In this document: one piece after another, positions 1 through 64,000 of the stretch
Layout: each line of letters starts with the position of its first letter
Numbering within the stretch: position 1 is the stretch's first letter
DNA from: Lentilactobacillus sunkii DSM 19904
Lineage (GTDB): Bacteria; Bacillota; Bacilli; Lactobacillales; Lactobacillaceae
Direction: 5' to 3'
Length of the DNA: 64,000 nt
Assembly: GCF_001435575.1 (NCBI RefSeq)
Contig: NZ_AZEA01000001.1
Coordinates: forward strand, 62,001 to 126,000
The notes under the pieces: model-generated
Seen by the model: only the letters and a program-made list of their open reading frames with translations
Database searches by the model: none
What the model was told of the DNA's origin: nothing
Program-made: the position numbers and the translations under genes

Positions 1-30
1 TAACGATTAATAATATACCAGTAATTTGAA

Positions 31-60
31 TGGTTGTAAAGGTTTTTTTCTTTACACCAT
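31..60. repeat. Imperfect inverted repeat downstream of ffh
   Basis: The arms ATGGTTGTAAAG and CTTTACACCAT pair with one bulged base around a T-rich loop. No U-tract follows on either strand, so it is a weak terminator candidate. It lies in the 138-base gap after the ffh stop, which otherwise holds nothing I can support. Confidence 0.35.
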
Positions 61-138
61 CAAAATGGCTTGTTTATTGACTGAATCCAGTATATTTTCA
101 ATAAATAACTGTCTATCCATTAAATGGAATTATCCGAT

Positions 139-1575
139 TTAACGACGCTTTTTGTTCTTCTTCATCCGGCGTTTTTTGTTCTTCTTCATCTTCCGGCTAA
201 ACTGTTTCATGGCCAACTTGGACATTTTACCGCCCATACCGGTGTTGTTCATCATGTTTTCCATTCCGGACATATTGCCCTTGGAAACCTTATTCATCAT
301 GGTCTTCATCTGAGTGAACTGCTTGATCATTCGATTGACTTCTTGGACCGGGCAACCGGATCCGCGGGCAATTCGTCGTCGCCTTGATGGGTTCAAGACA
401 TCAGGGTCGGTTCGTTCCTGATCGGTCATTGAATAAACGATCGCTTTTAAGTGATCCATGTCTTTTGGATCCATTTTTGCGTTCTTGAGTTGGGGATTAT
501 TGGCCATTCCTGGAATCATCTTCATGATTTCGTCTAATGGACCCATCTTTTGAATCTGATTCAACTGGTCAACAAAATCATTGAAATCAAAGGTGTTCTC
601 TTTGATTTTGTCTGTCAGTTCCTGAGCCTGCTTTTCGTCATATTCCTTTTGAGTCTTTTCAATGAGTGAAAGCATATCACCCATCCCAAGGATTCGAGAG
701 GCCATCCGATCCGGATAGAAGACATCCAGATCAGACATCTTTTCACCTTGTCCAACGAACTTAATCGGCTTTTGAGTGACGGCCCGAATTGAAAGTGCAG
801 CACCACCACGTGTGTCACCATCCAACTTGGTCAGGACAACACCGGTAACATCCAGTGTTTTATTAAATCCTTCAGCGGTCGCCACGGCATTTTGACCAGT
901 CATTGCATCAATAACCAACAGGATTTCATCCGGGTGAACGGCATCTTTGATGTTACTTAACTCACCCATCAGCTTTTCGTCGATTTGAAGACGTCCAGCG
1001 GTATCGATAATGACATAATCATTATGATCTTCTTTGGCCTTTTCGAGTCCGCGTTTGGCGATTTCAACAGGATCGACATCGGTTCCGAGTTGGAATACCG
1101 GAACATCGATTTGCTGGCCAACGGTCTCTAATTGGTCGATAGCGGCAGGACGGTAAATATCATCGGCAATTAGTAAAGGCCGGGCATTCTGCTCATTCTT
1201 TAATTTTAAAGCCAACTTACCGGCAGTTGTCGTTTTACCAGCACCTTGAAGTCCCGACATCATAATGATAGTTGGGATTTTCTCGGATTTATTCAGAGGG
1301 ACAGCTTCTTCCCCCATCGTCTTGGTCAATTCCTCATCAACAATTTTGACAATTTGTTGAGATGGATTTAAGCCTTCAAGTACCTTGGCACCGTTGGCAC
1401 GTTCTTCCACCGTCTTGACAAAGTTACGGACGACTTGGAAGTTAACATCGGCTTCTAGTAAAGCAAGCCTGATTTCCCGCATTGTGGCACGGAGGTCCGA
1501 TTGAGAGACCTTTCCTTTACCACGTAAAGTTTTCATGGCGTTTTGCAAACGTTCTGTTAATCCTTCAAAAGCCAA
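139..1575 (-). CDS. ffh: Signal recognition particle GTPase Ffh (SRP54)
   Basis: This is the protein subunit of the signal recognition particle. It binds 4.5S RNA and hydrophobic signal sequences and docks with FtsY at the membrane. The N domain comes first, then the G domain with P-loop GLQGAGKTTTAGK at about residues 108-120, DTAGR near 191 and TKLDGD near 250, then a methionine-rich M domain from about 300 to 450. The start is TTG, placed behind GGGGTGA. ylxM ends 12 bases upstream, so the pair is cotranscribed. The length of 478 residues is normal for the family. The last 16 residues are two copies of MKKNKKRR, encoded by a 24-bp tandem duplication. Confidence 0.97.
   Translation of the reverse strand: MAFEGLTERLQNAMKTLRGKGKVSQSDLRATMREIRLALLEADVNFQVVRNFVKTVEERANGAKVLEGLNPSQQIVKIVDEELTKTMGEEAVPLNKSEKIPTIIMMSGLQGAGKTTTAGKLALKLKNEQNARPLLIADDIYRPAAIDQLETVGQQIDVPVFQLGTDVDPVEIAKRGLEKAKEDHNDYVIIDTAGRLQIDEKLMGELSNIKDAVHPDEILLVIDAMTGQNAVATAEGFNKTLDVTGVVLTKLDGDTRGGAALSIRAVTQKPIKFVGQGEKMSDLDVFYPDRMASRILGMGDMLSLIEKTQKEYDEKQAQELTDKIKENTFDFNDFVDQLNQIQKMGPLDEIMKMIPGMANNPQLKNAKMDPKDMDHLKAIVYSMTDQERTDPDVLNPSRRRRIARGSGCPVQEVNRMIKQFTQMKTMMNKVSKGNMSGMENMMNNTGMGGKMSKLAMKQFSRKMKKNKKRRMKKNKKRR
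142..189 (-). repeat. 24-bp tandem duplication in the 3' end of ffh
   Basis: Two adjacent 24-bp units (142-165 and 166-189) each encode MKKNKKRR directly before the ffh stop codon. They differ only at synonymous third positions, CGCCGG against CGTCGT for the arginines and AAA against AAG. This points to an older duplication kept at the protein level, not a fresh replication slip. Confidence 0.85.
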
Positions 1576-1587
1576 TTAGTTCACCCC

Positions 1588-1929
1588 TTATTGTTCTTCA
1601 GTTGTTTCCAAATTTTTGATCATTTCATTTAGTTTTGCATCGTGTGGATATTTGTCACCGACATACTTTTGAATCTTATCGAGCTTATCATTACGATCGA
1701 CAAAGCTGTGATATAAATTCAGTTTGTCTTCATATTGCTGCAGAATTTTTTCTGAGCGTCTGATGTTATCATAGACGGCCTGTCGACTAACATTATATTC
1801 ACCAGCAATTTCACCCAGTGAATAGTCATCGGCATAATACAATTCAATATAATTAGCCTGTTTTTTGGTTAATAACGGTTCATAAAATTCAAACAAAGAA
1901 TTAATGTAGTTATTTTTTTCCAGTTCCAT
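1588..1929 (-). CDS. ylxM: SRP-associated helix-turn-helix protein YlxM
   Basis: This is a small UPF0122 family protein of 113 residues. It has a sigma-70 region 4-like helix-turn-helix in the first 60 residues, with the motif [20 protein letters not shown]. The family sits next to ffh and ftsY in Firmicutes; in streptococci YlxM has been reported to modulate SRP GTPase activity. Here it lies between ftsY (79 bases upstream) and ffh (12 bases downstream), which fits that role. The start is ATG. Whether this copy binds DNA or SRP cannot be told from sequence. Confidence 0.92.
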
Positions 1930-2007
1930 GCTGAAACTCCTTTGATGACCGATACGTCATACAGACTACCGATTTATGCGGCGTCAGTCAACGGTAAAAT
2001 GGGGAAG

Positions 2008-3363
2008 TTATTCTGAAATCAAGCCTTTAAATAATCCATAAACAAAATCATTTGGATCAAATGGCTTCAAATCGGTTACCTTCTCACCTAGTCCAACATA
2101 TTTGACCGGCAAATGCAATTCACTTCGAATAGCCAAAACAATGCCACCGCGGGCAGTCCCATCCAGTTTCGTTAAAACAATGCCGGTTACATCGGTTGCT
2201 TCTTTAAACGTTTTAGCTTGAGTCATGGCGTTTTGACCGGTTGTGGCATCAAGAACCAACAGGACCTCGTGTGGCGCTGCCGGAATTTCTCTGGTAAGGA
2301 TCTTCTTCATTTTGCTCAATTCGTTCATCAAATTAACTTTGTTTTGAAGACGACCGGCCGTATCAACCATCAACACATCGTAGTTTTCATCCCGGGCTTT
2401 TTGGACAGCATCATAAACAACCGAAGCCGGATCACTTTTCGCTTTTCCTTTAACGATGTCAACACCATCCCGCTCAGCCCAGACATTCAATTGTTCGATA
2501 GCACCGGCTCGGAAAGTGTCGGCAGCTGCCAATACAACTTTTTTGCCCTGGTCTTTGTACATTTTGGCCATTTTACCGATGGTTGTTGTCTTTCCAACAC
2601 CGTTAACACCGACAAACAAAATAACGGTTGGGCCGGATGCTGCCATGTTAATTGAAGAATTTTCACCGTTGCCGGCCTTATCGTACATATCAATTAATTT
2701 TTTAACGATGACATTTTGAACATCTTTAGGCTTTTTAGCGTTTTGGAGCTTGACTTCATCCCGAAGTTCGTCTGTAATTCGCATAGAAGTTTCAAAACCA
2801 ACATCAGACTCAATCAGCATATCTTCCAAATCATCAAAGAATGATTCGTCAACATGGCGGAAGTTGGCTAACAGAGCATTTAATTTTTCGCCAAACGATG
2901 AACGGGATTTTTCCAAGCCCTTCTCGTATTGTTCGGTTGTAGATTCTGTATCTGGTTCAACTGATTTTTGTGATTCTTCAGTTTTTTCGGCTGGCTGTTC
3001 TGCCGGCTCATCCTCAGTTGAAGGCGCTTGGCTGGATTGTGGTGTCTCTTGTTGAACAGTCTGCGAAGAAGTCACGGATTGATCGTTGGAACTTTTTTCA
3101 ACGTCTTTCTGATCTTCACTTTCAGCTGGCGTGCTTGCTTCATTTGTGCTTTGCTCATGGGTGGACTCGACTGGTTCTTCATGTTTCACATCTGCTTGAG
3201 TAGGCTTTGCTGTTGTATCAACATCGTCAGTATGTTTGTTTTCTTTAGTTGACGCATTCTGACTGGTTGTTTTCGCATTATCATCGGTTTGTTCAACCGG
3301 CTTTTCTGGTTCCTTTTCATCATTTTTCTTGGAACGACGTTTAAAAATATCAAAAAGACCCAA
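2008..3363 (-). CDS. ftsY: SRP receptor GTPase FtsY
   Basis: FtsY is the membrane-associated SRP receptor. It forms a GTP-dependent complex with Ffh and releases ribosome-nascent chains to the translocon. The NG domain fills the C-terminal 300 residues, with P-loop GVNGVGKTTT near 254, a DTAGR motif and TKLDG. Residues 15 to about 155 are a long acidic Glu/Gln/Ser/Thr-rich tail of the kind that aids membrane contact. The start is TTG directly after the smc stop (TGA-TTG) behind a strong GGAGGTGAG, so translation is coupled to smc. Confidence 0.96.
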   Translation of the reverse strand: MGLFDIFKRRSKKNDEKEPEKPVEQTDDNAKTTSQNASTKENKHTDDVDTTAKPTQADVKHEEPVESTHEQSTNEASTPAESEDQKDVEKSSNDQSVTSSQTVQQETPQSSQAPSTEDEPAEQPAEKTEESQKSVEPDTESTTEQYEKGLEKSRSSFGEKLNALLANFRHVDESFFDDLEDMLIESDVGFETSMRITDELRDEVKLQNAKKPKDVQNVIVKKLIDMYDKAGNGENSSINMAASGPTVILFVGVNGVGKTTTIGKMAKMYKDQGKKVVLAAADTFRAGAIEQLNVWAERDGVDIVKGKAKSDPASVVYDAVQKARDENYDVLMVDTAGRLQNKVNLMNELSKMKKILTREIPAAPHEVLLVLDATTGQNAMTQAKTFKEATDVTGIVLTKLDGTARGGIVLAIRSELHLPVKYVGLGEKVTDLKPFDPNDFVYGLFKGLISE

Positions 3364-6300
3364 TCAACTCACCTCCGTTTTTAGATTATCCAAATTAACA
3401 GTTACAACTTTTGAAACTCCTGATTCCTGCATGGTCACTCCGTATAGCTGATCAGCATAAATCATCGTTTCTTTTCGATGCGTAATAACAACAAATTGGG
3501 TTTCATTTCCGAATCGCTTGAGATACTTGGCAAATCTATCCGCATTGAACGGATCAAGCGCGGCCTCTGCTTCATCAAGAATACAGAAGGGAACGGGTCG
3601 AACCTTGATAATTGCAAATAGTAATGTGATGGCAGTTAATGCTTTTTCGCCACCAGACAACAAACTCAAGCTACGGTAATTCTTGCCAGGCGGCTTGACA
3701 ATAATCTCAATTCCGGTATTCAATAAATCATCCGGATCGGTTAGTACCAACTTGGCTTCACCACCGCCGAACATATCCACAAAGACCTTGGCAAATGCTT
3801 TGCTGACTTTGTGGAATGCATCAGAAAACCGTGTTGTAATAGTCGAGTCCATTTCACGCATGGTAGATGTCAGGTGGTTCTTAGCATCAATCAAATCCTG
3901 TTTTTGCTTGGTAAGAAAGTCAAATCGTTTTGAAACGTCTTTGAATTCTTGGATTGCGCCAATATTAACCGGCCCGATTTCATCAATTCCGGTTCTAAGT
4001 ATCTTGATCTGACCAGCAACCTCTTTTGCGTCCCAATTCCAATCCGGGTTAGCCAGGTCAGCTTTTTCAATTTGATAGCTCTCACGAAGACCAGCTAAAT
4101 TGGCATCAACATCATGTCGGTTTTTGGCAGCTTTTTGTTCGACGCTTGTAAGCTCGTATTTGGCATTGTTTAAATTAATCTGCTCGTCTTGAACTGTTTG
4201 GTTCAAATTATCCAGATGATCCTGGTCGGTTCCAACAGAAGACTTTAACTTATCCAAACGGTCACTGAGTGAGGACTGCTGCTTGCCAGCCGTCTCAATT
4301 TGGTTATTCAGATCGGCAGAATCAATTTGATGAGTGAGTTCCAGCTGTAACTTTTTCTGTTGCTCGATCAAATGAAGTCGGTTTTGTTGGTGGTCGGCAA
4401 TCTGTTTGTGGATTGCTGATTGATCAACTTTTAATTGATTTAACTTTTGTTGTTCAACCACTATTTCTTCATGTAAAGACTGCTTTTGATCAGCAAACTT
4501 TTTGGCTGACTGTTTCACATTAGCCAACTGAATGCGTTTTTCATCCAATTGATGATTGGTAGCTTCCAATTGTTTATCAATTGCCTGCTGCTGATTTGAT
4601 AAGGATCCATCGTCTGTGCGTTGGTTTGCCTGCGCTGAATTTTTCATCGCCAGCTGAAGTGTCTGTAACTCCCGCTTCTTTTCTTTCAGAGACGTTCCCA
4701 ATTCCTGACATTCATTGTTCAAGTTCTCAACTTGTTGCTTGAGTTGAAAGACCTGTTGTTGGCCACGCTCATGGGACGCCCCAATCTTGGCAAGGTCCGC
4801 TTTGGCGTTCTGCAGTTGAGTTTCGTTTTCTGCCAGCTTTTGATCCATTTGCGCAGTGGACTTGTTTAATGCTTCCAGTTCACTTTTTTGAACCAGCACA
4901 CCTTGATTGTCATTCCGATTGGCCCCACCGGTCAATGAACCGCCGGCATTAACAACCTGGCCATCCAACGTGACAATGCGGGTTCGGTGGTTAATCTGCT
5001 TACTGATAATAATTGCATGATCCAGGGTGTCCGCAATGATCGTCGTTCCTAGGAGAAATGTTTTGATTTTACTCAAGTTATCAGGCATTGTAACGAGTTC
5101 AGAGGCAATCCCAACAAATCCATTTAAATGTTCAGCTTCTCGGACGATCGTTTGGTTTAAGTGGCGCTCATTGATTGTGCCAATTGGCAATAAGGTCACC
5201 CGCCCAAGCTTTTCATGGGTGAGCAGTCGAATTGCAGCAGATGCTGACTGATTATTTTCAACAATAACGTGTTGCGCTTGTGACCCCAATGCGGTTTGGA
5301 TGGCCTTGACATATTTGCTGTCAATATCCAAGTAGTCTGAAACCGGGCCCCAAATTCCTTTTAGTTCGTTTTTATGTTTTAACAAGTTGGCAACACCACG
5401 ATAAAAGCCACGGTAGGAATCATGAAGACTTTTCAATGATTCTGCTTTGGCTTTGGCCTGCTCAGAAATTTTTAAAGCGGCCAGCCAATTAGCCTGTGAA
5501 CGGTCAACAGCCTGCTTATGGGTGTCCATCACTTTAGATAAATCTGAAAGTTTGCCAGAGACGGTCTTCAGCTGCGTGTTCGTCTGGCTTAAAGCATCGT
5601 GTTTGTCTTCAAGTTTTGTTTGGGTGTCATTTACATCATCAGTTGCTTTGGCAATTCGCTTCCGTTGTGATGCCAATCGCTCTTCCAACTGCTGATCATC
5701 ATGACTCTTCATGGTAATTTGATTTTTAATATCAGTTTTTTGCTGGAGCAAGTCGACATAATGATTCCGAAGTTTATCAATTTCTCCTTCAATGACTGAA
5801 ACGCTGTTGGCTTTTTCTTGAGCAGCAATTTGGTCAAACTGGGACTGTTTATCGGCAATTTTATCAGCAGATCGTTTGCTTGCATCTGTTGATTGATTCA
5901 GTTTTACCTGATAATCATCAATTTGTTTATCAGTTAATTTAATCTGCTCTGAAATCCGATTTAAGTCGGCATTTTTAAAAGATTTCTCTTGAGCAGACAG
6001 TTGATGCTTGCTCTTGAGGGATTGAATCTGTTCGCTAATTTCGAGAAGTTGATCATTTAATTGGTCAATCAGCGATCGATCGGAAGTTAACTTGGTCTTT
6101 AACTTATCTCTGGAATTTTCATCTTTACGAACCTGCGCATAAATTTTGTTAACCAAATCCGACTTAGCAGTAACCATCTGTTTGATATTATGAGACTCGG
6201 AAATAAGCTTTTTTGTGGATAAAATTAATTCCTGCTTTTCAAATTGATCAAGGCGCTTTTTTTGGTCCAGATAATCGGTTGCCAAACTACTCTGTTCTTC

Positions 6301-6915
6301 AAGTGGTGCCATTCGACTCTGCAATTCAGAAATGATGTCTTCAACCCGATTTAGATTATCGGTGGTTTCATCGATTTCTTTTTGAGCAGTATTTTTATGC
6401 TGTTTATATTTATAAACACCGGCAACATTTTCGATGATCGAGCGGCGATCTTCAGGTTTACTATTGAAAATTTGTTCAACATTTCCTTGAGAAATAATTG
6501 ATAGTGATCCTTGGCCGATTCCGGTGTCCATGAAGAGATCTGTAATATCTTTTAGCCGACACTGCTTTTCGTTCAGATAATAGGAGCTATCGCCATTTCG
6601 AAACAATTTTCTTGAAAGCTTAAGTTCATCAAAAGGTGTTTTGATAAAGTGATCAGAGTTGTCCAGAGTTAATGTGACAGAGGCCATGCCTAAAGACCGT
6701 CGATCAGCGGATCCTGAAAAAATAACATCAGGCATCCGCGATCCACGGAGATTTTTAGCAGACTGTTCCCCCATCACCCAGCGAATCGATTCGGCAATAT
6801 TACTTTTACCGCTACCGTTGGGTCCAACAATTCCGGTCATTCCACCGGGAAACTTAATTAGAGTTTTATCTGCAAATGATTTAAAACCGATAATTTCAAT
6901 GGATTTAAGCTGCAC
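3364..6915 (-). CDS. smc: Chromosome segregation ATPase SMC
   Basis: SMC forms the bacterial condensin ring with ScpA and ScpB. The N-terminal ATPase half carries Walker A GPNGSGKSN near residues 31-39. Two long coiled coils flank a hinge at roughly 510-680, and the C-terminal half carries signature LSGGEKAL near 1088 and Walker B ILDEAEAALD near 1115. An upstream ATG at 6921 abuts the Shine-Dalgarno GGAGA with no spacing. The GTG at 6915 lies six bases after it and gives MQLKSIEIIGFKSF, a typical SMC start, so I prefer GTG (1183 residues). It follows rnc by 14 bases and runs into ftsY. Confidence 0.97.
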   Translation of the reverse strand: MQLKSIEIIGFKSFADKTLIKFPGGMTGIVGPNGSGKSNIAESIRWVMGEQSAKNLRGSRMPDVIFSGSADRRSLGMASVTLTLDNSDHFIKTPFDELKLSRKLFRNGDSSYYLNEKQCRLKDITDLFMDTGIGQGSLSIISQGNVEQIFNSKPEDRRSIIENVAGVYKYKQHKNTAQKEIDETTDNLNRVEDIISELQSRMAPLEEQSSLATDYLDQKKRLDQFEKQELILSTKKLISESHNIKQMVTAKSDLVNKIYAQVRKDENSRDKLKTKLTSDRSLIDQLNDQLLEISEQIQSLKSKHQLSAQEKSFKNADLNRISEQIKLTDKQIDDYQVKLNQSTDASKRSADKIADKQSQFDQIAAQEKANSVSVIEGEIDKLRNHYVDLLQQKTDIKNQITMKSHDDQQLEERLASQRKRIAKATDDVNDTQTKLEDKHDALSQTNTQLKTVSGKLSDLSKVMDTHKQAVDRSQANWLAALKISEQAKAKAESLKSLHDSYRGFYRGVANLLKHKNELKGIWGPVSDYLDIDSKYVKAIQTALGSQAQHVIVENNQSASAAIRLLTHEKLGRVTLLPIGTINERHLNQTIVREAEHLNGFVGIASELVTMPDNLSKIKTFLLGTTIIADTLDHAIIISKQINHRTRIVTLDGQVVNAGGSLTGGANRNDNQGVLVQKSELEALNKSTAQMDQKLAENETQLQNAKADLAKIGASHERGQQQVFQLKQQVENLNNECQELGTSLKEKKRELQTLQLAMKNSAQANQRTDDGSLSNQQQAIDKQLEATNHQLDEKRIQLANVKQSAKKFADQKQSLHEEIVVEQQKLNQLKVDQSAIHKQIADHQQNRLHLIEQQKKLQLELTHQIDSADLNNQIETAGKQQSSLSDRLDKLKSSVGTDQDHLDNLNQTVQDEQINLNNAKYELTSVEQKAAKNRHDVDANLAGLRESYQIEKADLANPDWNWDAKEVAGQIKILRTGIDEIGPVNIGAIQEFKDVSKRFDFLTKQKQDLIDAKNHLTSTMREMDSTITTRFSDAFHKVSKAFAKVFVDMFGGGEAKLVLTDPDDLLNTGIEIIVKPPGKNYRSLSLLSGGEKALTAITLLFAIIKVRPVPFCILDEAEAALDPFNADRFAKYLKRFGNETQFVVITHRKETMIYADQLYGVTMQESGVSKVVTVNLDNLKTEVS

Positions 6916-6929
6916 ATTCATTCTCCAAT

Positions 6930-7640
6930 CTAAACGAGATTGTCTCCCTCGGTATCAAAGTGTTCAAGTGCCTGTTGAGCCGCTTTTTGTTCGGCACCTT
7001 TTTTTGAATGGCCGATGCCAACCCCGTAAACTTTTCCATCAATTGAAACATTAACTTTAAATGAACGATCATTGTCTGGCCCATATTCATCAACCAGTTC
7101 GTAATCGATAGCGACTGGGCCGTCAGCTTGGGCGAGCTCTTGGAGTTCGGTTTTATGATCAAAGAACTCGGCAAACATTCCTTCATCGAGTTTAGGAAAA
7201 ATGACTTTGGTAACGAATCGAGTTACTTCAGCCTGACCCTGGTCCAAGTACAAACAACCGACAAACGATTCAAAAATATCACAAAGTAGTGAATCGCGGT
7301 CACGAGCGCCAGCCTTTTCTTCACCTTTGCCCAACCGAATATATTCATTAAAATGACATTCTCTGGCAAATGTGCTAAAGCTTTGTTCATTAACCATGGC
7401 TGCCCGCAAGCGGGTCAATCGCCCTTGAGGCATCTTAGGATAACGTTTAAAAATATAGTCGGAAACAATCAGCTGTAAAACTGCATCACCCAAAAATTCC
7501 AGCCGTTCGTAGAACTTCAATCCTTCGCCACGGTGTTCATTGACATATGAAGCTTGCGTAAATGCTTCATCCAATAAATCCTGATCATTAATGTGAATGT
7601 TAAAGTCCTGCTTTAACATCTCATTTAAGCCCTTTATCAA
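6930..7640 (-). CDS. rnc: Ribonuclease III
   Basis: RNase III is the double-strand-specific endonuclease that processes rRNA precursors and structured mRNAs. The catalytic signature ERLEFLGDAVLQL is at residues 45-57, with the second acidic cluster near 120-130 (CDIFESFVG). A double-stranded RNA-binding domain spans about 160-232. The start is TTG, seven bases after GGAGG. The length of 236 residues is standard. It heads a block with smc and ftsY, separated from acpP by a hairpin terminator. Confidence 0.97.
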   Translation of the reverse strand: MIKGLNEMLKQDFNIHINDQDLLDEAFTQASYVNEHRGEGLKFYERLEFLGDAVLQLIVSDYIFKRYPKMPQGRLTRLRAAMVNEQSFSTFARECHFNEYIRLGKGEEKAGARDRDSLLCDIFESFVGCLYLDQGQAEVTRFVTKVIFPKLDEGMFAEFFDHKTELQELAQADGPVAIDYELVDEYGPDNDRSFKVNVSIDGKVYGVGIGHSKKGAEQKAAQQALEHFDTEGDNLV

Positions 7641-7677
7641 TCTTTTACCTCCAAATAAGTTCCAGATAACAGTAAAA

Positions 7678-7713
7678 AATTGAAATTATATCAACGTTGA
7701 AATAATTTCAATT
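7678..7713 (-). terminator. Terminator between acpP and rnc
   Basis: On the minus strand a perfect 12-bp stem, AATTGAAATTAT with ATAATTTCAATT, is followed by a U-tract. It ends the fakA-recG-plsX-acpP transcript or attenuates readthrough into rnc-smc-ftsY. Confidence 0.75.
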
Positions 7714-7727
7714 AATAATGACCGTTA

Positions 7728-7970
7728 TTATTTTTGATGAGCCATGATGTAATCGACAGCTTCGTTAATTGTATTCAGCTTTTCAGCATCCTCATCGGAA
7801 ATTTCAGCATTAAAAGTATCTTCCATGTCCAGTACAAATTCAACAAAATCAATAGAATCTGCATCAAGGTCATTTTTAAAATTCAGGTCCCCGGTAATTT
7901 TACTTCGGTCGACATCAAACTGATCAGCCACTAGATCGGCAATCTTTTTGAACACTTCGTTTTTATCCAT
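7728..7970 (-). CDS. acpP: Acyl carrier protein
   Basis: ACP carries growing acyl chains on 4'-phosphopantetheine during fatty-acid synthesis and supplies acyl groups to PlsX. The attachment motif DADSID has its serine at residue 39, and the protein is small and acidic. A GTG at 7982 would add four residues, but the ATG at 7970 is better placed after AGGTG, giving 80 residues. plsX ends 52 bases upstream, the usual pairing. Confidence 0.96.
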   Translation of the reverse strand: MDKNEVFKKIADLVADQFDVDRSKITGDLNFKNDLDADSIDFVEFVLDMEDTFNAEISDEDAEKLNTINEAVDYIMAHQK

Positions 7971-8022
7971 TTTGATAAACACCTATTTCATAAAATTAAT
8001 TTGCTAATTACTATTATATCAA

Positions 8023-9066
8023 CTATTTACTGCTTTTGATACTATCTTTTATCTGTTGCATTTCATCAGCATGTTCGGTGATGTATTTATCCAAATCAGG
8101 GATCATGTTTGAAGAAATGATCTGCCGGATCTGGCCGATCGTATTTTTAACTGTGTCAGCTTTGCTGCTACCATGGGTCTTTACGACTGGCGCCTTAACA
8201 CCCAGCAAAACCGCGCCACCGTATTGAGAATAATCCATGGAGCTGCCAATCTTATGGAAGGTGTCCTTCAACATCAATGCGCCAAATTTAGCCTTGGTAC
8301 CATTGTCCATGATTGACGTTTTAATCAGCTTCATCATTGATAGCGCTGTCCCTTCAATACTCTTCAAAACAGCATTACCGGTAAATCCGTCAGTCACAAC
8401 AACATCGGCAGCACCATTCAAGAGTTCTCGGGATTCAACGTTGCCGACAAAGTTAATGTCCTTATCCGCTGCCAGGAGGTCATGAACCTTACGGTGATTC
8501 ATATCACCCTTATCAGCTTCGGTCCCATTATTCAACAGACCAATCCGAGGATTTTGAATTTGGTTGACGTTTTGAGCATAATACTTACCCATCAACGCAT
8601 ATTGATAAATATTTACAACCTTGGTATCTGCATTGGCACCGACATCAATCATCACAAACTTGTTCTGGCCTTTCCCAGCGATAACTGGCAAAGTTGTTGT
8701 TAATCCTGGTCGTTCAATCCCTTTAATCCGGCCAACGATGAACAAGCCGGCAGCCAAAATTGCACCAGTATTGCCAGCGGAGAAGAATGCATCGGCATTG
8801 CCCTCTTTAACTGCAGTTGCAGCCAGGACAATACTGGATTGCTTTTTGGTGCGAACTGCTTTAACGGGTTCGTCACCCATTTCAATGACTTCATCAGCTT
8901 GAACAATTTGAATTCGATCATCATTCTTTAAGTATTTTTGAATCTGGTCGGTTTTGCCAAATAATTGAAATTCTACGTCAGAATAAGCATCCCTTGCCAG
9001 TTCAATTCCTTCAACAACTTCTTTAGGGGCGTAATCGCCACCCATTGCGTCAACTGCAATTTTCAT
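8023..9066 (-). CDS. plsX: Phosphate acyltransferase PlsX
   Basis: PlsX converts acyl-ACP and phosphate to acyl-phosphate, the acyl donor for PlsY in phosphatidic acid synthesis. The N-terminus MKIAVDAMGGDYAP, the GNTGA segment and VTDGFTGNAVLK are hallmark motifs. It has 347 residues and is a peripheral membrane enzyme by family. It lies 13 bases after recG and before acpP. The FakA homologue in the same gene string also feeds acyl-phosphate supply. Confidence 0.96.
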   Translation of the reverse strand: MKIAVDAMGGDYAPKEVVEGIELARDAYSDVEFQLFGKTDQIQKYLKNDDRIQIVQADEVIEMGDEPVKAVRTKKQSSIVLAATAVKEGNADAFFSAGNTGAILAAGLFIVGRIKGIERPGLTTTLPVIAGKGQNKFVMIDVGANADTKVVNIYQYALMGKYYAQNVNQIQNPRIGLLNNGTEADKGDMNHRKVHDLLAADKDINFVGNVESRELLNGAADVVVTDGFTGNAVLKSIEGTALSMMKLIKTSIMDNGTKAKFGALMLKDTFHKIGSSMDYSQYGGAVLLGVKAPVVKTHGSSKADTVKNTIGQIRQIISSNMIPDLDKYITEHADEMQQIKDSIKSSK

Positions 9067-9079
9067 ATTTAACTCCTAT

Positions 9080-11110
9080 TTAGTCAGTTTTAATTGTTTC
9101 ATTATATTTCAAATACTGTGATAATTGTACATTTTCTGGATTTTTTTGCCAATCCTTATGAACGGTTATACTTTGAGCTTCCTGATTGGCAACTTGAAGA
9201 ATATTGAGGTCACCAACCGGATCGGCAACTTTAAAATCAGGCATTCCCGACTGCTTATTGCCGGTAATATCACCTTGGCCACGTAATTCCAAATCTTTTT
9301 GTGAAAGGAAAAATCCATCTGTGCTGCTGGCCACAGCCTGCATCCTTTTTTTGCCGATTTCATTTTTGGGGTCGGCAATTAAGATGCAGTAAGATTGGGT
9401 ATCACCACGCCCAACTCGTCCTCTTAATTGATGCAACTGAGCTAATCCAAAATGGTCAGCGTCAAAAATCAGCATGGTATTAGCATTTGCAACATCTACG
9501 CCAACTTCGATGACCGTGGTGGCAACCAAAACCTGGAATTGATTATTTTTGAAATCTTGCATGGCGGCATCCTTTTCCTGATCGGACATGCGACCATGCA
9601 GGAGGCCAACGGTATATTGTGGTTCAAAAATGGCCTTGAACCGTTCAAAGATTGCCAAGGCATTCTTCATATCAACGGCTTCGGATTCTTCAATCAGCGG
9701 TGTGACCACATAAATCTGATTCCCCGAATCAAGCTGCTTTTTGACAAAACGGATAGCTGAATCAGTTTTGGCTGACGTTATCCATGTCGTTTTAATCGGT
9801 TTTCGACCTTTTGGAAGTTCATCGATTACGGAAACGTCCATATCCCCATACATGGTAATCGCCAAAGTCCGTGGGATCGGTGTCGCAGTCATTGCCAGCA
9901 TATTGGTACTATGCCCCTTTAAACGCAAGGCTTGTCTTTGATTCACACCAAAGCGATGTTGTTCATCGATAACGGCTAAGCCTAAATCATGATAATCAAC
10001 CTGGTCTTGAAACAATGCATGGGTTCCAACAATTAAATTGACTTCCCCATCTGCAATTCTTGGCAGCATGGCTTTTCGTGCTAATCCGGTTGTCGCACCG
10101 GTTAACAGTGCAATATTGACGTTGAAGCCGTCAAACATCTTGGCAAATGTATTGGCATGCTGTTCTGCAAGAATTTCAGTAGGCGCCATAATGGCAGCCT
10201 GCTTGTGCGCACTGATGGCTGCTAAGATTGCCATTGCTGCAACAACTGTCTTACCACTACCAACATCCCCTTGAAGGAGACGATTCATTTCCAATGGTTG
10301 CTTAAGGTCAGTCAGAATTTCATCGACCACTTTTTGCTGTGAATTGGTTAGTTTGAATTTTAAATGGTTAGTGAACTGCTGAATCAGTTCTGGATCATAG
10401 CCAATTTTTGCTGCAGGGTCGGGCTTTCGATGGCTTGCTTTTAGAATTTGAACTTTCATGGAAAACAAGAAAAATTCCATGAACTTTGCCGTTCGAAAGG
10501 CTTTTTGGGCTGCAACCGGCGATTCAGGAAAGTGAATGTTTTTGATGGTATCGTGAAAAGATTCCAGTCGATATTTTGAGCGGATTGACTCCGGTATGAC
10601 ATCAGTCAGTTGCTTTTCATATTCATCAAACCCAAGCTTTACCAGCTGTTTAATCGTATTTTGTTTAACTTCTTTGTTACTTGGATAAATGGAATCGTAG
10701 GTATCACTTTTATCACCGTTCAGGATTTTCATGCCCTGGATTTGATTGCGATTGCGATCAAATGTTCCAAAAATGATGACTGGTGCTTCCAATTCCAGCT
10801 GCTTTTTCAGCCAAGGCTGATTGAAAAACGTAACGTTATAAATTTCGTCATTGATTTTGAGATGAAACGATAGCCGACTCCTTCTTCTGCCAAAGAAATT
10901 GACAGTCGGCTCACTAATGACCGTCCCCTTAACAGTAACCTTTTGGCCGTCAACGGCCGTTCTCAAATCCTTTAAGGATAAATCATCATATCTGCGGGGA
11001 TAATAAGTCAGAAGATCATTGATCGTATTGATGCCAAGCTTGTTCAAAGCAGTTAACCGTTTATCGCCAACACCTTTGAGCACACTTACCGAATCGCTTA
11101 AACTGGGCAT
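9080..11110 (-). CDS. recG: ATP-dependent DNA helicase RecG
   Basis: RecG remodels stalled replication forks and Holliday junctions. An OB-fold wedge domain fills about residues 50-150. The SF2 helicase core follows, with Walker A GDVGSGKT near 282, the DEQH box (DEQHRFG, normal for RecG) near 378 and motif VI QLRGRVGRG. The length of 676 residues is normal. The start ATG follows AGGAGG. A hairpin terminator separates it from fakA upstream, so it may have its own promoter or depend on readthrough. Confidence 0.97.
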   Translation of the reverse strand: MPSLSDSVSVLKGVGDKRLTALNKLGINTINDLLTYYPRRYDDLSLKDLRTAVDGQKVTVKGTVISEPTVNFFGRRRSRLSFHLKINDEIYNVTFFNQPWLKKQLELEAPVIIFGTFDRNRNQIQGMKILNGDKSDTYDSIYPSNKEVKQNTIKQLVKLGFDEYEKQLTDVIPESIRSKYRLESFHDTIKNIHFPESPVAAQKAFRTAKFMEFFLFSMKVQILKASHRKPDPAAKIGYDPELIQQFTNHLKFKLTNSQQKVVDEILTDLKQPLEMNRLLQGDVGSGKTVVAAMAILAAISAHKQAAIMAPTEILAEQHANTFAKMFDGFNVNIALLTGATTGLARKAMLPRIADGEVNLIVGTHALFQDQVDYHDLGLAVIDEQHRFGVNQRQALRLKGHSTNMLAMTATPIPRTLAITMYGDMDVSVIDELPKGRKPIKTTWITSAKTDSAIRFVKKQLDSGNQIYVVTPLIEESEAVDMKNALAIFERFKAIFEPQYTVGLLHGRMSDQEKDAAMQDFKNNQFQVLVATTVIEVGVDVANANTMLIFDADHFGLAQLHQLRGRVGRGDTQSYCILIADPKNEIGKKRMQAVASSTDGFFLSQKDLELRGQGDITGNKQSGMPDFKVADPVGDLNILQVANQEAQSITVHKDWQKNPENVQLSQYLKYNETIKTD

Positions 11111-11139
11111 ATTATCCCTCCTTTGGTCATGATATAAAT

Positions 11140-11169
11140 AAAAGTTTGGCCAACTGTGACCAAACTTTT
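11140..11169 (-). terminator. Hairpin between fakA and recG
   Basis: A perfect 10-bp stem, AAAAGTTTGG with CCAAACTTTT and a 10-base loop, lies directly after the fakA stop on the minus strand. The following U-tract is short and mixed, so it may act as a partial terminator or a processing site. Confidence 0.6.
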
Positions 11170-11179
11170 ACGAAGTAAC

Positions 11180-12889
11180 TTATTCGACAGAAATCAAAAA
11201 TGGATAAACGGGTTGATCACCTTCATGAACTTCAACCTCTAGCTCATCATCTAATTTCAAAATTCCATCTTGAACTTTGTCAGCTAATGCTTTATCAGCA
11301 CCTTCGCCATAGATAATGGTAATCGCCTCGCTGTCTTCATCCAACATCTTAGCGACCATTTTAACAGAAGTATCTACCAGATCATCACCAACGGTGGCAA
11401 TATCGCCGTCAACAATTCCCATAAATTGGTCTTTCTTGATATCCAAATCATCAATCTTAGTGTCACGGATAGCAGTTGTTACCTGACCGGATTTGACCGT
11501 TGGCAGATTATCCTCCATGGCTTTTTGATTGTCTTCAAGTGAATTTTCAGGGTTGAACCCAAGCATTGCCGTGATCCCTTGAGAAATTGTCTTCGAATGA
11601 ACGATGACCGTTGGGATGTCGACCACTTTAGCTGCCTGCTCGGCGGCTAAAAAGATGTTCTTGTTATTAGGAAGCACAATTGCCTTTTTAGCTTTGGTAT
11701 TATTAATGGCATTCACAATATCTTCAGTACTTGGATTCATTGTTTGACCGCCACTCACGATGTAATTCACACCGAGGCTTTCAAACAACTGGTTAAGACC
11801 TTTCCCTGATGAAACTGAAATGATTGCAGTATCGGAAACCGGTTGCTGTGTATTAATACTTTCAGCCTTTTGAATTGGGGATGCATCCTCAGAGTTGTCT
11901 TCATCTTCTTCAATAATTGTTTCCTGTTGAAGACGCATATTATCAACTTTAACGGTTGCCAAATCACCAAACTCCTGGCCCCAGGCAAGTACTTTCCCCG
12001 GATGCTCAGTATGAACGTGAACTTTGACAATATCGTCATCATTGATGACTAACAGTGAATCCCCCAGCTTTGCAAGGTAATCATAAAAGGTTTGGTAGTC
12101 GAATTTATGATCAACTTCACGGCCCTTTCCGATGCGGACCATAATTTGAGTACAGTATCCATAGACAATGTCTTCAGGATTTAATTTACTTTGGACACTT
12201 TGATCGGCCACTTTTATCATCTGATTCATTTCAGCGTCATTTGGCTGGTACTCACCGGATTCGGATTCGTTCCTGCCATTTAAAACATCGTCAAAAGCTT
12301 CAAGGACAAAAACCAATCCCTGACCGCCTGAATCAACTACGCCGACCTGTTTTAAAACCGGCAGCAGATCAGGTGTTTTTTCCAACGCTTTTTCGGAACC
12401 TTCGTAGATTGCATCCATCACGGCCACAACGTCGTTAGTCGTAGAAGCAGCCTTTTTACCTGCTGAAGCGGCCATTCTAACAACTGTCAGAATTGTGCCT
12501 TCAGTTGGCTTCATAACTGACTTATAAGCAATTTCTGTTCCAGCAATAAAAGCATCGGCAATATCTTGGGCACTTAATGTCTCTTTGCCCTCAGTAGATT
12601 TTGAGAATCCTCTGAAAATCTGCGATAAAATAACCCCTGAGTTACCGCGGGCACCCATTAAAAGGCCCTTTGCTAAAGCAGCGGTTAAATCGCCAACGTT
12701 AGTCTTAACGTCTTTATTCACATATTTGTATCCCGAAGCCATTGAAAGACTCATGTTGGTCCCGGTGTCACCATCAGGAACTGGAAATACATTTAATGAA
12801 TTAATAAAATCGGAATTATTATTTAATTTAGTTGCGGCTGCTTGAACCATTGCCGTAAATTCGGTGTTGGTAATTTCTGTAACTTTCAA
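11180..12889 (-). CDS. fakA: Fatty-acid kinase FakA-like DAK2 protein (YloV)
   Basis: FakA phosphorylates exogenous fatty acids held by a FakB partner, yielding acyl-phosphate. The N-terminal DhaL-type kinase domain (about 1-200) has the Mg-nucleotide motif PVPDGDTGTN at residues 36-45. The C-terminal part holds the middle and DegV-like FakB-binding regions typical of YloV. It has 569 residues. The start is TTG, eight bases after AGGAGG. It follows yloU by 29 bases; the yloU-yloV pair is conserved in Firmicutes. Confidence 0.92.
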   Translation of the reverse strand: MKVTEITNTEFTAMVQAAATKLNNNSDFINSLNVFPVPDGDTGTNMSLSMASGYKYVNKDVKTNVGDLTAALAKGLLMGARGNSGVILSQIFRGFSKSTEGKETLSAQDIADAFIAGTEIAYKSVMKPTEGTILTVVRMAASAGKKAASTTNDVVAVMDAIYEGSEKALEKTPDLLPVLKQVGVVDSGGQGLVFVLEAFDDVLNGRNESESGEYQPNDAEMNQMIKVADQSVQSKLNPEDIVYGYCTQIMVRIGKGREVDHKFDYQTFYDYLAKLGDSLLVINDDDIVKVHVHTEHPGKVLAWGQEFGDLATVKVDNMRLQQETIIEEDEDNSEDASPIQKAESINTQQPVSDTAIISVSSGKGLNQLFESLGVNYIVSGGQTMNPSTEDIVNAINNTKAKKAIVLPNNKNIFLAAEQAAKVVDIPTVIVHSKTISQGITAMLGFNPENSLEDNQKAMEDNLPTVKSGQVTTAIRDTKIDDLDIKKDQFMGIVDGDIATVGDDLVDTSVKMVAKMLDEDSEAITIIYGEGADKALADKVQDGILKLDDELEVEVHEGDQPVYPFLISVE

Positions 12890-12918
12890 CTACTTGTCCT
12901 CCTTGGTCACTTGCGTAA

Positions 12919-13281
12919 TCAGTCGTTCATTACCTGAACGCCTTGAATGATTACATTGACCGAATTTGCAGATACCCCAAGCATGCTTTGCAGGTTATAT
13001 TTAACCTTTGCTTGAACGTTTTTGGAAATTTCTGATATTTTATTGCCGTAAGCAACGATGATATAAACATTAATTTCAATTTCATTGTCGTGTTGTTTAA
13101 CGACAACCCCTTTGAAGTAATTTTCACGATTCAGAATGGTGTTCACATTATCTCTTAGCTGGTTGCGACTTGCCATACCAACTACACCGTAATTGTCAGT
13201 AGCAGCACCGCCAACAACATTTGCGATAACATTGTTGTCGATGTCCACTGTTCCAAATCTTGTTTTGATTTTGACGGCCAT
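12919..13281 (-). CDS. yloU: Asp23/Gls24 family envelope stress protein YloU
   Basis: This is a small Asp23 (DUF322) protein of 120 residues. It has the family segment NVVGGAATDNYGVVGM and a C-terminal VNVIIQGVQV strand. Members are linked to cell-envelope stress. A second paralogue lies at 33204-33641. It heads the leftward operon ahead of fakA and diverges from rpmB across a 220-base gap. Confidence 0.9.
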   Translation of the reverse strand: MAVKIKTRFGTVDIDNNVIANVVGGAATDNYGVVGMASRNQLRDNVNTILNRENYFKGVVVKQHDNEIEINVYIIVAYGNKISEISKNVQAKVKYNLQSMLGVSANSVNVIIQGVQVMND

Positions 13282-13411
13282 GTGCAGCAGCCTCCTTAAT
13301 TTTCTATTTACCTATTAACGATAGTTAATATTACCACAATAACGCTAAAAACCAAAGTAAACATCATGCTTTTCAAAGGACTGTCAAGTATAATTACTTG
13401 AAAGAAAAGTA

Positions 13412-13440
13412 TTGCAATATCAATGTATCTATGATAAATT
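13412..13440 (+). promoter_or_regulatory. Candidate rpmB promoter
   Basis: TTGCAA at 13412-13417 and TAAATT at 13435-13440 are separated by 17 bases and lie about 60 bases before the rpmB start. The -10 match is only fair. Confidence 0.45.
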
Positions 13441-13501
13441 ATTCTAGTGTAATGAAACAGACTTTAACACTAAAATCAAAGAGAAGGGAGATTTGTTACC
13501 C

Positions 13502-13687
13502 ATGGCAAAGGATTTTATTAACGGTAAGCGTACCCACTTTGGTAACAAACGTTCACACGCTTTAAACTCAAGCCGTCGCAGCTGGAAGCCAAATTTGCAA
13601 AAAGTTCGGATTCTTGTTGATGGCAAACCTAAGAAGGTTTGGATTTCTGCTCGAACACTTAAATCAGGCAAAGTTACCCGTGTATAG
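13502..13687 (+). CDS. rpmB: Ribosomal protein L28
   Basis: bL28 is a 61-residue basic protein of the large ribosomal subunit. It contains the typical [15 protein letters not shown] segment and a C-terminal RTLKSGKV. The ATG at 13502 is 11 bases after the Shine-Dalgarno GAGAAGGGAG. An in-frame TTG at 13493 is too close to that site, so ATG is used. The gene diverges from yloU, its common neighbour, and is followed by its own terminator. Confidence 0.96.
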
Positions 13688-13697
13688 TAATAACTTG

Positions 13698-13721
13698 GAT
13701 CGATGATAGTCGATCTTTTTT
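13698..13721 (+). terminator. rpmB terminator
   Basis: The stem GATCGA/TCGATC with a six-base loop is followed by six T, eleven bases after the rpmB stop. Confidence 0.75.
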
Positions 13722-13730
13722 ATTACAATG

Positions 13731-13778
13731 AAACAGAGGCAATTACCAGTCATCGGACTGGTGGTTGCCTCTGTTTTT
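13731..13778. terminator. Long hairpin between rpmB and thiN
   Basis: A long stem pairs AAACAGAGGCAA and ACCAGTC with their complements. It ends in a run of T on the plus strand and a mixed T-run on the minus strand, so it can serve both convergent genes. Confidence 0.75.
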
Positions 13779-13790
13779 TGTATTTTGTTA

Positions 13791-14453
13791 TTAATTGAAA
13801 CGGTCAATATCCTTGCTCTGAATGACGCACATGACACCACTGCCGAATTTAAACTTGGCAGTGTTCCCAACAAACTCATTACTTGCCAATGACATTGGGT
13901 ACTTAACATGATAATCATCAAGTTTGTACTTTTCGTCGTACAAGGTTAGATGTTCCATCGGAGTTAATGCGACAAATGCCAAATACTTTTTATCAGGTTC
14001 CTTGGTAATTTGATACTCACCGGGCAAAAAGAATGTGATAGTATTTTGTTTGTCAATCATTCTAATCTTCGGCGCAAATGGCGTAAAGCGCGGCTCTAAG
14101 ACCATCCACAGATTTGCAAGGAAATGATCAAGCCGACCACCAGTTGCACCGTATATGTCCAAGCGGTCTGCATGGTGTTCCTGTAAGGCGACTTTCAGTC
14201 CAAGCTGGGTGTCAGTGTCATCTTTTTCTGGGATCGACTGGCGGATGTCTTTAATATGGCTGCGAACCAACTGCAGTTCTTCGGGCTTGAGTGAATCAAA
14301 ATCACCGATGGCAACCAAAGGATCAATTCCTTTATCAATCAAATGGAGATTTCCTCTATCGATGCCGATCCAGTCACCCTTAACCTGCCCATTTTTCAAT
14401 TTGTCAGGCCAGAGGTCGATCGGACCGCCAACCAATAGATTTAATATCTTCAT
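13791..14453 (-). CDS. thiN: Thiamine pyrophosphokinase
   Basis: ThiN transfers pyrophosphate from ATP to thiamine to make thiamine diphosphate. The catalytic-domain motifs GIDRG near residue 31, AIGDFDSL, the acidic KDDTDTQLG and GATGGRLDH are visible, followed by a smaller C-terminal domain. It has 220 residues. It starts directly at the rpe stop, so the two are translationally coupled and end the gmk-to-thiN gene string. Confidence 0.95.
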   Translation of the reverse strand: MKILNLLVGGPIDLWPDKLKNGQVKGDWIGIDRGNLHLIDKGIDPLVAIGDFDSLKPEELQLVRSHIKDIRQSIPEKDDTDTQLGLKVALQEHHADRLDIYGATGGRLDHFLANLWMVLEPRFTPFAPKIRMIDKQNTITFFLPGEYQITKEPDKKYLAFVALTPMEHLTLYDEKYKLDDYHVKYPMSLASNEFVGNTAKFKFGSGVMCVIQSKDIDRFN

Positions 14454-15107
14454 TTATTTAGTAGCATCCTTTATAGCTTTGATTCGGCTGACTGGATCAT
14501 CTGCGTCAAAAACGTATGATCCGGCCACAGCAACGGTAGCTCCGGCTTGATAGGCACCAACAACAGTGTGTTCGTTGACCCCACCGTCAATTTCGATATC
14601 GAAGTCCAATCCTTCAGACTTTTTGATTTCATTTAATTCAGCAATCTTCTTGACCGTTTCCGGCAGGAACTTTTGACCGCCAAATCCAGGATTAACGGTC
14701 ATGACCAATACTTGGTCAACCATGTAAAGGACTGGTTGGATTGCGGAAACCGGGGTACCTGGGTTAATAACAACTTCAGCTTTGACACCCTTGTTTTTGA
14801 TCATTTGAAGGGCTCTGTGAATATGTGGGGTTGCTTCGACGTGGACGCCAATAATATCGGCACCGGCATCGGCAAATTGGTCAACAAAACGCTCTGGCGA
14901 AGTCACCATCATATGAACATCAAGGGTCATATCGGTAATTGGGCGAATTGCTTTCACCCAGCCGGGACCATAGGATAATGCGGGTACAAATTGGCCATCC
15001 ATGATATCAATATGAAGGACTTCTGCTCCACCCTTATCAACTTTTTCAATATCCTTTTGTAAATTAACATAATCGGCACTTAAAATTGAAGGCGCAACTT
15101 TAATCAT
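14454..15107 (-). CDS. rpe: Ribulose-phosphate 3-epimerase
   Basis: Rpe interconverts ribulose 5-phosphate and xylulose 5-phosphate in the pentose phosphate or phosphoketolase pathway. The TIM-barrel motifs APSILSAD, HIDIMDGQFVP, DVHMMV and VNPGFGGQ are present, with DGGVN near the end. A GTG at 15122 would extend the protein by five residues into rsgA, but the ATG at 15107 sits properly after GAGGAAG, giving 217 residues. rsgA ends 11 bases upstream. Confidence 0.96.
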   Translation of the reverse strand: MIKVAPSILSADYVNLQKDIEKVDKGGAEVLHIDIMDGQFVPALSYGPGWVKAIRPITDMTLDVHMMVTSPERFVDQFADAGADIIGVHVEATPHIHRALQMIKNKGVKAEVVINPGTPVSAIQPVLYMVDQVLVMTVNPGFGGQKFLPETVKKIAELNEIKKSEGLDFDIEIDGGVNEHTVVGAYQAGATVAVAGSYVFDADDPVSRIKAIKDATK

Positions 15108-15118
15108 AACTAACTTCC

Positions 15119-16009
15119 TCACTTTTTATAATTAGGTTTTCTGTTTTTGATATCGGTGTACAGCTGCAGATAATTTTCGTATCTGCTCTGCATAATTTCA
15201 CCGTCGGCAACTTCTTTTTTAACTTCGCAATCCGGTTCGTTCACGTGAGCACATCCTCGAAAACGGCACTTAACAGATGCCCGTTTGAATTCAGGAAAGT
15301 AGGAACCAAGTTCCCGGTAATCGATCTCCAAGGTGTCATAAGACGAAAATCCCGGCGTATCGGCAATATACCCGTCATCAATCCGCAGCAGTGCGACTTT
15401 TCGAGTCGTATGTTTCCCACGATTCAATGCGGTGGAAATTTCCCCGGTTGCTAGTTTTAAATCAGGAGCCAAATGATTAAGCAGTGTCGACTTTCCAGCA
15501 CCGGTCTGTCCCATTATCACATTTTCTTTACCTGAAAACAATTGGCGCAAATGATCCAACGAATTTTCATCAAACGCCTTTTCAGGGAGAATCACGTCAT
15601 AGGGAATCTTTTGATAATCTGCTGCCAGTTTCTTGAAATAATCGGTTTGTTTATCGTTTAGTAAATCTGTTTTGGTAAAATAAATAATCGGTTTAATGCC
15701 ACTGATTTCAAGCGCAATGAGTTGTCGATCAAGTAAATTGCTGGAAAACTCCGGCTGGGTTGTCGCGGTTGCGACGATCGCCTGATCAATATTGGCAATC
15801 GGCGGTCTGACCAACGAATTCTTCCTTGGCAGCATTTTCAGTATGTAACCTTTGTCCTCATCTTCGACTTGGAATTCAACATCATCCCCAACCAATGGCG
15901 TAATTTGGCGCTTGCGGAAATTCCCTCTGGCCCGTGTTCGATAAACTTTGCCGTCAGAATGCACATCGTAGAAACCGCTCAAAGATTGGAAAATCTTTCC
16001 TTTTTTCAA
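15119..16009 (-). CDS. rsgA: Ribosome biogenesis GTPase RsgA
   Basis: RsgA is the circularly permuted GTPase that checks late 30S subunit maturation. An OB-fold fills about residues 1-70. The G domain order is permuted, with G4-like FTKTDL before the P-loop GQTGAGKST near 166. A zinc site of the form CRFRGCAHVNEPDC lies near the C-terminus. The start is TTG after AGGTGATCAA. It has 296 residues. It follows prkC beyond a hairpin terminator; the prpC-prkC-rsgA order is standard in Firmicutes. Confidence 0.96.
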   Translation of the reverse strand: MKKGKIFQSLSGFYDVHSDGKVYRTRARGNFRKRQITPLVGDDVEFQVEDEDKGYILKMLPRKNSLVRPPIANIDQAIVATATTQPEFSSNLLDRQLIALEISGIKPIIYFTKTDLLNDKQTDYFKKLAADYQKIPYDVILPEKAFDENSLDHLRQLFSGKENVIMGQTGAGKSTLLNHLAPDLKLATGEISTALNRGKHTTRKVALLRIDDGYIADTPGFSSYDTLEIDYRELGSYFPEFKRASVKCRFRGCAHVNEPDCEVKKEVADGEIMQSRYENYLQLYTDIKNRKPNYKK

Positions 16010-16023
16010 TTGATCACCTCGAT

Positions 16024-16063
16024 AAAAAAGTCACTTCCCTTTTATTATAAGAGAAGTGACTTT
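16024..16063 (-). terminator. Hairpin between prkC and rsgA
   Basis: On the minus strand an 11-bp stem, AAAGTCACTTC with GAAGTGACTTT, is followed by TTTTTT. It lies between two genes of a normally continuous operon, so it probably sets down expression of rsgA-rpe-thiN. Confidence 0.75.
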
Positions 16064-16078
16064 AATTTGCAGTAATTA

Positions 16079-18124
16079 TTAATGCGAATCGTAAGTAACG
16101 TTATTGTCACGCATAATTGTTTTACCGTCACGGACAACTTTGTACTTACCGACCTCATTGTTAGAGAGCTTAAATGGCAGAAGAACCTGTGTATCTTGTG
16201 TGATCACCATCTGCTTATAAACAGTAGACAAATTATGATCATGATCCTTCAAATAAATCAAGACAACATTTTCGTTGGATCCACCGGAATTGGTATCTGA
16301 TGACTCTTCCCCGGATTCATCGCTTTCATTCAGTGATGAACTGGATGCTGCCGTGGAAGTATCTTGCAGGTAAGGAATGGTAATCCGCATGTTGAAGCTC
16401 TTCAGCTCGTCAGAATTGTCCTTCTTGGTTCCACGCGAAATCCAGACAGCGACGTTTCCACCCTGTTGAATTGATTCATTCGCGTTTGGAGATTGACGAA
16501 CAACTCGACCTTTCGGCTGGTCACTTGAATACGTGTAATCAAATGTTGGATTGATTTCAACCTTATTGGAATAAGCAACCACTTGTGATTTGGTCATCCC
16601 CGTTAAATCTTTGAGGGTAATTCTCTTTACCCCGGTGGAAACCACAAAGGTTAAGGTTTTAGTGCTTGGATTGAAACGTTTATCTGCCTGAAAATCTTGT
16701 TGGAGAATTCGACCGGATCTAAATGTTCCTGATGGCGCATTTCGTTTATGAACCGTGAAGCCCTCATCTTCAAGCTTTTGCTTAACGACATCATATTCCT
16801 GACCAACGTAATTGCCGACTCGAACCATACGAGGTCCTGAACTGACTATCAGATTGATCTTGGTCCCCTTTTTGACCTTTTTATCTTCTTTAGGGCTGGA
16901 ACTGATGACCCGATGACGATCAATTTTATCACTGCTTTGATACTTGACTTTTCCAACGGTTAAATCCGCGTCTTGGATTTTTGTCTCCGCTTCAGTTTCC
17001 AAAGTTCCGGAAACGATTGGGACGGTTGTCTTGCCACTGGCAGAAGCAATCATAATAAACGCCAGAATAATCAATAGGATTCCCGCGATGCCGCCAATGA
17101 TCAGCCATCGTCTGCGACGTTTCTTTTTCGGCGTTTTCTTCTTGTTGTTATTTTCTTGAGAAGTGGATTCCGGTTCCCGTGAAGCGGGCTTGGCATCCGC
17201 AGAAGGCGTCGTATCACCCAATGGCGCAAAAGGCATGACCCTCGTTGCTTCATTAGCAGTGTCTTCAGGTGGCTCAACCGCAAATCGCGGTTCGTTTGCC
17301 CGAGATTTATCCAAAGATGTATTCAAATCAGCAGCCATATCGTTAACTGTCTGATATCGATCATCGGGATTTTTTGCGGTTGCTTTCAAAACAACGTTTT
17401 CCATTGCCTGTGGAATCCGAGGATCAAAGTCCCTAACCGATGGCATTGGTGTTTGTGAATGCTTGATCGCAATTGAAACCGCCGTGTCGCCGTTAAATGG
17501 CACCTTACCGGTTAAAATTTCATATAAAATAATTCCCAACGAATAGATATCTGAACGGGCGGTCGCCATTTGACCTTTGATTTGCTCCGGTGACAAGTAG
17601 TGGATTGAGCCGATAATCGATCTGGTCTGAGTCATCGTATCCTCACTGCCCGCTCGAGAAATTCCAAAATCAGTAATTTTAATATAACCATTTTTGTCGA
17701 CTAAAATATTTTGTGGCTTTAAATCGCGGTGAATAATATTGTGCCGGTGAGCTTCACTGACAGCAGAGCAAATCTGCTCCATAATGTTGACGACTTCGGC
17801 GTAAGGAATTGGAAAGTTATCTTTGATGTATTTCTTCAGGTCCTCGCCGTCAACGAATTCCATGACCAGATACTGCATCCCTTCAACCTCATCAACATCG
17901 TAGATGCCGACAATGTGGGGATTATCAAGTTGGGTAGCCGCCATGGCTTCATGTTGGAATCGTTTCTTAGCCTTGGGGTTGTCACGAAAATCAAGACGTA
18001 GCAGCTTGACTGCGACCTTGCGCTTCAAAATCAGATCTTCGGCTAAATAGACATCGGCCATTCCGCCTTCGCCTAAACGCCCAATAATTTCGTATCTGCC
18101 GTTTAATACATAGCCCTTATTCAT
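16079..18124 (-). CDS. prkC: PASTA-domain serine/threonine protein kinase PrkC
   Basis: This transmembrane Hanks-type kinase senses cell-wall fragments and regulates growth and envelope synthesis. The kinase domain (about 1-270) has the AVKLL lysine, the catalytic loop IIHRDLKPQN and the DFG motif. After a Lys/Arg-rich stretch comes a membrane helix at about 340-362, then three extracellular PASTA repeats, a Ser-rich acidic linker and a C-terminal domain of about 60 residues. It overlaps the prpC stop by eight bases, coupling kinase and phosphatase. Confidence 0.96.
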   Translation of the reverse strand: MNKGYVLNGRYEIIGRLGEGGMADVYLAEDLILKRKVAVKLLRLDFRDNPKAKKRFQHEAMAATQLDNPHIVGIYDVDEVEGMQYLVMEFVDGEDLKKYIKDNFPIPYAEVVNIMEQICSAVSEAHRHNIIHRDLKPQNILVDKNGYIKITDFGISRAGSEDTMTQTRSIIGSIHYLSPEQIKGQMATARSDIYSLGIILYEILTGKVPFNGDTAVSIAIKHSQTPMPSVRDFDPRIPQAMENVVLKATAKNPDDRYQTVNDMAADLNTSLDKSRANEPRFAVEPPEDTANEATRVMPFAPLGDTTPSADAKPASREPESTSQENNNKKKTPKKKRRRRWLIIGGIAGILLIILAFIMIASASGKTTVPIVSGTLETEAETKIQDADLTVGKVKYQSSDKIDRHRVISSSPKEDKKVKKGTKINLIVSSGPRMVRVGNYVGQEYDVVKQKLEDEGFTVHKRNAPSGTFRSGRILQQDFQADKRFNPSTKTLTFVVSTGVKRITLKDLTGMTKSQVVAYSNKVEINPTFDYTYSSDQPKGRVVRQSPNANESIQQGGNVAVWISRGTKKDNSDELKSFNMRITIPYLQDTSTAASSSSLNESDESGEESSDTNSGGSNENVVLIYLKDHDHNLSTVYKQMVITQDTQVLLPFKLSNNEVGKYKVVRDGKTIMRDNNVTYDSH

Positions 18125-18866
18125 CGGCGGTCACCTCCGAATTGTACTGGGCAAGTAGGACAGTAATATTGTCTAGGCCACCATTTTCGTTAGCGGTGGT
18201 AATCAGCATGTCGCACTTTGACTGTAATTCATCATCCATTGACAGAATCTTTTCAATATCTGAATCATCAACCATATTTGTCAATCCATCCGTGCAGAGC
18301 ATGATTTGGTCGCCTGGCTGGGCTGTATATGGCTTAAAATCCGCAGCCGAATCACTGTTGATTCCCAAACTCTTGGTAATGATATTTTTATATGGATTGG
18401 TTTTTGCCTGATCAGGGGTAATATCCCCGTGCTTAACCAGCTCATTGACGTAGGAATGATCTTCAGTGATCTGAGTGAATTGACCATTCGAGTACACATA
18501 ACCGCGGCTATCGCCGATATTGGCAATTAAGCTCCGTTTGCCATCAATCAGGGCTGCCACAATTGTCGTCCCCATACCATGGAGGCGACTATCGGTATTT
18601 GACTCGTCAATAATGGCCGTATTTTCTTTGGTAAGCTGATTTTCAAACCAGGTTTCAATTTTGTCCAAGCTTGAAATCGTGGTTGCTTCAAAAGCCTCGC
18701 CCATGTGAGTCACCACCATCTGAGAGGCAACCTCACCTGCATTATTGCCGCCGATCCCGTCCGTTATAAGTGCCAGAACCAAGCCGCTTTTATTTTTAAA
18801 TGCTCCGACTGCGTCTTCGTTCTTATCACGAACTTTACCAGTCGAGGATTGATATGCAATTTGCAA
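18117..18866 (-). CDS. prpC: PP2C-type protein phosphatase PrpC
   Basis: This metal-dependent phosphatase reverses PrkC phosphorylation. PP2C motifs are visible: RDKNEDA near the N-terminus, ITDGIGGNNAGE, GTTIVAAL, NIGDSRGY, LCTDGL and DNITVLL. An upstream reading gives 13 extra residues overlapping rsmB. The TTG at 18866 lies nine bases after GGAG and gives the family-typical start MQIAYQSSTGKVRDKNED, so I chose it (249 residues). Confidence 0.94.
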   Translation of the reverse strand: MQIAYQSSTGKVRDKNEDAVGAFKNKSGLVLALITDGIGGNNAGEVASQMVVTHMGEAFEATTISSLDKIETWFENQLTKENTAIIDESNTDSRLHGMGTTIVAALIDGKRSLIANIGDSRGYVYSNGQFTQITEDHSYVNELVKHGDITPDQAKTNPYKNIITKSLGINSDSAADFKPYTAQPGDQIMLCTDGLTNMVDDSDIEKILSMDDELQSKCDMLITTANENGGLDNITVLLAQYNSEVTADE

Positions 18867-18880
18867 ATTAATCAACTCCG

Positions 18881-20212
18881 TTATGATTTCCGAATAAGGG
18901 AACAAACAAAGAATCCATCTGAGTCATAATCGTCGGGATAGATTTGAACCATATCACTATCGGGATTCAGATTCATATCGGTCTTCGTTTTGGCAATCTC
19001 AAAGTTTGGGTTCTCTTCAATAAATTTTGAGACCACTTCTTGGTTCTCCTGTTTAACGATTGTGCACGTACTATATGTAATAGTACCACCAGTTTTAACT
19101 TTGGAGGAAATAGCGTTTAAAATCTGTAATTGAATTTCACTCAACCGATTAACATCGGCAATGGTTTTGTCATAACGAATTTCCGGTTTCCTGCGTAGCA
19201 GTCCCAAACCAGAACATGGTGCATCAACCAAGATCGAGTCAAACATCCCATCTTCAAATTTTGAATCAACTTTTCTGGCATCCAACTCGAAAGTTTCAAC
19301 CTTTTTATAGACACCTAAACGAGTTGCATTGCGTTGAACCGTCTTTAACTTGTTCTTATGAATATCGAGGGCAAAAACTTTTCCGTCGTCCAAGCGGCTG
19401 GCAATTTGAGTCGTTTTGCCACCGGGCGCACTGCAGGCATCCAAAACATTGTCTGAAGGTGAAGTTTTCATTGATTCGACTGGCAGCATCGCACTTTCAT
19501 CTTGGATTGTCAGCAAGCCGTCGCTGAAGAAATCACTGTGAATGATTTGACCGTCATTAATGATAATTCCTTCACTGGAAACTTTGCTGGGTTCAGCGTC
19601 AAAGCCGTCTTTTTCAAGATCATTCAGTAAATCGGCCCGTGAAATCTTTGCAAGGTTGGCTCGAACTGACTGTTTGGGCGCTTTATTGAGGGATGCCAGA
19701 ATTGATGCAGCCTTTGACTTGCCCAACTGTTCTTCAAGGGTACTGACCAACCAAGTCGGAACACTGTATTCAATTGATAACCGGGTTTTCTCATCTTGGA
19801 TATCATCCAAATTGGGAGTTCCCTTACGGTCCATTTGATGCAAAATACCGGTCACAAACCGTCTTGTGCCATCATGGCCCATCACTTTGGCAATCTTGAT
19901 TGTTTCATCAAAGATAGCCCGCTTTGGCACCCGGTCAAGGTATTCAAGCTGATACATTGCTGTGTAGAGTAATTCTTTGACCCAGGTTTCCGTTTTTTCC
20001 GGCTCCCGTAAAAATGGCTTTAATTTGTATTCCAAAGTCAAACGGTGTTGGATAACGCCGTAAACAATATTGGTGAACAGTGCTTTATCGGCATTGCCCA
20101 TTGATGTAGATTGAATGACGGCGTTGATTTGAAGATTTGAATATGAGCCATTACTGGTTCTGACCAATGTCATGACGGCAAGTTGGCGTGGATTGTTTGT
20201 TGTATATTTCAT
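18881..20212 (-). CDS. rsmB: 16S rRNA m5C967 methyltransferase RsmB
   Basis: RsmB methylates C967 of 16S rRNA. An N-terminal NusB-like RNA-binding domain (about 1-135) precedes the methyltransferase domain. That domain has the SAM site DACSAPGGKTTQ and the two cysteine motifs DAPCSGLG and YSTCT of this family. It has 443 residues. Its ATG follows the fmt stop directly (TAA-ATG), with AGGTGAT lying inside the end of fmt. Confidence 0.95.
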   Translation of the reverse strand: MKYTTNNPRQLAVMTLVRTSNGSYSNLQINAVIQSTSMGNADKALFTNIVYGVIQHRLTLEYKLKPFLREPEKTETWVKELLYTAMYQLEYLDRVPKRAIFDETIKIAKVMGHDGTRRFVTGILHQMDRKGTPNLDDIQDEKTRLSIEYSVPTWLVSTLEEQLGKSKAASILASLNKAPKQSVRANLAKISRADLLNDLEKDGFDAEPSKVSSEGIIINDGQIIHSDFFSDGLLTIQDESAMLPVESMKTSPSDNVLDACSAPGGKTTQIASRLDDGKVFALDIHKNKLKTVQRNATRLGVYKKVETFELDARKVDSKFEDGMFDSILVDAPCSGLGLLRRKPEIRYDKTIADVNRLSEIQLQILNAISSKVKTGGTITYSTCTIVKQENQEVVSKFIEENPNFEIAKTKTDMNLNPDSDMVQIYPDDYDSDGFFVCSLIRKS

Positions 20213-21157
20213 TTATTTAATCACCTGTTGGCCAATTTTAAGTGATTGACCAATCCCATTTAAGTAGTCTGTTATTTGTTGCTTTGGTTTGCCGGCGGGT
20301 TGAATTTCCAGAATTGAAAGGACCGTTCCTTTTCCCGCAGACAATAATAATTGGTGCTTTGTTTTGTCGACAACCGATCCTGGCTGTAAATCAGTATGCT
20401 GATCAACAACGGCAGCCTTCCAGATTTTGGTCCGCTTATCATTGATGACTGTATAGGCTACCGGATCCGGACGCAGTGCCCGGATTTTCGCATTAACCAT
20501 AAAGGCAGTTTTGTTGAAATCAAGTTCCTCTTCTTCCGGTTTGATATTTGGTGAGAAGACAACCTGATCTTCCTCTTGGGGAATTGGGGATACATCCCCG
20601 GAAATCACCTTGGGTAATGTATCGAGTAACAGGTCTCTGCCGACAAGGCTTAATTTGTCAAACATTGATTCAGTATCGTCATCGTCTTCAATTTTAACCG
20701 CTTTTTGTGCTAAAATATCGCCGGCGTCCATCTTTTTAACCATGTAGATCAGACTAATGCCGGTTTCCTTGTCCCCATTCATAATTGAATATTGAACGGG
20801 GGCCCCACCACGATATTTAGGTAAAAGTGAACCGTGAACATTAACCGCAGCCACTTTAACGGCATTCAACATTTTAGAAGGTAAAAACTGTCCATATGCC
20901 GCAGTGACAATCAAATCTGGGTGAAAGTCAATCACCCGCTGCATTTCCGGGCTGCCACTCAGCTTCTCAGGTTGAAATACCGGAATATTGTTTTTTTCTG
21001 CAGCCTGTTTCACCGGGCTTTGAGAGATTTTATGTTTACGGCCAACCGGACGGTCCGGCTGGGTAACAACGCACAAAATATCATATTTGTTATCAACTAA
21101 TCCTTGTAGAATTGGGACGGCAAACTGCGGCGTTCCCATAAATGCAACTGTTGTCAA
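20213..21157 (-). CDS. fmt: Methionyl-tRNA formyltransferase
   Basis: Fmt formylates initiator Met-tRNA using 10-formyltetrahydrofolate. The N-terminal formyltransferase domain shows the start motif TTVAFMGTPQFAVP and the catalytic HGSLLPKYRGGAPVQ; the C-terminal OB-like domain binds tRNA. An upstream start would add 21 residues overlapping priA. The TTG at 21157 follows AAAGGAAA and matches the family start, giving 314 residues. No def (deformylase) gene sits between priA and fmt here, unlike in some Firmicutes. Confidence 0.95.
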   Translation of the reverse strand: MTTVAFMGTPQFAVPILQGLVDNKYDILCVVTQPDRPVGRKHKISQSPVKQAAEKNNIPVFQPEKLSGSPEMQRVIDFHPDLIVTAAYGQFLPSKMLNAVKVAAVNVHGSLLPKYRGGAPVQYSIMNGDKETGISLIYMVKKMDAGDILAQKAVKIEDDDDTESMFDKLSLVGRDLLLDTLPKVISGDVSPIPQEEDQVVFSPNIKPEEEELDFNKTAFMVNAKIRALRPDPVAYTVINDKRTKIWKAAVVDQHTDLQPGSVVDKTKHQLLLSAGKGTVLSILEIQPAGKPKQQITDYLNGIGQSLKIGQQVIK

Positions 21158-21185
21158 TTTAATCGTTTCCTTTCGTGATTCAAAA

Positions 21186-23585
21186 CTACATAAAGTCCAA
21201 TGGTTCATTATCAATCGCAATCTGAAGGCCCTGCCGCTGCTTTTTTTGAGACTGAATTAAGATGTCATCGAGAGTTGGCTTGAGTTTGGGCTCTCTGCGA
21301 TATTTAATAATGATTTGGTAGTAATAATGATTGTTAATTCTGGTAATGGTTTTTGGAGTGGGACCCAGAATAATTGCTTCTGGTGAAAGATTTTTCTTTA
21401 AGAAGTTCATAATCCCAAACATTTCGGAAGCCGTTTGATTCTCATTAGGCGAATTACCGGTCAGCTTAACTGTATAGTAGTATGGCGGATATTTACCTTC
21501 ATGTCTAACCCGCATCTCAGTGGCATAAAATTTTTCATAATCTTGTGTTTGTGCCAATTTGATTGCATAGTGATCCGGATTAAAAGTTTGGATGATTACC
21601 TCACCAGTTTTATCTGCCCGACCCGATCTGCCAGAAACCTGGGTTAACAATTCAAATGTCCGCTCACTGGATCTGAAATCGGGGAACTGGAGCGCAGAAT
21701 CGGCATTTAATACACCCACCAGGGTCACTTCGGGAAAATCAAGCCCCTTTGCGATCATTTGGGTTCCCAGCAAAATGTCTGCTTTGTGAGCACCAAACTT
21801 GTCAATGATCGCCTCGTGAGACCCTTTTTTTCGCGTGGTGTCCACATCCATTCTGAGAACTCGGGCAGTCGGAAACATGTTCCTAACCTGTTCTTCTAAT
21901 TGCTGACTTCCGGTTCCATACCCCCGAATCCGCTTGCTGTGACACTTCGGGCAAACTCTTGGGATGGGCTCTGTATGACCGCAATAATGGCAATTCAGTG
22001 AATGGGTGTCTTTATGCATCGTTAATGAAATATCACAATTTGGGCATCGTGGAACGTAGCCACAATCACGACACATCAAAAATGACGAATAACCGCGTCG
22101 ATTAAGCAACAAAATGATTTGTTCGTGTTTGTCCAAACGCACCTGAATTGCGTCTGCAAGTTTGTTGGACATCACACTTTGATGCTTTGTCATTTCCGTT
22201 TTCATATCAATAATGGAAACGTGTGGCAGTGCATGTCGGTTAATTCGATGTGGCAGGCTCAAAAGCGTATAAACACCCTTCATTGCCCGTGCACGGGATT
22301 CCAACGATGGGGTGGCACTTCCCAGAACAACCGGGCAATGATTGTATGCTGCCCGCCATTTGGCGACGTCTCTGGTTTGATAGCGGGGATTGTCAGCTTG
22401 CTTATAACTGCTGTCATGCTCCTCGTCCATAATAATTAATCCGATATTCTTCAATGGCGCAAATACTGCGGAACGAACACCCACGACGACTTTGGCTTTG
22501 CCGGTGTTAATCCGTTGCCACTCATCGTACCGTTCTCCATTCGACATAGCGCTGTGCAGCATCGCTACCTGGTCACCAAACCGACTGCGGATTCTACCGA
22601 CAATTTGTGGGGTTAACGTAATCTCTGGAACCAGCATCAAAGCACTCCGCCCCATTTCAAGAGCGTGAGCAATCGATTGGAGGTAAACTTCAGTTTTACC
22701 GGATCCAGTAACGCCTTCGAGTAGAAAGACCTGATCTTTTTGAGTCGAAATGGCTTGATTAATTGAATCAACGGCATTTTTTTGATCAGGATGTAATTTG
22801 AAAGGTTTACTTGGATCAACCGGCCTTAAGAATGGGTTTCTAACATGTCGTTTTGACGTGGCGGAAACCCAGCCCTTCTTCTCCGCGTTTTTAAGCGTTG
22901 AGGCGGTGACTCCCATGGACTCCCATTTTGACAGCAAAAGATTATCAGTCGGTTGACCCTTTAAAATATTCAAAAGTTTGATTTGTCCAATTGCGTTTTT
23001 TCTGACTGATTTAAGGGCTTCATCAATTTGTTCAGAATTCAATACACCTTTATAAGCCCTCAACATGATGGGACGAGCATGATTGGTTAGGTCATATTCA
23101 ACCTGAATCTCACCTGCTTTTTGCAGGTTAAGGATTTGGGCTAACGTTTTATTGTCAAAATTTCCGCGGTCGTATTCAATTTCATTTTGGCCATGAAAAA
23201 TTGTTGGGTGTTGCTCGATCACATCTTGATTCTTAGCGATTAACTTTTTCTTGTTCTTAGTTCTCATGCCACCTGGGAGCATGGTTTGCAGACAGCTGAT
23301 TTTAAACGAATAAGTTTGGTCAGCCAACCAATCAGCGAGGTTCAGTAGTTCTGGGTTAATGACTGGATATAAATCAATTAAATCACTGATCGGCTTGAGC
23401 TTGCCATCAAAGTTTGAGTTATCGCAAATATCCACAACAAAACCGGTAATTTTGCGATTACCAAACGGAACCTGAACTCGCATGCCAGGCTCGATCTGAT
23501 TAGCTAAATTATCCGGGATAGAATAACTGAACGGATTATTTGTTTGGCGTGCCGGCACGTCAACAATCACTTGAGCAACCTGCAA
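21186..23585 (-). CDS. priA: Primosomal replication-restart helicase PriA
   Basis: PriA recognises stalled forks and reloads the replisome. An N-terminal DNA-binding domain fills about residues 1-105. The helicase has Walker A GVTGSGKTEVY near 290 and DEEHD near 400. Paired cysteine motifs that bind zinc follow (CRDCGYVPRCPNC, CHYCGH, CPKC). The start is TTG behind AAAGGAG. It has 799 residues and lies between coaBC and fmt in the standard order. Confidence 0.97.
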   Translation of the reverse strand: MQVAQVIVDVPARQTNNPFSYSIPDNLANQIEPGMRVQVPFGNRKITGFVVDICDNSNFDGKLKPISDLIDLYPVINPELLNLADWLADQTYSFKISCLQTMLPGGMRTKNKKKLIAKNQDVIEQHPTIFHGQNEIEYDRGNFDNKTLAQILNLQKAGEIQVEYDLTNHARPIMLRAYKGVLNSEQIDEALKSVRKNAIGQIKLLNILKGQPTDNLLLSKWESMGVTASTLKNAEKKGWVSATSKRHVRNPFLRPVDPSKPFKLHPDQKNAVDSINQAISTQKDQVFLLEGVTGSGKTEVYLQSIAHALEMGRSALMLVPEITLTPQIVGRIRSRFGDQVAMLHSAMSNGERYDEWQRINTGKAKVVVGVRSAVFAPLKNIGLIIMDEEHDSSYKQADNPRYQTRDVAKWRAAYNHCPVVLGSATPSLESRARAMKGVYTLLSLPHRINRHALPHVSIIDMKTEMTKHQSVMSNKLADAIQVRLDKHEQIILLLNRRGYSSFLMCRDCGYVPRCPNCDISLTMHKDTHSLNCHYCGHTEPIPRVCPKCHSKRIRGYGTGSQQLEEQVRNMFPTARVLRMDVDTTRKKGSHEAIIDKFGAHKADILLGTQMIAKGLDFPEVTLVGVLNADSALQFPDFRSSERTFELLTQVSGRSGRADKTGEVIIQTFNPDHYAIKLAQTQDYEKFYATEMRVRHEGKYPPYYYTVKLTGNSPNENQTASEMFGIMNFLKKNLSPEAIILGPTPKTITRINNHYYYQIIIKYRREPKLKPTLDDILIQSQKKQRQGLQIAIDNEPLDFM

Positions 23586-23603
23586 GACAGATTCTCCTTT
23601 CGT

Positions 23604-24812
23604 TTATTTTTGAATTTCCTTTGAAATGATTTCAACCAGCTTGGCGGCCACCTGTTTCTTGCTTTCAACCGGTGTTTTATCTTTTCTGCCGTCAGCAAAC
23701 AAAAATGTCACTTGGTTATCATCTGCGTTAAATCCGATGCCAGCCTGGGAAACGTCATTCGCCACGATCAAATCCAAGTTCTTGGATTTAATCTTTTTTT
23801 GCGCGTTGGAAATGAGATCATTAGTTTCCGCAGCAAAGCCCACGACCACCTGTCCTGGCTTCTTTATGGAAGAAATTTCCTTTAGAATATCAGGATTTCG
23901 AACTAATTTTAAAGTCATGGTTTCATTATCAGTTGTTTTCTTGATTTTTTTATCTGACACGGTTGCTGGTCGATAATCTGCTACTGCAGCCGCCATCACC
24001 AAAATATCAGCATGGACGAACTGTGCCTCAACGGCTTTAAGTAATTCATTTGCAGTTTCGATATTGATGACATGGACGCCATTTGGAGCCGAAATAAATG
24101 GATTAGCTGCAATTAAGGTCACATCGGCGCCGGCTTGTTTGGCGGCGGCCGCCACAGCAAATCCCATTTTTCCTGATGAATGATTGGTCAAATATCGAAC
24201 CGGATCCAATGGTTCCCGTGTTCCACCGGCAGTCACGATAACTTTTTTGCCTGATAAGGATCCATGAATGGGCTCAAGACTCTGATCAACCCAGTTCAGA
24301 ATATCTTCAGGTTCGGGCATTCTGCCCTTCCCTGAATAACCCTCTGCAAGAAAGCCCTCTGCTGAGTCCATCACATGAACACCGGCGTTTTTTAACTGAT
24401 TAATATTTCGTTGGGTTGCAAAATTGCTCAGCATATGGGTATTCATTGCCGGGATGACAAAAACTGGTACTGCCATTGTGAGCAGCGTTGAACTCACAAC
24501 GTTGTCCGCAATCCCGTTGGCCATCTTGGCAATCGTGTTTGCGGATGCCGGTGCGACAATTGCTAAATCGGCAGAATCAGCAGTGTGAACGTGGGGAATA
24601 ACTGATGGATCACTGCTGGAAAAATCGTTAGTCAAAACATGATTCTTGCTGACAGTTTGAAATGTCAGTGGCGTGACGAACTTTTGAGCCGCTTCACTCA
24701 TGATCACATGAACCTGATTATGGTTTTTAACAAGCTGCCGGACCAATGTTAGTGATTTGTAAACAGCAATACTACCAGTTACAAAAACGGCAACGTTTTT
24801 ATTTTGAAACAT
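23604..24812 (-). CDS. coaBC: Bifunctional phosphopantothenoylcysteine decarboxylase/synthetase CoaBC
   Basis: CoaBC carries out two steps of coenzyme A synthesis: joining cysteine to phosphopantothenate and decarboxylating the product. The N-terminal flavoprotein CoaC half (about 1-185) has VTGSIAVYKS, the APASANTIAKMANG segment and the PAMNTHM motif. The C-terminal CoaB half begins near 190 with VTAGGTREPLDPVR. It has 402 residues. A terminator separates it from rpoZ, and an extended -10 (TGGTACAAT) upstream suggests its own promoter. Confidence 0.96.
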   Translation of the reverse strand: MFQNKNVAVFVTGSIAVYKSLTLVRQLVKNHNQVHVIMSEAAQKFVTPLTFQTVSKNHVLTNDFSSSDPSVIPHVHTADSADLAIVAPASANTIAKMANGIADNVVSSTLLTMAVPVFVIPAMNTHMLSNFATQRNINQLKNAGVHVMDSAEGFLAEGYSGKGRMPEPEDILNWVDQSLEPIHGSLSGKKVIVTAGGTREPLDPVRYLTNHSSGKMGFAVAAAAKQAGADVTLIAANPFISAPNGVHVINIETANELLKAVEAQFVHADILVMAAAVADYRPATVSDKKIKKTTDNETMTLKLVRNPDILKEISSIKKPGQVVVGFAAETNDLISNAQKKIKSKNLDLIVANDVSQAGIGFNADDNQVTFLFADGRKDKTPVESKKQVAAKLVEIISKEIQK

Positions 24813-24933
24813 TTTTCCACCCCGTTTCAGATTTCATCTTTTATTGTACCAAATCTTGCAAGGATAAAAATAAGAAGGGCCCTAAAAATTGATCTGGCAC
24901 ATCGGTAATCGGACAAATATGACCAACGTGAAA

Positions 24934-24974
24934 AAAGGACTGAAGACAAAACGCTTGTTTTGCCCCAGTCCTTT
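24934..24974 (-). terminator. rpoZ terminator
   Basis: On the minus strand AAAGGACTG and CAAAAC pair with GTTTTG and CAGTCCTTT around a short loop, with a small internal mismatch, and are followed by a T-run. It lies 13 bases after the rpoZ stop. Confidence 0.8.
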
Positions 24975-24986
24975 CAAATTCAACTA

Positions 24987-25199
24987 TTATTCAAAATCTT
25001 TTGCTTTGGGATCAATCTTTAAAACACCGGCAGCAACTTCTTCTAAAGCTTTGCCGACAGACTTTTCAGATTTGTAGCTATCCAATAATGGCTTGGCACC
25101 TGCGTCCAATTCGTGGGCACGTTTGCTTGCCAATGCAATTAATGAATAACGGGAATCAATTTTATCTAACAGTTTATCAACGGATGGGTATAGTAACAT
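24987..25199 (-). CDS. rpoZ: RNA polymerase omega subunit
   Basis: Omega helps assemble and stabilise RNA polymerase through the beta-prime subunit. The 70-residue protein has the conserved segment [14 protein letters not shown] and a C-terminal [13 protein letters not shown]. Its ATG lies one base after the gmk stop, with the Shine-Dalgarno GGAG inside the end of gmk, so the two are coupled. This gmk-rpoZ pair is standard. Confidence 0.95.
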
Positions 25200-25200
25200 T

Positions 25201-25815
25201 TTATTTATCTCCTAACATTGATTCATAATCGGGCATCACCCGAGCAACTTTTAATCGTTCGCTTCTAATAATTGACTTGATTCGGTCAACAGCCAAAGGA
25301 ACCTTGTCGTTCAACACAGCGTAATCATAATTCCGCATCATGCTGATTTCGCCGACCGCTTTCTTAATGCGTTTGTTAATGACATCCATTTTATCGGTTC
25401 CCCGACCAACCAATCGGTGTTTAAGTTCCATGAGATCTGGTGGAGTCAGGAAAACAAAAACAGCATCCGGAACGTTTGCACGAACCTGCATTGCACCATT
25501 AACTTCAATTTCAAGAAAAACGTCTTTGCCGGATTCCAATGTTTCATTAACATATTTTAAGGGCGTTCCATAGTAATTGTCAACATACTTGGCGTATTCA
25601 AGCATTTCGCCATTTTGAATATTTTCTTCGAACTGCTCTTTAGAAACAAAATAATAATCGACACCATTTTTTTCACCAGGGCGCGGCTTTCTAGTCGTCA
25701 TTGAAGTGGAATATTCAAAATCAACATCCGGTTCCTCAAATAACGCTTTACGCACCGTTCCTTTACCAACTCCGGACGGTCCTGACAAAACAATCAACAT
25801 TCCTCTTTTAGCCAT
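25201..25815 (-). CDS. gmk: Guanylate kinase
   Basis: Gmk phosphorylates GMP or dGMP to the diphosphate. The P-loop [10 protein letters not shown] is at about residues 11-20 and the GMP-binding [11 protein letters not shown] near 37-47. It has 204 residues. It begins the long leftward gene string down to thiN, behind a clear promoter at 25851-25879. Confidence 0.97.
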
Positions 25816-25850
25816 CGAAAAAATCCCTTCAATTATTTGTAGTTCCCATT

Positions 25851-25879
25851 ATTATCGCCCTTTTTGGACGATTTGACAA
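25851..25879 (-). promoter_or_regulatory. gmk operon promoter
   Basis: On the minus strand TTGTCA (25874-25879) and GATAAT (25851-25856) are exactly 17 bases apart, 36 bases before the gmk start. It is back to back with the SOS-type promoter at 25917-25945. Confidence 0.7.
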
Positions 25880-25916
25880 GCTTTAGCTGTCCAATTAAGA
25901 AAAATGATATTTAGGG

Positions 25917-25945
25917 TTGCACTTTAGAACGAATGTTCGTATAAT
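25917..25945 (+). promoter_or_regulatory. Promoter of the LexA-box gene
   Basis: TTGCAC at 25917-25922 and a consensus TATAAT at 25940-25945 are separated by 17 bases. A LexA-type box fills the spacer, so repressor binding would block RNA polymerase. Confidence 0.8.
25926..25939 (+). promoter_or_regulatory. LexA (DinR) box 1
   Basis: AGAACGAATGTTCG matches the Gram-positive LexA consensus CGAACRNRYGTTYG at 13 of 14 positions. It lies between the -35 and -10 elements. Confidence 0.75.
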
Positions 25946-25952
25946 AAAAGCA

Positions 25953-25966
25953 CAAACAAATGTTCG
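25953..25966 (+). promoter_or_regulatory. LexA (DinR) box 2
   Basis: CAAACAAATGTTCG also matches the Gram-positive LexA consensus at 13 of 14 positions. It begins 27 bases after box 1 and covers the expected transcription start and untranslated leader. Confidence 0.65.
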
Positions 25967-25977
25967 GGGTGAACAAA

Positions 25978-26283
25978 ATGCAAAACAAACAATCTTACTT
26001 ATCAGAAATTACAAGAACCTTCAAAGACAACTATGACCGTTTCTTTGAAATCGTTCGGAATACTCGACAAATCAAGCAGATGCCTACTTTCCAAATCAAC
26101 TATTTCATTAAACAAACTTTGGAGAACAACTTTCCAATTACAATCGAATTTATTGATCAGGATGAAGAACAATCCGGTTATTTGTCCAAAATTTCGGCTG
26201 ATCGATACCTACTCACTTCCGATGACAATCGGTTCAGCAGAATCATTAATCTACCCGAAATTAAAGCAATTAAAAAATATTAA
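25978..26283 (+). CDS. Small protein under tandem LexA boxes, possibly YolD-like
   Basis: This is a 101-residue soluble protein. The ATG at 25978 follows GGGGTG by six bases, whereas the ATG at 25960 lies inside LexA box 2 and lacks a ribosome site. The C-terminal half (ITIEFIDQDEEQSGYLSKI and what follows) weakly recalls YolD-like proteins, which accompany SOS-controlled Y-family polymerases in Gram-positives; that match is by eye and unproven. It has no membrane segment, signal peptide or cysteine. It faces convergently into recN with a shared terminator. The promoter and two LexA boxes make DNA-damage induction the best-supported statement about it. Confidence 0.75.
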   Translation: MQNKQSYLSEITRTFKDNYDRFFEIVRNTRQIKQMPTFQINYFIKQTLENNFPITIEFIDQDEEQSGYLSKISADRYLLTSDDNRFSRIINLPEIKAIKKY

Positions 26284-26298
26284 TATTTCCATCGAATT

Positions 26299-26332
26299 AA
26301 GGGAACCAGCACGTTTTAGTGTTGATTCCCTT
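26299..26332. terminator. Shared terminator of the LexA-box gene and recN
   Basis: AAGGGAA and CAGCAC pair with GTGTTG and TTCCCTT. T-rich sequence follows on the plus strand. On the minus strand the sequence after the stem is mixed, so it mainly serves the plus-strand gene. Confidence 0.65.
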
Positions 26333-26335
26333 TTA

Positions 26336-28036
26336 TTATGCTCTAATCTTTTGCTTTTCTTCATCAGCCAGTTTTATTAACTCACTGGCATGCTCCTTGG
26401 TTAACTTGGTAATGGTTGTCCCTGAAAGCATTCTGGATATTTCTGCGACGCTTTGAGGAGCCGTCAATTCAATAATGGTGGTTGTTGTTCGATTATCCGC
26501 GATTTGTTTTTCAATAAAGTAATGATGATCACTCATTGCAGCAACTTGAGGCAAGTGAGTAATACACAACACTTGTGATTTTTGTGAAATGGTATAGATT
26601 TTATTTCCAATTGCTTGTGCCACTCTGCCGGAAACACCAGTATCTACTTCATCAAAAATAATGGAAGTAACCCCTGCCGCTTTGGCAAACATTGTTTTTA
26701 GCGCCAACATGATCCGGGAAAGTTCACCACCTGAAGCTGACTTGACCAATGGCAGCATTTTTTCGCCGGGATTGGTCTGGATGTAGAATTCAACCCGATC
26801 AGCTCCAAGACGGTTCAGTGCCCGATTTTGCTGGATGTTAACTTCAAATACGGCCTTGTCCATATATAAATCCGACAACTGCTGATGAACGGCTTTCTGA
26901 AGTTTGTGCGCCCAATTCTTGCGAATGCCGGTAATTTTTGTCGCAGCTTTTATCAAGTCGGATTTAATCCCGGCAAGCTGATTATCGAGGTCATCATTTG
27001 CTTCTGCATCCCCCGACATTTGCTTGAGTTCTTTCTTAATTTTTGCAAGATATTCCAAAATCTGAGCGACAGAATCACCATATTTGTGTTTCAACTGATA
27101 AATTGTATTCAGCCGTTGCTCCACTTGATCCAAACGGTCTTGATCAAACTCCAAATTACTTAGTTGATCGGAAATTTGACTCGCAACATCCTGGAGTGCA
27201 AAAAATGCGCCTGAAAGGTTATCAGAAATTTGTTTATATTCCGGGTCAAGGTCTTCGATGTCCTGCATTGAGCTCATTGCCGATCCAATTGAGTCAATTG
27301 AACCTGTCGCATCCTCATCACCATTGATTCCTTCATAGCTTGCTAATAATGCATCGTGAATTTTCTGAAAGTTATTGAGCCGTTCTCTTTCGGCAACTAA
27401 GTCAGTATCTTCATTTGCGTGAAGATCAGCCGCCTCAATTTCCTTAATCTGAAACTTGAGCATATCGACTCTTTGCGCCCACTCTTTCTCATTTTGATGC
27501 TTTTTTTCATTGAGATTTCGCAGCCTGATGAACTGATCGTACTGTTGTTGATACGATTTTAAAATTGGTGTCAGTTCATCCTCGGCAAAATCATCAAGTA
27601 ATTGAATGTGACGTTCCGGCCGCATCAATTCCTGATGGTCGTTTTGTCCTTGAATGTCGACAATTGTTTCACCAATCCGCTTCAATGTTGCGATGTTGAC
27701 CATAATGCCATTGACCCGGCAGCTATTTCTGCCATTTGCAAAGATTACCCGTTCAATAATGACATTACTATCGCTGTGATCAATTCCAAGATCGTCCAAA
27801 ACACTATATGTAGGATTATCTTCATGAAGAATAAAGCTTCCTTGAATCACGGCTTTTGAAGCACCGGTACGAATGAGGTCATGAGAGCCCCTTCCACCAA
27901 CGAGCAGTCCTACTGCGTCAATGATAATAGATTTCCCGGCGCCGGTTTCACCGGTTAAAACGGTCATTCCTGCCTGAAAATCAATATCCAAATGTTCAAT
28001 TATTGCAAAATCGGTAATTGATAATTCAAGTAACAT
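26336..28036 (-). CDS. recN: DNA repair protein RecN
   Basis: RecN is an SMC-like ATPase recruited early to double-strand breaks. Walker A GETGAGKSI is near residues 29-37, two coiled-coil stretches lie between about 150 and 370, and the C-terminal half has SGGELSRIMLAL and the Walker B IIFDEVDTGVSG. It has 566 residues. It follows argR by 22 bases, the conserved argR-recN order of Firmicutes. Confidence 0.97.
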   Translation of the reverse strand: MLLELSITDFAIIEHLDIDFQAGMTVLTGETGAGKSIIIDAVGLLVGGRGSHDLIRTGASKAVIQGSFILHEDNPTYSVLDDLGIDHSDSNVIIERVIFANGRNSCRVNGIMVNIATLKRIGETIVDIQGQNDHQELMRPERHIQLLDDFAEDELTPILKSYQQQYDQFIRLRNLNEKKHQNEKEWAQRVDMLKFQIKEIEAADLHANEDTDLVAERERLNNFQKIHDALLASYEGINGDEDATGSIDSIGSAMSSMQDIEDLDPEYKQISDNLSGAFFALQDVASQISDQLSNLEFDQDRLDQVEQRLNTIYQLKHKYGDSVAQILEYLAKIKKELKQMSGDAEANDDLDNQLAGIKSDLIKAATKITGIRKNWAHKLQKAVHQQLSDLYMDKAVFEVNIQQNRALNRLGADRVEFYIQTNPGEKMLPLVKSASGGELSRIMLALKTMFAKAAGVTSIIFDEVDTGVSGRVAQAIGNKIYTISQKSQVLCITHLPQVAAMSDHHYFIEKQIADNRTTTTIIELTAPQSVAEISRMLSGTTITKLTKEHASELIKLADEEKQKIRA

Positions 28037-28058
28037 AAATTAAACCTCTCAATGATCT

Positions 28059-28517
28059 TTAATCAGTTCCCAACATGCTGTTAATCTGATTGCGAACGTT
28101 TATCGCATCTTCATCGGTTTTTCCAATAATTAAGACGGTATTGTCATCACCAAGGGTGCCAAAAATGCCACTGTAATTCATCTGGTACAGTAAGCTGGAA
28201 ATCACCGGCCCGCTTCCTGGCAGAACTTTCATAAACACTAATTTGTCTTGCGAATCAACGGACACAAAAGAATCTCGAATGGTTTGAACAAGTTTCTTTT
28301 CGGTATCAATATTTTTCTGAGTTGGCAGACTGTAACGGTAGCCACCTGTAACTGATGGTACTTTAACAAGCTGCATATCTTTGATATCTCTGGAAACCGT
28401 TGCCTGAGTAACTTTGATTCCCTGCTTATCCAGAAGTGAGACGAAATCTTCCTGTCTTTGAATATTATTACTCGTAAGCAACTGTTTAATTAGTCTTTGG
28501 CGTTCTTTTTTGCGCAT
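28059..28517 (-). CDS. argR: Arginine repressor ArgR
   Basis: ArgR is a hexameric arginine-sensing repressor. The N-terminal winged helix (about 1-70) contains TQATVSRDIKDMQLVKV, the core recognition segment. The C-terminal domain has the PGSGPVISSLLYQM segment and the arginine-binding GTLGDDNTVLII. It has 152 residues. A partial ARG-box-like palindrome lies just upstream at 28540-28553, which would allow autoregulation. The argR-recN pairing is common; its links with arginine deiminase genes cannot be judged from this window. Confidence 0.95.
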   Translation of the reverse strand: MRKKERQRLIKQLLTSNNIQRQEDFVSLLDKQGIKVTQATVSRDIKDMQLVKVPSVTGGYRYSLPTQKNIDTEKKLVQTIRDSFVSVDSQDKLVFMKVLPGSGPVISSLLYQMNYSGIFGTLGDDNTVLIIGKTDEDAINVRNQINSMLGTD

Positions 28518-28539
28518 GAATACACCCCCAACAGTATAT

Positions 28540-28553
28540 TGAATAAAAATACA
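28540..28553. promoter_or_regulatory. Possible ARG box before argR
   Basis: Read on the minus strand, TGTATTTTTATTCA matches the ARG-box palindrome TGAATAATTATTCA at 11 of 14 positions. It lies 22 bases before the argR start. No promoter is clear beside it. Confidence 0.3.
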
Positions 28554-28555
28554 GA

Positions 28556-29371
28556 TTATGATCCTTTTAATTCAGAATAAGCGTTCTCAATGACTTTTTC
28601 AATCGAAACATTTGGTGACATCACCGGTTCGTCGACTGATTCGAGTTCAACCAGGAATTCAATATTTCCTGCACCGCCCTTAATCGGTGAAAAATCAAGG
28701 TTTTGAACCGAATAACCATTAGCAACTGCGAAGTTCAGAATCTTTTCAAGAACCATTTTATGCACTGCAGGATCTTTAACAATCCCATGCTTGCCAACAT
28801 TTGATTTTCCGGCCTCAAACTGAGGCTTGATCAATGCAACAACATGACCGTTCTTCTTAATGATATTTTTTAATGGCGGTAAAATTAATTCCAATGAAAT
28901 AAATGAAACATCAATTGAGGCAAACTCTGGTTGTCCATGAGTAAAATCTGCAAGTTTACTATATCTGAAATTAGTATGCTCCATTACAACGACTCGAGGA
29001 TCCTCGCGAAGCTTCCAAACCAGCTGGTTGCTGCCGACATCGAGTGCATAACTTAATTTGGCACCACTTTGGAGCATCACGTCTGTAAATCCACCAGTTG
29101 AAGAGCCAATATCTAAAACTGTTAAGCCTGTAACATCCAAGTTAAACACTTTTAATGCCTTTTCGAGTTTCAAACCGCCACGACTCACATAAGGCATTGG
29201 TTTGCCCTTCAAGTGAAGATCGGTATCAACCGGGATTTTAGTCCCTGGCTTATCCAAACGTTCCTCGTTATCACCCAGAATTTCACCGGCCATCACTGCC
29301 CGTTTGGCTTTTTCTCGAGTATCAAACAATCCCTGGGTGACCAATAACACATCAACTCGTTGCTTTTCCAT
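28556..29371 (-). CDS. tlyA: TlyA family rRNA 2'-O-methyltransferase
   Basis: TlyA-family proteins methylate ribose on rRNA and were once called hemolysins. An S4 RNA-binding domain spans about residues 1-60 (RVDVLLVTQGLFDTREKAKR). An FtsJ-type SAM domain follows, with LDIGSSTGGFTD near 85-96 and DVSFISL. An upstream start adds 14 residues overlapping ispA. The ATG at 29371 matches the family start MEKQRVDVLLV, giving 271 residues. Its position between ispA and argR is standard. Confidence 0.93.
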   Translation of the reverse strand: MEKQRVDVLLVTQGLFDTREKAKRAVMAGEILGDNEERLDKPGTKIPVDTDLHLKGKPMPYVSRGGLKLEKALKVFNLDVTGLTVLDIGSSTGGFTDVMLQSGAKLSYALDVGSNQLVWKLREDPRVVVMEHTNFRYSKLADFTHGQPEFASIDVSFISLELILPPLKNIIKKNGHVVALIKPQFEAGKSNVGKHGIVKDPAVHKMVLEKILNFAVANGYSVQNLDFSPIKGGAGNIEFLVELESVDEPVMSPNVSIEKVIENAYSELKGS

Positions 29372-29372
29372 A

Positions 29373-30269
29373 TTACTTTTCGTCCTTATTTTTAAAATAA
29401 CTAGTAAAATCATTTAGCAGACTGGTGTCAATCATCAAATCCTGTCCAGCTTGGGCCAGTGCTTTTTGAGCATCCTTGACTGTCTGATGAAGCATTCCAT
29501 ACGACTTATCCAAGCCTAATAAATTTGGATAAGTGTTTTTACCGGCATCCTGATGAACCGGCTTGCCAATCTCTGCTTCAGTTCCGACAACGTCAAGGAT
29601 GTCATCATAAATTTGGTAAGCTTCGCCAAATTTTTCAGCAAATGTTAACAACGACCCGCGTTTTTCGGGAATAATCCTGCCAAGGATCAGCCCAGCTTCA
29701 ACCGCATACCGGATTAATGCACCCGTCTTGTTCCGATCCAATTTTTTTAAACCATCAAGTGATAGACGAGTCCCTTCAAACTCAATATCGTCGGCTTGGC
29801 CTGAAACCATCCCATGTGGGCCAGCTGCTTTGGCAAGCGCTAAAGTTAATTCAGCCTGCGTTTCACTGTCTAAATCATTATCAACCAGCCATTGGAAAGC
29901 AAGTGGTTGCAGTCCGTCACCGGCCAAAGTTGCCATACCTGCTCCAAACTTAACATGATTGGTAGGTTTGCCCCGGCGGAGGTCATCATTGTCCATCGCT
30001 GGTAAGTCATCGTGAACCAAGGAATAAGAGTGCATTAATTCAAGTGCACAACTGGCCTTCAACAGGGTGTGATCAATTTTGTCACCCAGACTTGAGAGTA
30101 CGGCCAAGGTTAAAAGCGGCCGCAACCGTTTTCCGCCTGCGTTGACTGAATAAGTCATTGCCTCGGTTAAAGTCTTTTGGTCAGTATCTTTGCCAATTTC
30201 AGTCTCCAAAATATGATTGATTTTTGGGATCCATAGGCTTTCAAATTCAGTCAGCTTTGTTGGCATCAT
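29373..30269 (-). CDS. ispA: Polyprenyl (farnesyl-type) diphosphate synthase
   Basis: This enzyme condenses isopentenyl diphosphate with allylic diphosphates to make C15-type prenyl chains. The first aspartate-rich motif DDLPAMDND and the second DDILDVVG are intact, as is GGKRLRP. The reading frame extends upstream to 30317, but AAAGGA precedes the double ATG at 30269/30266, giving about 298 residues and a 23-base overlap with xseB. The xseA-xseB-ispA order is standard. Confidence 0.94.
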   Translation of the reverse strand: MMPTKLTEFESLWIPKINHILETEIGKDTDQKTLTEAMTYSVNAGGKRLRPLLTLAVLSSLGDKIDHTLLKASCALELMHSYSLVHDDLPAMDNDDLRRGKPTNHVKFGAGMATLAGDGLQPLAFQWLVDNDLDSETQAELTLALAKAAGPHGMVSGQADDIEFEGTRLSLDGLKKLDRNKTGALIRYAVEAGLILGRIIPEKRGSLLTFAEKFGEAYQIYDDILDVVGTEAEIGKPVHQDAGKNTYPNLLGLDKSYGMLHQTVKDAQKALAQAGQDLMIDTSLLNDFTSYFKNKDEK

Positions 30270-30513
30270 GATCATCCTTTTCGTCTTTTGACGCTTCAAA
30301 TTCAACCTCGTTACCATCTTTATCCATCATCTTAGCCATCGTATGTTCGGCCTTGGTCAAAGTATCCTGAAGCTGTTCACTCAATTGAATACCGGTTTTG
30401 AATTTGTCCATTGATTCTTCCAGCGAAACATTTCCCTGTTCGAGTTGATTAACGATTGTTTCCAACTCGTTCATCTTTTGTTCGAACGTTTTGTTTTCTT
30501 GCTTGTCAGCCAT
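30247..30513 (-). CDS. xseB: Exodeoxyribonuclease VII small subunit
   Basis: XseB binds XseA in several copies to form exonuclease VII, which degrades single-stranded DNA. The helical segment FEQKMNELETIVNQLEQG and the ESMDKFKTGIQLS helix are typical. The ATG at 30513 starts one base after the xseA stop, behind AAGGAG; a longer reading would run 42 bases into xseA. It has 88 residues, with an acidic tail that overlaps ispA. Confidence 0.94.
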   Translation of the reverse strand: MADKQENKTFEQKMNELETIVNQLEQGNVSLEESMDKFKTGIQLSEQLQDTLTKAEHTMAKMMDKDGNEVEFEASKDEKDDHDANKAD

Positions 30514-30514
30514 C

Positions 30515-31858
30515 TTATTTCTCCTTCTTTGGGTTGATTTTATTGACAGAAGCATTCACCGTGCCATCACTAAAATGTACGTCAATTGTCTTCGATTCAA
30601 TGTCTGCAACCCGCTTTACAAATTTCCCCTGCTCATCGGTTGTATACGTGTAGCCTCGGCTGAGAATCTTCAATGGGCTCAAATGATCCAAAGACCCAAC
30701 CAGCATTTGATAATGCTGTTTTACATTCTTTAAATTTTGAACTGTCGCGCGGTCAAGCCGCCCCTGAAGCGTGGTTAATTTTTGCTGTTGTCCTTTGATC
30801 GTGTATGTTGGTGCAACTAACCGGAGCCGCATTTTCAGATCACTAAACCGTTCCTTGCGTTTACCGGTAATCTTGTCAGACTGGTTGTACAATCGTTGAG
30901 CCAACAAATCCAGTCGCTGGGAAAACGTCTCATATATCCGTTGAGGTGAGGTGAAAACAGTTGACTGCTGCAATCGTTTCAATCGTAGCTTGTCTTCTTG
31001 GATAACTTGATAAGCTGCATTGATAATTCGGTTTTGGGTAGTCTTTAAATCTACCAGGACCTGATCCAAACGTGGAACTGCCAATTCAGCCGCAGCTGTT
31101 GGGGTCGCAGCACGTACATCAGCGACCAGATCAGCAATTGTCGTATCGGTTTCGTGGCCAACAGAAGAGATAACCGGAATCTTGCTGGCCACAATCGCTC
31201 TGGCAACGTTTTCTTCGTTGAACGGCCACAAATCTTCAATTGAACCTCCGCCACGGCCAACAATTAATGTATCAAAACTGCCATTTTGATTAACCTGTTC
31301 AATTTGTCTGACAATATCCGCGCTGGCTTCGGTTCCTTGAACCAGTGCCGGAAACAGAACAATTTGAGCAATTGGATATCTTCTTCTAACCGTTGTGATA
31401 ATATCCCTAATCACGGCCCCGCTTGGCGAAGTGACCACGGCAATTCGTTTAGGAAACTGTTTTAAAGGCTTCTTCGGCAAGTTAAATAAACCTTCCTCGG
31501 AAAGCTTTTTCTTAAGTTGTTCGTATGCCTGATAAAGTTGGCCAACACCGTCTGGTTCCATTTGTTCAACGTAAATCTGATAACTTCCGCTAGGCTCATA
31601 GACTGATATGTGGCCAACAACTAAGACTTTCATTCCTTCCTCGGGAGTGAATTTGATCCGATTAAACGCTGATTTAAACATGATTGCACTGATTTTAGCA
31701 TTGTCATCTTTAAGACTAAAGTACTGATGGGCATTGGGGCGCAATCTGAAGTTGGAAATCTCCCCAGTGAGGTATACCTTAGTTAAATACGGATCAACGT
31801 CGAATTTTCTTTTTATATATTTTGTTAAGGCGCTAACGGTTAAATAATCATTCGCCAC
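30515..31858 (-). CDS. xseA: Exodeoxyribonuclease VII large subunit
   Basis: XseA is the catalytic subunit of exonuclease VII. An OB-fold DNA-binding domain fills about residues 1-110. The catalytic domain has TSPSGAVIRDI, GRGGGSIEDLWPFN and GHETDTTIADLVAD. A coiled-coil stretch follows, then the C-terminal RGYTYT segment. A TTG at 31864 lies only two bases from GGAG, whereas the GTG at 31858 is eight bases away, so GTG (447 residues) is preferred. It overlaps folD by 11 bases. Confidence 0.95.
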   Translation of the reverse strand: MANDYLTVSALTKYIKRKFDVDPYLTKVYLTGEISNFRLRPNAHQYFSLKDDNAKISAIMFKSAFNRIKFTPEEGMKVLVVGHISVYEPSGSYQIYVEQMEPDGVGQLYQAYEQLKKKLSEEGLFNLPKKPLKQFPKRIAVVTSPSGAVIRDIITTVRRRYPIAQIVLFPALVQGTEASADIVRQIEQVNQNGSFDTLIVGRGGGSIEDLWPFNEENVARAIVASKIPVISSVGHETDTTIADLVADVRAATPTAAAELAVPRLDQVLVDLKTTQNRIINAAYQVIQEDKLRLKRLQQSTVFTSPQRIYETFSQRLDLLAQRLYNQSDKITGKRKERFSDLKMRLRLVAPTYTIKGQQQKLTTLQGRLDRATVQNLKNVKQHYQMLVGSLDHLSPLKILSRGYTYTTDEQGKFVKRVADIESKTIDVHFSDGTVNASVNKINPKKEK

Positions 31859-32714
31859 GTTCAAGGCTCCATTCCGCTAAATCGACTGTCTGCTGCATCA
31901 AGGTAGCGATTGTCATTGGACCAACACCACCTGGCACAGGCGTAATATATGATACTTTATCAAATAGATCTGCATAATCGGTATCACCCACCAAATGGCC
32001 GTCTTCATTGATATTTTGACCAACATCAATGACCACAGCACCGGGTTTGACATCGTTTTTCGTAACTGTGTGGAGGCTACCGGTCGCTGATACGATGACG
32101 TCGGCATTCTTTGTATATTCGGTAATGTCCTTGGTGAGTAAATGTAAAATCGAAACGCTGGCGCCGGCATTCAGCATCAAAGCTGCCATTGGCTTACCAA
32201 CAATTGCACTGCGACCAATCATGACTGCATTCTTACCTTTAAGTTGAATCCCGTATTCCTTAAACATTGTCATGACACCCTTAGGCGTGCACGCCACCGG
32301 ATAGTTTGTCGAATCATCCAAATAAAGCTTACCGACGTTGACAGGATGAAAACCATCAACATCTTTTTCAGGCAGAATTGAACGGGTGATTTCTTTTTCA
32401 TTAATTTGCTTTGGTAATGGGTCTTGGACTAAAATACCGGTTACTTTTGGATTTTGATTATACTCTTCCACAACCTTAAGCAATTCGGCTTGTGAAATTG
32501 TATCCGGAAGTTCTCTAACGATTGAGTAAATTCCCAGTCTCTTAGCTGTCCGGTGCTTATTTCTAACATATCGTTGACTTGCCGGGTCTGTGCCAACAAT
32601 GATAACGACTAAACCAGGAGTGATTCCCTTATCTTTTTGAAGCTGCTTAACCCGCTGACTTGTTTGCGCATTCAGCTTTTTTGCCAGTGCTTTACCATCA
32701 ATAATCGTTGCCAT
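31848..32714 (-). CDS. folD: Methylenetetrahydrofolate dehydrogenase/cyclohydrolase FolD
   Basis: FolD oxidises 5,10-methylene-THF and hydrolyses the product to 10-formyl-THF, the donor used by Fmt. The substrate motif YVRNKHRTAKRLGI, QDPLPKQ, the dinucleotide site VMIGRSAIVGKP and TPVPGGVGPMT are visible. It has 288 residues. It opens the folD-xseAB-ispA-tlyA-argR-recN string after the nusB terminator. Confidence 0.96.
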   Translation of the reverse strand: MATIIDGKALAKKLNAQTSQRVKQLQKDKGITPGLVVIIVGTDPASQRYVRNKHRTAKRLGIYSIVRELPDTISQAELLKVVEEYNQNPKVTGILVQDPLPKQINEKEITRSILPEKDVDGFHPVNVGKLYLDDSTNYPVACTPKGVMTMFKEYGIQLKGKNAVMIGRSAIVGKPMAALMLNAGASVSILHLLTKDITEYTKNADVIVSATGSLHTVTKNDVKPGAVVIDVGQNINEDGHLVGDTDYADLFDKVSYITPVPGGVGPMTIATLMQQTVDLAEWSLERGE

Positions 32715-32758
32715 TCTAGAAACCGCTCCTTCGTATTTTCATTTTCAAGAAAACATAT

Positions 32759-32797
32759 GTACAAAAAAATAGATTTACACATGTGTAAATCTATTTT
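32759..32797 (-). terminator. nusB terminator, a perfect 32-bp palindrome over the stop codon
   Basis: Positions 32766-32797 form a perfect 32-bp palindrome centred on ACATGT. On the minus strand it is followed by a seven-base T-run. It contains the nusB stop codon (32791-32793) and its last codons. Confidence 0.85.
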
Positions 32798-33204
32798 ACC
32801 AGTTCTTCTAAAGCATGTGACAAAATCCCGTTAACAAATTTTCGTGAACGGTCATCACTAAACTTTTTTGCAAGCTCAATTGCTTCATTAATTGATACTT
32901 TGGCAGGCATGTCATCTACATAAACCATTTCATAGATGGCAATCTCCAAGATAATCAAATCAGTTCTGGCAATTCGCTCCAATGACCAACTGGAAGCTAA
33001 ATACTTTTCAATTGTTTTATCGATTTCAGACTTGTGTTCCAAAACACCTGAAATTAGTTGATGCAGATATTCAGGGTAATCATCGCCGTACTTACCGCTT
33101 GTCAAAACCTGGAAGAAATCCTTCCAGTCGGTTTGATCGTTGGTATTTAAAGCGAAAAGTGTTTGAAACGCAATTTCTCTTATTTGGTGTCGTGTTAATT
33201 CCAC
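32791..33204 (-). CDS. nusB: Transcription antitermination factor NusB
   Basis: NusB binds boxA of rRNA operons with NusE (S10) and promotes antitermination. The all-helical protein has 137 residues, with RHQIREIAFQTLFAL at the N-terminus and RTDLIILEIAIYEM and AIELAKKFSDDRSRKFVNGIL in the core. The start is GTG, sharing a base with the yqhY stop (TAGTG), so it is coupled. Its stop lies within its own terminator stem. Confidence 0.95.
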   Translation of the reverse strand: MELTRHQIREIAFQTLFALNTNDQTDWKDFFQVLTSGKYGDDYPEYLHQLISGVLEHKSEIDKTIEKYLASSWSLERIARTDLIILEIAIYEMVYVDDMPAKVSINEAIELAKKFSDDRSRKFVNGILSHALEELVK

Positions 33205-33641
33205 TAGTCCTCACCATTTTCCTGTTCATCGGCAAACGGGTTATTCGGATCAACTGTACTGGTGGTTTTTTCCGGAATAACTCCTTGAACGTGCACATTA
33301 ACTTCCGTGACCTTCAGTCCGGTCATGAAAAGCAACTGCTGTTCAACTTGACTTTGAATTTCAAGCGCAACTTTGGGTACAGAAACGCCATAATTCAGAT
33401 ATACATAGACGTCAACGGTTAATTCTTCGTTGGCATACGTCAAATTAACGCCTTTGCCATGCTCTTTTCTTCGTCCCAACAGTTCATTAACGCTAGTGGA
33501 AAACGAACCGCGCATCCGATTAACGCCGTCAATTTGTGAGGTTGCAACACCCGCAATAATTTCGAGAACGTTGGGCGCAATTTCAATTTTGCCAAGTTTC
33601 GGATCATTTGAATGAAGAATGATATTAGTGTCTTCAGCCAT
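33204..33641 (-). CDS. yqhY: Asp23/Gls24 family protein YqhY
   Basis: This is the second Asp23 (DUF322) paralogue in the window, 145 residues long. It has GVATSQIDGVNRM and a C-terminal VNVHVQGV strand, then an acidic tail. It sits in the conserved efp-yqhY-nusB block. In Bacillus, yqhY has been linked to control of acetyl-CoA carboxylase and envelope homeostasis; that role here is inference. Confidence 0.9.
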   Translation of the reverse strand: MAEDTNIILHSNDPKLGKIEIAPNVLEIIAGVATSQIDGVNRMRGSFSTSVNELLGRRKEHGKGVNLTYANEELTVDVYVYLNYGVSVPKVALEIQSQVEQQLLFMTGLKVTEVNVHVQGVIPEKTTSTVDPNNPFADEQENGED

Positions 33642-33672
33642 ATTAAAGCCTCCGTTTCAAATCAATCGGATA

Positions 33673-34233
33673 CTATGCTCGTGAAATGTAAGTTCCATCA
33701 GTCGTGTTGATAGTCAACTTATCGCCTTGGTTAACAAAGAATGGTACCTGCAATGTTAAACCGGTCGTCATAGTTGCTGGCTTTGAACCGCCAGAAGCAG
33801 TATCACCTTTGATACCTGGTTCAGTTGATGCAACTTCCAGTGTAACGGTATTTGGCAATTCAATTCCCAAAGTTTCATTACCATACTGAATAACTTGGAC
33901 CTCCATGTTTTCTTGGAGGTAATTCAATTCGCTCTTAATCTGTTCAGCAGGAATTGAAATCTGGTCATAGGTGTCCATGTCCATGAAGACGTGTTGATCA
34001 CCATCAGCATAAAGATATTGCATCTTACGGGTATCAATTTGTGCTTGTTCCATCTTGGCACCTGAACGGAATGTCTTTTCTTGAACGGCACCGGTACGAA
34101 GATTCTTTAACTTAGAACGGACAAATGCGCCACCCTTACCAGGCTTAACATGTTGGAAACTCAAAATTCTCCAGATTGCGTGATCAACCTCGATGGTTAA
34201 TCCATTTTTAAAATCAGCAGTTGAAATTGCCAT
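33673..34233 (-). CDS. efp: Elongation factor P
   Basis: EF-P rescues ribosomes stalled on consecutive prolines. Three beta-barrel domains are expected over its 186 residues. The loop [14 protein letters not shown] carries the lysine (PGKGG) that is modified in many bacteria. The reading frame extends 11 residues further, but the ATG at 34233 follows AGGAGGAACA and matches the family start [11 protein letters not shown]. It heads efp-yqhY-nusB. Confidence 0.96.
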
Positions 34234-34328
34234 TATTGTTCCTCCTAAATGTAATGTAACATACATTGATTATATAATACTTTAAGCCAAAATAGCCAGT
34301 TTAAATGGTATCCTGGTCTCAGACAATT

Positions 34329-34365
34329 AAAAAGCTGGGATGCAAAACACGAGTTTTGTCCCAGC
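34329..34365 (-). terminator. rpmA terminator
   Basis: On the minus strand GCTGGGACAAAAC pairs with GTTTTG and TCCCAGC around a short loop with a two-base bulge, then a T-run follows. It separates rplU-prp-rpmA from efp. Confidence 0.8.
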
Positions 34366-34388
34366 CTCTATAATTCAAATATTGTGCC

Positions 34389-34682
34389 TTATTTGGCAGC
34401 TTCAGCAACTGGATAAACTGAAACCTGACGCTTGTCGCGTCCTTTTCTTTCGAAACGAACAACTCCATCAACGACTGCAAACAATGTATCATCGTTACCA
34501 CGCTTAACATTGTTTCCTGGGTAAATATGAGTTCCACGTTGACGATAGATGATTGAGCCACTGTGAACAGATGATCCGTCGGCAGCCTTCGTACCTAAAC
34601 GACGACCAGCTGAGTTACGACCGTTGGCAGTTGATCCACCACCTTTATGGTGAGAGAAGAATTGTAAATTCATTGCTAACAT
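34389..34682 (-). CDS. rpmA: Ribosomal protein L27 with cleavable N-terminus
   Basis: bL27 reaches towards the peptidyl-transferase centre. The protein has 97 residues. The first nine, MLAMNLQFF, precede [15 protein letters not shown]; in Firmicutes such an extension is removed by the cysteine protease Prp after the FF pair. The prp gene lies 25 bases upstream, consistent with this. The ATG at 34682 follows a good ribosome site. Confidence 0.96.
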
Positions 34683-34707
34683 AGGTTTACACCTCCAGAT
34701 TAATTGA

Positions 34708-35043
34708 TTATTTTACTGTATTTAACTTAATATACTTACTATAACTATTTGCTATATCAGCCATTCCGTTTGCAAAGGTATTCAAAACTGCATCAGCTTG
34801 AATACTTTTCTTTGAATCGGTAACAACTGGCACATCGACTGACAGATAACCGCCATTGTCATCATCACTATCAACATCAACATCCAGCCCAACAACCTCT
34901 TGAAGGCCATTGACTGTTGTGATGCTTAACACTGAAACGGCTGAACAGACAATATCTTGTCCATACTCACCGGCATCGGCATGTCCGGTAATGGTAAACC
35001 CGCTAACATGACCGCGATAACGCTTAATGGAAGCTTTAATCAT
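34708..35043 (-). CDS. prp: Ribosomal-processing cysteine protease Prp
   Basis: Prp (YsxB, DUF464) cleaves the N-terminal extension of L27 before ribosome assembly. The catalytic motif [18 protein letters not shown] has both histidine and cysteine intact, at about residues 19 and 31 from the chosen start. A GTG at 35052 would add three residues, but the ATG at 35043 is seven bases after GAGGTG (111 residues). It lies between rplU and rpmA, as in most Firmicutes. Confidence 0.94.
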
Positions 35044-35063
35044 ATCAGTCACCTCAAAGTAAA

Positions 35064-35372
35064 TTATGCCTTGATTGAATCAATAACAACCTTGGTATAT
35101 GGTTGACGATGGCCCTTCTTTGAACGTGAGCCCTTCTTTGGTTTGTAACGGAAGATTGTAATCTTCTTTTGACGACCCTGCTTTTCAACAGTTCCAGTTA
35201 CTGATGCGCCATCAACTAATGGTGTACCAACTTTAACTGAATCGCCACCAACCATAACAACTTGATCAAAAGTAACTTTTGAGCCTTCGTCTGCGCTTAA
35301 CTTTTCAACGTAGATTGCGTCGCCTTCAGAAACTTTGTATTGCTTACCGCCTGTAGTAATAACTGCGTACAT
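35064..35372 (-). CDS. rplU: Ribosomal protein L21
   Basis: bL21 binds 23S rRNA in the large subunit. The 102-residue protein has the N-terminal [14 protein letters not shown] and the C-terminal [11 protein letters not shown] segments typical of the family. It is first in rplU-prp-rpmA, with a structured leader and a strong promoter upstream. The Shine-Dalgarno is GGAGGTG. Confidence 0.96.
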
Positions 35373-35374
35373 AT

Positions 35375-35490
35375 CTTGTGCACCTCCTTATAAATTTGCT
35401 TAGACTCGCCGAAAGCAAGCGCTCTGACCTGTATCAGAGACTTATCAGCTTGAATCGAGCGGTTGTAGCTGTGGAAGCCACAATTACAAC
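35375..35490 (-). ncRNA. Candidate L21 leader RNA
   Basis: The expected transcript from the promoter at 35497-35525 has an untranslated leader of about 118 bases. It can fold a hairpin from GTAATTGTGG with CCACAGCTAC, another from CTCTGA with TCAGAG, and a third near the end. Its place and size fit the L21 autoregulatory leader known in Firmicutes. I could not compare it with the family model. Confidence 0.55.
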
Positions 35491-35496
35491 GTTACT

Positions 35497-35525
35497 AGTA
35501 TACATAATCGCCAACCGTTCGTCAA
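35497..35525 (-). promoter_or_regulatory. rplU promoter
   Basis: On the minus strand TTGACG (35520-35525) and TATACT (35497-35502) are separated by exactly 17 bases, upstream of the structured rplU leader. Confidence 0.8.
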
Positions 35526-35543
35526 TAGAAACCTGTAAGCCGT

Positions 35544-35571
35544 AAAAAAACAACCGCTACCCACGGCTGTT
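35544..35571 (-). terminator. Terminator of the 38-residue peptide gene
   Basis: On the minus strand AACAGCCG pairs with CGGTTGTT (one wobble) around a seven-base loop, followed by a run of T. It begins four bases after the stop codon of the peptide gene. Confidence 0.75.
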
Positions 35572-35574
35572 CTT

Positions 35575-35691
35575 TTATTTTCGTTGAGCTAAATGCTTGC
35601 CATTCTCGCGCATGGTCGTTGAAGAATTGGTAAAATACTGGATAATTCCACAGACAATGAAAATAAATACAATAAAGATTACAAATCCCAC
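35575..35691 (-). CDS. Unrecognised 38-residue single-span membrane peptide
   Basis: The start is GTG, eight bases after a perfect AGGAGG. Residues 2 to about 20 are almost purely hydrophobic (GFVIFIVFIFIVCGIIQYF), followed by a polar basic tail ending HLAQRK. It has its own promoter with a 17-base spacer at 35738-35766 and its own terminator, so it looks like a complete one-gene unit. I do not recognise a family. One cysteine sits in the membrane span. The lipid-facing helix with a charged C-terminus could be a small regulatory or toxin-like peptide, but nothing shows that. Confidence 0.6.
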   Translation of the reverse strand: MGFVIFIVFIFIVCGIIQYFTNSSTTMRENGKHLAQRK

Positions 35692-35737
35692 AACTTCCAC
35701 CTCCTATTGACGTGGCAGCTTTTCACTGCACAATTTT

Positions 35738-35766
35738 ATTATCATGCTTTCTGTGGATTGCTTCAA
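35738..35766 (-). promoter_or_regulatory. Promoter of the 38-residue peptide gene
   Basis: On the minus strand TTGAAG (35761-35766) and GATAAT (35738-35743) are 17 bases apart, with T before the -10 element. The leader to the GTG start is about 40 bases. Confidence 0.55.
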
Positions 35767-35909
35767 ATTATTAGTTTAAAATGGGTGAATATTTAATAAA
35801 AATGCAACATATTTAAGGAAATCATAATGTTTTTGACTGATTGAGCCAATTATGCTGAATAAACATTGACTACCATGTGAATATTTCATATAATTGTTAT
35901 TGTTGATTT

Positions 35910-35983
35910 GTCGCAATAGCTCAGCTGGATAGAGCAACGGTCTTCTAAACCGTAGGTCGAGAGTCCGAATCTCTCTTGCGACA
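35910..35983 (+). tRNA. tRNA-Arg (anticodon UCU)
   Basis: The acceptor stem GTCGCAA/TTGCGAC is perfect. The D arm AGCTCAGCTGGATAGAGC, the anticodon loop CTTCTAA with TCT, and the T arm GAGAGTCCGAATCTCTC are all present. The discriminator base is A and CCA is not encoded. It stands alone on the plus strand with its own terminator and reads AGA codons. Confidence 0.97.
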
Positions 35984-35997
35984 TAACATCGGGATCA

Positions 35998-36039
35998 GTC
36001 CCGTTAGCCTTGGAACTAAAGGCTAACGGGACTTTTTTT
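35998..36039 (+). terminator. tRNA-Arg terminator
   Basis: GTCCCGTTAGCC pairs with GGCTAACGGGAC around an 11-base loop, followed by seven T. Confidence 0.88.
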
Positions 36040-36072
36040 GCATTATAAATACAAACTCTTCATCATCTAGTG

Positions 36073-36119
36073 ACAATGCAGGAGAGTCAATCGGTTAGGA
36101 TTTAACGCTCCTGCATTGT
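36073..36119. repeat. 12-bp inverted repeat beyond the dUTPase-like gene
   Basis: ACAATGCAGGAG and CTCCTGCATTGT are perfect 12-bp arms around a 23-base spacer, just after the stop of the minus-strand operon. Neither strand has a clear T-run, so it is either a weak terminator or a binding or processing site. Confidence 0.5.
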
Positions 36120-36126
36120 TTAATCA

Positions 36127-36666
36127 TTAATAATTTTCATCTTGGCGATCTTCGTTAATTTGGTTCTTTTCATTAAATGCATTTTCGATCTCTTCTTCAG
36201 TATAGCCAAAGTCAACTAACCCAAACTTTAGAAAAAGTCGCCAAGAATGGTTGAAACTGTCACCACTATGGTTGAAATAAGCGTCAAACAGCATTCTCTT
36301 CAATACCAAATACTGTTTATCCAGGTTGTCTTCTTTTTTGAACTTCTTGATTTTAGCTAAATCATCCTGAGAATTCAAAACAAAGTGGTTCCAATTTTTT
36401 AGGTTCGAAATCAATAAGTAAAAGTCCATTGCATCAACATACTCATAAAGCAGTGTCTGGCGTGGCGTTTTGTCGGGATCACTCTTGCCCCGATGCACTT
36501 TCCAAACTTTAAACCACTCAGACGTGTTGGCCATCTCGGCAAGTTCGACATCCAGTGCAACAAAAGCGTTCTTAACACGACCGTCGTTTGACCAGTGAAG
36601 CTGCTTTTTAGATTCAATTTGGCGGTTCAGATAAACTGATGAAGCAATCAAAGCTTGTAAATCCAT
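36127..36666 (-). CDS. dUTPase_2/MazG-like nucleoside triphosphate pyrophosphohydrolase
   Basis: The protein has 179 residues and resembles dimeric all-alpha dUTPases (dUTPase_2). The metal-binding acids of that superfamily are visible as ExxE (E41, E44 in VELAEMAN) and ExxD (E75, D78 in EYVDAMDF). W55 in FKVWK matches the family's FKFW region. Such enzymes cleave dUTP or other NTPs to the monophosphate and pyrophosphate. It is the last of three tightly packed genes, nine bases after its neighbour, with AGGAG before its ATG. The acidic C-terminal tail is not typical. The exact substrate is inference. Confidence 0.7.
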   Translation of the reverse strand: MDLQALIASSVYLNRQIESKKQLHWSNDGRVKNAFVALDVELAEMANTSEWFKVWKVHRGKSDPDKTPRQTLLYEYVDAMDFYLLISNLKNWNHFVLNSQDDLAKIKKFKKEDNLDKQYLVLKRMLFDAYFNHSGDSFNHSWRLFLKFGLVDFGYTEEEIENAFNEKNQINEDRQDENY

Positions 36667-36675
36667 GAATAACTC

Positions 36676-37617
36676 CTATCCAAAAATAATCTTGTTTGAG
36701 AGAATTTCCAACTGCTTTTTATTATCCAAATACCAATCTTTGATGAATGGGTAGTCTAATAACAGGTTCAGCCAACTTTCTTTTTGATCGTTATCATGGA
36801 TATCAGCACCCCACTTTGGTCGATCTTCATTACCAGCGTTGAACACTGTCAACTTAGTATCGTTGTCCAAGGTTAAAGCAGCCCCACCATTTTCACCAGA
36901 CATTAAAATATATTGATTGTCAGCTGATTTGACGAATAGTTCATCTAAAATTGGTTCTGGAATCTTGCCGGCAGCAAATTCATAAAATTCACCATTAACA
37001 CCATCAAGAACATTGAAGTCAATCTTGAAGCCAAAGTTTTCTTTCAGGACTTCAGCAGCTTGAATCATGACTTGCAATGCCTGCTTAATTGCAGAAACTT
37101 CCAGCCCTTCCAAATCGACAACGAAATAGTCAATCAAAGAAGAACCGTGGAACATTAGTTCCTTATTCTTAAGGTTGAGATAGAACAAGGGCCGGTTGTG
37201 GGCAGTTGGTCCAAAGAAGAAACCAGCCGGATTTTTGGTCGACTTGGTGAAGGTAAATGTATTATCACCCAGTGATCCAAATTTGCACAGGAGTTTTTGA
37301 ACATGCTCAGCATTTGAAATACCAAATCCGTTGGCGTTATTTGACAACTTCAATAAACGTTCAAAGAAAACCAACTGAACATCTTCATCTGAAAACTGAT
37401 GTGGAAATTCTACAAAGTCAGTGTTGAGTTGATAATTGGTCAGCTGAACGGCCGCAGTCAATAAATCTGGCAATTCCGTGGTCTGATTCAAGCTCTCAAA
37501 TGCCTTGACATACTTGGTACCATTATCCAGTCCAGCTTGGATTGAGCCAGTGTAATTGTTCAAAAGCTCCGTTGTAGTTAAAACTTTCTTTTCTGTTTCA
37601 TTATTTTCATTACTCAC
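36676..37617 (-). CDS. Unrecognised 313-residue protein, middle gene of the three-gene operon
   Basis: I do not recognise a family. The protein is acidic and soluble, with no membrane segment or signal peptide and no obvious nucleotide-binding loop. Features include an Asn-rich N-terminus, the stretch NPAGFFFGPTAHNRPLFYL in the middle and an aromatic C-terminal segment WLNLLLDYPFIKDWYLDNKK. Its GTG start overlaps the end of the first gene by eight bases, with AGGTG inside that gene, so translation is coupled. Together with the coiled-coil and NTP pyrophosphohydrolase neighbours it probably acts in one complex or pathway. Confidence 0.75.
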   Translation of the reverse strand: MSNENNETEKKVLTTTELLNNYTGSIQAGLDNGTKYVKAFESLNQTTELPDLLTAAVQLTNYQLNTDFVEFPHQFSDEDVQLVFFERLLKLSNNANGFGISNAEHVQKLLCKFGSLGDNTFTFTKSTKNPAGFFFGPTAHNRPLFYLNLKNKELMFHGSSLIDYFVVDLEGLEVSAIKQALQVMIQAAEVLKENFGFKIDFNVLDGVNGEFYEFAAGKIPEPILDELFVKSADNQYILMSGENGGAALTLDNDTKLTVFNAGNEDRPKWGADIHDNDQKESWLNLLLDYPFIKDWYLDNKKQLEILSNKIIFG

Positions 37618-38491
37618 CGTCAGTCACCTGCGTTTCTTTGCTCAAGCTCTGCAAGTATTTGGCGTACAAGTTGTTATTGTTATCAATAAATGCTTCAAAA
37701 CTGCCAAACGAAGCCCGAATATTTTGTTTTTCCAAATTATAAATTGTCTCTTCTTTTGATAAAGCCAAAATTTGATTTTCGTTTTTCTTGATTTCTGCTC
37801 GGCCATCAGAAGCTTGTTCATCAATGTTGGTCAATTCCAATAAAGCGTTTTGAAGTTGCTGATGCTCTTCCTTCACTTTTCCTGCTTCCCAAGGCATTGG
37901 TGATTTCTCTTCATTTTCTTTGATCTGTTTTCGAATTTCTTCTTTGCGCTGATCACGTTTATTTTGATCTTCAATTAGTTGGGTTAATTTTTCGTTCTTT
38001 TGACCCAATTCACGCATCTGGTCGTCATTGACCCGTTTGTTTTGAGCTTCGAGTTCAAATGATTTTGATAGCGTATTATATTCGTCTTCGGCAAAATTGA
38101 ACTGGACGTTAATGGCGTCCAATTCACCGAACATTCGATGATCCCACCAATTACCGAAGTAGATATTAAACTTACCCAAATCATATTCGTGGTAGTAGAA
38201 GAATGGATATGTAGTGCCTAAATAGTCAATGAGTTTATTACTCAAATGATGACTCAACTGAGTCTTTAGATCGGCAGCCAAGCCAAAAAAGTTAGCTTTT
38301 GGCTGGTCAGGCTGTTCACCCTTCACTTCAGTTGCAAAACGGTTTGGATCCATTAATTCATAGACTTTTAAATCATTGCCATCTTTGATCGAATCATTCA
38401 GGTCGGACAAATATTTCACTTTTTCGCTAAGGGCGGAAGATAAAATAGTGTCATTTTGGCTGAATGGATCGTTTTCAATTTTGTTATCCAT
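37610..38491 (-). CDS. Unrecognised 293-residue coiled-coil protein, first gene of the three-gene operon
   Basis: The first 135 residues are mixed and rich in aromatic residues (YPFFYYHEYDLGKFNIYFGNWW). From about 135 to 255 the sequence is a long Glu/Lys/Gln-rich helix with heptad character, broken by SPMPWEAG near 195-205, as in a two-helix hairpin. No ATPase motif, membrane segment or signal peptide is visible. The hairpin recalls the arms of SbcC/SMC-like proteins without their ATPase heads. It begins with ATG after CGAGGC and overlaps the next gene by eight bases. Confidence 0.75.
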   Translation of the reverse strand: MDNKIENDPFSQNDTILSSALSEKVKYLSDLNDSIKDGNDLKVYELMDPNRFATEVKGEQPDQPKANFFGLAADLKTQLSHHLSNKLIDYLGTTYPFFYYHEYDLGKFNIYFGNWWDHRMFGELDAINVQFNFAEDEYNTLSKSFELEAQNKRVNDDQMRELGQKNEKLTQLIEDQNKRDQRKEEIRKQIKENEEKSPMPWEAGKVKEEHQQLQNALLELTNIDEQASDGRAEIKKNENQILALSKEETIYNLEKQNIRASFGSFEAFIDNNNNLYAKYLQSLSKETQVTDGE

Positions 38492-38639
38492 AATATTGCC
38501 TCGTATTCCCCTTATTTATACATTTAATGTTATCTGAAAAACGTACATAAATAAAGGGTTAATCGCATTATTTATGAAAGATTTTCAAAAAACATTAGAA
38601 ACTTATCCGTTATGTCCAAATAAACAACAAAATCATATC

Positions 38640-38673
38640 AAAAAAGATCGGACAATAGAATTATCCGATCTTT
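38640..38673 (-). terminator. Terminator of the oligopeptide-binding protein gene
   Basis: On the minus strand AAAGATCGGA pairs with TCCGATCTTT around an 11-base loop, followed by a T-run, 15 bases after the stop. Confidence 0.85.
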
Positions 38674-38687
38674 GAGAACTGAGAAAA

Positions 38688-40328
38688 TTATTTGACGACG
38701 TAAACATTCTTGTAGTTATAAGTGGCACCAGCTGTGTTATAAATGATTCCCTTTACCTTACTGCTGAGTAAGTTTTTACTTGCTGATTGATAAAGCGGTG
38801 TAACACCCTGATTTTCTAGCAGAATATTTTGAGCTTTGGTGAGGTCGTCAAATCGCTTGTCAGGATTTCCGGCGTCAGTTGTTGATGATGCCTTGATTAA
38901 TTTGTCATACTGTTTGTTGGACCACTGTGGGACATTGCTTGGGTTTCCTGATGTCAGGATGTTCAGGAAAGTAATTGGATCGGCAAAGTCGGCATACCAG
39001 TCGCCCATAGTGACTTCGTAATTATGGGATTTTTGTCGTGAAAGCAATGTTTGGAACGGAATATTACTCAAACTCACTTTAAGACCAGGCAAATTCTTTT
39101 CAAGTTGTGACTGAAGATATTCGCTGACCTGTTTTTGTGCGAATTCGTCTGAACTTAACAATGTGAAACTCATTTTTGTAATGCCAAGTTCTTTAAGCCC
39201 TTCCTGCCAAAGTGCCTTTGCCTTGGTTGGATTATATTTTAACGAATCTGGTTTGGCAGTTGTAGCAGTGAAATCTTTACCAGTTTTGGGGTTAATTGAA
39301 AGGCCTTTTGAAACAAAACTTTGAGAATTAAATGAGCCATCACCCAAAATTTTCTTAGTCAACTGGCCGCGATCAATTGCCATTGAAATTGCTTCTCTGA
39401 TCTTGAGATTCTTAAACAATTTCTTTTTTTGGTTAAAGGCCAGATAGTAACAACTTGATGTTTCTCTTGTTACCATATCTTTATTATTTTTCAGATTCTT
39501 TGCCAATACCCCGGACAAGCCAACATACTGCAGCTTATCCGTCTTGAATTGATTGTAGCCCGTCGATGGATCCTTTGTAACTTGATAATGAAGCTTGTCG
39601 AGCTTAACCTTCTTGCTGTCCCAATACTTTTCATTCTTAGCCAGCGTCCAAGTCATCCCAGTCCCATTCCACTTGGTTAACTTGAACGGACCGTTGTAAA
39701 CCATATCGGAACTCTTGGTACCATAATTCTCACCATATTTCTCAACGACCTTTTGGTTTTGTGGGAAAAACAGTGGGAATCCCATTAACAGCTTGAAGTA
39801 AGGAATTTTCTTTTCCAGCGTTACAACCAGCTTATACTTACCATCTGCCTTAATTCCTAAGGTTTTGTAAGATTTTTTGTTAGCCTGAATTGCGTCAGCG
39901 TTCTTAATCCCAGAGAATAAATAACCATATTGTGATGCTGTTTTTGGATTAACGGTCCTTTGCCATGAATAGACAAAATCGGCTGCAGTGACCGGATCAC
40001 CGTTACTCCATTTTGTTCCCTTTCGAAGATTAAATGTGTATTGCAAGCCATCTTTCGAGATCTTTGTTTTGGTTGCCAATGCATTTTCGATCTTACTGTT
40101 TTTTCCCAATCGATAAAGCCCTTCATCAACATTATTCAACACTTCAAACGTTTGGACCGAAGTAGTTTTGGAAAGATCCACCGTGGAAAGTTCCGAACTG
40201 ACAGCTGTCGTAAATTCCTGCTTGGCGGCCAGCTTTCCCGAACCGCTTTTTTGAGACGAACAACCGCCTAATAACAGTGCAAATGAAATAACCAGCCCAA
40301 CTTTTAAACTTTGGTAATTGCTTGACAT
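38688..40328 (-). CDS. oppA: Oligopeptide ABC transporter substrate-binding lipoprotein (OppA family)
   Basis: This is a family 5 extracellular solute-binding protein that captures peptides for an ABC importer. The N-terminal signal ends in the lipobox LGGC with Cys23 as the lipid anchor. The conserved TFNLRKGTKWSNGDPVTAADFVYSW segment of the family lies near residues 105-130 (in pieces: FNLRKG, WSNGDPVTA). It has 546 residues. No permease or ATPase genes are adjacent, so it is an orphan binding protein, as is common in lactobacilli. It has its own terminator. Confidence 0.93.
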   Translation of the reverse strand: MSSNYQSLKVGLVISFALLLGGCSSQKSGSGKLAAKQEFTTAVSSELSTVDLSKTTSVQTFEVLNNVDEGLYRLGKNSKIENALATKTKISKDGLQYTFNLRKGTKWSNGDPVTAADFVYSWQRTVNPKTASQYGYLFSGIKNADAIQANKKSYKTLGIKADGKYKLVVTLEKKIPYFKLLMGFPLFFPQNQKVVEKYGENYGTKSSDMVYNGPFKLTKWNGTGMTWTLAKNEKYWDSKKVKLDKLHYQVTKDPSTGYNQFKTDKLQYVGLSGVLAKNLKNNKDMVTRETSSCYYLAFNQKKKLFKNLKIREAISMAIDRGQLTKKILGDGSFNSQSFVSKGLSINPKTGKDFTATTAKPDSLKYNPTKAKALWQEGLKELGITKMSFTLLSSDEFAQKQVSEYLQSQLEKNLPGLKVSLSNIPFQTLLSRQKSHNYEVTMGDWYADFADPITFLNILTSGNPSNVPQWSNKQYDKLIKASSTTDAGNPDKRFDDLTKAQNILLENQGVTPLYQSASKNLLSSKVKGIIYNTAGATYNYKNVYVVK

Positions 40329-40413
40329 AAAATAACACCCCTTAATAGGAAATTAGAAGCCAACAAATATTGTTACATCTTAATTATATTTCAATGAGAG
40401 AACCTTTGTATAC

Positions 40414-40458
40414 AAAAAGCTCACAACAGTACACTTATCGTGCACCACTGTGAGCTTT
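40414..40458 (-). terminator. glnRA terminator
   Basis: On the minus strand AAAGCTCACA pairs with TGTGAGCTTT, with further pairing inside, followed by a T-run. It lies about 50 bases after the glnA stop. Confidence 0.8.
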
Positions 40459-40507
40459 CAAAAAACAGTTACGCTCTTAATCAAGTGCGGGTAATTTAAT
40501 TTTCAGC

Positions 40508-41851
40508 TTAATACTTTTCGAGATATTGATCACGTTCCCAGCCTGAAACTTGAGTGCGGTATGAATCGTATTCAAGATTCTTAGCTTCGATAAAGCTGTT
40601 GTACAAATGCTCACCCAGTGCCTTCTTCATTGTCTCGTCTGCTGACAAGTCTTTCAAAGCATTGTGAAGCGTATCAGGTAAGTTGGTAATATGACTCTTT
40701 TGACGTTCCTCAGCATCCATACGATAGATGTTACGATCAATGCTGTGTTCAGGTTCAATCTTGTTGCGTAAACCATCGAGACCCGCTTCCAAAACACATG
40801 CAATTGCAAGATATGGGTTAGCAGTAGGGTCTACAGAACGTAATTCCAAACGAGTTGAATTGCCACGGGCACTTGGTATACGAATTAATGGTGAACGGTT
40901 TGAGCCGGACCATGCAACATAAACAGGGGCTTCGTAACCTGGAACAAGACGTTTGTATGAGTTAACGATTGGGTTACATACAGCAGTAAATGAACGAGCA
41001 TGCTTCAGCAAACCACCAAGGAAGTAATAAGCTTCTTGAGAAATTTGAAGTTCACCATTTTCATCATAGAATGTATTGCCTTTGTCGTTGAATAATGACA
41101 TGTTCAAATGCATTCCTGAACCGTTGATCCCACTGAGTGGTTTTGGCATGAAGGTTGCGTACAAACCATACTTGCGGGCAACAGTCTTAACAACCAGCTT
41201 GAATGTTTGGATATTATCAGCAGCTGCCAAAGCATCAGCATATTTGAAGTCAATTTCATGTTGGCCTGGAGCAACTTCATGATGGGCAGCTTCAACATCA
41301 AAGCCCATTTCTTCAAGTGTCAAGACAATTTCACGACGACAATTTTCACCTAAATCCATTGGTGCCATGTCGAAGTAACTTCCCTTATCATTCAAATGTA
41401 AGGTTGGTTCACCGTTTTCATTCATCTTGAACAGGAAGAATTCTGGTTCAGGACCGATGTTAAATGAGGTAAAGCCGGCCTTCTTCATATCACCAAGGAC
41501 ACGGATGAGGTTGTTACGAGGATCAGCTGCATATGGTTCACCGTTTGGACGATATACCTGACAAATAACTCGGGCGATCTTGCCGCGGTCAGTACTCCAT
41601 GGGAAGATCATCCATGTCGATAAATCAGGGTACAAGTACATATCACTTTCTTCAATTCGAACAAAACCTTCGATTGAGGAACCGTCAAACATCAATTTAT
41701 TGTCAAGTAATTTATCAAGCTGAGTTATTGGAACTTCAACGTTTTTGATTGTTCCAAATAAATCAGTAAACATTAAACGTAAGAACTTAACATCCTCGTC
41801 CTTTACCATGCTGCGAATATCATCTTTTGAATAATTATGCTTTGTAGCCAT
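40508..41851 (-). CDS. glnA: Glutamine synthetase, type I
   Basis: GlnA makes glutamine from glutamate, ammonia and ATP. Family signatures include FDGSSIEGF near residues 54-62, the catalytic [24 protein letters not shown] and [14 protein letters not shown]. The length of 447 residues fits the GS-I-alpha type, which is feedback-inhibited and not adenylylated. It follows glnR by 16 bases and shares its GlnR-controlled promoter. Confidence 0.97.
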
Positions 41852-41867
41852 CTGTCCATCGCTCCTA

Positions 41868-42278
41868 TCAGTGATTTAATTTATTTAAATTGTTCAAATT
41901 ATTCGGATCTTCAAATGACGAAGAAGGCGGCTTCAGTCCGCCAATGTTGAGAAACTCATCTTGAAGAATTTTCCTGACATCACTATCAGTGAGACCCTTC
42001 TCGAGGTTGTGCTTCCGTTCATTTTCCAACTGAGATTGCTTTTTGTACACCTCACGAATTCCGGAAATATTGAGACCATCATCTAAATAATCTTTAATTT
42101 CCAAAAGCCGATCGACATCATTCAACGAATACATTCGTCGGTTTCCTTCGTTTCGAAGGGGCTTGATCAATTCCTGCTGTTCATAATATCTGATTTGTCG
42201 TGCAGTCAAGTCAGTCAGCTTCATAACGGTTCCGATCGGCAAAACTGACATTGAACGCCGTAATTCCTTCTCTCGCAT
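41868..42278 (-). CDS. glnR: MerR-family nitrogen regulator GlnR
   Basis: GlnR represses glnRA and other nitrogen genes when glutamine is plentiful, sensing feedback-inhibited GlnA. The MerR-type winged helix lies at about residues 10-80, with [17 protein letters not shown] as the recognition core. The C-terminal tail that contacts GlnA is present. It has 136 residues. A perfect GlnR box lies upstream of its promoter, so it is autoregulated. Confidence 0.96.
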
Positions 42279-42304
42279 TGTTCACCTCCTAAATTCTTGT
42301 ATTC

Positions 42305-42332
42305 ATAATACCATTCACAAAATCAAAGTCAA
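42305..42332 (-). promoter_or_regulatory. glnRA promoter
   Basis: On the minus strand TTGACT (42327-42332) and TATTAT (42305-42310) are 16 bases apart. The GlnR box lies seven bases upstream of the -35 element. Confidence 0.7.
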
Positions 42333-42339
42333 GGGCAAA

Positions 42340-42356
42340 TGTTACATTTTATGACA
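42340..42356. promoter_or_regulatory. GlnR operator
   Basis: TGTTACATTTTATGACA matches the GlnR/TnrA consensus TGTNA-N7-TNACA exactly. It lies seven bases upstream of the glnRA -35 element and next to the miaA stop. Confidence 0.85.
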
Positions 42357-42361
42357 TGTGC

Positions 42362-43294
42362 TTATTTTTTCGCGCTGGCTAGCCATTCAGTGACATCGTT
42401 TTTGATATTTTCCAACGTATTTGGGTACTCAACCAGGTTATACCAATTCGGTTTGGGCTGAGTTTTGTTTCTAAACCAGGTTAACTGTCGTTTTGCGTAG
42501 TGTCTGGAGTCTTTTTTGATGAGATCTACAGCATCATCCAGGGCCATCCGCTGTTCAAAATAAGGAAACAGCTCTCGGTAGCCGATTCCCTTTCCAGATT
42601 GGAATTCCTGCCCACCCTCATCATACAAGTGTTGGGCTTCATTCAATAAACCAGCCTTTACCATTTGATCGACACGTTCATTGATTCGTTGATAAAGCAG
42701 GGAACGATCAGTCGTCAGCCCAATTACAAATGCATCGTATTGATTCTTGGCATTTTGCTGGTCAGAGAATCGATGACCGGTTTTTATGTAAACTTCCAGT
42801 GCCCGAATGACGCGCCGAACGTTGTTAACAGGAATCCCTGCAGCAGCATCCGGATCGACTCTATTCAATCTTTGATGGAGGATTTCATTCCCATCCGTCT
42901 GGGCTTCATTTAGCAGCTGCTTTCTAAGATGATCGTCTTGGTATTCATCGCCGCCAAGTTCCAGTCCTGACAATAATGCTTGGAGATAAAATCCGGTACC
43001 GCCGACAATGATTGGCAATCGACCTTCTGCTGTGATTGTCTGGATGAGTTTTGAGGCTGCATCGACAAAATCAGCAACTGAAAATCGTTCATCAATCTGT
43101 CGAATATCAATCAGATGGTGTTTGACCCCATCCATCTCAGTCTTTGTAACCTTCGCAGTCCCAATATCAAGTCCCTGATACACCTGCATTGAATCTCCTG
43201 AGATAATTTCACCATTAAATTCGTGAGCAAGTTTGATTGACAGAGCTGTCTTACCTACAGCTGTGGGTCCAACAATTGCTAATACTTTTATCAT
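42362..43294 (-). CDS. miaA: tRNA dimethylallyltransferase MiaA
   Basis: MiaA adds a dimethylallyl group to A37 of tRNAs that read UNN codons. The P-loop GPTAVGKTALS is at about residues 9-19, with the substrate motif ISGDSMQVYQGLDIGTAK after it. It has 310 residues. Its ATG overlaps the stop of glpQ (ATGA), so the two are coupled. The miaA-glnRA neighbourhood is standard in Bacilli. Confidence 0.96.
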   Translation of the reverse strand: MIKVLAIVGPTAVGKTALSIKLAHEFNGEIISGDSMQVYQGLDIGTAKVTKTEMDGVKHHLIDIRQIDERFSVADFVDAASKLIQTITAEGRLPIIVGGTGFYLQALLSGLELGGDEYQDDHLRKQLLNEAQTDGNEILHQRLNRVDPDAAAGIPVNNVRRVIRALEVYIKTGHRFSDQQNAKNQYDAFVIGLTTDRSLLYQRINERVDQMVKAGLLNEAQHLYDEGGQEFQSGKGIGYRELFPYFEQRMALDDAVDLIKKDSRHYAKRQLTWFRNKTQPKPNWYNLVEYPNTLENIKNDVTEWLASAKK

Positions 43295-44037
43295 TCGATC
43301 CCCTCCCTCATTTCTGTGCGGACTTGAACCGCCCTTGCAGGAAAGTCCGTAATGATTGCCGCCATGTTGCGTTCAAAACAGTACTGCATATCTTCGGTGG
43401 AATTGACAGTCCACGGACGGAGGTTTTGAGCGGGAGCAAAAAATGGATGGCGTTTGATCCAGCGAATATCAGGATGGAAGTCACTGATTAGATGATCTTT
43501 TTTCAATGATTTAGCTTCCTTTGCAGCAGTTTTGAACAGTTTTGCCCCAGCAGCTTGTGGATCAAGTCGGTTAAGGATTTCCAAAGAATGGGCATTGAAA
43601 CTCGAATAGATTAACTGAAATGGGTAATTAATTGAAGCAAAGTAATCAAAAACGGCCTTTTCAATTCCCGGATATTGAATCTTGTTTGTTTTTAATTCCA
43701 GATTAAAGATTCCGGAAAAATGATCACGAATGAGTAATTCAACAACTTCTTGAAGCGTTGGCACAGTTGTTCCCTTGAACTCTGGACTAAAACGAATGCC
43801 GGCATCAAGATGTTTAATTTCCGCGAGATTTTTATCGACAATTAGCCCTGATCCGTTTGTAGTTCGATCAACGGTTTCGTCATGCATGATGATGAGATGG
43901 TTGTCTTTGGAAAAATGCACATCGGTTTCAATCCCATCGGCACCATCATCCAGTGCAGTTTGAAATGAAATCAATGTGTTTTCAGGCCGAGTGCCTTTAC
44001 TGCCTCTGTGAGCAATAATTTTTGTGTCTATTTTCAC
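43291..44037 (-). CDS. glpQ: Glycerophosphodiester phosphodiesterase
   Basis: This GDPD family enzyme hydrolyses glycerophosphodiesters to glycerol 3-phosphate and an alcohol. The motifs IAHRGSKGTRPENT at the N-terminus, ETDVHFSKD and MHDETVDRTTNG carry the catalytic histidines and metal ligands. It has 248 residues and no signal peptide, so it is cytoplasmic. It overlaps miaA by four bases and diverges from the DUF3042 gene. Confidence 0.93.
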   Translation of the reverse strand: MKIDTKIIAHRGSKGTRPENTLISFQTALDDGADGIETDVHFSKDNHLIIMHDETVDRTTNGSGLIVDKNLAEIKHLDAGIRFSPEFKGTTVPTLQEVVELLIRDHFSGIFNLELKTNKIQYPGIEKAVFDYFASINYPFQLIYSSFNAHSLEILNRLDPQAAGAKLFKTAAKEAKSLKKDHLISDFHPDIRWIKRHPFFAPAQNLRPWTVNSTEDMQYCFERNMAAIITDFPARAVQVRTEMREGIE

Positions 44038-44137
44038 GATAAACTCCTTTAAATACGATTATTTAGTCAATTAACTAGATATTCAGAAAAAAATAAAGCA
44101 TAATGAATGTATAAACGAGTATTGGAGGGTTTAGAAT

Positions 44138-44314
44138 ATGAAACATTTTACTAATGGACTCATCGTTGGTGTTCTTGGAACTGTTGCCGCCGGAGTTGGT
44201 GCCCTTCTGACATTCAAAAAGTCAGTTGTTGACCCAATCGAAGATGAAGAGCAAAAGTTTGAAGATAACCGTAGAAAGGCAATGCGTAAAAGTCGTGCTG
44301 CCCACCATGGATAA
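44138..44314 (+). CDS. DUF3042 family small membrane protein
   Basis: The protein has 58 residues. A hydrophobic helix (about 7-25) is followed by FKKSVVDPIEDEEQKFEDN and the tail RRKAMRKSRAAHHG, which I recognise as the DUF3042 pattern found in lactobacilli next to miaA and glnRA. Function is unknown. The ATG follows TTGGAGGG by about nine bases. It is divergent from glpQ and ends at a strong bidirectional terminator. Confidence 0.88.
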   Translation: MKHFTNGLIVGVLGTVAAGVGALLTFKKSVVDPIEDEEQKFEDNRRKAMRKSRAAHHG

Positions 44315-44350
44315 TCAGGTATCCATCTAATTAATTGAAATTTAATTTAA

Positions 44351-44396
44351 AAATAGGACTATGAACAAAACATCGTTTTGTTCATAGTCCTATTTT
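44351..44396. terminator. Bidirectional terminator, 21-bp perfect stem
   Basis: The arms AAATAGGACTATGAACAAAAC and its complement are perfect over 21 bp with a three-base loop. T-rich ends lie on both strands. It separates the DUF3042 gene from the convergent rhodanese-like gene. Confidence 0.88.
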
Positions 44397-44397
44397 A

Positions 44398-44811
44398 TCA
44401 ATAATTGCTCTTTTTTTCTTTACCATTCCAGCCTTGATAACCACTTTTTAAGATATAAAGGTCTTTATAGCCTTGTTTACTTAAGAAAAGGGCTGCTCGC
44501 TTGCTGATCGTTTTGCCTTGATCATACATGTAAACTGGCAAATCCGGCCGGAGCTGAGTGTAAAAGTTCTTAATGGTTGAATAAGGCATGCTTCGGGCAC
44601 CTAAAATATGGCCGTCTTTAAAATTCTTTTGTTCACGTAAGTCAATGACTTGGGCTTTTCTCATTCCCTGTTGAAATTCGTCATTCTTCAAATATTTTGC
44701 GGCTTGTTTAACCCGCATATTTTGAAAGATCGTATAACATCCCCACGCGATCAGAATCAGAACCAAAATGACGGTCATGACCGTATTTGCGTTTATTGCG
44801 CCAATTATCAA
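44398..44811 (-). CDS. Membrane-anchored rhodanese-fold protein lacking the catalytic cysteine
   Basis: Residues about 5-28 form a membrane helix and about 40-137 a rhodanese domain with VIDLRE, GHILGARSMPYS and a late GYQGW motif. The active-site loop reads YMYDQGKTISKRA, so Asp97 replaces the sulfur-carrying cysteine and the domain should not transfer sulfur. Single-domain relatives (YqhL-like) are common in Firmicutes. It lies 34 bases after glcK. A binding or regulatory role is inferred from the substitution. Confidence 0.88.
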   Translation of the reverse strand: MIIGAINANTVMTVILVLILIAWGCYTIFQNMRVKQAAKYLKNDEFQQGMRKAQVIDLREQKNFKDGHILGARSMPYSTIKNFYTQLRPDLPVYMYDQGKTISKRAALFLSKQGYKDLYILKSGYQGWNGKEKKSNY

Positions 44812-44845
44812 CTAAAACATCCTTCTTTCTCTCTCTTAATACGAA

Positions 44846-45832
44846 TTAATTTGTTGCAAATGGTTGGTTATTTCTAAATTGGAGTGCCAGCGATGCAGCC
44901 CCGATGACACCGGCATCATTTCCAAGCTGAGCCAACTTCAGTCGAGTAGAGTCACGAACTGATGGAAAGGCATTTTCTTGGAAGTATCTGGTTGTTGGTT
45001 GGAGTAACGTATTGCCGGCATTTGAAACACCACCACCGATAATAATATTTTCCGGATTAAGAGTATTCCCAATGTGTGAAAGCGCCAAACCAAGATATGA
45101 ACAAACCCGATCAACAATCTGGTTTGCCAAAATATCACCATTATCAGCTAAGAAGAAGACCATCTTTGATGACAAGTCCTCATCTCCATCGATTAATTCT
45201 TTGATCCGAGAATGACCTGTAAAGGTTTTAGCCATATCTTTAGCAATATGGACAACTCCGGTGGCAGAAGCATATTGCTCTAAGCAACCTCGCTTACCGC
45301 AAGTACACTGATAGCCGTTTGGAACAACGGTAATATGGCCAACTTCACCAGCCCCGCCATTAATTCCATGAACAAGTTTTCCGTTGGCAATAACACCTCC
45401 ACCAACACCGGTTCCCAAGGTAATAAAGACAACATCTTTAGCTTTGTCGCCAGCACCTTTCCAGTATTCGCCAAGTGCAGCACTGTTCGCATCGTTATCA
45501 ATAATAATTGGTAGATTAAGGTTGGCAGAAATCGTTGCACCAACCGGTTGCACGATATCCCATCCAAGATTATACGCACCAACGACTGTCCCTTTTTCAC
45601 GATCAACTGCGCCTGGAGTTCCCATCCCAATACCATAGAAATCTTGGGCGTTGTAATCTTCTTTTCTCATTTGGTCACTAATTGATTTGATCATATTTGG
45701 AACGATGTGGCTACCGTGTTCACTAATATCGGTTGGGATCCGCCATTTAGCGAGAATGTTTCCCTTTGTATCAATAAATGCAAACTTGGTCGTGGTTCCA
45801 CCCAGATCAATTCCGATTAATTTCTTTGCCAA
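44846..45832 (-). CDS. glcK: ROK-family glucokinase
   Basis: GlcK phosphorylates glucose using ATP. The N-terminal phosphate loop GIDLGGTTTKFAF, the catalytic region IDNDANSAALGEY and the zinc site CTCGKRGCLEQYAS are all present. A start at 45865 would run far into yqgQ, while the TTG at 45832 follows GTAGGGGGAA, giving 328 residues and a 26-base overlap. The yqgQ-glcK-rhodanese order with a rhomboid gene upstream is conserved in Bacilli. Confidence 0.95.
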   Translation of the reverse strand: MAKKLIGIDLGGTTTKFAFIDTKGNILAKWRIPTDISEHGSHIVPNMIKSISDQMRKEDYNAQDFYGIGMGTPGAVDREKGTVVGAYNLGWDIVQPVGATISANLNLPIIIDNDANSAALGEYWKGAGDKAKDVVFITLGTGVGGGVIANGKLVHGINGGAGEVGHITVVPNGYQCTCGKRGCLEQYASATGVVHIAKDMAKTFTGHSRIKELIDGDEDLSSKMVFFLADNGDILANQIVDRVCSYLGLALSHIGNTLNPENIIIGGGVSNAGNTLLQPTTRYFQENAFPSVRDSTRLKLAQLGNDAGVIGAASLALQFRNNQPFATN

Positions 45833-46046
45833 TGTAATTCCCCCTACCTTCTTGTTTTTCTTCAATCCGATGTTCTCGGGTCAAAATTAATTTTGCATGA
45901 ATAAATTCGTCATGACTGATCAGCTTGGCTTCATGGAGATGGTCCAACTCCAACGCCATGACTTCAATGTCCCAAAGTCGTTTACCGACATATACATAAA
46001 TATCGAATTTTTTCAGCAGTTGTTGAACGTCATACAGCGTTTTCAT
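45807..46046 (-). CDS. yqgQ: YqgQ family (DUF910) small protein
   Basis: The protein has 79 residues, with the family segment VQQLLKKFDIYVYVGKRLWDIEVM and acidic, helical surroundings. The family is conserved next to glcK in Bacilli and its function is unknown; it has been described as a possible single-stranded nucleic acid binder, which this sequence alone does not show. It overlaps glcK. Confidence 0.9.
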   Translation of the reverse strand: MKTLYDVQQLLKKFDIYVYVGKRLWDIEVMALELDHLHEAKLISHDEFIHAKLILTREHRIEEKQEGRGNYIGKEINRN

Positions 46047-46088
46047 TATCTCACATCCTTAATCAAATTTGTAACGAATTTACAAAAT

Positions 46089-46751
46089 TTAGAATTTTGC
46101 CTGCATACCTATTGTAAACAAAACGAAAGCGATTACAACCAGCATGATTGCAGAGATTATTCGTTTTGTTAAGCTGGTCTTCGAAAAACCGACCCCGGTA
46201 ACATACGCAATAAGGAATCCGCCCACCAAGCCACCGAGATGTCCGGCAATATCAATTCCTGAAACAAATATGTCCGTTGCAATATTCAACACAATAAACA
46301 ATAAGAAAGTTTTAGCCATCGAAACAATTGCTGGATTCTTGGAAAAACTTTCCCCAAGCATCATAAATGCGCCAAATAGGCCAAAAATTGCGGTACTGGC
46401 ACCGGCTGATAAACTGGGTGTAAAAGCAAAACTACCCAGATTTCCCAGGATCCCGGACACAAAGAAAATAACTGCAAAACGCCAGTGACCAAACAATTCT
46501 TCCACATACTGACCAATGAAATACAATGTAATCCCGTTCATTAATATGTGAGTGAACCCAATGTGAATGAACATTGGGGTGATTAAACGCCAATATTGAC
46601 CAGCCCGAATGAGTGGATTATACTTCGCTCCAAATTCTACCAGTGTCACTGGATTTTCTGTGCCGCCCATCAAAGACATGACTGCAAAAACCAGCACCAT
46701 GACTCCAAGGAGTAGGTATGTGATATAAGGCTTATCCCGTAAACTACTCAT
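46089..46751 (-). CDS. Rhomboid-family intramembrane serine protease
   Basis: The 220-residue membrane protein has six or so transmembrane helices. The catalytic serine lies in GAST (Ser119) and the histidine in DIAGHLGG (His171), with HxxxN-type residues in IGFTHILMNG. This matches GlpG/YqgP-type rhomboids, which cut membrane substrates. It lies between fthC and yqgQ as in Bacillus (yqgP). Substrate unknown. Confidence 0.94.
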   Translation of the reverse strand: MSSLRDKPYITYLLLGVMVLVFAVMSLMGGTENPVTLVEFGAKYNPLIRAGQYWRLITPMFIHIGFTHILMNGITLYFIGQYVEELFGHWRFAVIFFVSGILGNLGSFAFTPSLSAGASTAIFGLFGAFMMLGESFSKNPAIVSMAKTFLLFIVLNIATDIFVSGIDIAGHLGGLVGGFLIAYVTGVGFSKTSLTKRIISAIMLVVIAFVLFTIGMQAKF

Positions 46752-46770
46752 AACCCCTCCTGATTATTTA

Positions 46771-47325
46771 TTAATAGATTATTTTATTCACTTTAACATC
46801 AAAATCTTCGACATTCCAGATAGGCTCATCAAAGATTTGAACAGATGTTGCCAGGGCGATGCTCGCACCTGTGAACCCCTTCAAAAAGCGATCGTAAAAT
46901 CCGCCACCGTATCCAATTCGATAATGATCCTTGGAAAAGGCCAAACCAGGCACAAGCAAAGTGTCCAGTTGATTCTTAGCTAACACATTTCCACCAACCG
47001 GTTCAATCGTTCCAAACTTTGTCTGTGACAATTTGGTATCATCGGTTAGCTGCACAAACTCCATCTGTCGATGAGGCAATGTTCGGGGAACAGCCACCTG
47101 GATATGATGGGTCAATGCCCACTGAATGATTGGCTGGGTATCCAACTCATCATCCATACTCAACGTAATTCCCAACGTCTTACTTCTTGCAAACTGAGGA
47201 TTGGTAAACAGACTCTCATACAAGCGAGTTATCTCTACTTGGTTATCCGGATCCTCCAAAAAATCATGGAGCCGGGCAATTTGCTGTTGGCGAATTACGG
47301 ATTTTGTCTTATTGATTTCAGTCAT
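46771..47325 (-). CDS. 5-formyltetrahydrofolate cyclo-ligase
   Basis: The enzyme converts 5-formyl-THF to 5,10-methenyl-THF using ATP. The C-terminal motif LLVPGLAFSKDHYRIGYGGGFYDRFL is the family signature (given here in parts: VPGLAF and RIGYGGGFYDR). It has 184 residues. It lies 19 bases before the rhomboid gene, the same order as yqgN-yqgP in Bacillus. Confidence 0.95.
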   Translation of the reverse strand: MTEINKTKSVIRQQQIARLHDFLEDPDNQVEITRLYESLFTNPQFARSKTLGITLSMDDELDTQPIIQWALTHHIQVAVPRTLPHRQMEFVQLTDDTKLSQTKFGTIEPVGGNVLAKNQLDTLLVPGLAFSKDHYRIGYGGGFYDRFLKGFTGASIALATSVQIFDEPIWNVEDFDVKVNKIIY

Positions 47326-47374
47326 TCATATCACCTGATTAATGAACCCCATGAGTAAAGAGCTCTTTTGTATA

Positions 47375-47405
47375 TAAAAAAGGTTTGGGTAATTACCCAA
47401 GCCTT
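47375..47405 (-). terminator. rpmG terminator overlapping its stop codon
   Basis: The near-palindrome AAGGTTTGGGTAA-TTACCCAAGCCTT (one G-T wobble) is followed by a T-run on the minus strand. The TAA stop of rpmG lies in its first bases. Confidence 0.8.
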
Positions 47406-47553
47406 ATTTGGTTTCTCGATGTAATGTTACTTTACGCTCGCGTGGGCAATACTTTTTAAGCTCCAAACGGTCGGGATTGTTTCGACGGTTCTTGCTAGAT
47501 AAGTAAGTACGTTCGTGGCATTCAGTACATTCCATTGTAATGTGTACTCGCAT
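47404..47553 (-). CDS. rpmG: Ribosomal protein L33
   Basis: bL33 is a 49-residue protein of the large subunit. It begins [18 protein letters not shown] and has the [17 protein letters not shown] and TLHRETK segments. The first CxxC pair is intact, but the second is reduced to a single cysteine (YCPRER), the zinc-poor form known for RpmGB-type paralogues. It is too short for the usual length cut-offs. The ATG follows GGAGGTAGTATTCC. Confidence 0.95.
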
Positions 47554-47669
47554 GGAATACTACCTCCAAACTTTTTTATAAAATAGCTAGTCTAATAGCC
47601 TCAACTTAAAATATTTTATCATCAATTCTGCCAAATTACTAGGAGAAATTGGATAAATGTTAAGTGTTT

Positions 47670-49721
47670 TTACTTAACAGTTGAAGTGGATTCGACAGTC
47701 TTCCAATATGCAGAATAAATTTGTTTAGCAAGCTGCATGTTGTTGCTTTCGGCATTTACGCCCAAATTAGGCATTGCCAACGCAACAACGACTTGCGGAT
47801 GACTCGAAGGAGCATATGAAGCCAAACTCAAGGTAACTGTCTCATTGCCATTATAGAAAGTCTGAGCAGTACCGGTTTTAGCAGAAATCTCGGGCTTGAT
47901 CGTATCCAACTCGCCACCGGTTTTATAAGTGTTAGTCCCGTGAACAACCCGGTACAATCCAGTTTTAACAACATTCCGTTCGGCTTTTGTCATATCAATA
48001 TGGTTAAGGACTGTTGGCATGACAGTTGCTTTAACTGTTCCCAACTTACCGTCCTTACTGGTTCCCCGAATGGCCTGAACAACGTGTGGCTCAATTCGAT
48101 AACCACCATTGGCAATTGTAGACATGTACTGGGCGACCTGCATAGTTGTATAGGCATCATAGTTTCCAAATGAAAGATCCAGTGCACTACCGATGTGACT
48201 ATATCCACTCTTTCCTTGAAGACCGGTTGACTCACCAGGAATATCAATGCCGGTCTTCACACCCAATCCAAACTGATTAAAGTAGCCACGCATTGTATTA
48301 AAGACGCCCGGTTTCATTGTTAAGGCGCCACCTTCAACATAGTTAAAGTGGCCTTCTTTCATCGCCAACTGCATCATGTATGAGTTTGATGAAACTTGAA
48401 GTGCATCACTGGCATCAACTGAAATATTTGCATGACCATTATGGTTAAACCAGGATGACTTCTTAACCCCACCAGTGGTAATTGGCTGATCAGTTAAAGT
48501 ACTGTTTGTTGGTGTAATAACATGATCCATCAAGGCTCCGGAAACCATCGCACCTTTAACAACAGATCCCATAACAATTGAACTATTGATAGTCCCTAAA
48601 ATGTTGTCGGTAATTTTAGAGGTCTTAGGATTTCGGTCAACCCCGGCCATTCCGATAATTGCACCATTGTTTGGGTTCATGACGACAGCATAAGTTCCTG
48701 TCGAATTACCACCCGCACCAGATTCAGCTGAGTGGACCAATGACTGCAGCTGTTTCTGGAATTTGGCATTAATCGTCAATTGGAGATTATCCCCTTTTTG
48801 ACCACCATACTTTTTAATTTCTTTCTTGATTTGATTATCACTATTTAAAACAATTTGCGTTTGAGATTTTGTTCCACGAAGCACAGGTTCATATTGGCGT
48901 TCCAAATAACTTTGACCAACGCTGTCATTTCGAGAATAACCTTCTGCCAGTAATTCATTCACGCGATCGCTTGGAAGCCCAGTCTTTTCATTAGAAACGG
49001 TCCCGGTAATTCCTTGAATTGCCCGACCGTTTGGATAGTTTCGACTCCAACTGGTTCCAACGTTAACCCCAGGCATGTCAGCCAAGTGTTCACCAACCAT
49101 GGCAACTTCCTTGGTTGAAACATGGTCATCTTTTATGTTGACTGTTGAGAGTTGATAAGCGCCGCTCATTTTGGCAAAAATTGTAGCAGCATTCTTAGTT
49201 GCAGCCGAAAATGAAGAAGCAGGATATTTTTCGACTTTGTCCACGGCTTTATTGTACTTTGCATCTAATGAATAATTGCTGATACCAGGAATGGATTTTT
49301 CAACTTTGGCCAGATTACTCTGATCTGATAAATAATAATCGGCGAGCTGTCGATGAGTCAGACTGCCGGTGGAAACCGTCACGTATTGTGCCAGCTTATT
49401 GGCTGTTTTGTACATATCAGACGTTAAAACATTGACACCTTTGGTATAAATAATTGCTTGATGCGCAGAATTTCCAACCAATACATGTCCGGTGGAATCA
49501 AAAAGCATTCCTCGCTGAACGTTTCCGTTTACAACTGATGTATCTGACCGATTAACTTCAGCTTTGAATTTCGATCCATACATGACCTGTAAATATGCTA
49601 ATTGAGTCAGAAGTGCAACAAATAAAATTCCGACAACGATGAAGATGATGTTGATTCGAAAAGGTAATGAGGCAGCCTTTCCTTTGTTCGTTTTCTTGTT
49701 TCGTTTTTTAAAAATTTTCAC
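47670..49721 (-). CDS. Class B penicillin-binding protein (transpeptidase)
   Basis: This monofunctional transpeptidase cross-links peptidoglycan. A membrane helix lies at about residues 20-45, followed by the N-terminal dimerisation domain. The penicillin-binding domain has SVVK (SxxK) near 388, SSN (SxN) near 430 and KTGTAQ near 615. It has 683 residues and begins with GTG. The overall form resembles PBP2-type elongation enzymes (pbpA/pbp2). I cannot tell from sequence whether it acts in elongation or division. Confidence 0.93.
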   Translation of the reverse strand: MKIFKKRNKKTNKGKAASLPFRINIIFIVVGILFVALLTQLAYLQVMYGSKFKAEVNRSDTSVVNGNVQRGMLFDSTGHVLVGNSAHQAIIYTKGVNVLTSDMYKTANKLAQYVTVSTGSLTHRQLADYYLSDQSNLAKVEKSIPGISNYSLDAKYNKAVDKVEKYPASSFSAATKNAATIFAKMSGAYQLSTVNIKDDHVSTKEVAMVGEHLADMPGVNVGTSWSRNYPNGRAIQGITGTVSNEKTGLPSDRVNELLAEGYSRNDSVGQSYLERQYEPVLRGTKSQTQIVLNSDNQIKKEIKKYGGQKGDNLQLTINAKFQKQLQSLVHSAESGAGGNSTGTYAVVMNPNNGAIIGMAGVDRNPKTSKITDNILGTINSSIVMGSVVKGAMVSGALMDHVITPTNSTLTDQPITTGGVKKSSWFNHNGHANISVDASDALQVSSNSYMMQLAMKEGHFNYVEGGALTMKPGVFNTMRGYFNQFGLGVKTGIDIPGESTGLQGKSGYSHIGSALDLSFGNYDAYTTMQVAQYMSTIANGGYRIEPHVVQAIRGTSKDGKLGTVKATVMPTVLNHIDMTKAERNVVKTGLYRVVHGTNTYKTGGELDTIKPEISAKTGTAQTFYNGNETVTLSLASYAPSSHPQVVVALAMPNLGVNAESNNMQLAKQIYSAYWKTVESTSTVK

Positions 49722-49849
49722 AATATTAACTCCTTGCCATGGAACTTATTCTATCAAATTTTTCAAACAAAAACTAGAACCGGTAGTCAATCTTTAACTT
49801 ATTATGATATTCTATAGGTTGTTAATCACTATTAAAAAGGATGTAGATT

Positions 49850-52528
49850 ATGAAATCAAAGAAGATTACCAAAATTTCCATATTAGTTCTGTGCTTCTTA
49901 GTACCAGTCCTAATTTCTACAAGTTACTTTATTTTCCGTCACTTCGCACCATTTGGAAACTCGTCGGTAATGACCGTGGATCTCGGCCAGCAATACATTG
50001 ATTTCTATACGAGCTTCCATGACACCTTATTACATAGTCCAAGCGGCTTCTTGTTTTCGTTCTCCAAGGCGCTTGGTGGTGACATGATGGGAACTTGGGC
50101 ATATTATTTAATGAGCCCGCTTAACCTGATAATGTTGCTGTTCCCGCTTTCCAAACTTCCAAGTATTTTGGGAATCATCACGATTCTGAAGTATGGTTTG
50201 GCTGGATTAAGCTTCGGTTACTTCCTTATGAAGGTCACCAAGCATGCCAGCTGGGCAGTCATCGGCTTTGCTGCTTCATATTCCATGATGGGCTGGATGG
50301 TTGCCAATCAGTTCAATATGCTCTGGACCGATGTCCTGTTCGTTCTGCCGTTAATTTTCCTTGGCTTGTTCAAAATATTAAAAAACCAATCAAGTGCCCT
50401 ATATATTGTGAGTTTAACTGCAATGTTGATCATGAATTACTATATGTCATACATGGTCGCAATTTTCCTCACCCTGTTCATGTTTATTTATTGGGCGGCT
50501 AAGGCACTTCCCGTAGAAAATCAAACATCGGCAAAAGCTGTTTTAAAATGGCTTAAGGCATCAATTCTGAGTGGTATTTTGGCTGCCTGGTTGTTGGTTC
50601 CAACTTTCTTCTCGCTTCTTGGAAGCAAAACCCAATATTCCAAGGGCCAATACAAAATCAAATTTGAATATAATCCTCTGGATATGTTGGGTAAGTTCTT
50701 CAATGGTTCGGTAAACTTCAACGAACTACCGGCCGGAACAGCCAACGTATTTGTTGCCAGTGTTGTTCTGATATTGTTTGTCTATTACTTCTTTATACCA
50801 ACGATTAAAAGAAACGTGAAAATAGCCAATTTATCACTGACAGCATTCATGATTCTCTCCATGTGTTTCCAGCCGTTGGACTTGTTCTGGCATGGGATGC
50901 AGTTGCCAGTCTGGTATACTTTCCGGTTCTCTTATCTATTCTCATTCTGGATGATTCTCACTGCTTTTCAAGCCTTCCTCCACATTTTGGATGAAGGGAT
51001 CAACTGGAAAGGATATCTGATAACCGCCGGAATTATGGCACTGGGCGTTCTCTACGTGGAACTTAGATGGAAACATCTTGAATACATGCGTCATTTTGAC
51101 TTCCTTTGGGGATGTGTTTATCTGGTTGTTTCACTTGGAATTATTGTTTTTCTCGGACTTTATCGAAAGAACATCGTCTTGGCAATGACTCTGGCTGTGT
51201 TGATGAGTGGCGAAATGGCGCTGAATATGGTTACGTCGCTTAATCATTTGGATTATTTGAAAACAAGTAACTACACCGCCTTTGAACGGGTCCTCAGAAA
51301 CCATGTCGACAAAATTAAACAAAAAGACAAAGGATTCTATCGGATTGGATCTACCTTCTCCCGTACCAAAAACGATGCATTTACCGGTAACTACAACGGC
51401 GGCTCAATCTTCTCGTCAACACTTGAATCAGATACTTCACAATTCTTCAAAAATATTGGTCAGCCAAATGGTGATTCATTTGTACTTTATTCAAACGGAA
51501 CAATGTTCACCGACTCACTGCTGAACATGAAATACTATATGAGTCATCAAATTCCTGAAACCAATCCAAATAAGAAGCCTAAGAAACAGTTGTTGACAAC
51601 GATGACCAGAAAACCCGATTACAACAACTATAATCTATTATCACAGGATGCATTGATTGGAACTTATCGTAACCCTTATGCAGTGCCAATTGGCTTCTTG
51701 ACACCAGAGGCAGGAATGAAGCAAAATTCAATTTCTAAGAGCCCAATCACTTACCAGAACAAGATTGCCCATCGATTAGATCCAAGTATCCACAATCTGT
51801 TTGAACCGGCTAAATATACTGATATTCGATACAACAATATCCAACCAATTTCTCAACTGAATAATGCAGTATTAAAAAAGAAAAATCTGCTTGAAATGTC
51901 TTATATTATCTTCACGGTTCCAATTGAAAAGAACACTTCTTATTACATGACTTTAGGAACTGAAATCAACAAAGGCAATATCTCTATTTCCGTTGATGGT
52001 CAGTCACAAACGCAATTTACGCCATCTGAAAAGACGATTATCGCTAACATTGCAACTGGAACAACCATTAACACGACTGCCAATGTTCAGATTTTTGTTA
52101 ACAAGAATAATGCGCTCCTCCAGGATGTTAAGCTCTATAAAGTTCATAACTCTAAGATCGCCAAGTTCTCGAAAGACTTGAACTCACGACCATATAAAGT
52201 TACAAAATGGAATAACCATCAGTTGACCGGTACGGTTGATGTAAAGGCCAACAATCAATCATTAACAACCACCATTCCATTTGAAAATGGCTGGACTGCC
52301 AAGGTTGACGGCAAGTCAGTTCAGCCTAAACGATGGGCTAAGATGTTCACGTATATTCCAATCAGCAAAGGTCATCACAAGGTTGTATTTACCTACTGGC
52401 CTGAAGGAATTAAGACTGGTATTTTAATTACCGTCTTTGGCTTGGCATTCATTGGAACAGAATTTGTCCTAAAACGTCGAAAAAAGCATCAATCGTCAAA
52501 GTCAGATAATGTCTCTAACGATAAATAA
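49850..52528 (+). CDS. yfhO: YfhO family multi-span membrane protein
   Basis: The protein has 892 residues, with a dozen or so transmembrane helices in the first 450 residues, a large extracellular domain and a final membrane helix near 868-885. The opening region has the Asp of TVDLGQQYIDFY, a YfhO hallmark. YfhO proteins belong to the GT-C fold group and are linked to sugar modification of teichoic acids. It stands alone on the plus strand with its own terminator. Confidence 0.9.
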   Translation: MKSKKITKISILVLCFLVPVLISTSYFIFRHFAPFGNSSVMTVDLGQQYIDFYTSFHDTLLHSPSGFLFSFSKALGGDMMGTWAYYLMSPLNLIMLLFPLSKLPSILGIITILKYGLAGLSFGYFLMKVTKHASWAVIGFAASYSMMGWMVANQFNMLWTDVLFVLPLIFLGLFKILKNQSSALYIVSLTAMLIMNYYMSYMVAIFLTLFMFIYWAAKALPVENQTSAKAVLKWLKASILSGILAAWLLVPTFFSLLGSKTQYSKGQYKIKFEYNPLDMLGKFFNGSVNFNELPAGTANVFVASVVLILFVYYFFIPTIKRNVKIANLSLTAFMILSMCFQPLDLFWHGMQLPVWYTFRFSYLFSFWMILTAFQAFLHILDEGINWKGYLITAGIMALGVLYVELRWKHLEYMRHFDFLWGCVYLVVSLGIIVFLGLYRKNIVLAMTLAVLMSGEMALNMVTSLNHLDYLKTSNYTAFERVLRNHVDKIKQKDKGFYRIGSTFSRTKNDAFTGNYNGGSIFSSTLESDTSQFFKNIGQPNGDSFVLYSNGTMFTDSLLNMKYYMSHQIPETNPNKKPKKQLLTTMTRKPDYNNYNLLSQDALIGTYRNPYAVPIGFLTPEAGMKQNSISKSPITYQNKIAHRLDPSIHNLFEPAKYTDIRYNNIQPISQLNNAVLKKKNLLEMSYIIFTVPIEKNTSYYMTLGTEINKGNISISVDGQSQTQFTPSEKTIIANIATGTTINTTANVQIFVNKNNALLQDVKLYKVHNSKIAKFSKDLNSRPYKVTKWNNHQLTGTVDVKANNQSLTTTIPFENGWTAKVDGKSVQPKRWAKMFTYIPISKGHHKVVFTYWPEGIKTGILITVFGLAFIGTEFVLKRRKKHQSSKSDNVSNDK

Positions 52529-52540
52529 CTCGTTACATTA

Positions 52541-52577
52541 AAGGACTGGAAATCAAATTGATTTCCAGCCCTTTTTT
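52541..52577 (+). terminator. yfhO terminator
   Basis: AAGGACTGGAAATCA pairs with TGATTTCCAGCCCTT, followed by TTTT. The yfhO stop is 13 bases upstream. Confidence 0.85.
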
Positions 52578-52590
52578 CTAATGATCTGAT

Positions 52591-52908
52591 TTATTTATCA
52601 AGTTCACCATTTGGTGTATACGTGTAAACGACATTCTCCGGATCTTTATCAGGCACAAAGTCCACTGTTAAGTCAAACCCGATAAAGAACCAACGGTCAT
52701 CCTCATCAACGAAATAAGTAATGCCGTCTTTTTCAGTTTTGGTATAAGTTTCACCGGGAGTATCGTCACGTGTTAGCGCTAAAGAAAATCCCTCATGCAC
52801 AGGAGTCTTTCCATAAACTTTTCCGTAGAATCGAACACCATTTCCTTCACCCAATCCCATTTCTGATTGGAACCATTTGCTTGCAGAATCAGTAACTTCA
52901 ATTTTCAT
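52591..52908 (-). CDS. HesB/IscA-like fold protein without cysteines
   Basis: The protein has 105 residues and resembles the YneR branch of the HesB/IscA-like family, with VRFYGKVYG and GFSLALTRDD. Iron-sulfur scaffold members need three cysteines, but this copy has none at all, so it should not hold a cluster. It has its own promoter at 52956-52983. Function unknown. Confidence 0.83.
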   Translation of the reverse strand: MKIEVTDSASKWFQSEMGLGEGNGVRFYGKVYGKTPVHEGFSLALTRDDTPGETYTKTEKDGITYFVDEDDRWFFIGFDLTVDFVPDKDPENVVYTYTPNGELDK

Positions 52909-52955
52909 TATTATGCCACACTCCTAAAGTCTGTGTTTGTATTCGCTTACAATCG

Positions 52956-52983
52956 ATTATAACATCATTGTTGTATTTCACAA
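52956..52983 (-). promoter_or_regulatory. Promoter of the HesB-like gene
   Basis: On the minus strand TTGTGA (52978-52983) and a consensus TATAAT (52956-52961) are 16 bases apart, about 50 bases before the start codon. Confidence 0.65.
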
Positions 52984-53070
52984 ACAATATGGTAAGCCCC
53001 GAAAAACCTGTCCCTGACAGAAAGCTCTCAAATGGGAATATAGCCACGTTATCGGTAATTTACTTCACAA

Positions 53071-53107
53071 AAAAGCAGCCACCAAAATAATTTTGATGGC
53101 TGCTTTT
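53071..53107 (-). terminator. greA terminator
   Basis: AAAAGCAGCC and the following CAAAAT pair with ATTTTG and GGCTGCTTTT, with a T-run on the minus strand. It ends the mltG-udk-greA string. Confidence 0.88.
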
Positions 53108-53139
53108 CACATATTGCTGATAATTAAATTTAGTGCGTG

Positions 53140-53613
53140 CTATTCAACTTTTGTTATTTTAACTTTCATCGTTCCTGCTGGAATTGGAATATTAACTTCT
53201 TCATTCAAGCGGTGACCAATGAGCCCTTTAGCAATTGGTGAATCATTGGAAATTTTACCAGACAATGGATCTGCTTCTGCAGCCCCAACAATTTGATAAG
53301 TTTCCGGATCTTCATCAGGCAATTCTTTAAAGGTTACTTTCTTTCCCACTGTGACTTCATCTTTGTCGCTATCGTGTGAATCAATGATTTGAGCATACTG
53401 CAACATATGTTCAATTGTCGTAATTCGACTTTCAAGCATACTTTGTTCATCTTTGGCAGACTCGTATTCTGAGTTTTCAGATAAGTCACCATAACTTCTT
53501 GCAATCTTAATTCGTTCCACTACTTTGGGTCGTTGATTTACTTTAAGGTCTTCTAATTCCGCCTTAAGCTTATCGCGACCTTCGGCAGTCATTGGATATG
53601 TGTCTTCAGCCAT
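53140..53613 (-). CDS. greA: Transcription elongation factor GreA
   Basis: GreA enters the RNA polymerase secondary channel and stimulates cleavage of backtracked RNA. An N-terminal coiled coil carries [20 protein letters not shown], with the acidic tip residues, and a C-terminal FKBP-like domain follows. The reading frame extends 22 residues upstream, but the ATG at 53613 follows AAGGGG and matches the family start (157 residues). It follows udk by 22 bases. Confidence 0.96.
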
Positions 53614-53635
53614 TTGATAAATTCCCCTTTTATAT

Positions 53636-54310
53636 TTAAATTGTTGAATCAAAGTTGTTCTTAATCTCTTTATTGCCACGGTGTATCAAGATTGAACGCA
53701 TCTTAGTGGTTAACAGGTCAATTGCGACTTGATTTTCTCCACCTTCCGGTACAATTAAATCGGCATAGCGTTTCGTAGGCTCAACAAATTGATGATACAT
53801 TGGTTTGACCGTCTTCAAATATTGATGAATGATATTATCCAAGGAACGACCACGCTCTTTGGTATCTCGTTGAATTCGTCGAATCAGTCGAATATCATCA
53901 TCCGTGTCAACAAATACTTTAATATCCATTAAATCACGTAAACGCGGATCGTCAAGGATTAAAATGCCTTCCAAGATAATAACTTCGCGTGGCTCCTGAT
54001 GAATGGTTGCATCACTACGAGTAAATTGTCCGTAATCATACACTGGCTTCTCAATTGCTTCATAGTTGAGCAACTGCTTAATTTGCTCAATTAACAGATC
54101 AAAATCGAATGCCATTGGATGATCATAATTTACCTTTTTGCGTTCATCCATACTCATTTCATCCTGATTATTATAATAAGAATCCTGTTGGATAATTGTT
54201 ATTGAATAATTGGATAATTGATCAAAAATCTTTCGCGCAACGGTGGTTTTACCGCTTCCTGAACCACCTGTAATCCCGATAACGACCGGACGTGTTTTGT
54301 GAGTTGACAT
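53636..54310 (-). CDS. udk: Uridine kinase
   Basis: Udk phosphorylates uridine and cytidine for pyrimidine salvage. The P-loop [12 protein letters not shown] is near residues 12-23, with QQDSYY and the acidic [17 protein letters not shown] region after it. The open frame reaches 53 residues further into mltG, but the ATG at 54310, after GAGGGATCATTTCAC, is the family start (224 residues). mltG ends 19 bases upstream. Confidence 0.96.
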
Positions 54311-54329
54311 GTGAAATGATCCCTCTTCA

Positions 54330-55451
54330 TTAATTATTGTCAGATGTATGTTTTGCGATCTGTTCTTGATGCTCCGCATAAGTCTTTGAGTAATATACCT
54401 TTCTGGTCTTCGTATTGGCAACGAAGTACAAATAATTTTTTGACCTGTCCATTGGATGAAGCACCGCACTCATGGAACTGATGCTTGGACTGTCAAATGG
54501 GCCCGGTCCAAATCCGGTGTATTTGTATAGATTATAAGGTGAATTGCTCTGCAAGTCCTTATTTGTCAACACTTTGTTGTTACGATGAATTGCATAAAGG
54601 ACAGCAACATCTGATTGAAGCGGCATATTAATGTCAATTCGATTCAGCAGGACTCCAGCCATTTTACGGCGGTCCGTTTGGTTGACGCCCTCACGCTCAA
54701 TCAATGATGACAGTGTCATAAATTGCTGCATGTTCATTCCGGACTTTTTAATCTTACTCAGATGAGGTGTCACCATTTGATTAGTCTTGGCAACCATTTG
54801 GTTAACGAGTGATTTCAGTGAAGTATTCTTCTCAACCTCATAAGTTGCAGGATACAAATATCCCTCAAGTCGATAACGCACGTTTTTGGCTTTCATTGCT
54901 GACTTCAATAAATTAGGATAACGCTTGGCTAATTGGCTAATGTATGTCTGATCTTTCATCAACTTAATGAAGTCGTTTTTTGAGAAATCAGTTGAGATCG
55001 CAACTTGGGCCGCAATTTGATCAATATTAGCCCCCTCACGAACCAAAACCTTTCCTTTTGTACTTTGGATTGGCTGATCGGTTCCGCCTTGTTGCAAATG
55101 TTTGGCAATGCCCTTTAAGCTCATCGATGGCTTAAGCTGGTAATAACCAGCTCGAAAGTTGGCCATGTTATTTGACTTAACGTAATAGTCAAAGACCATC
55201 CCACTTTTTACAATTTTTTTGTTTTGAAGGATTGAACCGATTTGCTTATTTGAAGCACCAAGTGGAATATGCACCTGGGTCACATTTGTGTCACGCGGGT
55301 TGAGTGGTTTTAGAGCATCTTGGAAATATCGATAGCCCATAAAGCCAATCGTAGCAGCTAAAATAACCAACAAGGTAATTACAGAAATAATAATTCTCCG
55401 CCCGAGACTTTTATTGGGTTTGGGGTTTCGTCGACTTGAGTCATCACTCAT
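54330..55451 (-). CDS. mltG: Endolytic murein transglycosylase MltG
   Basis: MltG (YceG-like) cuts nascent peptidoglycan glycan strands at the membrane. A basic N-terminus is followed by a membrane helix at about residues 22-44. The catalytic motif [12 protein letters not shown], with its glutamate, lies near 247-258, and MAGVLLNRI follows. It has 373 residues. The mltG-udk-greA order is standard in Bacilli. It begins after the pheT gap of 43 bases. Confidence 0.94.
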
Positions 55452-55494
55452 GAGAAGCTCCTCCTATCTTTTCAATTTAATTATAGTTTCCAAA

Positions 55495-57906
55495 TTATCT
55501 AATTTCTGCATTTAAGTCAGCTGTTAAACGTTTTTTAATCTTTTCAAAGGCTGTGTTGACAACCTCGTCTTTGAGAGTTTCCCGTGGATCAACGTACGTG
55601 AGTGAATAAGCCATCGACTTCTTGCCTTCTGGAACGTTTTCCCCCTGATAAACATCAAAGAGTCGAACTCGCTTCAAGAACGCACCGCCGCGTTTTGTCA
55701 TAACTTCCAAGATTTGACTATTGGAGACATCCTGACCAACCACAATTGAGATATCACGTTTAATTGATGGATACTTTGAAATTGCCTGGTACTGATCGTC
55801 ATTCTTAGGTAAATCAATCAATTCCTGCATATTTAATTCAAAGCCATAAGTTTCCTTGATCTTAAATTTCTTTGCAATCCGCGGATGAATTTGACCAAGA
55901 AAGCCAACATTGTGACCGTGAATCGAAATATTCGCTGTTCGACCTGGATGCATTTCCGGATATTGGTCGGTAGCACTGTATTCAATATCACCCTTAACGC
56001 CAAGGTTAATCAAAAATTGGTTAACAATTCCCTTTAATTGGAAAAAGTCAACGGGCTTAACGTGGTTGTTCCAAAGTGGATCGGTCAGGTTCCCAGTGAT
56101 AACACCGGCGATATGTTCAACTTCTTTGGGACGGATTTGTTCAGCACTGTCCTTATAGAATACCCGACCAGTTTCGTAAAGTGCAACGTCGTCAACTTTA
56201 TGAGCATGGTTATAGGCAACATCATCAAGCAAGCCGGAAAGCATGTTCATTCTCAAAACAGAATGATCCTGGGTCATCGGCCAAAGCAAATTGGTTTCAA
56301 AGCTGTCTTGCATTAAGAACATTTTTGCTTTTTCGGGCGTCGTTAATGAATATGAGATTGCTTGAGTCAATCCCAAACCTTCCAGAGCGATCCGTGAAGC
56401 TCGCTGAAGTTTCTGGGTTGGTGTCAGAACACCAATGCTTTGACGGCCAGTTGGTAAAGTGGCAGGCAAATTGTCGTAACCATAAATTCTTGCTACTTCC
56501 TCATATAGGTCAGCATCTCTAAAAATATCCCACCGGCGAGCTGGAATCGTTACATTCAGACCATCTTCATGAGTTTCGCTTGAAAAGCCAAGTCGATCAA
56601 AAATATTTTTAATTTCATCTGTACTCAGTGAAGTCCCTAAAACATGATTGGTTCTTTCAGCTGTGATGAAAATTGTTGGCAGCTCAGGATGATATTCACT
56701 TGCCGTAACAGTTCCTTTGGCAATCTGACCACCAGCCAGCTCTTTAATCATGCTTACCGCTTCATCTACGGCATCTTGGACACCATCAGGGTTAATTCCC
56801 CGTTCGAAACGCTGAGAGGCTTCTGAGTGCAGATTGTGCCGTTGAGCGGTCTTTCGAATTTTGAAAGAATCAAAAATTGCCGACTCAATTACGACATTAG
56901 TTGTCTGGTCGTCAATCTGGGTGTTAAATCCACCCATGACACCGGCTAATGCGATTGGTTTGTTCTTGTCGGCAATGACCATGTCGTCAGTTGAAAGTTC
57001 ACGTTCCTCTTCATCAAGAGTCGTTAACTTCTCACCTTTAGCGGCCATACGGACAGTAATTTCGCCGTCGATTTTATCTTTGTCAAAGGAATGCAACGGT
57101 TGGCCATACTTCAACAAAATATAGTTGGTCACATCAACAACGTTATTGATGGGCCGAATGCCGGCATTCCAAAGCACAATCTGCAGCCATGAAGGACTGG
57201 GAGCAATCTTAACACCTTCAACAACTCTTAACTTGTATGTTTTTGCAAGCTTATCGTCAGCGGAAGCCTGGATGATTTGGTTGGCATCCAATGATTCATC
57301 TTCGTTGACAACCGGTTTTTTGATTTCTGGCTTTTGATCATAAATAGCTGCTAAATCATGAACCGTTCCCAGGATACTTAACATATCACCACGATTGGGT
57401 GTGACATCCAAGTCAATGATTGGATCATCCATTCCCAGGTATTTGTAAATTGGTTCACCAACCGGAACATCGTCGTCGAACACATAAATACCATCAGCCC
57501 ATTCCTTTGGAACAACGTCTTTACTGAAGCCGATTTCATCCAATGCACAAATCATTCCGGATGATTCAATACCACGCATCTTTGATCGTTTAATTTTGAC
57601 ATTGCCGCCGATTCTAGAATTAGGTAAAGCCACAATCACTTTTTGGTCAACATCGACGTTAGGTGCGCCACAAACAATTTGAAGTGGCTCGTCTTCTCCC
57701 ACATCAACTTGGCAGACATGCAGATGGTCTGACTCGGGATGCTTGGTCATTGATAGAATATGGCCGACAACCAGCTTTTTCAAACCGTCTTCTGCGACCT
57801 CCACAGAATCAACTTCAACCGCTGTCCGTTCGATCTTTTCAGCTAAATCCTTAGCGGGCATATTCAGATCCAAATATTGTTTAAGCCATTTGTAAGAAAC
57901 TTTCAT
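55495..57906 (-). CDS. pheT: Phenylalanyl-tRNA synthetase beta subunit
   Basis: PheT forms an alpha2-beta2 enzyme with PheS and contributes tRNA binding and editing. The N-terminal tRNA-binding OB domain has VVGHILSMTKHPESDHLHVC (residues about 46-65). The B3/B4 editing region, the B5 domain and a C-terminal FDX-ACB anticodon-binding domain follow over 803 residues. It begins three bases after the pheS stop. Confidence 0.97.
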   Translation of the reverse strand: MKVSYKWLKQYLDLNMPAKDLAEKIERTAVEVDSVEVAEDGLKKLVVGHILSMTKHPESDHLHVCQVDVGEDEPLQIVCGAPNVDVDQKVIVALPNSRIGGNVKIKRSKMRGIESSGMICALDEIGFSKDVVPKEWADGIYVFDDDVPVGEPIYKYLGMDDPIIDLDVTPNRGDMLSILGTVHDLAAIYDQKPEIKKPVVNEDESLDANQIIQASADDKLAKTYKLRVVEGVKIAPSPSWLQIVLWNAGIRPINNVVDVTNYILLKYGQPLHSFDKDKIDGEITVRMAAKGEKLTTLDEEERELSTDDMVIADKNKPIALAGVMGGFNTQIDDQTTNVVIESAIFDSFKIRKTAQRHNLHSEASQRFERGINPDGVQDAVDEAVSMIKELAGGQIAKGTVTASEYHPELPTIFITAERTNHVLGTSLSTDEIKNIFDRLGFSSETHEDGLNVTIPARRWDIFRDADLYEEVARIYGYDNLPATLPTGRQSIGVLTPTQKLQRASRIALEGLGLTQAISYSLTTPEKAKMFLMQDSFETNLLWPMTQDHSVLRMNMLSGLLDDVAYNHAHKVDDVALYETGRVFYKDSAEQIRPKEVEHIAGVITGNLTDPLWNNHVKPVDFFQLKGIVNQFLINLGVKGDIEYSATDQYPEMHPGRTANISIHGHNVGFLGQIHPRIAKKFKIKETYGFELNMQELIDLPKNDDQYQAISKYPSIKRDISIVVGQDVSNSQILEVMTKRGGAFLKRVRLFDVYQGENVPEGKKSMAYSLTYVDPRETLKDEVVNTAFEKIKKRLTADLNAEIR

Positions 57907-57909
57907 TAT

Positions 57910-58959
57910 CTAATTACCCCTCTTACTGAATTGATTTAAGAAGCGAACGTCGTCCAAATAGAAATCACGAATGTCATCCACTCCGTATTTAAGCATTGCA
58001 AAACGATCGGGGCCAACACCAAAGGCAAAACCACCATACTTCTTTGAATCAACACCTGCCATATCGAGGACATTTGGATGAACCATACCGGCACCTAAAA
58101 CCTCAATCCAGCCAGTGTGTTTGCAGACATCGCATCCTTTACCCATGCAATTGAAACAAGTCACGTCAACTTCAACTGATGGTTCAGTAAATGGGAAGTA
58201 GCTTGGACGTAATCGAATATCGAACTTATCACCAAAAATATTTTGGGCCATTGTGATCAAAGTACCCTTTAAATCAGCCATGGTCACATGTTCATCAATG
58301 AAAAGACCTTCAACTTGGTGGAATTGATGGGAATGAGTTGGATCATCAGTATCACGACGGTAAACAATTCCTGGTGAGATCATCTTCAAGGGACCCTTTG
58401 AAAAATCGTGTTTCTCTAAGGCGCGGGCCTGCATCGGGGATGTTTGCGTTCTCATCAGGATTTCCTTACTTATGTAAAAAGTGTCCTGCATATCTCGAGC
58501 TGGATGGTTTTTAGGAAGATTCATCATCTCAAAATTATACTTATCCTCTTCCACTTCCGGTCCGGACAAAACTTCATAACCCATTCCAAGAAACAAATCG
58601 ACAATCTGGTCAATAATTTGTTGGATAACATGAGGCTGACCCTGTGTGACCGGTTTTCCGGGCATGGTCACATCGATCTTTTCCGAAGTAAGCTGAGCAT
58701 TTAATGCCTGATTCTCCAACTTTTCACGATGATCGGCAACGGCCTCGGTAATTGCATCACGGATTTTGTTGGCATAACTGCCGACTTCCGGACGTTCCTC
58801 AGGAGTTAATTCCTTAATTCCTCTAAGTGCAGCGGTAATTGGACCTTTTTTGCCAAGCAGATGCACCCGAATATCATTTAATGTCTTTAAGTCACTGGTT
58901 TGCTCGATATCAGCAAGCCCTTTTTCTTTAATCTCTGTCAATTGATCTCGCAGTGACAT
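57910..58959 (-). CDS. pheS: Phenylalanyl-tRNA synthetase alpha subunit
   Basis: PheS carries the class II catalytic core. An N-terminal coiled coil (about 1-90) is followed by the motif [10 protein letters not shown] near 168-177, HQVEGLFID and the motif 3 [13 protein letters not shown] near 317-329. A cysteine cluster [12 protein letters not shown] lies near 270-281. It has 349 residues. A T-box leader upstream controls the pheST operon. Confidence 0.97.
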
Positions 58960-58984
58960 AGTATCCCTCCAGTTCTAATTTTAA

Positions 58985-59225
58985 CCACAAAAAAAGCTTC
59001 GCCCAATAAGGGACGAAGCGACGCGGTACCACCCTAATTTGCTGTTCAAAAAAACAACACACTTAAGACATCGTTAACGGTGATTACCCGGAAATTTTTT
59101 GTTTAATAACTCCCAATTTCTGCTCGAAAAATGAATTCGTGAAAATTTCCTACTTCGTTTTCACCAACCACGAAGTCTCTCAGATAGGAAATCAACCTAC
59201 TACTTTTTTCTCAAACGCTTTACAT
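58985..59225 (-). ncRNA. T-box leader of pheST, specifier UUC (Phe)
   Basis: The T-box core AGGGTGGTACCGCG is complete (minus strand, 59022-59035). The stem I conserved segment GAGAGA...GTGGTTGGTG lies further upstream. The specifier loop reads GAATTC, with UUC (complement of 59133-59135) coding for phenylalanine. A terminator hairpin, GCTTCG/CGAAGC plus seven T (58989-59019), can be replaced by the antiterminator when uncharged tRNA-Phe binds. Confidence 0.93.
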
Positions 59226-59231
59226 TAGTGA

Positions 59232-59260
59232 ATAATAAGCTAAAACAAAAAAATGGTCAA
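59232..59260 (-). promoter_or_regulatory. pheST promoter
   Basis: On the minus strand TTGACC (59255-59260) and TATTAT (59232-59237) are 17 bases apart, just upstream of the T-box stem I. Confidence 0.75.
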
Positions 59261-59261
59261 G

Positions 59262-59612
59262 CTACTTTTTAACGCTTGGGTACCATTTTTCTGACCATGT
59301 ATGAATTTCGTGCATGATCGGTGCTAATTCTTTGCCTTGTTCAGTCAAAGCATATTCAATCAATGATGAGTCTTCATGTTCAGTTCGAACAACAACTCCG
59401 TCATCCTCAAGCTCTCTCAAGCGTTCAACCAATACCCGGTCGCTGCACTTGGGAATTTGTCTGGCGATTTCACGAAAACGTAAAACACCTTCTTGAAGGA
59501 GGACATCAATAATCAGTCCGTTCCATTTCTTCCCAAGAAATGAAAATGTCTTCTCGAACTTTGGGCATAAATAATAGTTAATTGTATCTTGCAATCCAAT
59601 TGCTTGTCGCAT
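59262..59612 (-). CDS. HxlR-family transcriptional regulator
   Basis: The protein has 116 residues and forms a winged helix. The segment YLCPKFEKTFSFLGKKW, with Cys16, is typical of HxlR/YodB regulators, in which that N-terminal cysteine senses electrophiles or oxidants. A second cysteine (Cys56) lies in PKCSDRVLVERLREL. It lies 32 bases after the HD-domain gene, which may be a partner or target. The signal and regulon cannot be told here. Confidence 0.9.
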   Translation of the reverse strand: MRQAIGLQDTINYYLCPKFEKTFSFLGKKWNGLIIDVLLQEGVLRFREIARQIPKCSDRVLVERLRELEDDGVVVRTEHEDSSLIEYALTEQGKELAPIMHEIHTWSEKWYPSVKK

Positions 59613-59644
59613 TTAAAATCCCCCTCTCGTAATATGAACTTCAA

Positions 59645-60151
59645 TTACTTTGTTGCAGATGTTTTGATAACCTGTTTCTTAATATTTGCGATTTTTCCTT
59701 TAATTGGGCTCATAAATTCATGAACAGCCTCATAATCGTCAACCAAGGAAACAATGACACTTTCTTCATACTTTGGTCGGGCAAGTGTGAGTCCCCACAT
59801 GTGTTTCAAAATAATGTCTTTTTCCATTGGTGTCAATTTGGTAATCCGCTCGGCGTTTCGTAAGGCAACCCGTGGGTGAATAAATGCATGAGAGCCCAAG
59901 TCAAACTTTGTGGTTCTCCAATCGTAGAAAAACAAATCATGGAGCAAGCCAGCACGAGCAACGGCACGATAATCTAAGCCCCTTCTTTTGGCAATCTTGT
60001 AACTGTCAAAAGAAACAGCAATTGAATGTTCAAGTCGAGTTGAGTGATGGTGTTGAGTATAGTTAGCCAATTTCTTAACCATATCAGTTGCCATCAGGTC
60101 AGAAACTATATCACGATACTCAGAATCGTTTTTCCATTCATCCTTTTGCAT
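59645..60151 (-). CDS. HD-domain phosphohydrolase-like protein
   Basis: The protein has 168 residues. The metal-binding HD pattern is visible as His42 (LEHSIAVS), His71-Asp72 (GLLHDLFFYDW), His88/His92 and the later LVDDYEAV. HD proteins hydrolyse phosphoester bonds of nucleotides or nucleic acids. Similar short HD proteins are common in lactobacilli. Substrate unknown. The HxlR regulator follows closely downstream. Confidence 0.88.
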   Translation of the reverse strand: MQKDEWKNDSEYRDIVSDLMATDMVKKLANYTQHHHSTRLEHSIAVSFDSYKIAKRRGLDYRAVARAGLLHDLFFYDWRTTKFDLGSHAFIHPRVALRNAERITKLTPMEKDIILKHMWGLTLARPKYEESVIVSLVDDYEAVHEFMSPIKGKIANIKKQVIKTSATK

Positions 60152-60221
60152 GTAATACCCCTTTGTCTTTATTTATCAACATGATACTAGGTATTGCCCT
60201 AAATATCAATGAAAACGCACG

Positions 60222-60992
60222 TTATTTAACAAACTTGAAAAGTAATATCCCAGTTGCAACAGCAACGTTCAAAGATTCTGCTTCACCGTTCATTGGGATA
60301 TAAAGGTTCTGGTCGGTTTTTTCCAAAATTTTAGGGTCAACACCATTTCCTTCATTGCCCATAATAAGTGCAAATTGTTTGGTTGGTGTTATATCATAGT
60401 AGGAAATGGCCTGATCATTTAGCTCGGTTCCATATGTCTTAACGCCGGCATCTTTTAAAGCTGACATCCACTCCAAAATGTCACCGGTAAACAACTTCAT
60501 ATGAAACTGGCTGCCCTGCATGGAACGAACTACTTTTGGATTATACAAGTCGGCTGATCCTTTACCAAAGACAATGCCGTTTAAACCGGCTGCGTCTGCG
60601 GTCCGAACCATCGTGCCAATATTGCCCGGGTCCTGAATATTATCCAATAAGAGCCAGCCGCCTTTGAGATCATCCGGAATCTGTTCATGGTAATCTTCAG
60701 TATCAAGAACCGCAAAGACGCCCTGTGGTGTTTCTGTGGAAGAAATGTGTTTGGCGATTTCTTGCGTGATCAAGAAGACTTCGGTGTCATCATCGACGGG
60801 CAGGTCACCAAGATAACTCTCGTCAACGACCATTAATTGTTTAATGGCTTGACGGTGGCGAATGGCTTCATCAACAATGTGCCAGCCTTCAATCACATAT
60901 TGACCGGATTTAACCCGGCCTTTCTTAGTCTGCATCTTGGTCCATTCTTTAACCCGATTGTTTTGATTAGAAGTTATTTTTTCGATATCCAT
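60222..60992 (-). CDS. TrmH/SpoU family RNA 2'-O-methyltransferase
   Basis: This knotted (SPOUT) methyltransferase acts on rRNA or tRNA ribose. The substrate-binding domain (about 1-95) precedes the SPOUT domain, with LLLDNIQDPGNIGTMVRTADAAG near 117-139, LIMGNEGNGVDP and IPMNGEAESLNVAVA near the end. It has 256 residues. Its usual place upstream of pheST and next to acylphosphatase is conserved in Bacilli. The exact target nucleotide is not shown. Confidence 0.94.
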   Translation of the reverse strand: MDIEKITSNQNNRVKEWTKMQTKKGRVKSGQYVIEGWHIVDEAIRHRQAIKQLMVVDESYLGDLPVDDDTEVFLITQEIAKHISSTETPQGVFAVLDTEDYHEQIPDDLKGGWLLLDNIQDPGNIGTMVRTADAAGLNGIVFGKGSADLYNPKVVRSMQGSQFHMKLFTGDILEWMSALKDAGVKTYGTELNDQAISYYDITPTKQFALIMGNEGNGVDPKILEKTDQNLYIPMNGEAESLNVAVATGILLFKFVK

Positions 60993-61039
60993 ATCAATTT
61001 CTCTCTTTCATTAATTATTAAAAATAGGTGGTGAATGTT

Positions 61040-61324
61040 TTGAACGATAAAAATAAAACCGTTAAAATGGCTGCTATTGGTCGAGTTCAGGGTGTTGGTT
61101 TCAGATGGTCGACCATTCAGATTGCAGAAGAACTGAACATCTCCGGTTGGGTCAAAAATGAACCTGACGGCAGTGTCACAATTGTGGCCAGTGGAACAAC
61201 CGAAAGTTTGGATCGGTTCATCGCAAAAATCAAGAATTCACCGACACCATTTGCCAAAGTTAAAAGCCTTCACATCAATTATATATCGAAAACGGTTAAT
61301 AAAGGGTTCAATGTGAAATATTAA
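61040..61324 (+). CDS. acyP: Acylphosphatase
   Basis: AcyP hydrolyses acyl-phosphates. The active-site arginine lies in GRVQGVGFRW, and the asparagine in GWVKNEPDGSV. A GTG at 61028 overlaps the AGGTGGTG ribosome site, so the TTG at 61040, about seven bases after it, is the likely start (94 residues). It diverges from the methyltransferase gene and precedes yidC, a common trio. Confidence 0.93.
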   Translation: MNDKNKTVKMAAIGRVQGVGFRWSTIQIAEELNISGWVKNEPDGSVTIVASGTTESLDRFIAKIKNSPTPFAKVKSLHINYISKTVNKGFNVKY

Positions 61325-61325
61325 A

Positions 61326-61354
61326 TTGAAAAGCGGTCAATAATCTAGTAAGAT
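61326..61354 (+). promoter_or_regulatory. Candidate yidC promoter
   Basis: TTGAAA (61326-61331) and TAAGAT (61349-61354) are 17 bases apart, starting two bases after the acyP stop. Confidence 0.5.
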
Positions 61355-61392
61355 TATTTTGTTTACGTATTAACTTAAGAAAGGTCTTAGTA

Positions 61393-62424
61393 ATGAAAAA
61401 AATTAAACATATAACCACCCTGGGGCTGCTTACCAGTTTGGCCCTACTGCTGAGTGGTTGTGTCCGAACAACCAAGTCCGGAAAACCATATGGTGCGGTT
61501 TATGATTACCTTGCGCGGCCTGCACAAGGAATTATGGAATGGATAGCCCAATTTGTCGGCAGTTACGGTTGGGCAATTATTGTCTTAACAGTGATTGTGC
61601 GGATGGTTCTGTTGCCAATCATGATTCGCCAAATGAAGGCTTCAACGATCCAACAAGAAAAGATGCAGTTGATCCGCCCACAAATGGCTGAATTGCAAAA
61701 ACGGCAAAAGGCCGCCAGCACACCTGAAGAACAAACTGCTGCCAGTCAAGCAATGATGGCGCTATACAAGCAAAACGGGATTTCAATGACCGGTGGAATC
61801 GGATGTCTGCCTTTGTTAATTCAAATGCCGATTTTTACCGCCTTGTATGCAGCCATCCGGTACTCACCCGAACTATCCCACACCGTCTTCATGGGCATTC
61901 GACTTGGCCAATCAAGCTGGTTACTGGCAGTTTTATCTTTTGCTTCATATTTGTTGCAAGGTTATATTGCGATGCTTGGTACGCCCGCTACCCAGAAAAA
62001 GCAAATGGGTGCCATGATGCTGATGAGTCCCATCATGATTCTTGTGTTCACTTTGACAGCCCCAGCCGGCTTGGGTATCTACTTCTTCATTGGTGGTTTG
62101 TTTGCATGTCTGCAGACCTTAATTATCAATATGTATCGTCCAAGAATCCGAAAGAGTATTGCCAAGGAAAATGAAGGTAAAAAAGTGGTCACCGTTGAAG
62201 ATTTGATGCCAAAGCCAACACCGGCTACCACTGATTCAAAGTCGTCAGGACCTAGCGTTCATGAACGAAACCGACAACGAAACACCGGTAAACAACAAGT
62301 CAACCGTAAACTGGCAAAAACGCCCGTTCAGGAATCAAAACCTACATCGGTGCCATCCAAGGATGATAAGCCACAACCAAGGAAGCCCCGAAACGCTGGT
62401 AAACAACAGCGTCACCACAAATAG
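61393..62424 (+). CDS. yidC: Membrane protein insertase YidC (lipoprotein type)
   Basis: YidC inserts membrane proteins alone or with SecYEG. An N-terminal lipoprotein signal ends in LSGC with Cys23. The OxaA domain has about five membrane segments, including GWAIIVLTVIVRMVLLPI with its key arginine in the groove. A long basic C-terminal tail (about 255-343) may contact ribosomes. It has 343 residues. The acyP neighbour is typical of the second YidC copy in lactobacilli. Confidence 0.94.
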   Translation: MKKIKHITTLGLLTSLALLLSGCVRTTKSGKPYGAVYDYLARPAQGIMEWIAQFVGSYGWAIIVLTVIVRMVLLPIMIRQMKASTIQQEKMQLIRPQMAELQKRQKAASTPEEQTAASQAMMALYKQNGISMTGGIGCLPLLIQMPIFTALYAAIRYSPELSHTVFMGIRLGQSSWLLAVLSFASYLLQGYIAMLGTPATQKKQMGAMMLMSPIMILVFTLTAPAGLGIYFFIGGLFACLQTLIINMYRPRIRKSIAKENEGKKVVTVEDLMPKPTPATTDSKSSGPSVHERNRQRNTGKQQVNRKLAKTPVQESKPTSVPSKDDKPQPRKPRNAGKQQRHHK

Positions 62425-62435
62425 CAGCAATGCAT

Positions 62436-62463
62436 AAACACATCCCAACAGATGTGTTTTTTT
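62436..62463 (+). terminator. yidC terminator
   Basis: AAACACATC pairs with GATGTGTTT around a six-base loop, followed by T-residues. Confidence 0.8.
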
Positions 62464-62562
62464 ATACCCCAAAATTGCATTTACATAAAACTACACCAAA
62501 AAGATTGCGATAAATGGTAGGATATTGATGTATATTTTTCAAGAAAAGAGCTGTGAACAATT

Positions 62563-64000
62563 ATGAATCAAATATCACTGCTGATTATCCTATTAGCGGC
62601 ACTCGTCATCCCATTGGCAATGGCACGTTTTCGAATAACGTTTCTGCCAACCGCAGTGGTGGAAATTATTGTAGGTGTTTTCCTTGGCCCCTCACTTTTT
62701 AATTGGATTACCACATCCGATACACTCAGTATTCTCCAAAACGTCGGTGTCATATTCCTGCTGTTCTTGAGCGGAATGGAAATTGACTTCAGCTTGTTCA
62801 AAACGAAGCCGCAGGAACTCTCACCTCTTGAGCAAAAGGCCCGCCACAATCAGCCAAAACACTCAGTCCTCCAAATTGCGTTGATTGCTTACGCATCGAT
62901 TGTAGCGATGTCGCTGGTGATGGCTGCTGTCTTGAAACTGTCACATCTCTTTTCAGATATCTGGCTGGCGGCAATTTTGTTCATGACGATTTCACTTGGC
63001 ATTGTCATCGCGGGATTAAAGGAAAAAGAACTCCTCAGCAAACCATTTGGGCAAACAATTCTGCTAATTGCAGCTTTAGGTGAAGTAGTACCCATGGTAG
63101 GCTTGACTTTCTATGCATCCGCTTACAGCCCGCATTCAAAGTCTTTATGGCTGATCTTACTCATTTTGGTTGTTGCTGCTTTATTATTTTGGCGTTTTAA
63201 AGCATTCTTCCATTTCTTTGATCAAATCAACAAGTCAACCACCCAGGTGGATATCCGGTTATCGTTTTTCATGATCGTTACCCTTGTTACTGTTGCTGAA
63301 TCGGTTGGTGCAGAAGGCATTTTGGGAGCATTTTTAGCAGGAATTGTCATCAAACTATTAGAACCCCATGAAGAAACCAAGGTTCGGTTGGATGCTATCG
63401 GTTATGGCTTCTTTATTCCCATTTTCTTCATCATGAGCGGTGTCAATTTAAACTTGCGACAGTTAATTGGTAACCCCCATACACTGCTGATGATTCCCGT
63501 CATTTTCATTGGTTATGTCATGGCAAAAAGTTTGCTGTTTTTTGCACTAAGGCTGCGTTTCAAAAATGCTAATGCAATCGCCGGGACAGCAATGTCTGTG
63601 ACAACAATTACCGTTGTGCTGGCCGTTTTACAGGTTGCCGGACATCTCCATCGAATCACCAATCAGCAGTCTGGAGCATTTCTTTTGTCGGCAGTCATTA
63701 CCTGTATCTTTGGCCCGATGATTTTTAACAAGTTATATTCTTCCGAAGCTGCGGATCTCAAAAAGGCGACGGTTCACTTCATTGGGACTAATTTAACAAC
63801 CGTTCCAGTTGCTCAACAGTTAGCAAAAAGTTGGTATGAAGTAACCATGTACACCAACAACCAGCATAATTACCGTGCGTTTAATAGTGAAACAAGGATC
63901 CACCTTCTAGACAGTCTGGATCCTCAATTTATGATTCAAAATGGCGTCTTTGATGCTGATGTCGTTGTACTGGGACAGGTCAATTCCGAAAAAAATTATG
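62563..64000 (+). CDS. CPA2 family monovalent cation:proton antiporter (3' end outside the window)
   Basis: The gene runs off the right edge after 479 codons. It encodes a membrane protein with about 12 helices in residues 1-395. It opens with VVEIIVGVFLGPSLFNW and later has AEGILGAFLAGIVIKLLEP, the Kef/GerN antiporter signature region. A Rossmann-like TrkA-N (RCK) domain begins near 405 (VHFIGTNLTTVPVAQQLA), but its glycine loop is degenerate. Such proteins exchange Na+ or K+ for protons. The ATG start has only a weak AAGAGCTG ahead of it. Confidence 0.88.
   Translation, partial: MNQISLLIILLAALVIPLAMARFRITFLPTAVVEIIVGVFLGPSLFNWITTSDTLSILQNVGVIFLLFLSGMEIDFSLFKTKPQELSPLEQKARHNQPKHSVLQIALIAYASIVAMSLVMAAVLKLSHLFSDIWLAAILFMTISLGIVIAGLKEKELLSKPFGQTILLIAALGEVVPMVGLTFYASAYSPHSKSLWLILLILVVAALLFWRFKAFFHFFDQINKSTTQVDIRLSFFMIVTLVTVAESVGAEGILGAFLAGIVIKLLEPHEETKVRLDAIGYGFFIPIFFIMSGVNLNLRQLIGNPHTLLMIPVIFIGYVMAKSLLFFALRLRFKNANAIAGTAMSVTTITVVLAVLQVAGHLHRITNQQSGAFLLSAVITCIFGPMIFNKLYSSEAADLKKATVHFIGTNLTTVPVAQQLAKSWYEVTMYTNNQHNYRAFNSETRIHLLDSLDPQFMIQNGVFDADVVVLGQVNSEKNY

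Follow-up and report, generated by a model that had tools for sequence, protein, structure and literature searches.

A core operon of Lactobacillaceae whose dUTPase-like third gene has repeatedly lost its active site

MazG and other all-alpha NTP pyrophosphohydrolases possess a metal site built from four acidic residues, and the dimeric all-alpha dUTPases (PF08761, PHROG 173) have a site of the same kind. These dUTPases, such as phage phiDI Dut (PDB 5MYD), carry ExxE and ExxD metal ligands and a motif V of the form KxxxNxxR. In phiDI Dut, the substrate contacts of motif V are Lys154, Asn158, and Arg161 (PMC5608427). Staphylococcal phage dUTPases also bind the Stl repressor, so there is precedent in this family for function by protein contact and not by catalysis alone (PMC5608427, PMC6770826). 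These are active enzymes that act on an island repressor. SbcC and Rad50 contain a coiled-coil hairpin, and "exonuclease SbcC" is the annotation given to a Limosilactobacillus fermentum homologue of the first gene described here. A three-gene operon on the chromosome of Lentilactobacillus sunkii DSM 19904 resembles these systems in part. A literature search found no paper on this operon.

The window, a stretch of 64,000 nucleotides, carries the three genes on its minus strand at 36127-38491. Gene 1 (cc; 37610-38491, minus) encodes 293 aa with an N-terminal alpha/beta domain (~1-135), a hairpin (~156-262), and C-terminal helices. Gene 2 (mid; 36676-37617, minus) has a GTG start and encodes 313 aa composed of N-terminal helices, an alpha/beta middle, and a C-terminal domain (~202-307). 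Gene 3 (dut; 36127-36666, minus) encodes a 179-aa relative of the dimeric dUTPases (PF08761). Genes 1 and 2 overlap by 8 nt (CAGGTGACTGACGGTGAGTAATG), and genes 2 and 3 are separated by a 9-nt gap with an AGGAG site (GGATAGGAGTTATTCATG). The same order and tight spacing are found in 147/147 loci with all three genes (cc-mid median -8 nt; mid-dut median +10 nt), thus the layout is not due to chance, and the coupling of the three genes reported in a first-pass annotation of this DNA is confirmed.

Gene 3 was the only one of the trio that the first-pass annotation could recognize, and this stands. The protein matches PF08761 (dUTPase_2) over residues 3-179 with an E of 9.6e-20 and 71.9 bits against a curated cut-off of 22.9, and it matches PHROG 173 with an E of 5e-22. 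The same annotation had called it dUTPase_2/MazG-like; the second half of that label falls away, since the match is to dUTPase_2 and to no MazG family. In the window protein, the ExxE/ExxD ligands are intact (E41, E44, E75, and D78), as is motif V (KNQINEDR at 167-174; K167xxxN171xxR174), which has the spacing of phiDI Lys154/Asn158/Arg161. Motif IV differs. The pair proposed for uracil specificity, His-Phe, is replaced by Asp81-Phe82, and Asp occupies position 81 in 96% of intact gene 3 copies. Phage relatives have His at this position, and phiDI, a still active member, has Ala. By its sequence, gene 3 is a member of the PF08761 family, and because the motif IV His is replaced by Asp81, the name "uracil-specific dUTPase" is withheld. 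The nucleotide specificity of the window protein is likely altered, given Asp81 at the position of the uracil-specificity His.

Unlike the dimeric dUTPases of phages, gene 3 is a chromosomal gene of a core operon. In Lactobacillaceae that have the trio, the slot reads miaA-glnR-glnA-[trio]-tRNA-Arg-rplU-Prp gene-rpmA, with upstream neighbours that differ in a minority of genera. An annotated Limosilactobacillus fermentum record has the trio in the same slot. In Lactiplantibacillus plantarum, glnR and glnA are lp_1580 and lp_1581 (PMC4600210), so the trio should come next there. The tRNA-Arg (TCT; 35909-35984, plus) that the first-pass annotation had pointed out beside the operon is real and was the sole Rfam match. 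It is convergent with the operon, lies outside the system, and occupies the same place between the trio and rplU in 19/19 relatives' loci tested, so its proximity has no mobile-element meaning. An island integrated at the tRNA-Arg was considered and is ruled out by this synteny. With its fixed slot and syntenic tRNA, the trio belongs to the vertically inherited core of the Lactobacillaceae and is not an island. In the kefiri-like Lentilactobacillus species and L035 only, a gene for a peptide-binding lipoprotein-like protein (38688-40328, minus) lies between glnA and the trio; it is missing from the slot in other relatives. The window's gene 1 is 97% identical to that of L. kefiri.

The first-pass annotation had proposed an antiphage system that depletes nucleotides. 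What speaks for this is only a general analogy, that of an NTP hydrolase encoded alongside a coiled-coil protein and an unknown one. Core status, conserved synteny next to ribosomal and glutamine synthetase genes, and vertical inheritance speak against it. Searches of PADLOC-DB 2.0.0 gave nothing above noise (best E 0.034 for gene 2, 0.39 for gene 1, and no hit for gene 3), and gene 1 has no phage match. The hydrolase is also dead in 70 of the 130 species sampled, and an antiphage role is very improbable.

The distribution of the three genes was surveyed in 301 Lactobacillaceae species genomes, with the three gene surveys combined by hand from lists. Gene 1 was found in 181 genomes, gene 2 in 170, and gene 3 in 173, and about 149 of the 301 have the complete trio. 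Gene 3 stands alone in 24 genomes, which belong to two genera; the pair of genes 1 and 2 lacks gene 3 in 21 genomes of three genera. Gene 1 without a detected gene 2 accounts for ~11 of the 181 genomes, mostly remote matches, and in one such genus a diverged gene 2 adjoins gene 1. As far as the survey lists show, no Lactobacillaceae genome has gene 2 without gene 1. Thus gene 3 can be found singly, but genes 1 and 2 stay together, and the fixed stoichiometry of three products first proposed from the gene overlaps is weakened.

The pair extends beyond the family. A broadened gene 1 profile matched 58/78 genomes of a sister family, which a protein of Enterococcus faecium with 72% identity shows to be the Enterococcaceae. 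Gene 2 adjoins gene 1 in 17/18 of the Enterococcaceae loci read (it was not detected beside gene 1 in L215), the neighbourhoods are varied, and gene 3 is not among them. The gene 3 profile had 0 matches in 76 Enterococcaceae genomes. Across the class, relatives of gene 3 were found in 44/141 genomes, and gene 1 gave one marginal match beyond the Lactobacillaceae and Enterococcaceae. Since the pair exists in Enterococcaceae without gene 3, and that family has no match to the gene 3 profile, the lasting unit is the pair, to which gene 3 was added. An apparent gene 1 "fusion" of 1,837-1,982 aa in two Enterococcaceae genomes was rejected as an artefact of masked bases read as an open frame.

The active site of gene 3 is not conserved. 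Among 151 gene 3 loci, all four ligands (EEED) are found in 75 and not in 76. After removal of duplicate genomes and of loci with gene 3 alone, 130 trio species remain, with the metal site intact in 60 and degenerate in 70. Of the four ligands, degenerate copies retain two at most, in some cases one or none, and no copy has three. Among the 76 degenerate copies of the full set, 2 contain any ExxE...ExxD spacing, both out of register. Motif V is present in 62/75 intact copies versus 1/75 degenerate copies; it is lost with the metal ligands, so the entire active site decays together. On the tree of genes 1 and 2, a FastTree estimate, the distribution of the metal site requires 8 changes, or 9 losses on the assumption that the site is never regained. 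Where gene 3 occurs alone, the metal site is missing in 23/23 loci examined.

Selection on gene 3 continues after this loss. The median dN/dS is ~0.10 for degenerate copies versus 0.027 where the site is intact; genes 1 and 2 themselves are at 0.03-0.06, and gene 3 at the loci without them is at ~0.10. These values are rough because dS is saturated in many pairwise comparisons. Trp92, Trp142, Lys147, and Gly149 are conserved at 95-100% in both intact and degenerate trio copies, and Trp92, Trp142, and Lys147 are at 100% in the copies that stand alone. Trp92 and Trp142 may simply hold the fold. A Bacillus-type prophage relative, which comes from a different family of the class, carries the two Trp residues and a Ser at the Lys147 position, and Lys147 is missing from the phage and prophage relatives examined.

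These results bear on the proposal, also made in the first-pass annotation, that the operon cleans the nucleotide pool. Gene 3 would then be a house-cleaning NTP pyrophosphohydrolase, tied to replication by its coiled-coil partner, that removes dUTP or modified dNTPs. The metal ligands and motif V retained in the window protein fit such a role, as does the strong constraint on intact copies. Catalysis still matters in the species with an intact metal site, approximately half of them, as the intact site and a dN/dS of ~0.03 indicate. As the function shared by all gene 3 copies, however, house-cleaning is unlikely. The site has been lost 8-9 times with the gene retained, including 70/130 trio species and all of the examined loci with gene 3 alone; the uracil-specificity His is replaced by Asp81; and nothing connects genes 1 and 2 to replication. 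Moreover, a trimeric dUTPase (PF00692) is present anyway, both in the window's genome and in 299/301 Lactobacillaceae genomes. The idea of complementarity, in which the trimeric enzyme would be confined to species whose gene 3 is dead, is ruled out by the same count. Repeated loss of the site under purifying selection, with a trimeric dUTPase nearly everywhere, means that dUTP sanitation is most likely not the shared function of gene 3.

From this sequence evidence, the conserved role of gene 3 is most likely to bind protein, without catalysis. A single operon gene whose catalytic site is destroyed repeatedly while selection continues is most readily understood as a pseudoenzyme that binds proteins or has a structural function. 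The Stl-binding phage dUTPases are likened to gene 3 by analogy only: they are active enzymes, and the site of gene 3 has been repeatedly destroyed. In the explanation preferred here, the operon consists of two units. Genes 1 and 2 most likely encode the two proteins of a single cytoplasmic assembly, presumably a physical complex, in which the coiled-coil hairpin of gene 1 would be a spacer or arm and the domains of gene 2 its partner. Gene 3 was apparently captured from a phage-type enzyme and joined the operon in the Lactobacillaceae. It would serve as a folded subunit that binds protein or has a regulatory part, and Lys147 would belong to the C-terminal surface through which it acts. In species with an intact site, including that of the window, gene 3 probably still binds or cleaves a nucleotide with altered specificity. 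Taken as a whole, a two-unit core operon with a non-catalytic role for gene 3 is given about an even chance of being correct. A more specific version is tentative and somewhat doubtful: that the pair encodes a core protein assembly, so far undescribed, in lactic acid bacteria and enterococci, of which the captured phage-type dUTPase became a structural subunit in the Lactobacillaceae, with catalysis lost repeatedly as the structural role gained ground.

Whether the gene 3 product contacts those of genes 1 and 2 is a separate question. Dead gene 3 copies persist under selection without the pair in two genera, so the role of gene 3 need not involve it. Gene 3 could be a genetic neighbour only, sharing transcription with genes 1 and 2 while having a non-catalytic role of its own, such as dUTPase-like signalling, and forming no complex with them. 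This carries roughly a one-in-three weight in our judgement and draws on the 24 genomes with gene 3 alone, as well as on the 21 Lactobacillaceae genomes and the searched Enterococcaceae that have the pair but not gene 3. Against it, where all three genes are present they are contiguous in one order at ~10-nt spacing in every locus, and the two genera with gene 3 alone may represent one event. Where the pair is missing, conservation of His140 is 39% in place of 90%, and that of Gly149 is 74% in place of 100%, a weak hint of contact. Tight synteny favours contact of gene 3 with the other two products, and the genera with gene 3 alone count against it. The locus is a natural experiment: one operon gene in one family exists in apparently active and dead forms, with at least 8 independent conversions. 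Swapping an active for a dead gene 3 directly tests non-chemical roles of a dUTPase-fold protein. Compared with the dimeric dUTPases, gene 3 differs in Asp81 for the motif IV His, in a Lys147 that the relatives examined do not have, and in an active site that most of the sampled species have lost.

Genes 1 and 2 are two core protein families without a name or function in industrially and medically relevant bacteria. Neither gave anything above noise in Pfam, NCBIfam, or PHROGs, their homologues have no Pfam match either, and a sequence search of the PDB returned no match for either protein. Gene 1 has a conserved stretch in its N-terminal domain, YPFFYYxE...FGNWWDxRxFGxLD, and the C-terminal domain of gene 2 (~202-307) has conserved LDxLFV ... 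YPFxxxWY. AlphaFold2 predicts both with confidence: gene 1 at a pLDDT of about 89 (89.3), with the helical hairpin at ~156-262, and gene 2 as a confident monomer (pLDDT 90.7, pTM 0.85). Foldseek comparison of the predicted structures with the PDB found no match for either at E up to 0.001. For gene 2 residues 202-307, the best structural match in the PDB has a Z of 6.2, which is not a confident match; likeness of the C-terminal part to KA1, RnlA, and the phosphoglucomutase C-terminal domain is at noise level only, and viral structure models gave no confident match. The earlier description of gene 2 as an unknown protein is thus upheld.

Gene 1 had been described as an SbcC-like hairpin without ATPase heads. 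The hairpin is predicted and Walker A is found in 0/149 homologues, so that much of the description survives, but SbcC is a resemblance only. Structural matches of gene 1 in the PDB, with Z up to 10.1, come through the helical hairpin only, and the Rad50 hook is among them. A zinc-hook CxxC occurs in 1/149 homologues, the window protein has no Cys, and gene 1 has its own conserved N-terminal domain. With no Walker A and no zinc hook, gene 1 is, as far as these data go, not related to SbcC. Most of the hairpin is absent in L062, where both ends are kept, which suggests that the coil is not the conserved core of the protein. Automated labels of "dUTPase" and "exonuclease SbcC" are unreliable at the trio locus.

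A promoter-like element (CTTTATTTATGTACGTTTTTCAGATAACAT; 38527-38556, minus) is conserved 5' of gene 1. Its pattern, CTTTATT followed after ~16-17 nt by TAACAT/TACCAT/TAAGAT, fits the usual -35 consensus poorly and is found 5' of gene 1 in 71/149 loci versus 0.55 loci expected from shuffles. Elsewhere in the genome the pattern occurs in one other place, which is unconvincing. The element may mark a regulated promoter. A terminator-like hairpin (38643-38673, minus) lies between the upstream peptide-binding-protein gene and the operon. The leader at 38485-38570 (minus) can be folded into a hairpin (-17 kcal/mol, z -2.4), and close Lentilactobacillus species are nearly identical over it. Directly downstream of gene 3 is a perfect 11-bp inverted repeat, CAATGCAGGAG/CTCCTGCATTG (36074-36084 and 36108-36118), which has no T run on the operon strand and is a possible end-of-operon structure.

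Other genes accompany the pair in some lineages. In genus g16 (L216 7763-11005), the place of gene 3 behind the pair is taken by genes for LemA-like and HtpX-like membrane proteins. In several Enterococcaceae, a small basic protein of 60-67 aa (MKKRxKKKxAYKxYIxxIF...) is encoded immediately 5' of gene 1 (L199 6674-6877, L200 6603-6794, L207 7466-7648, and L208 8891-9088).
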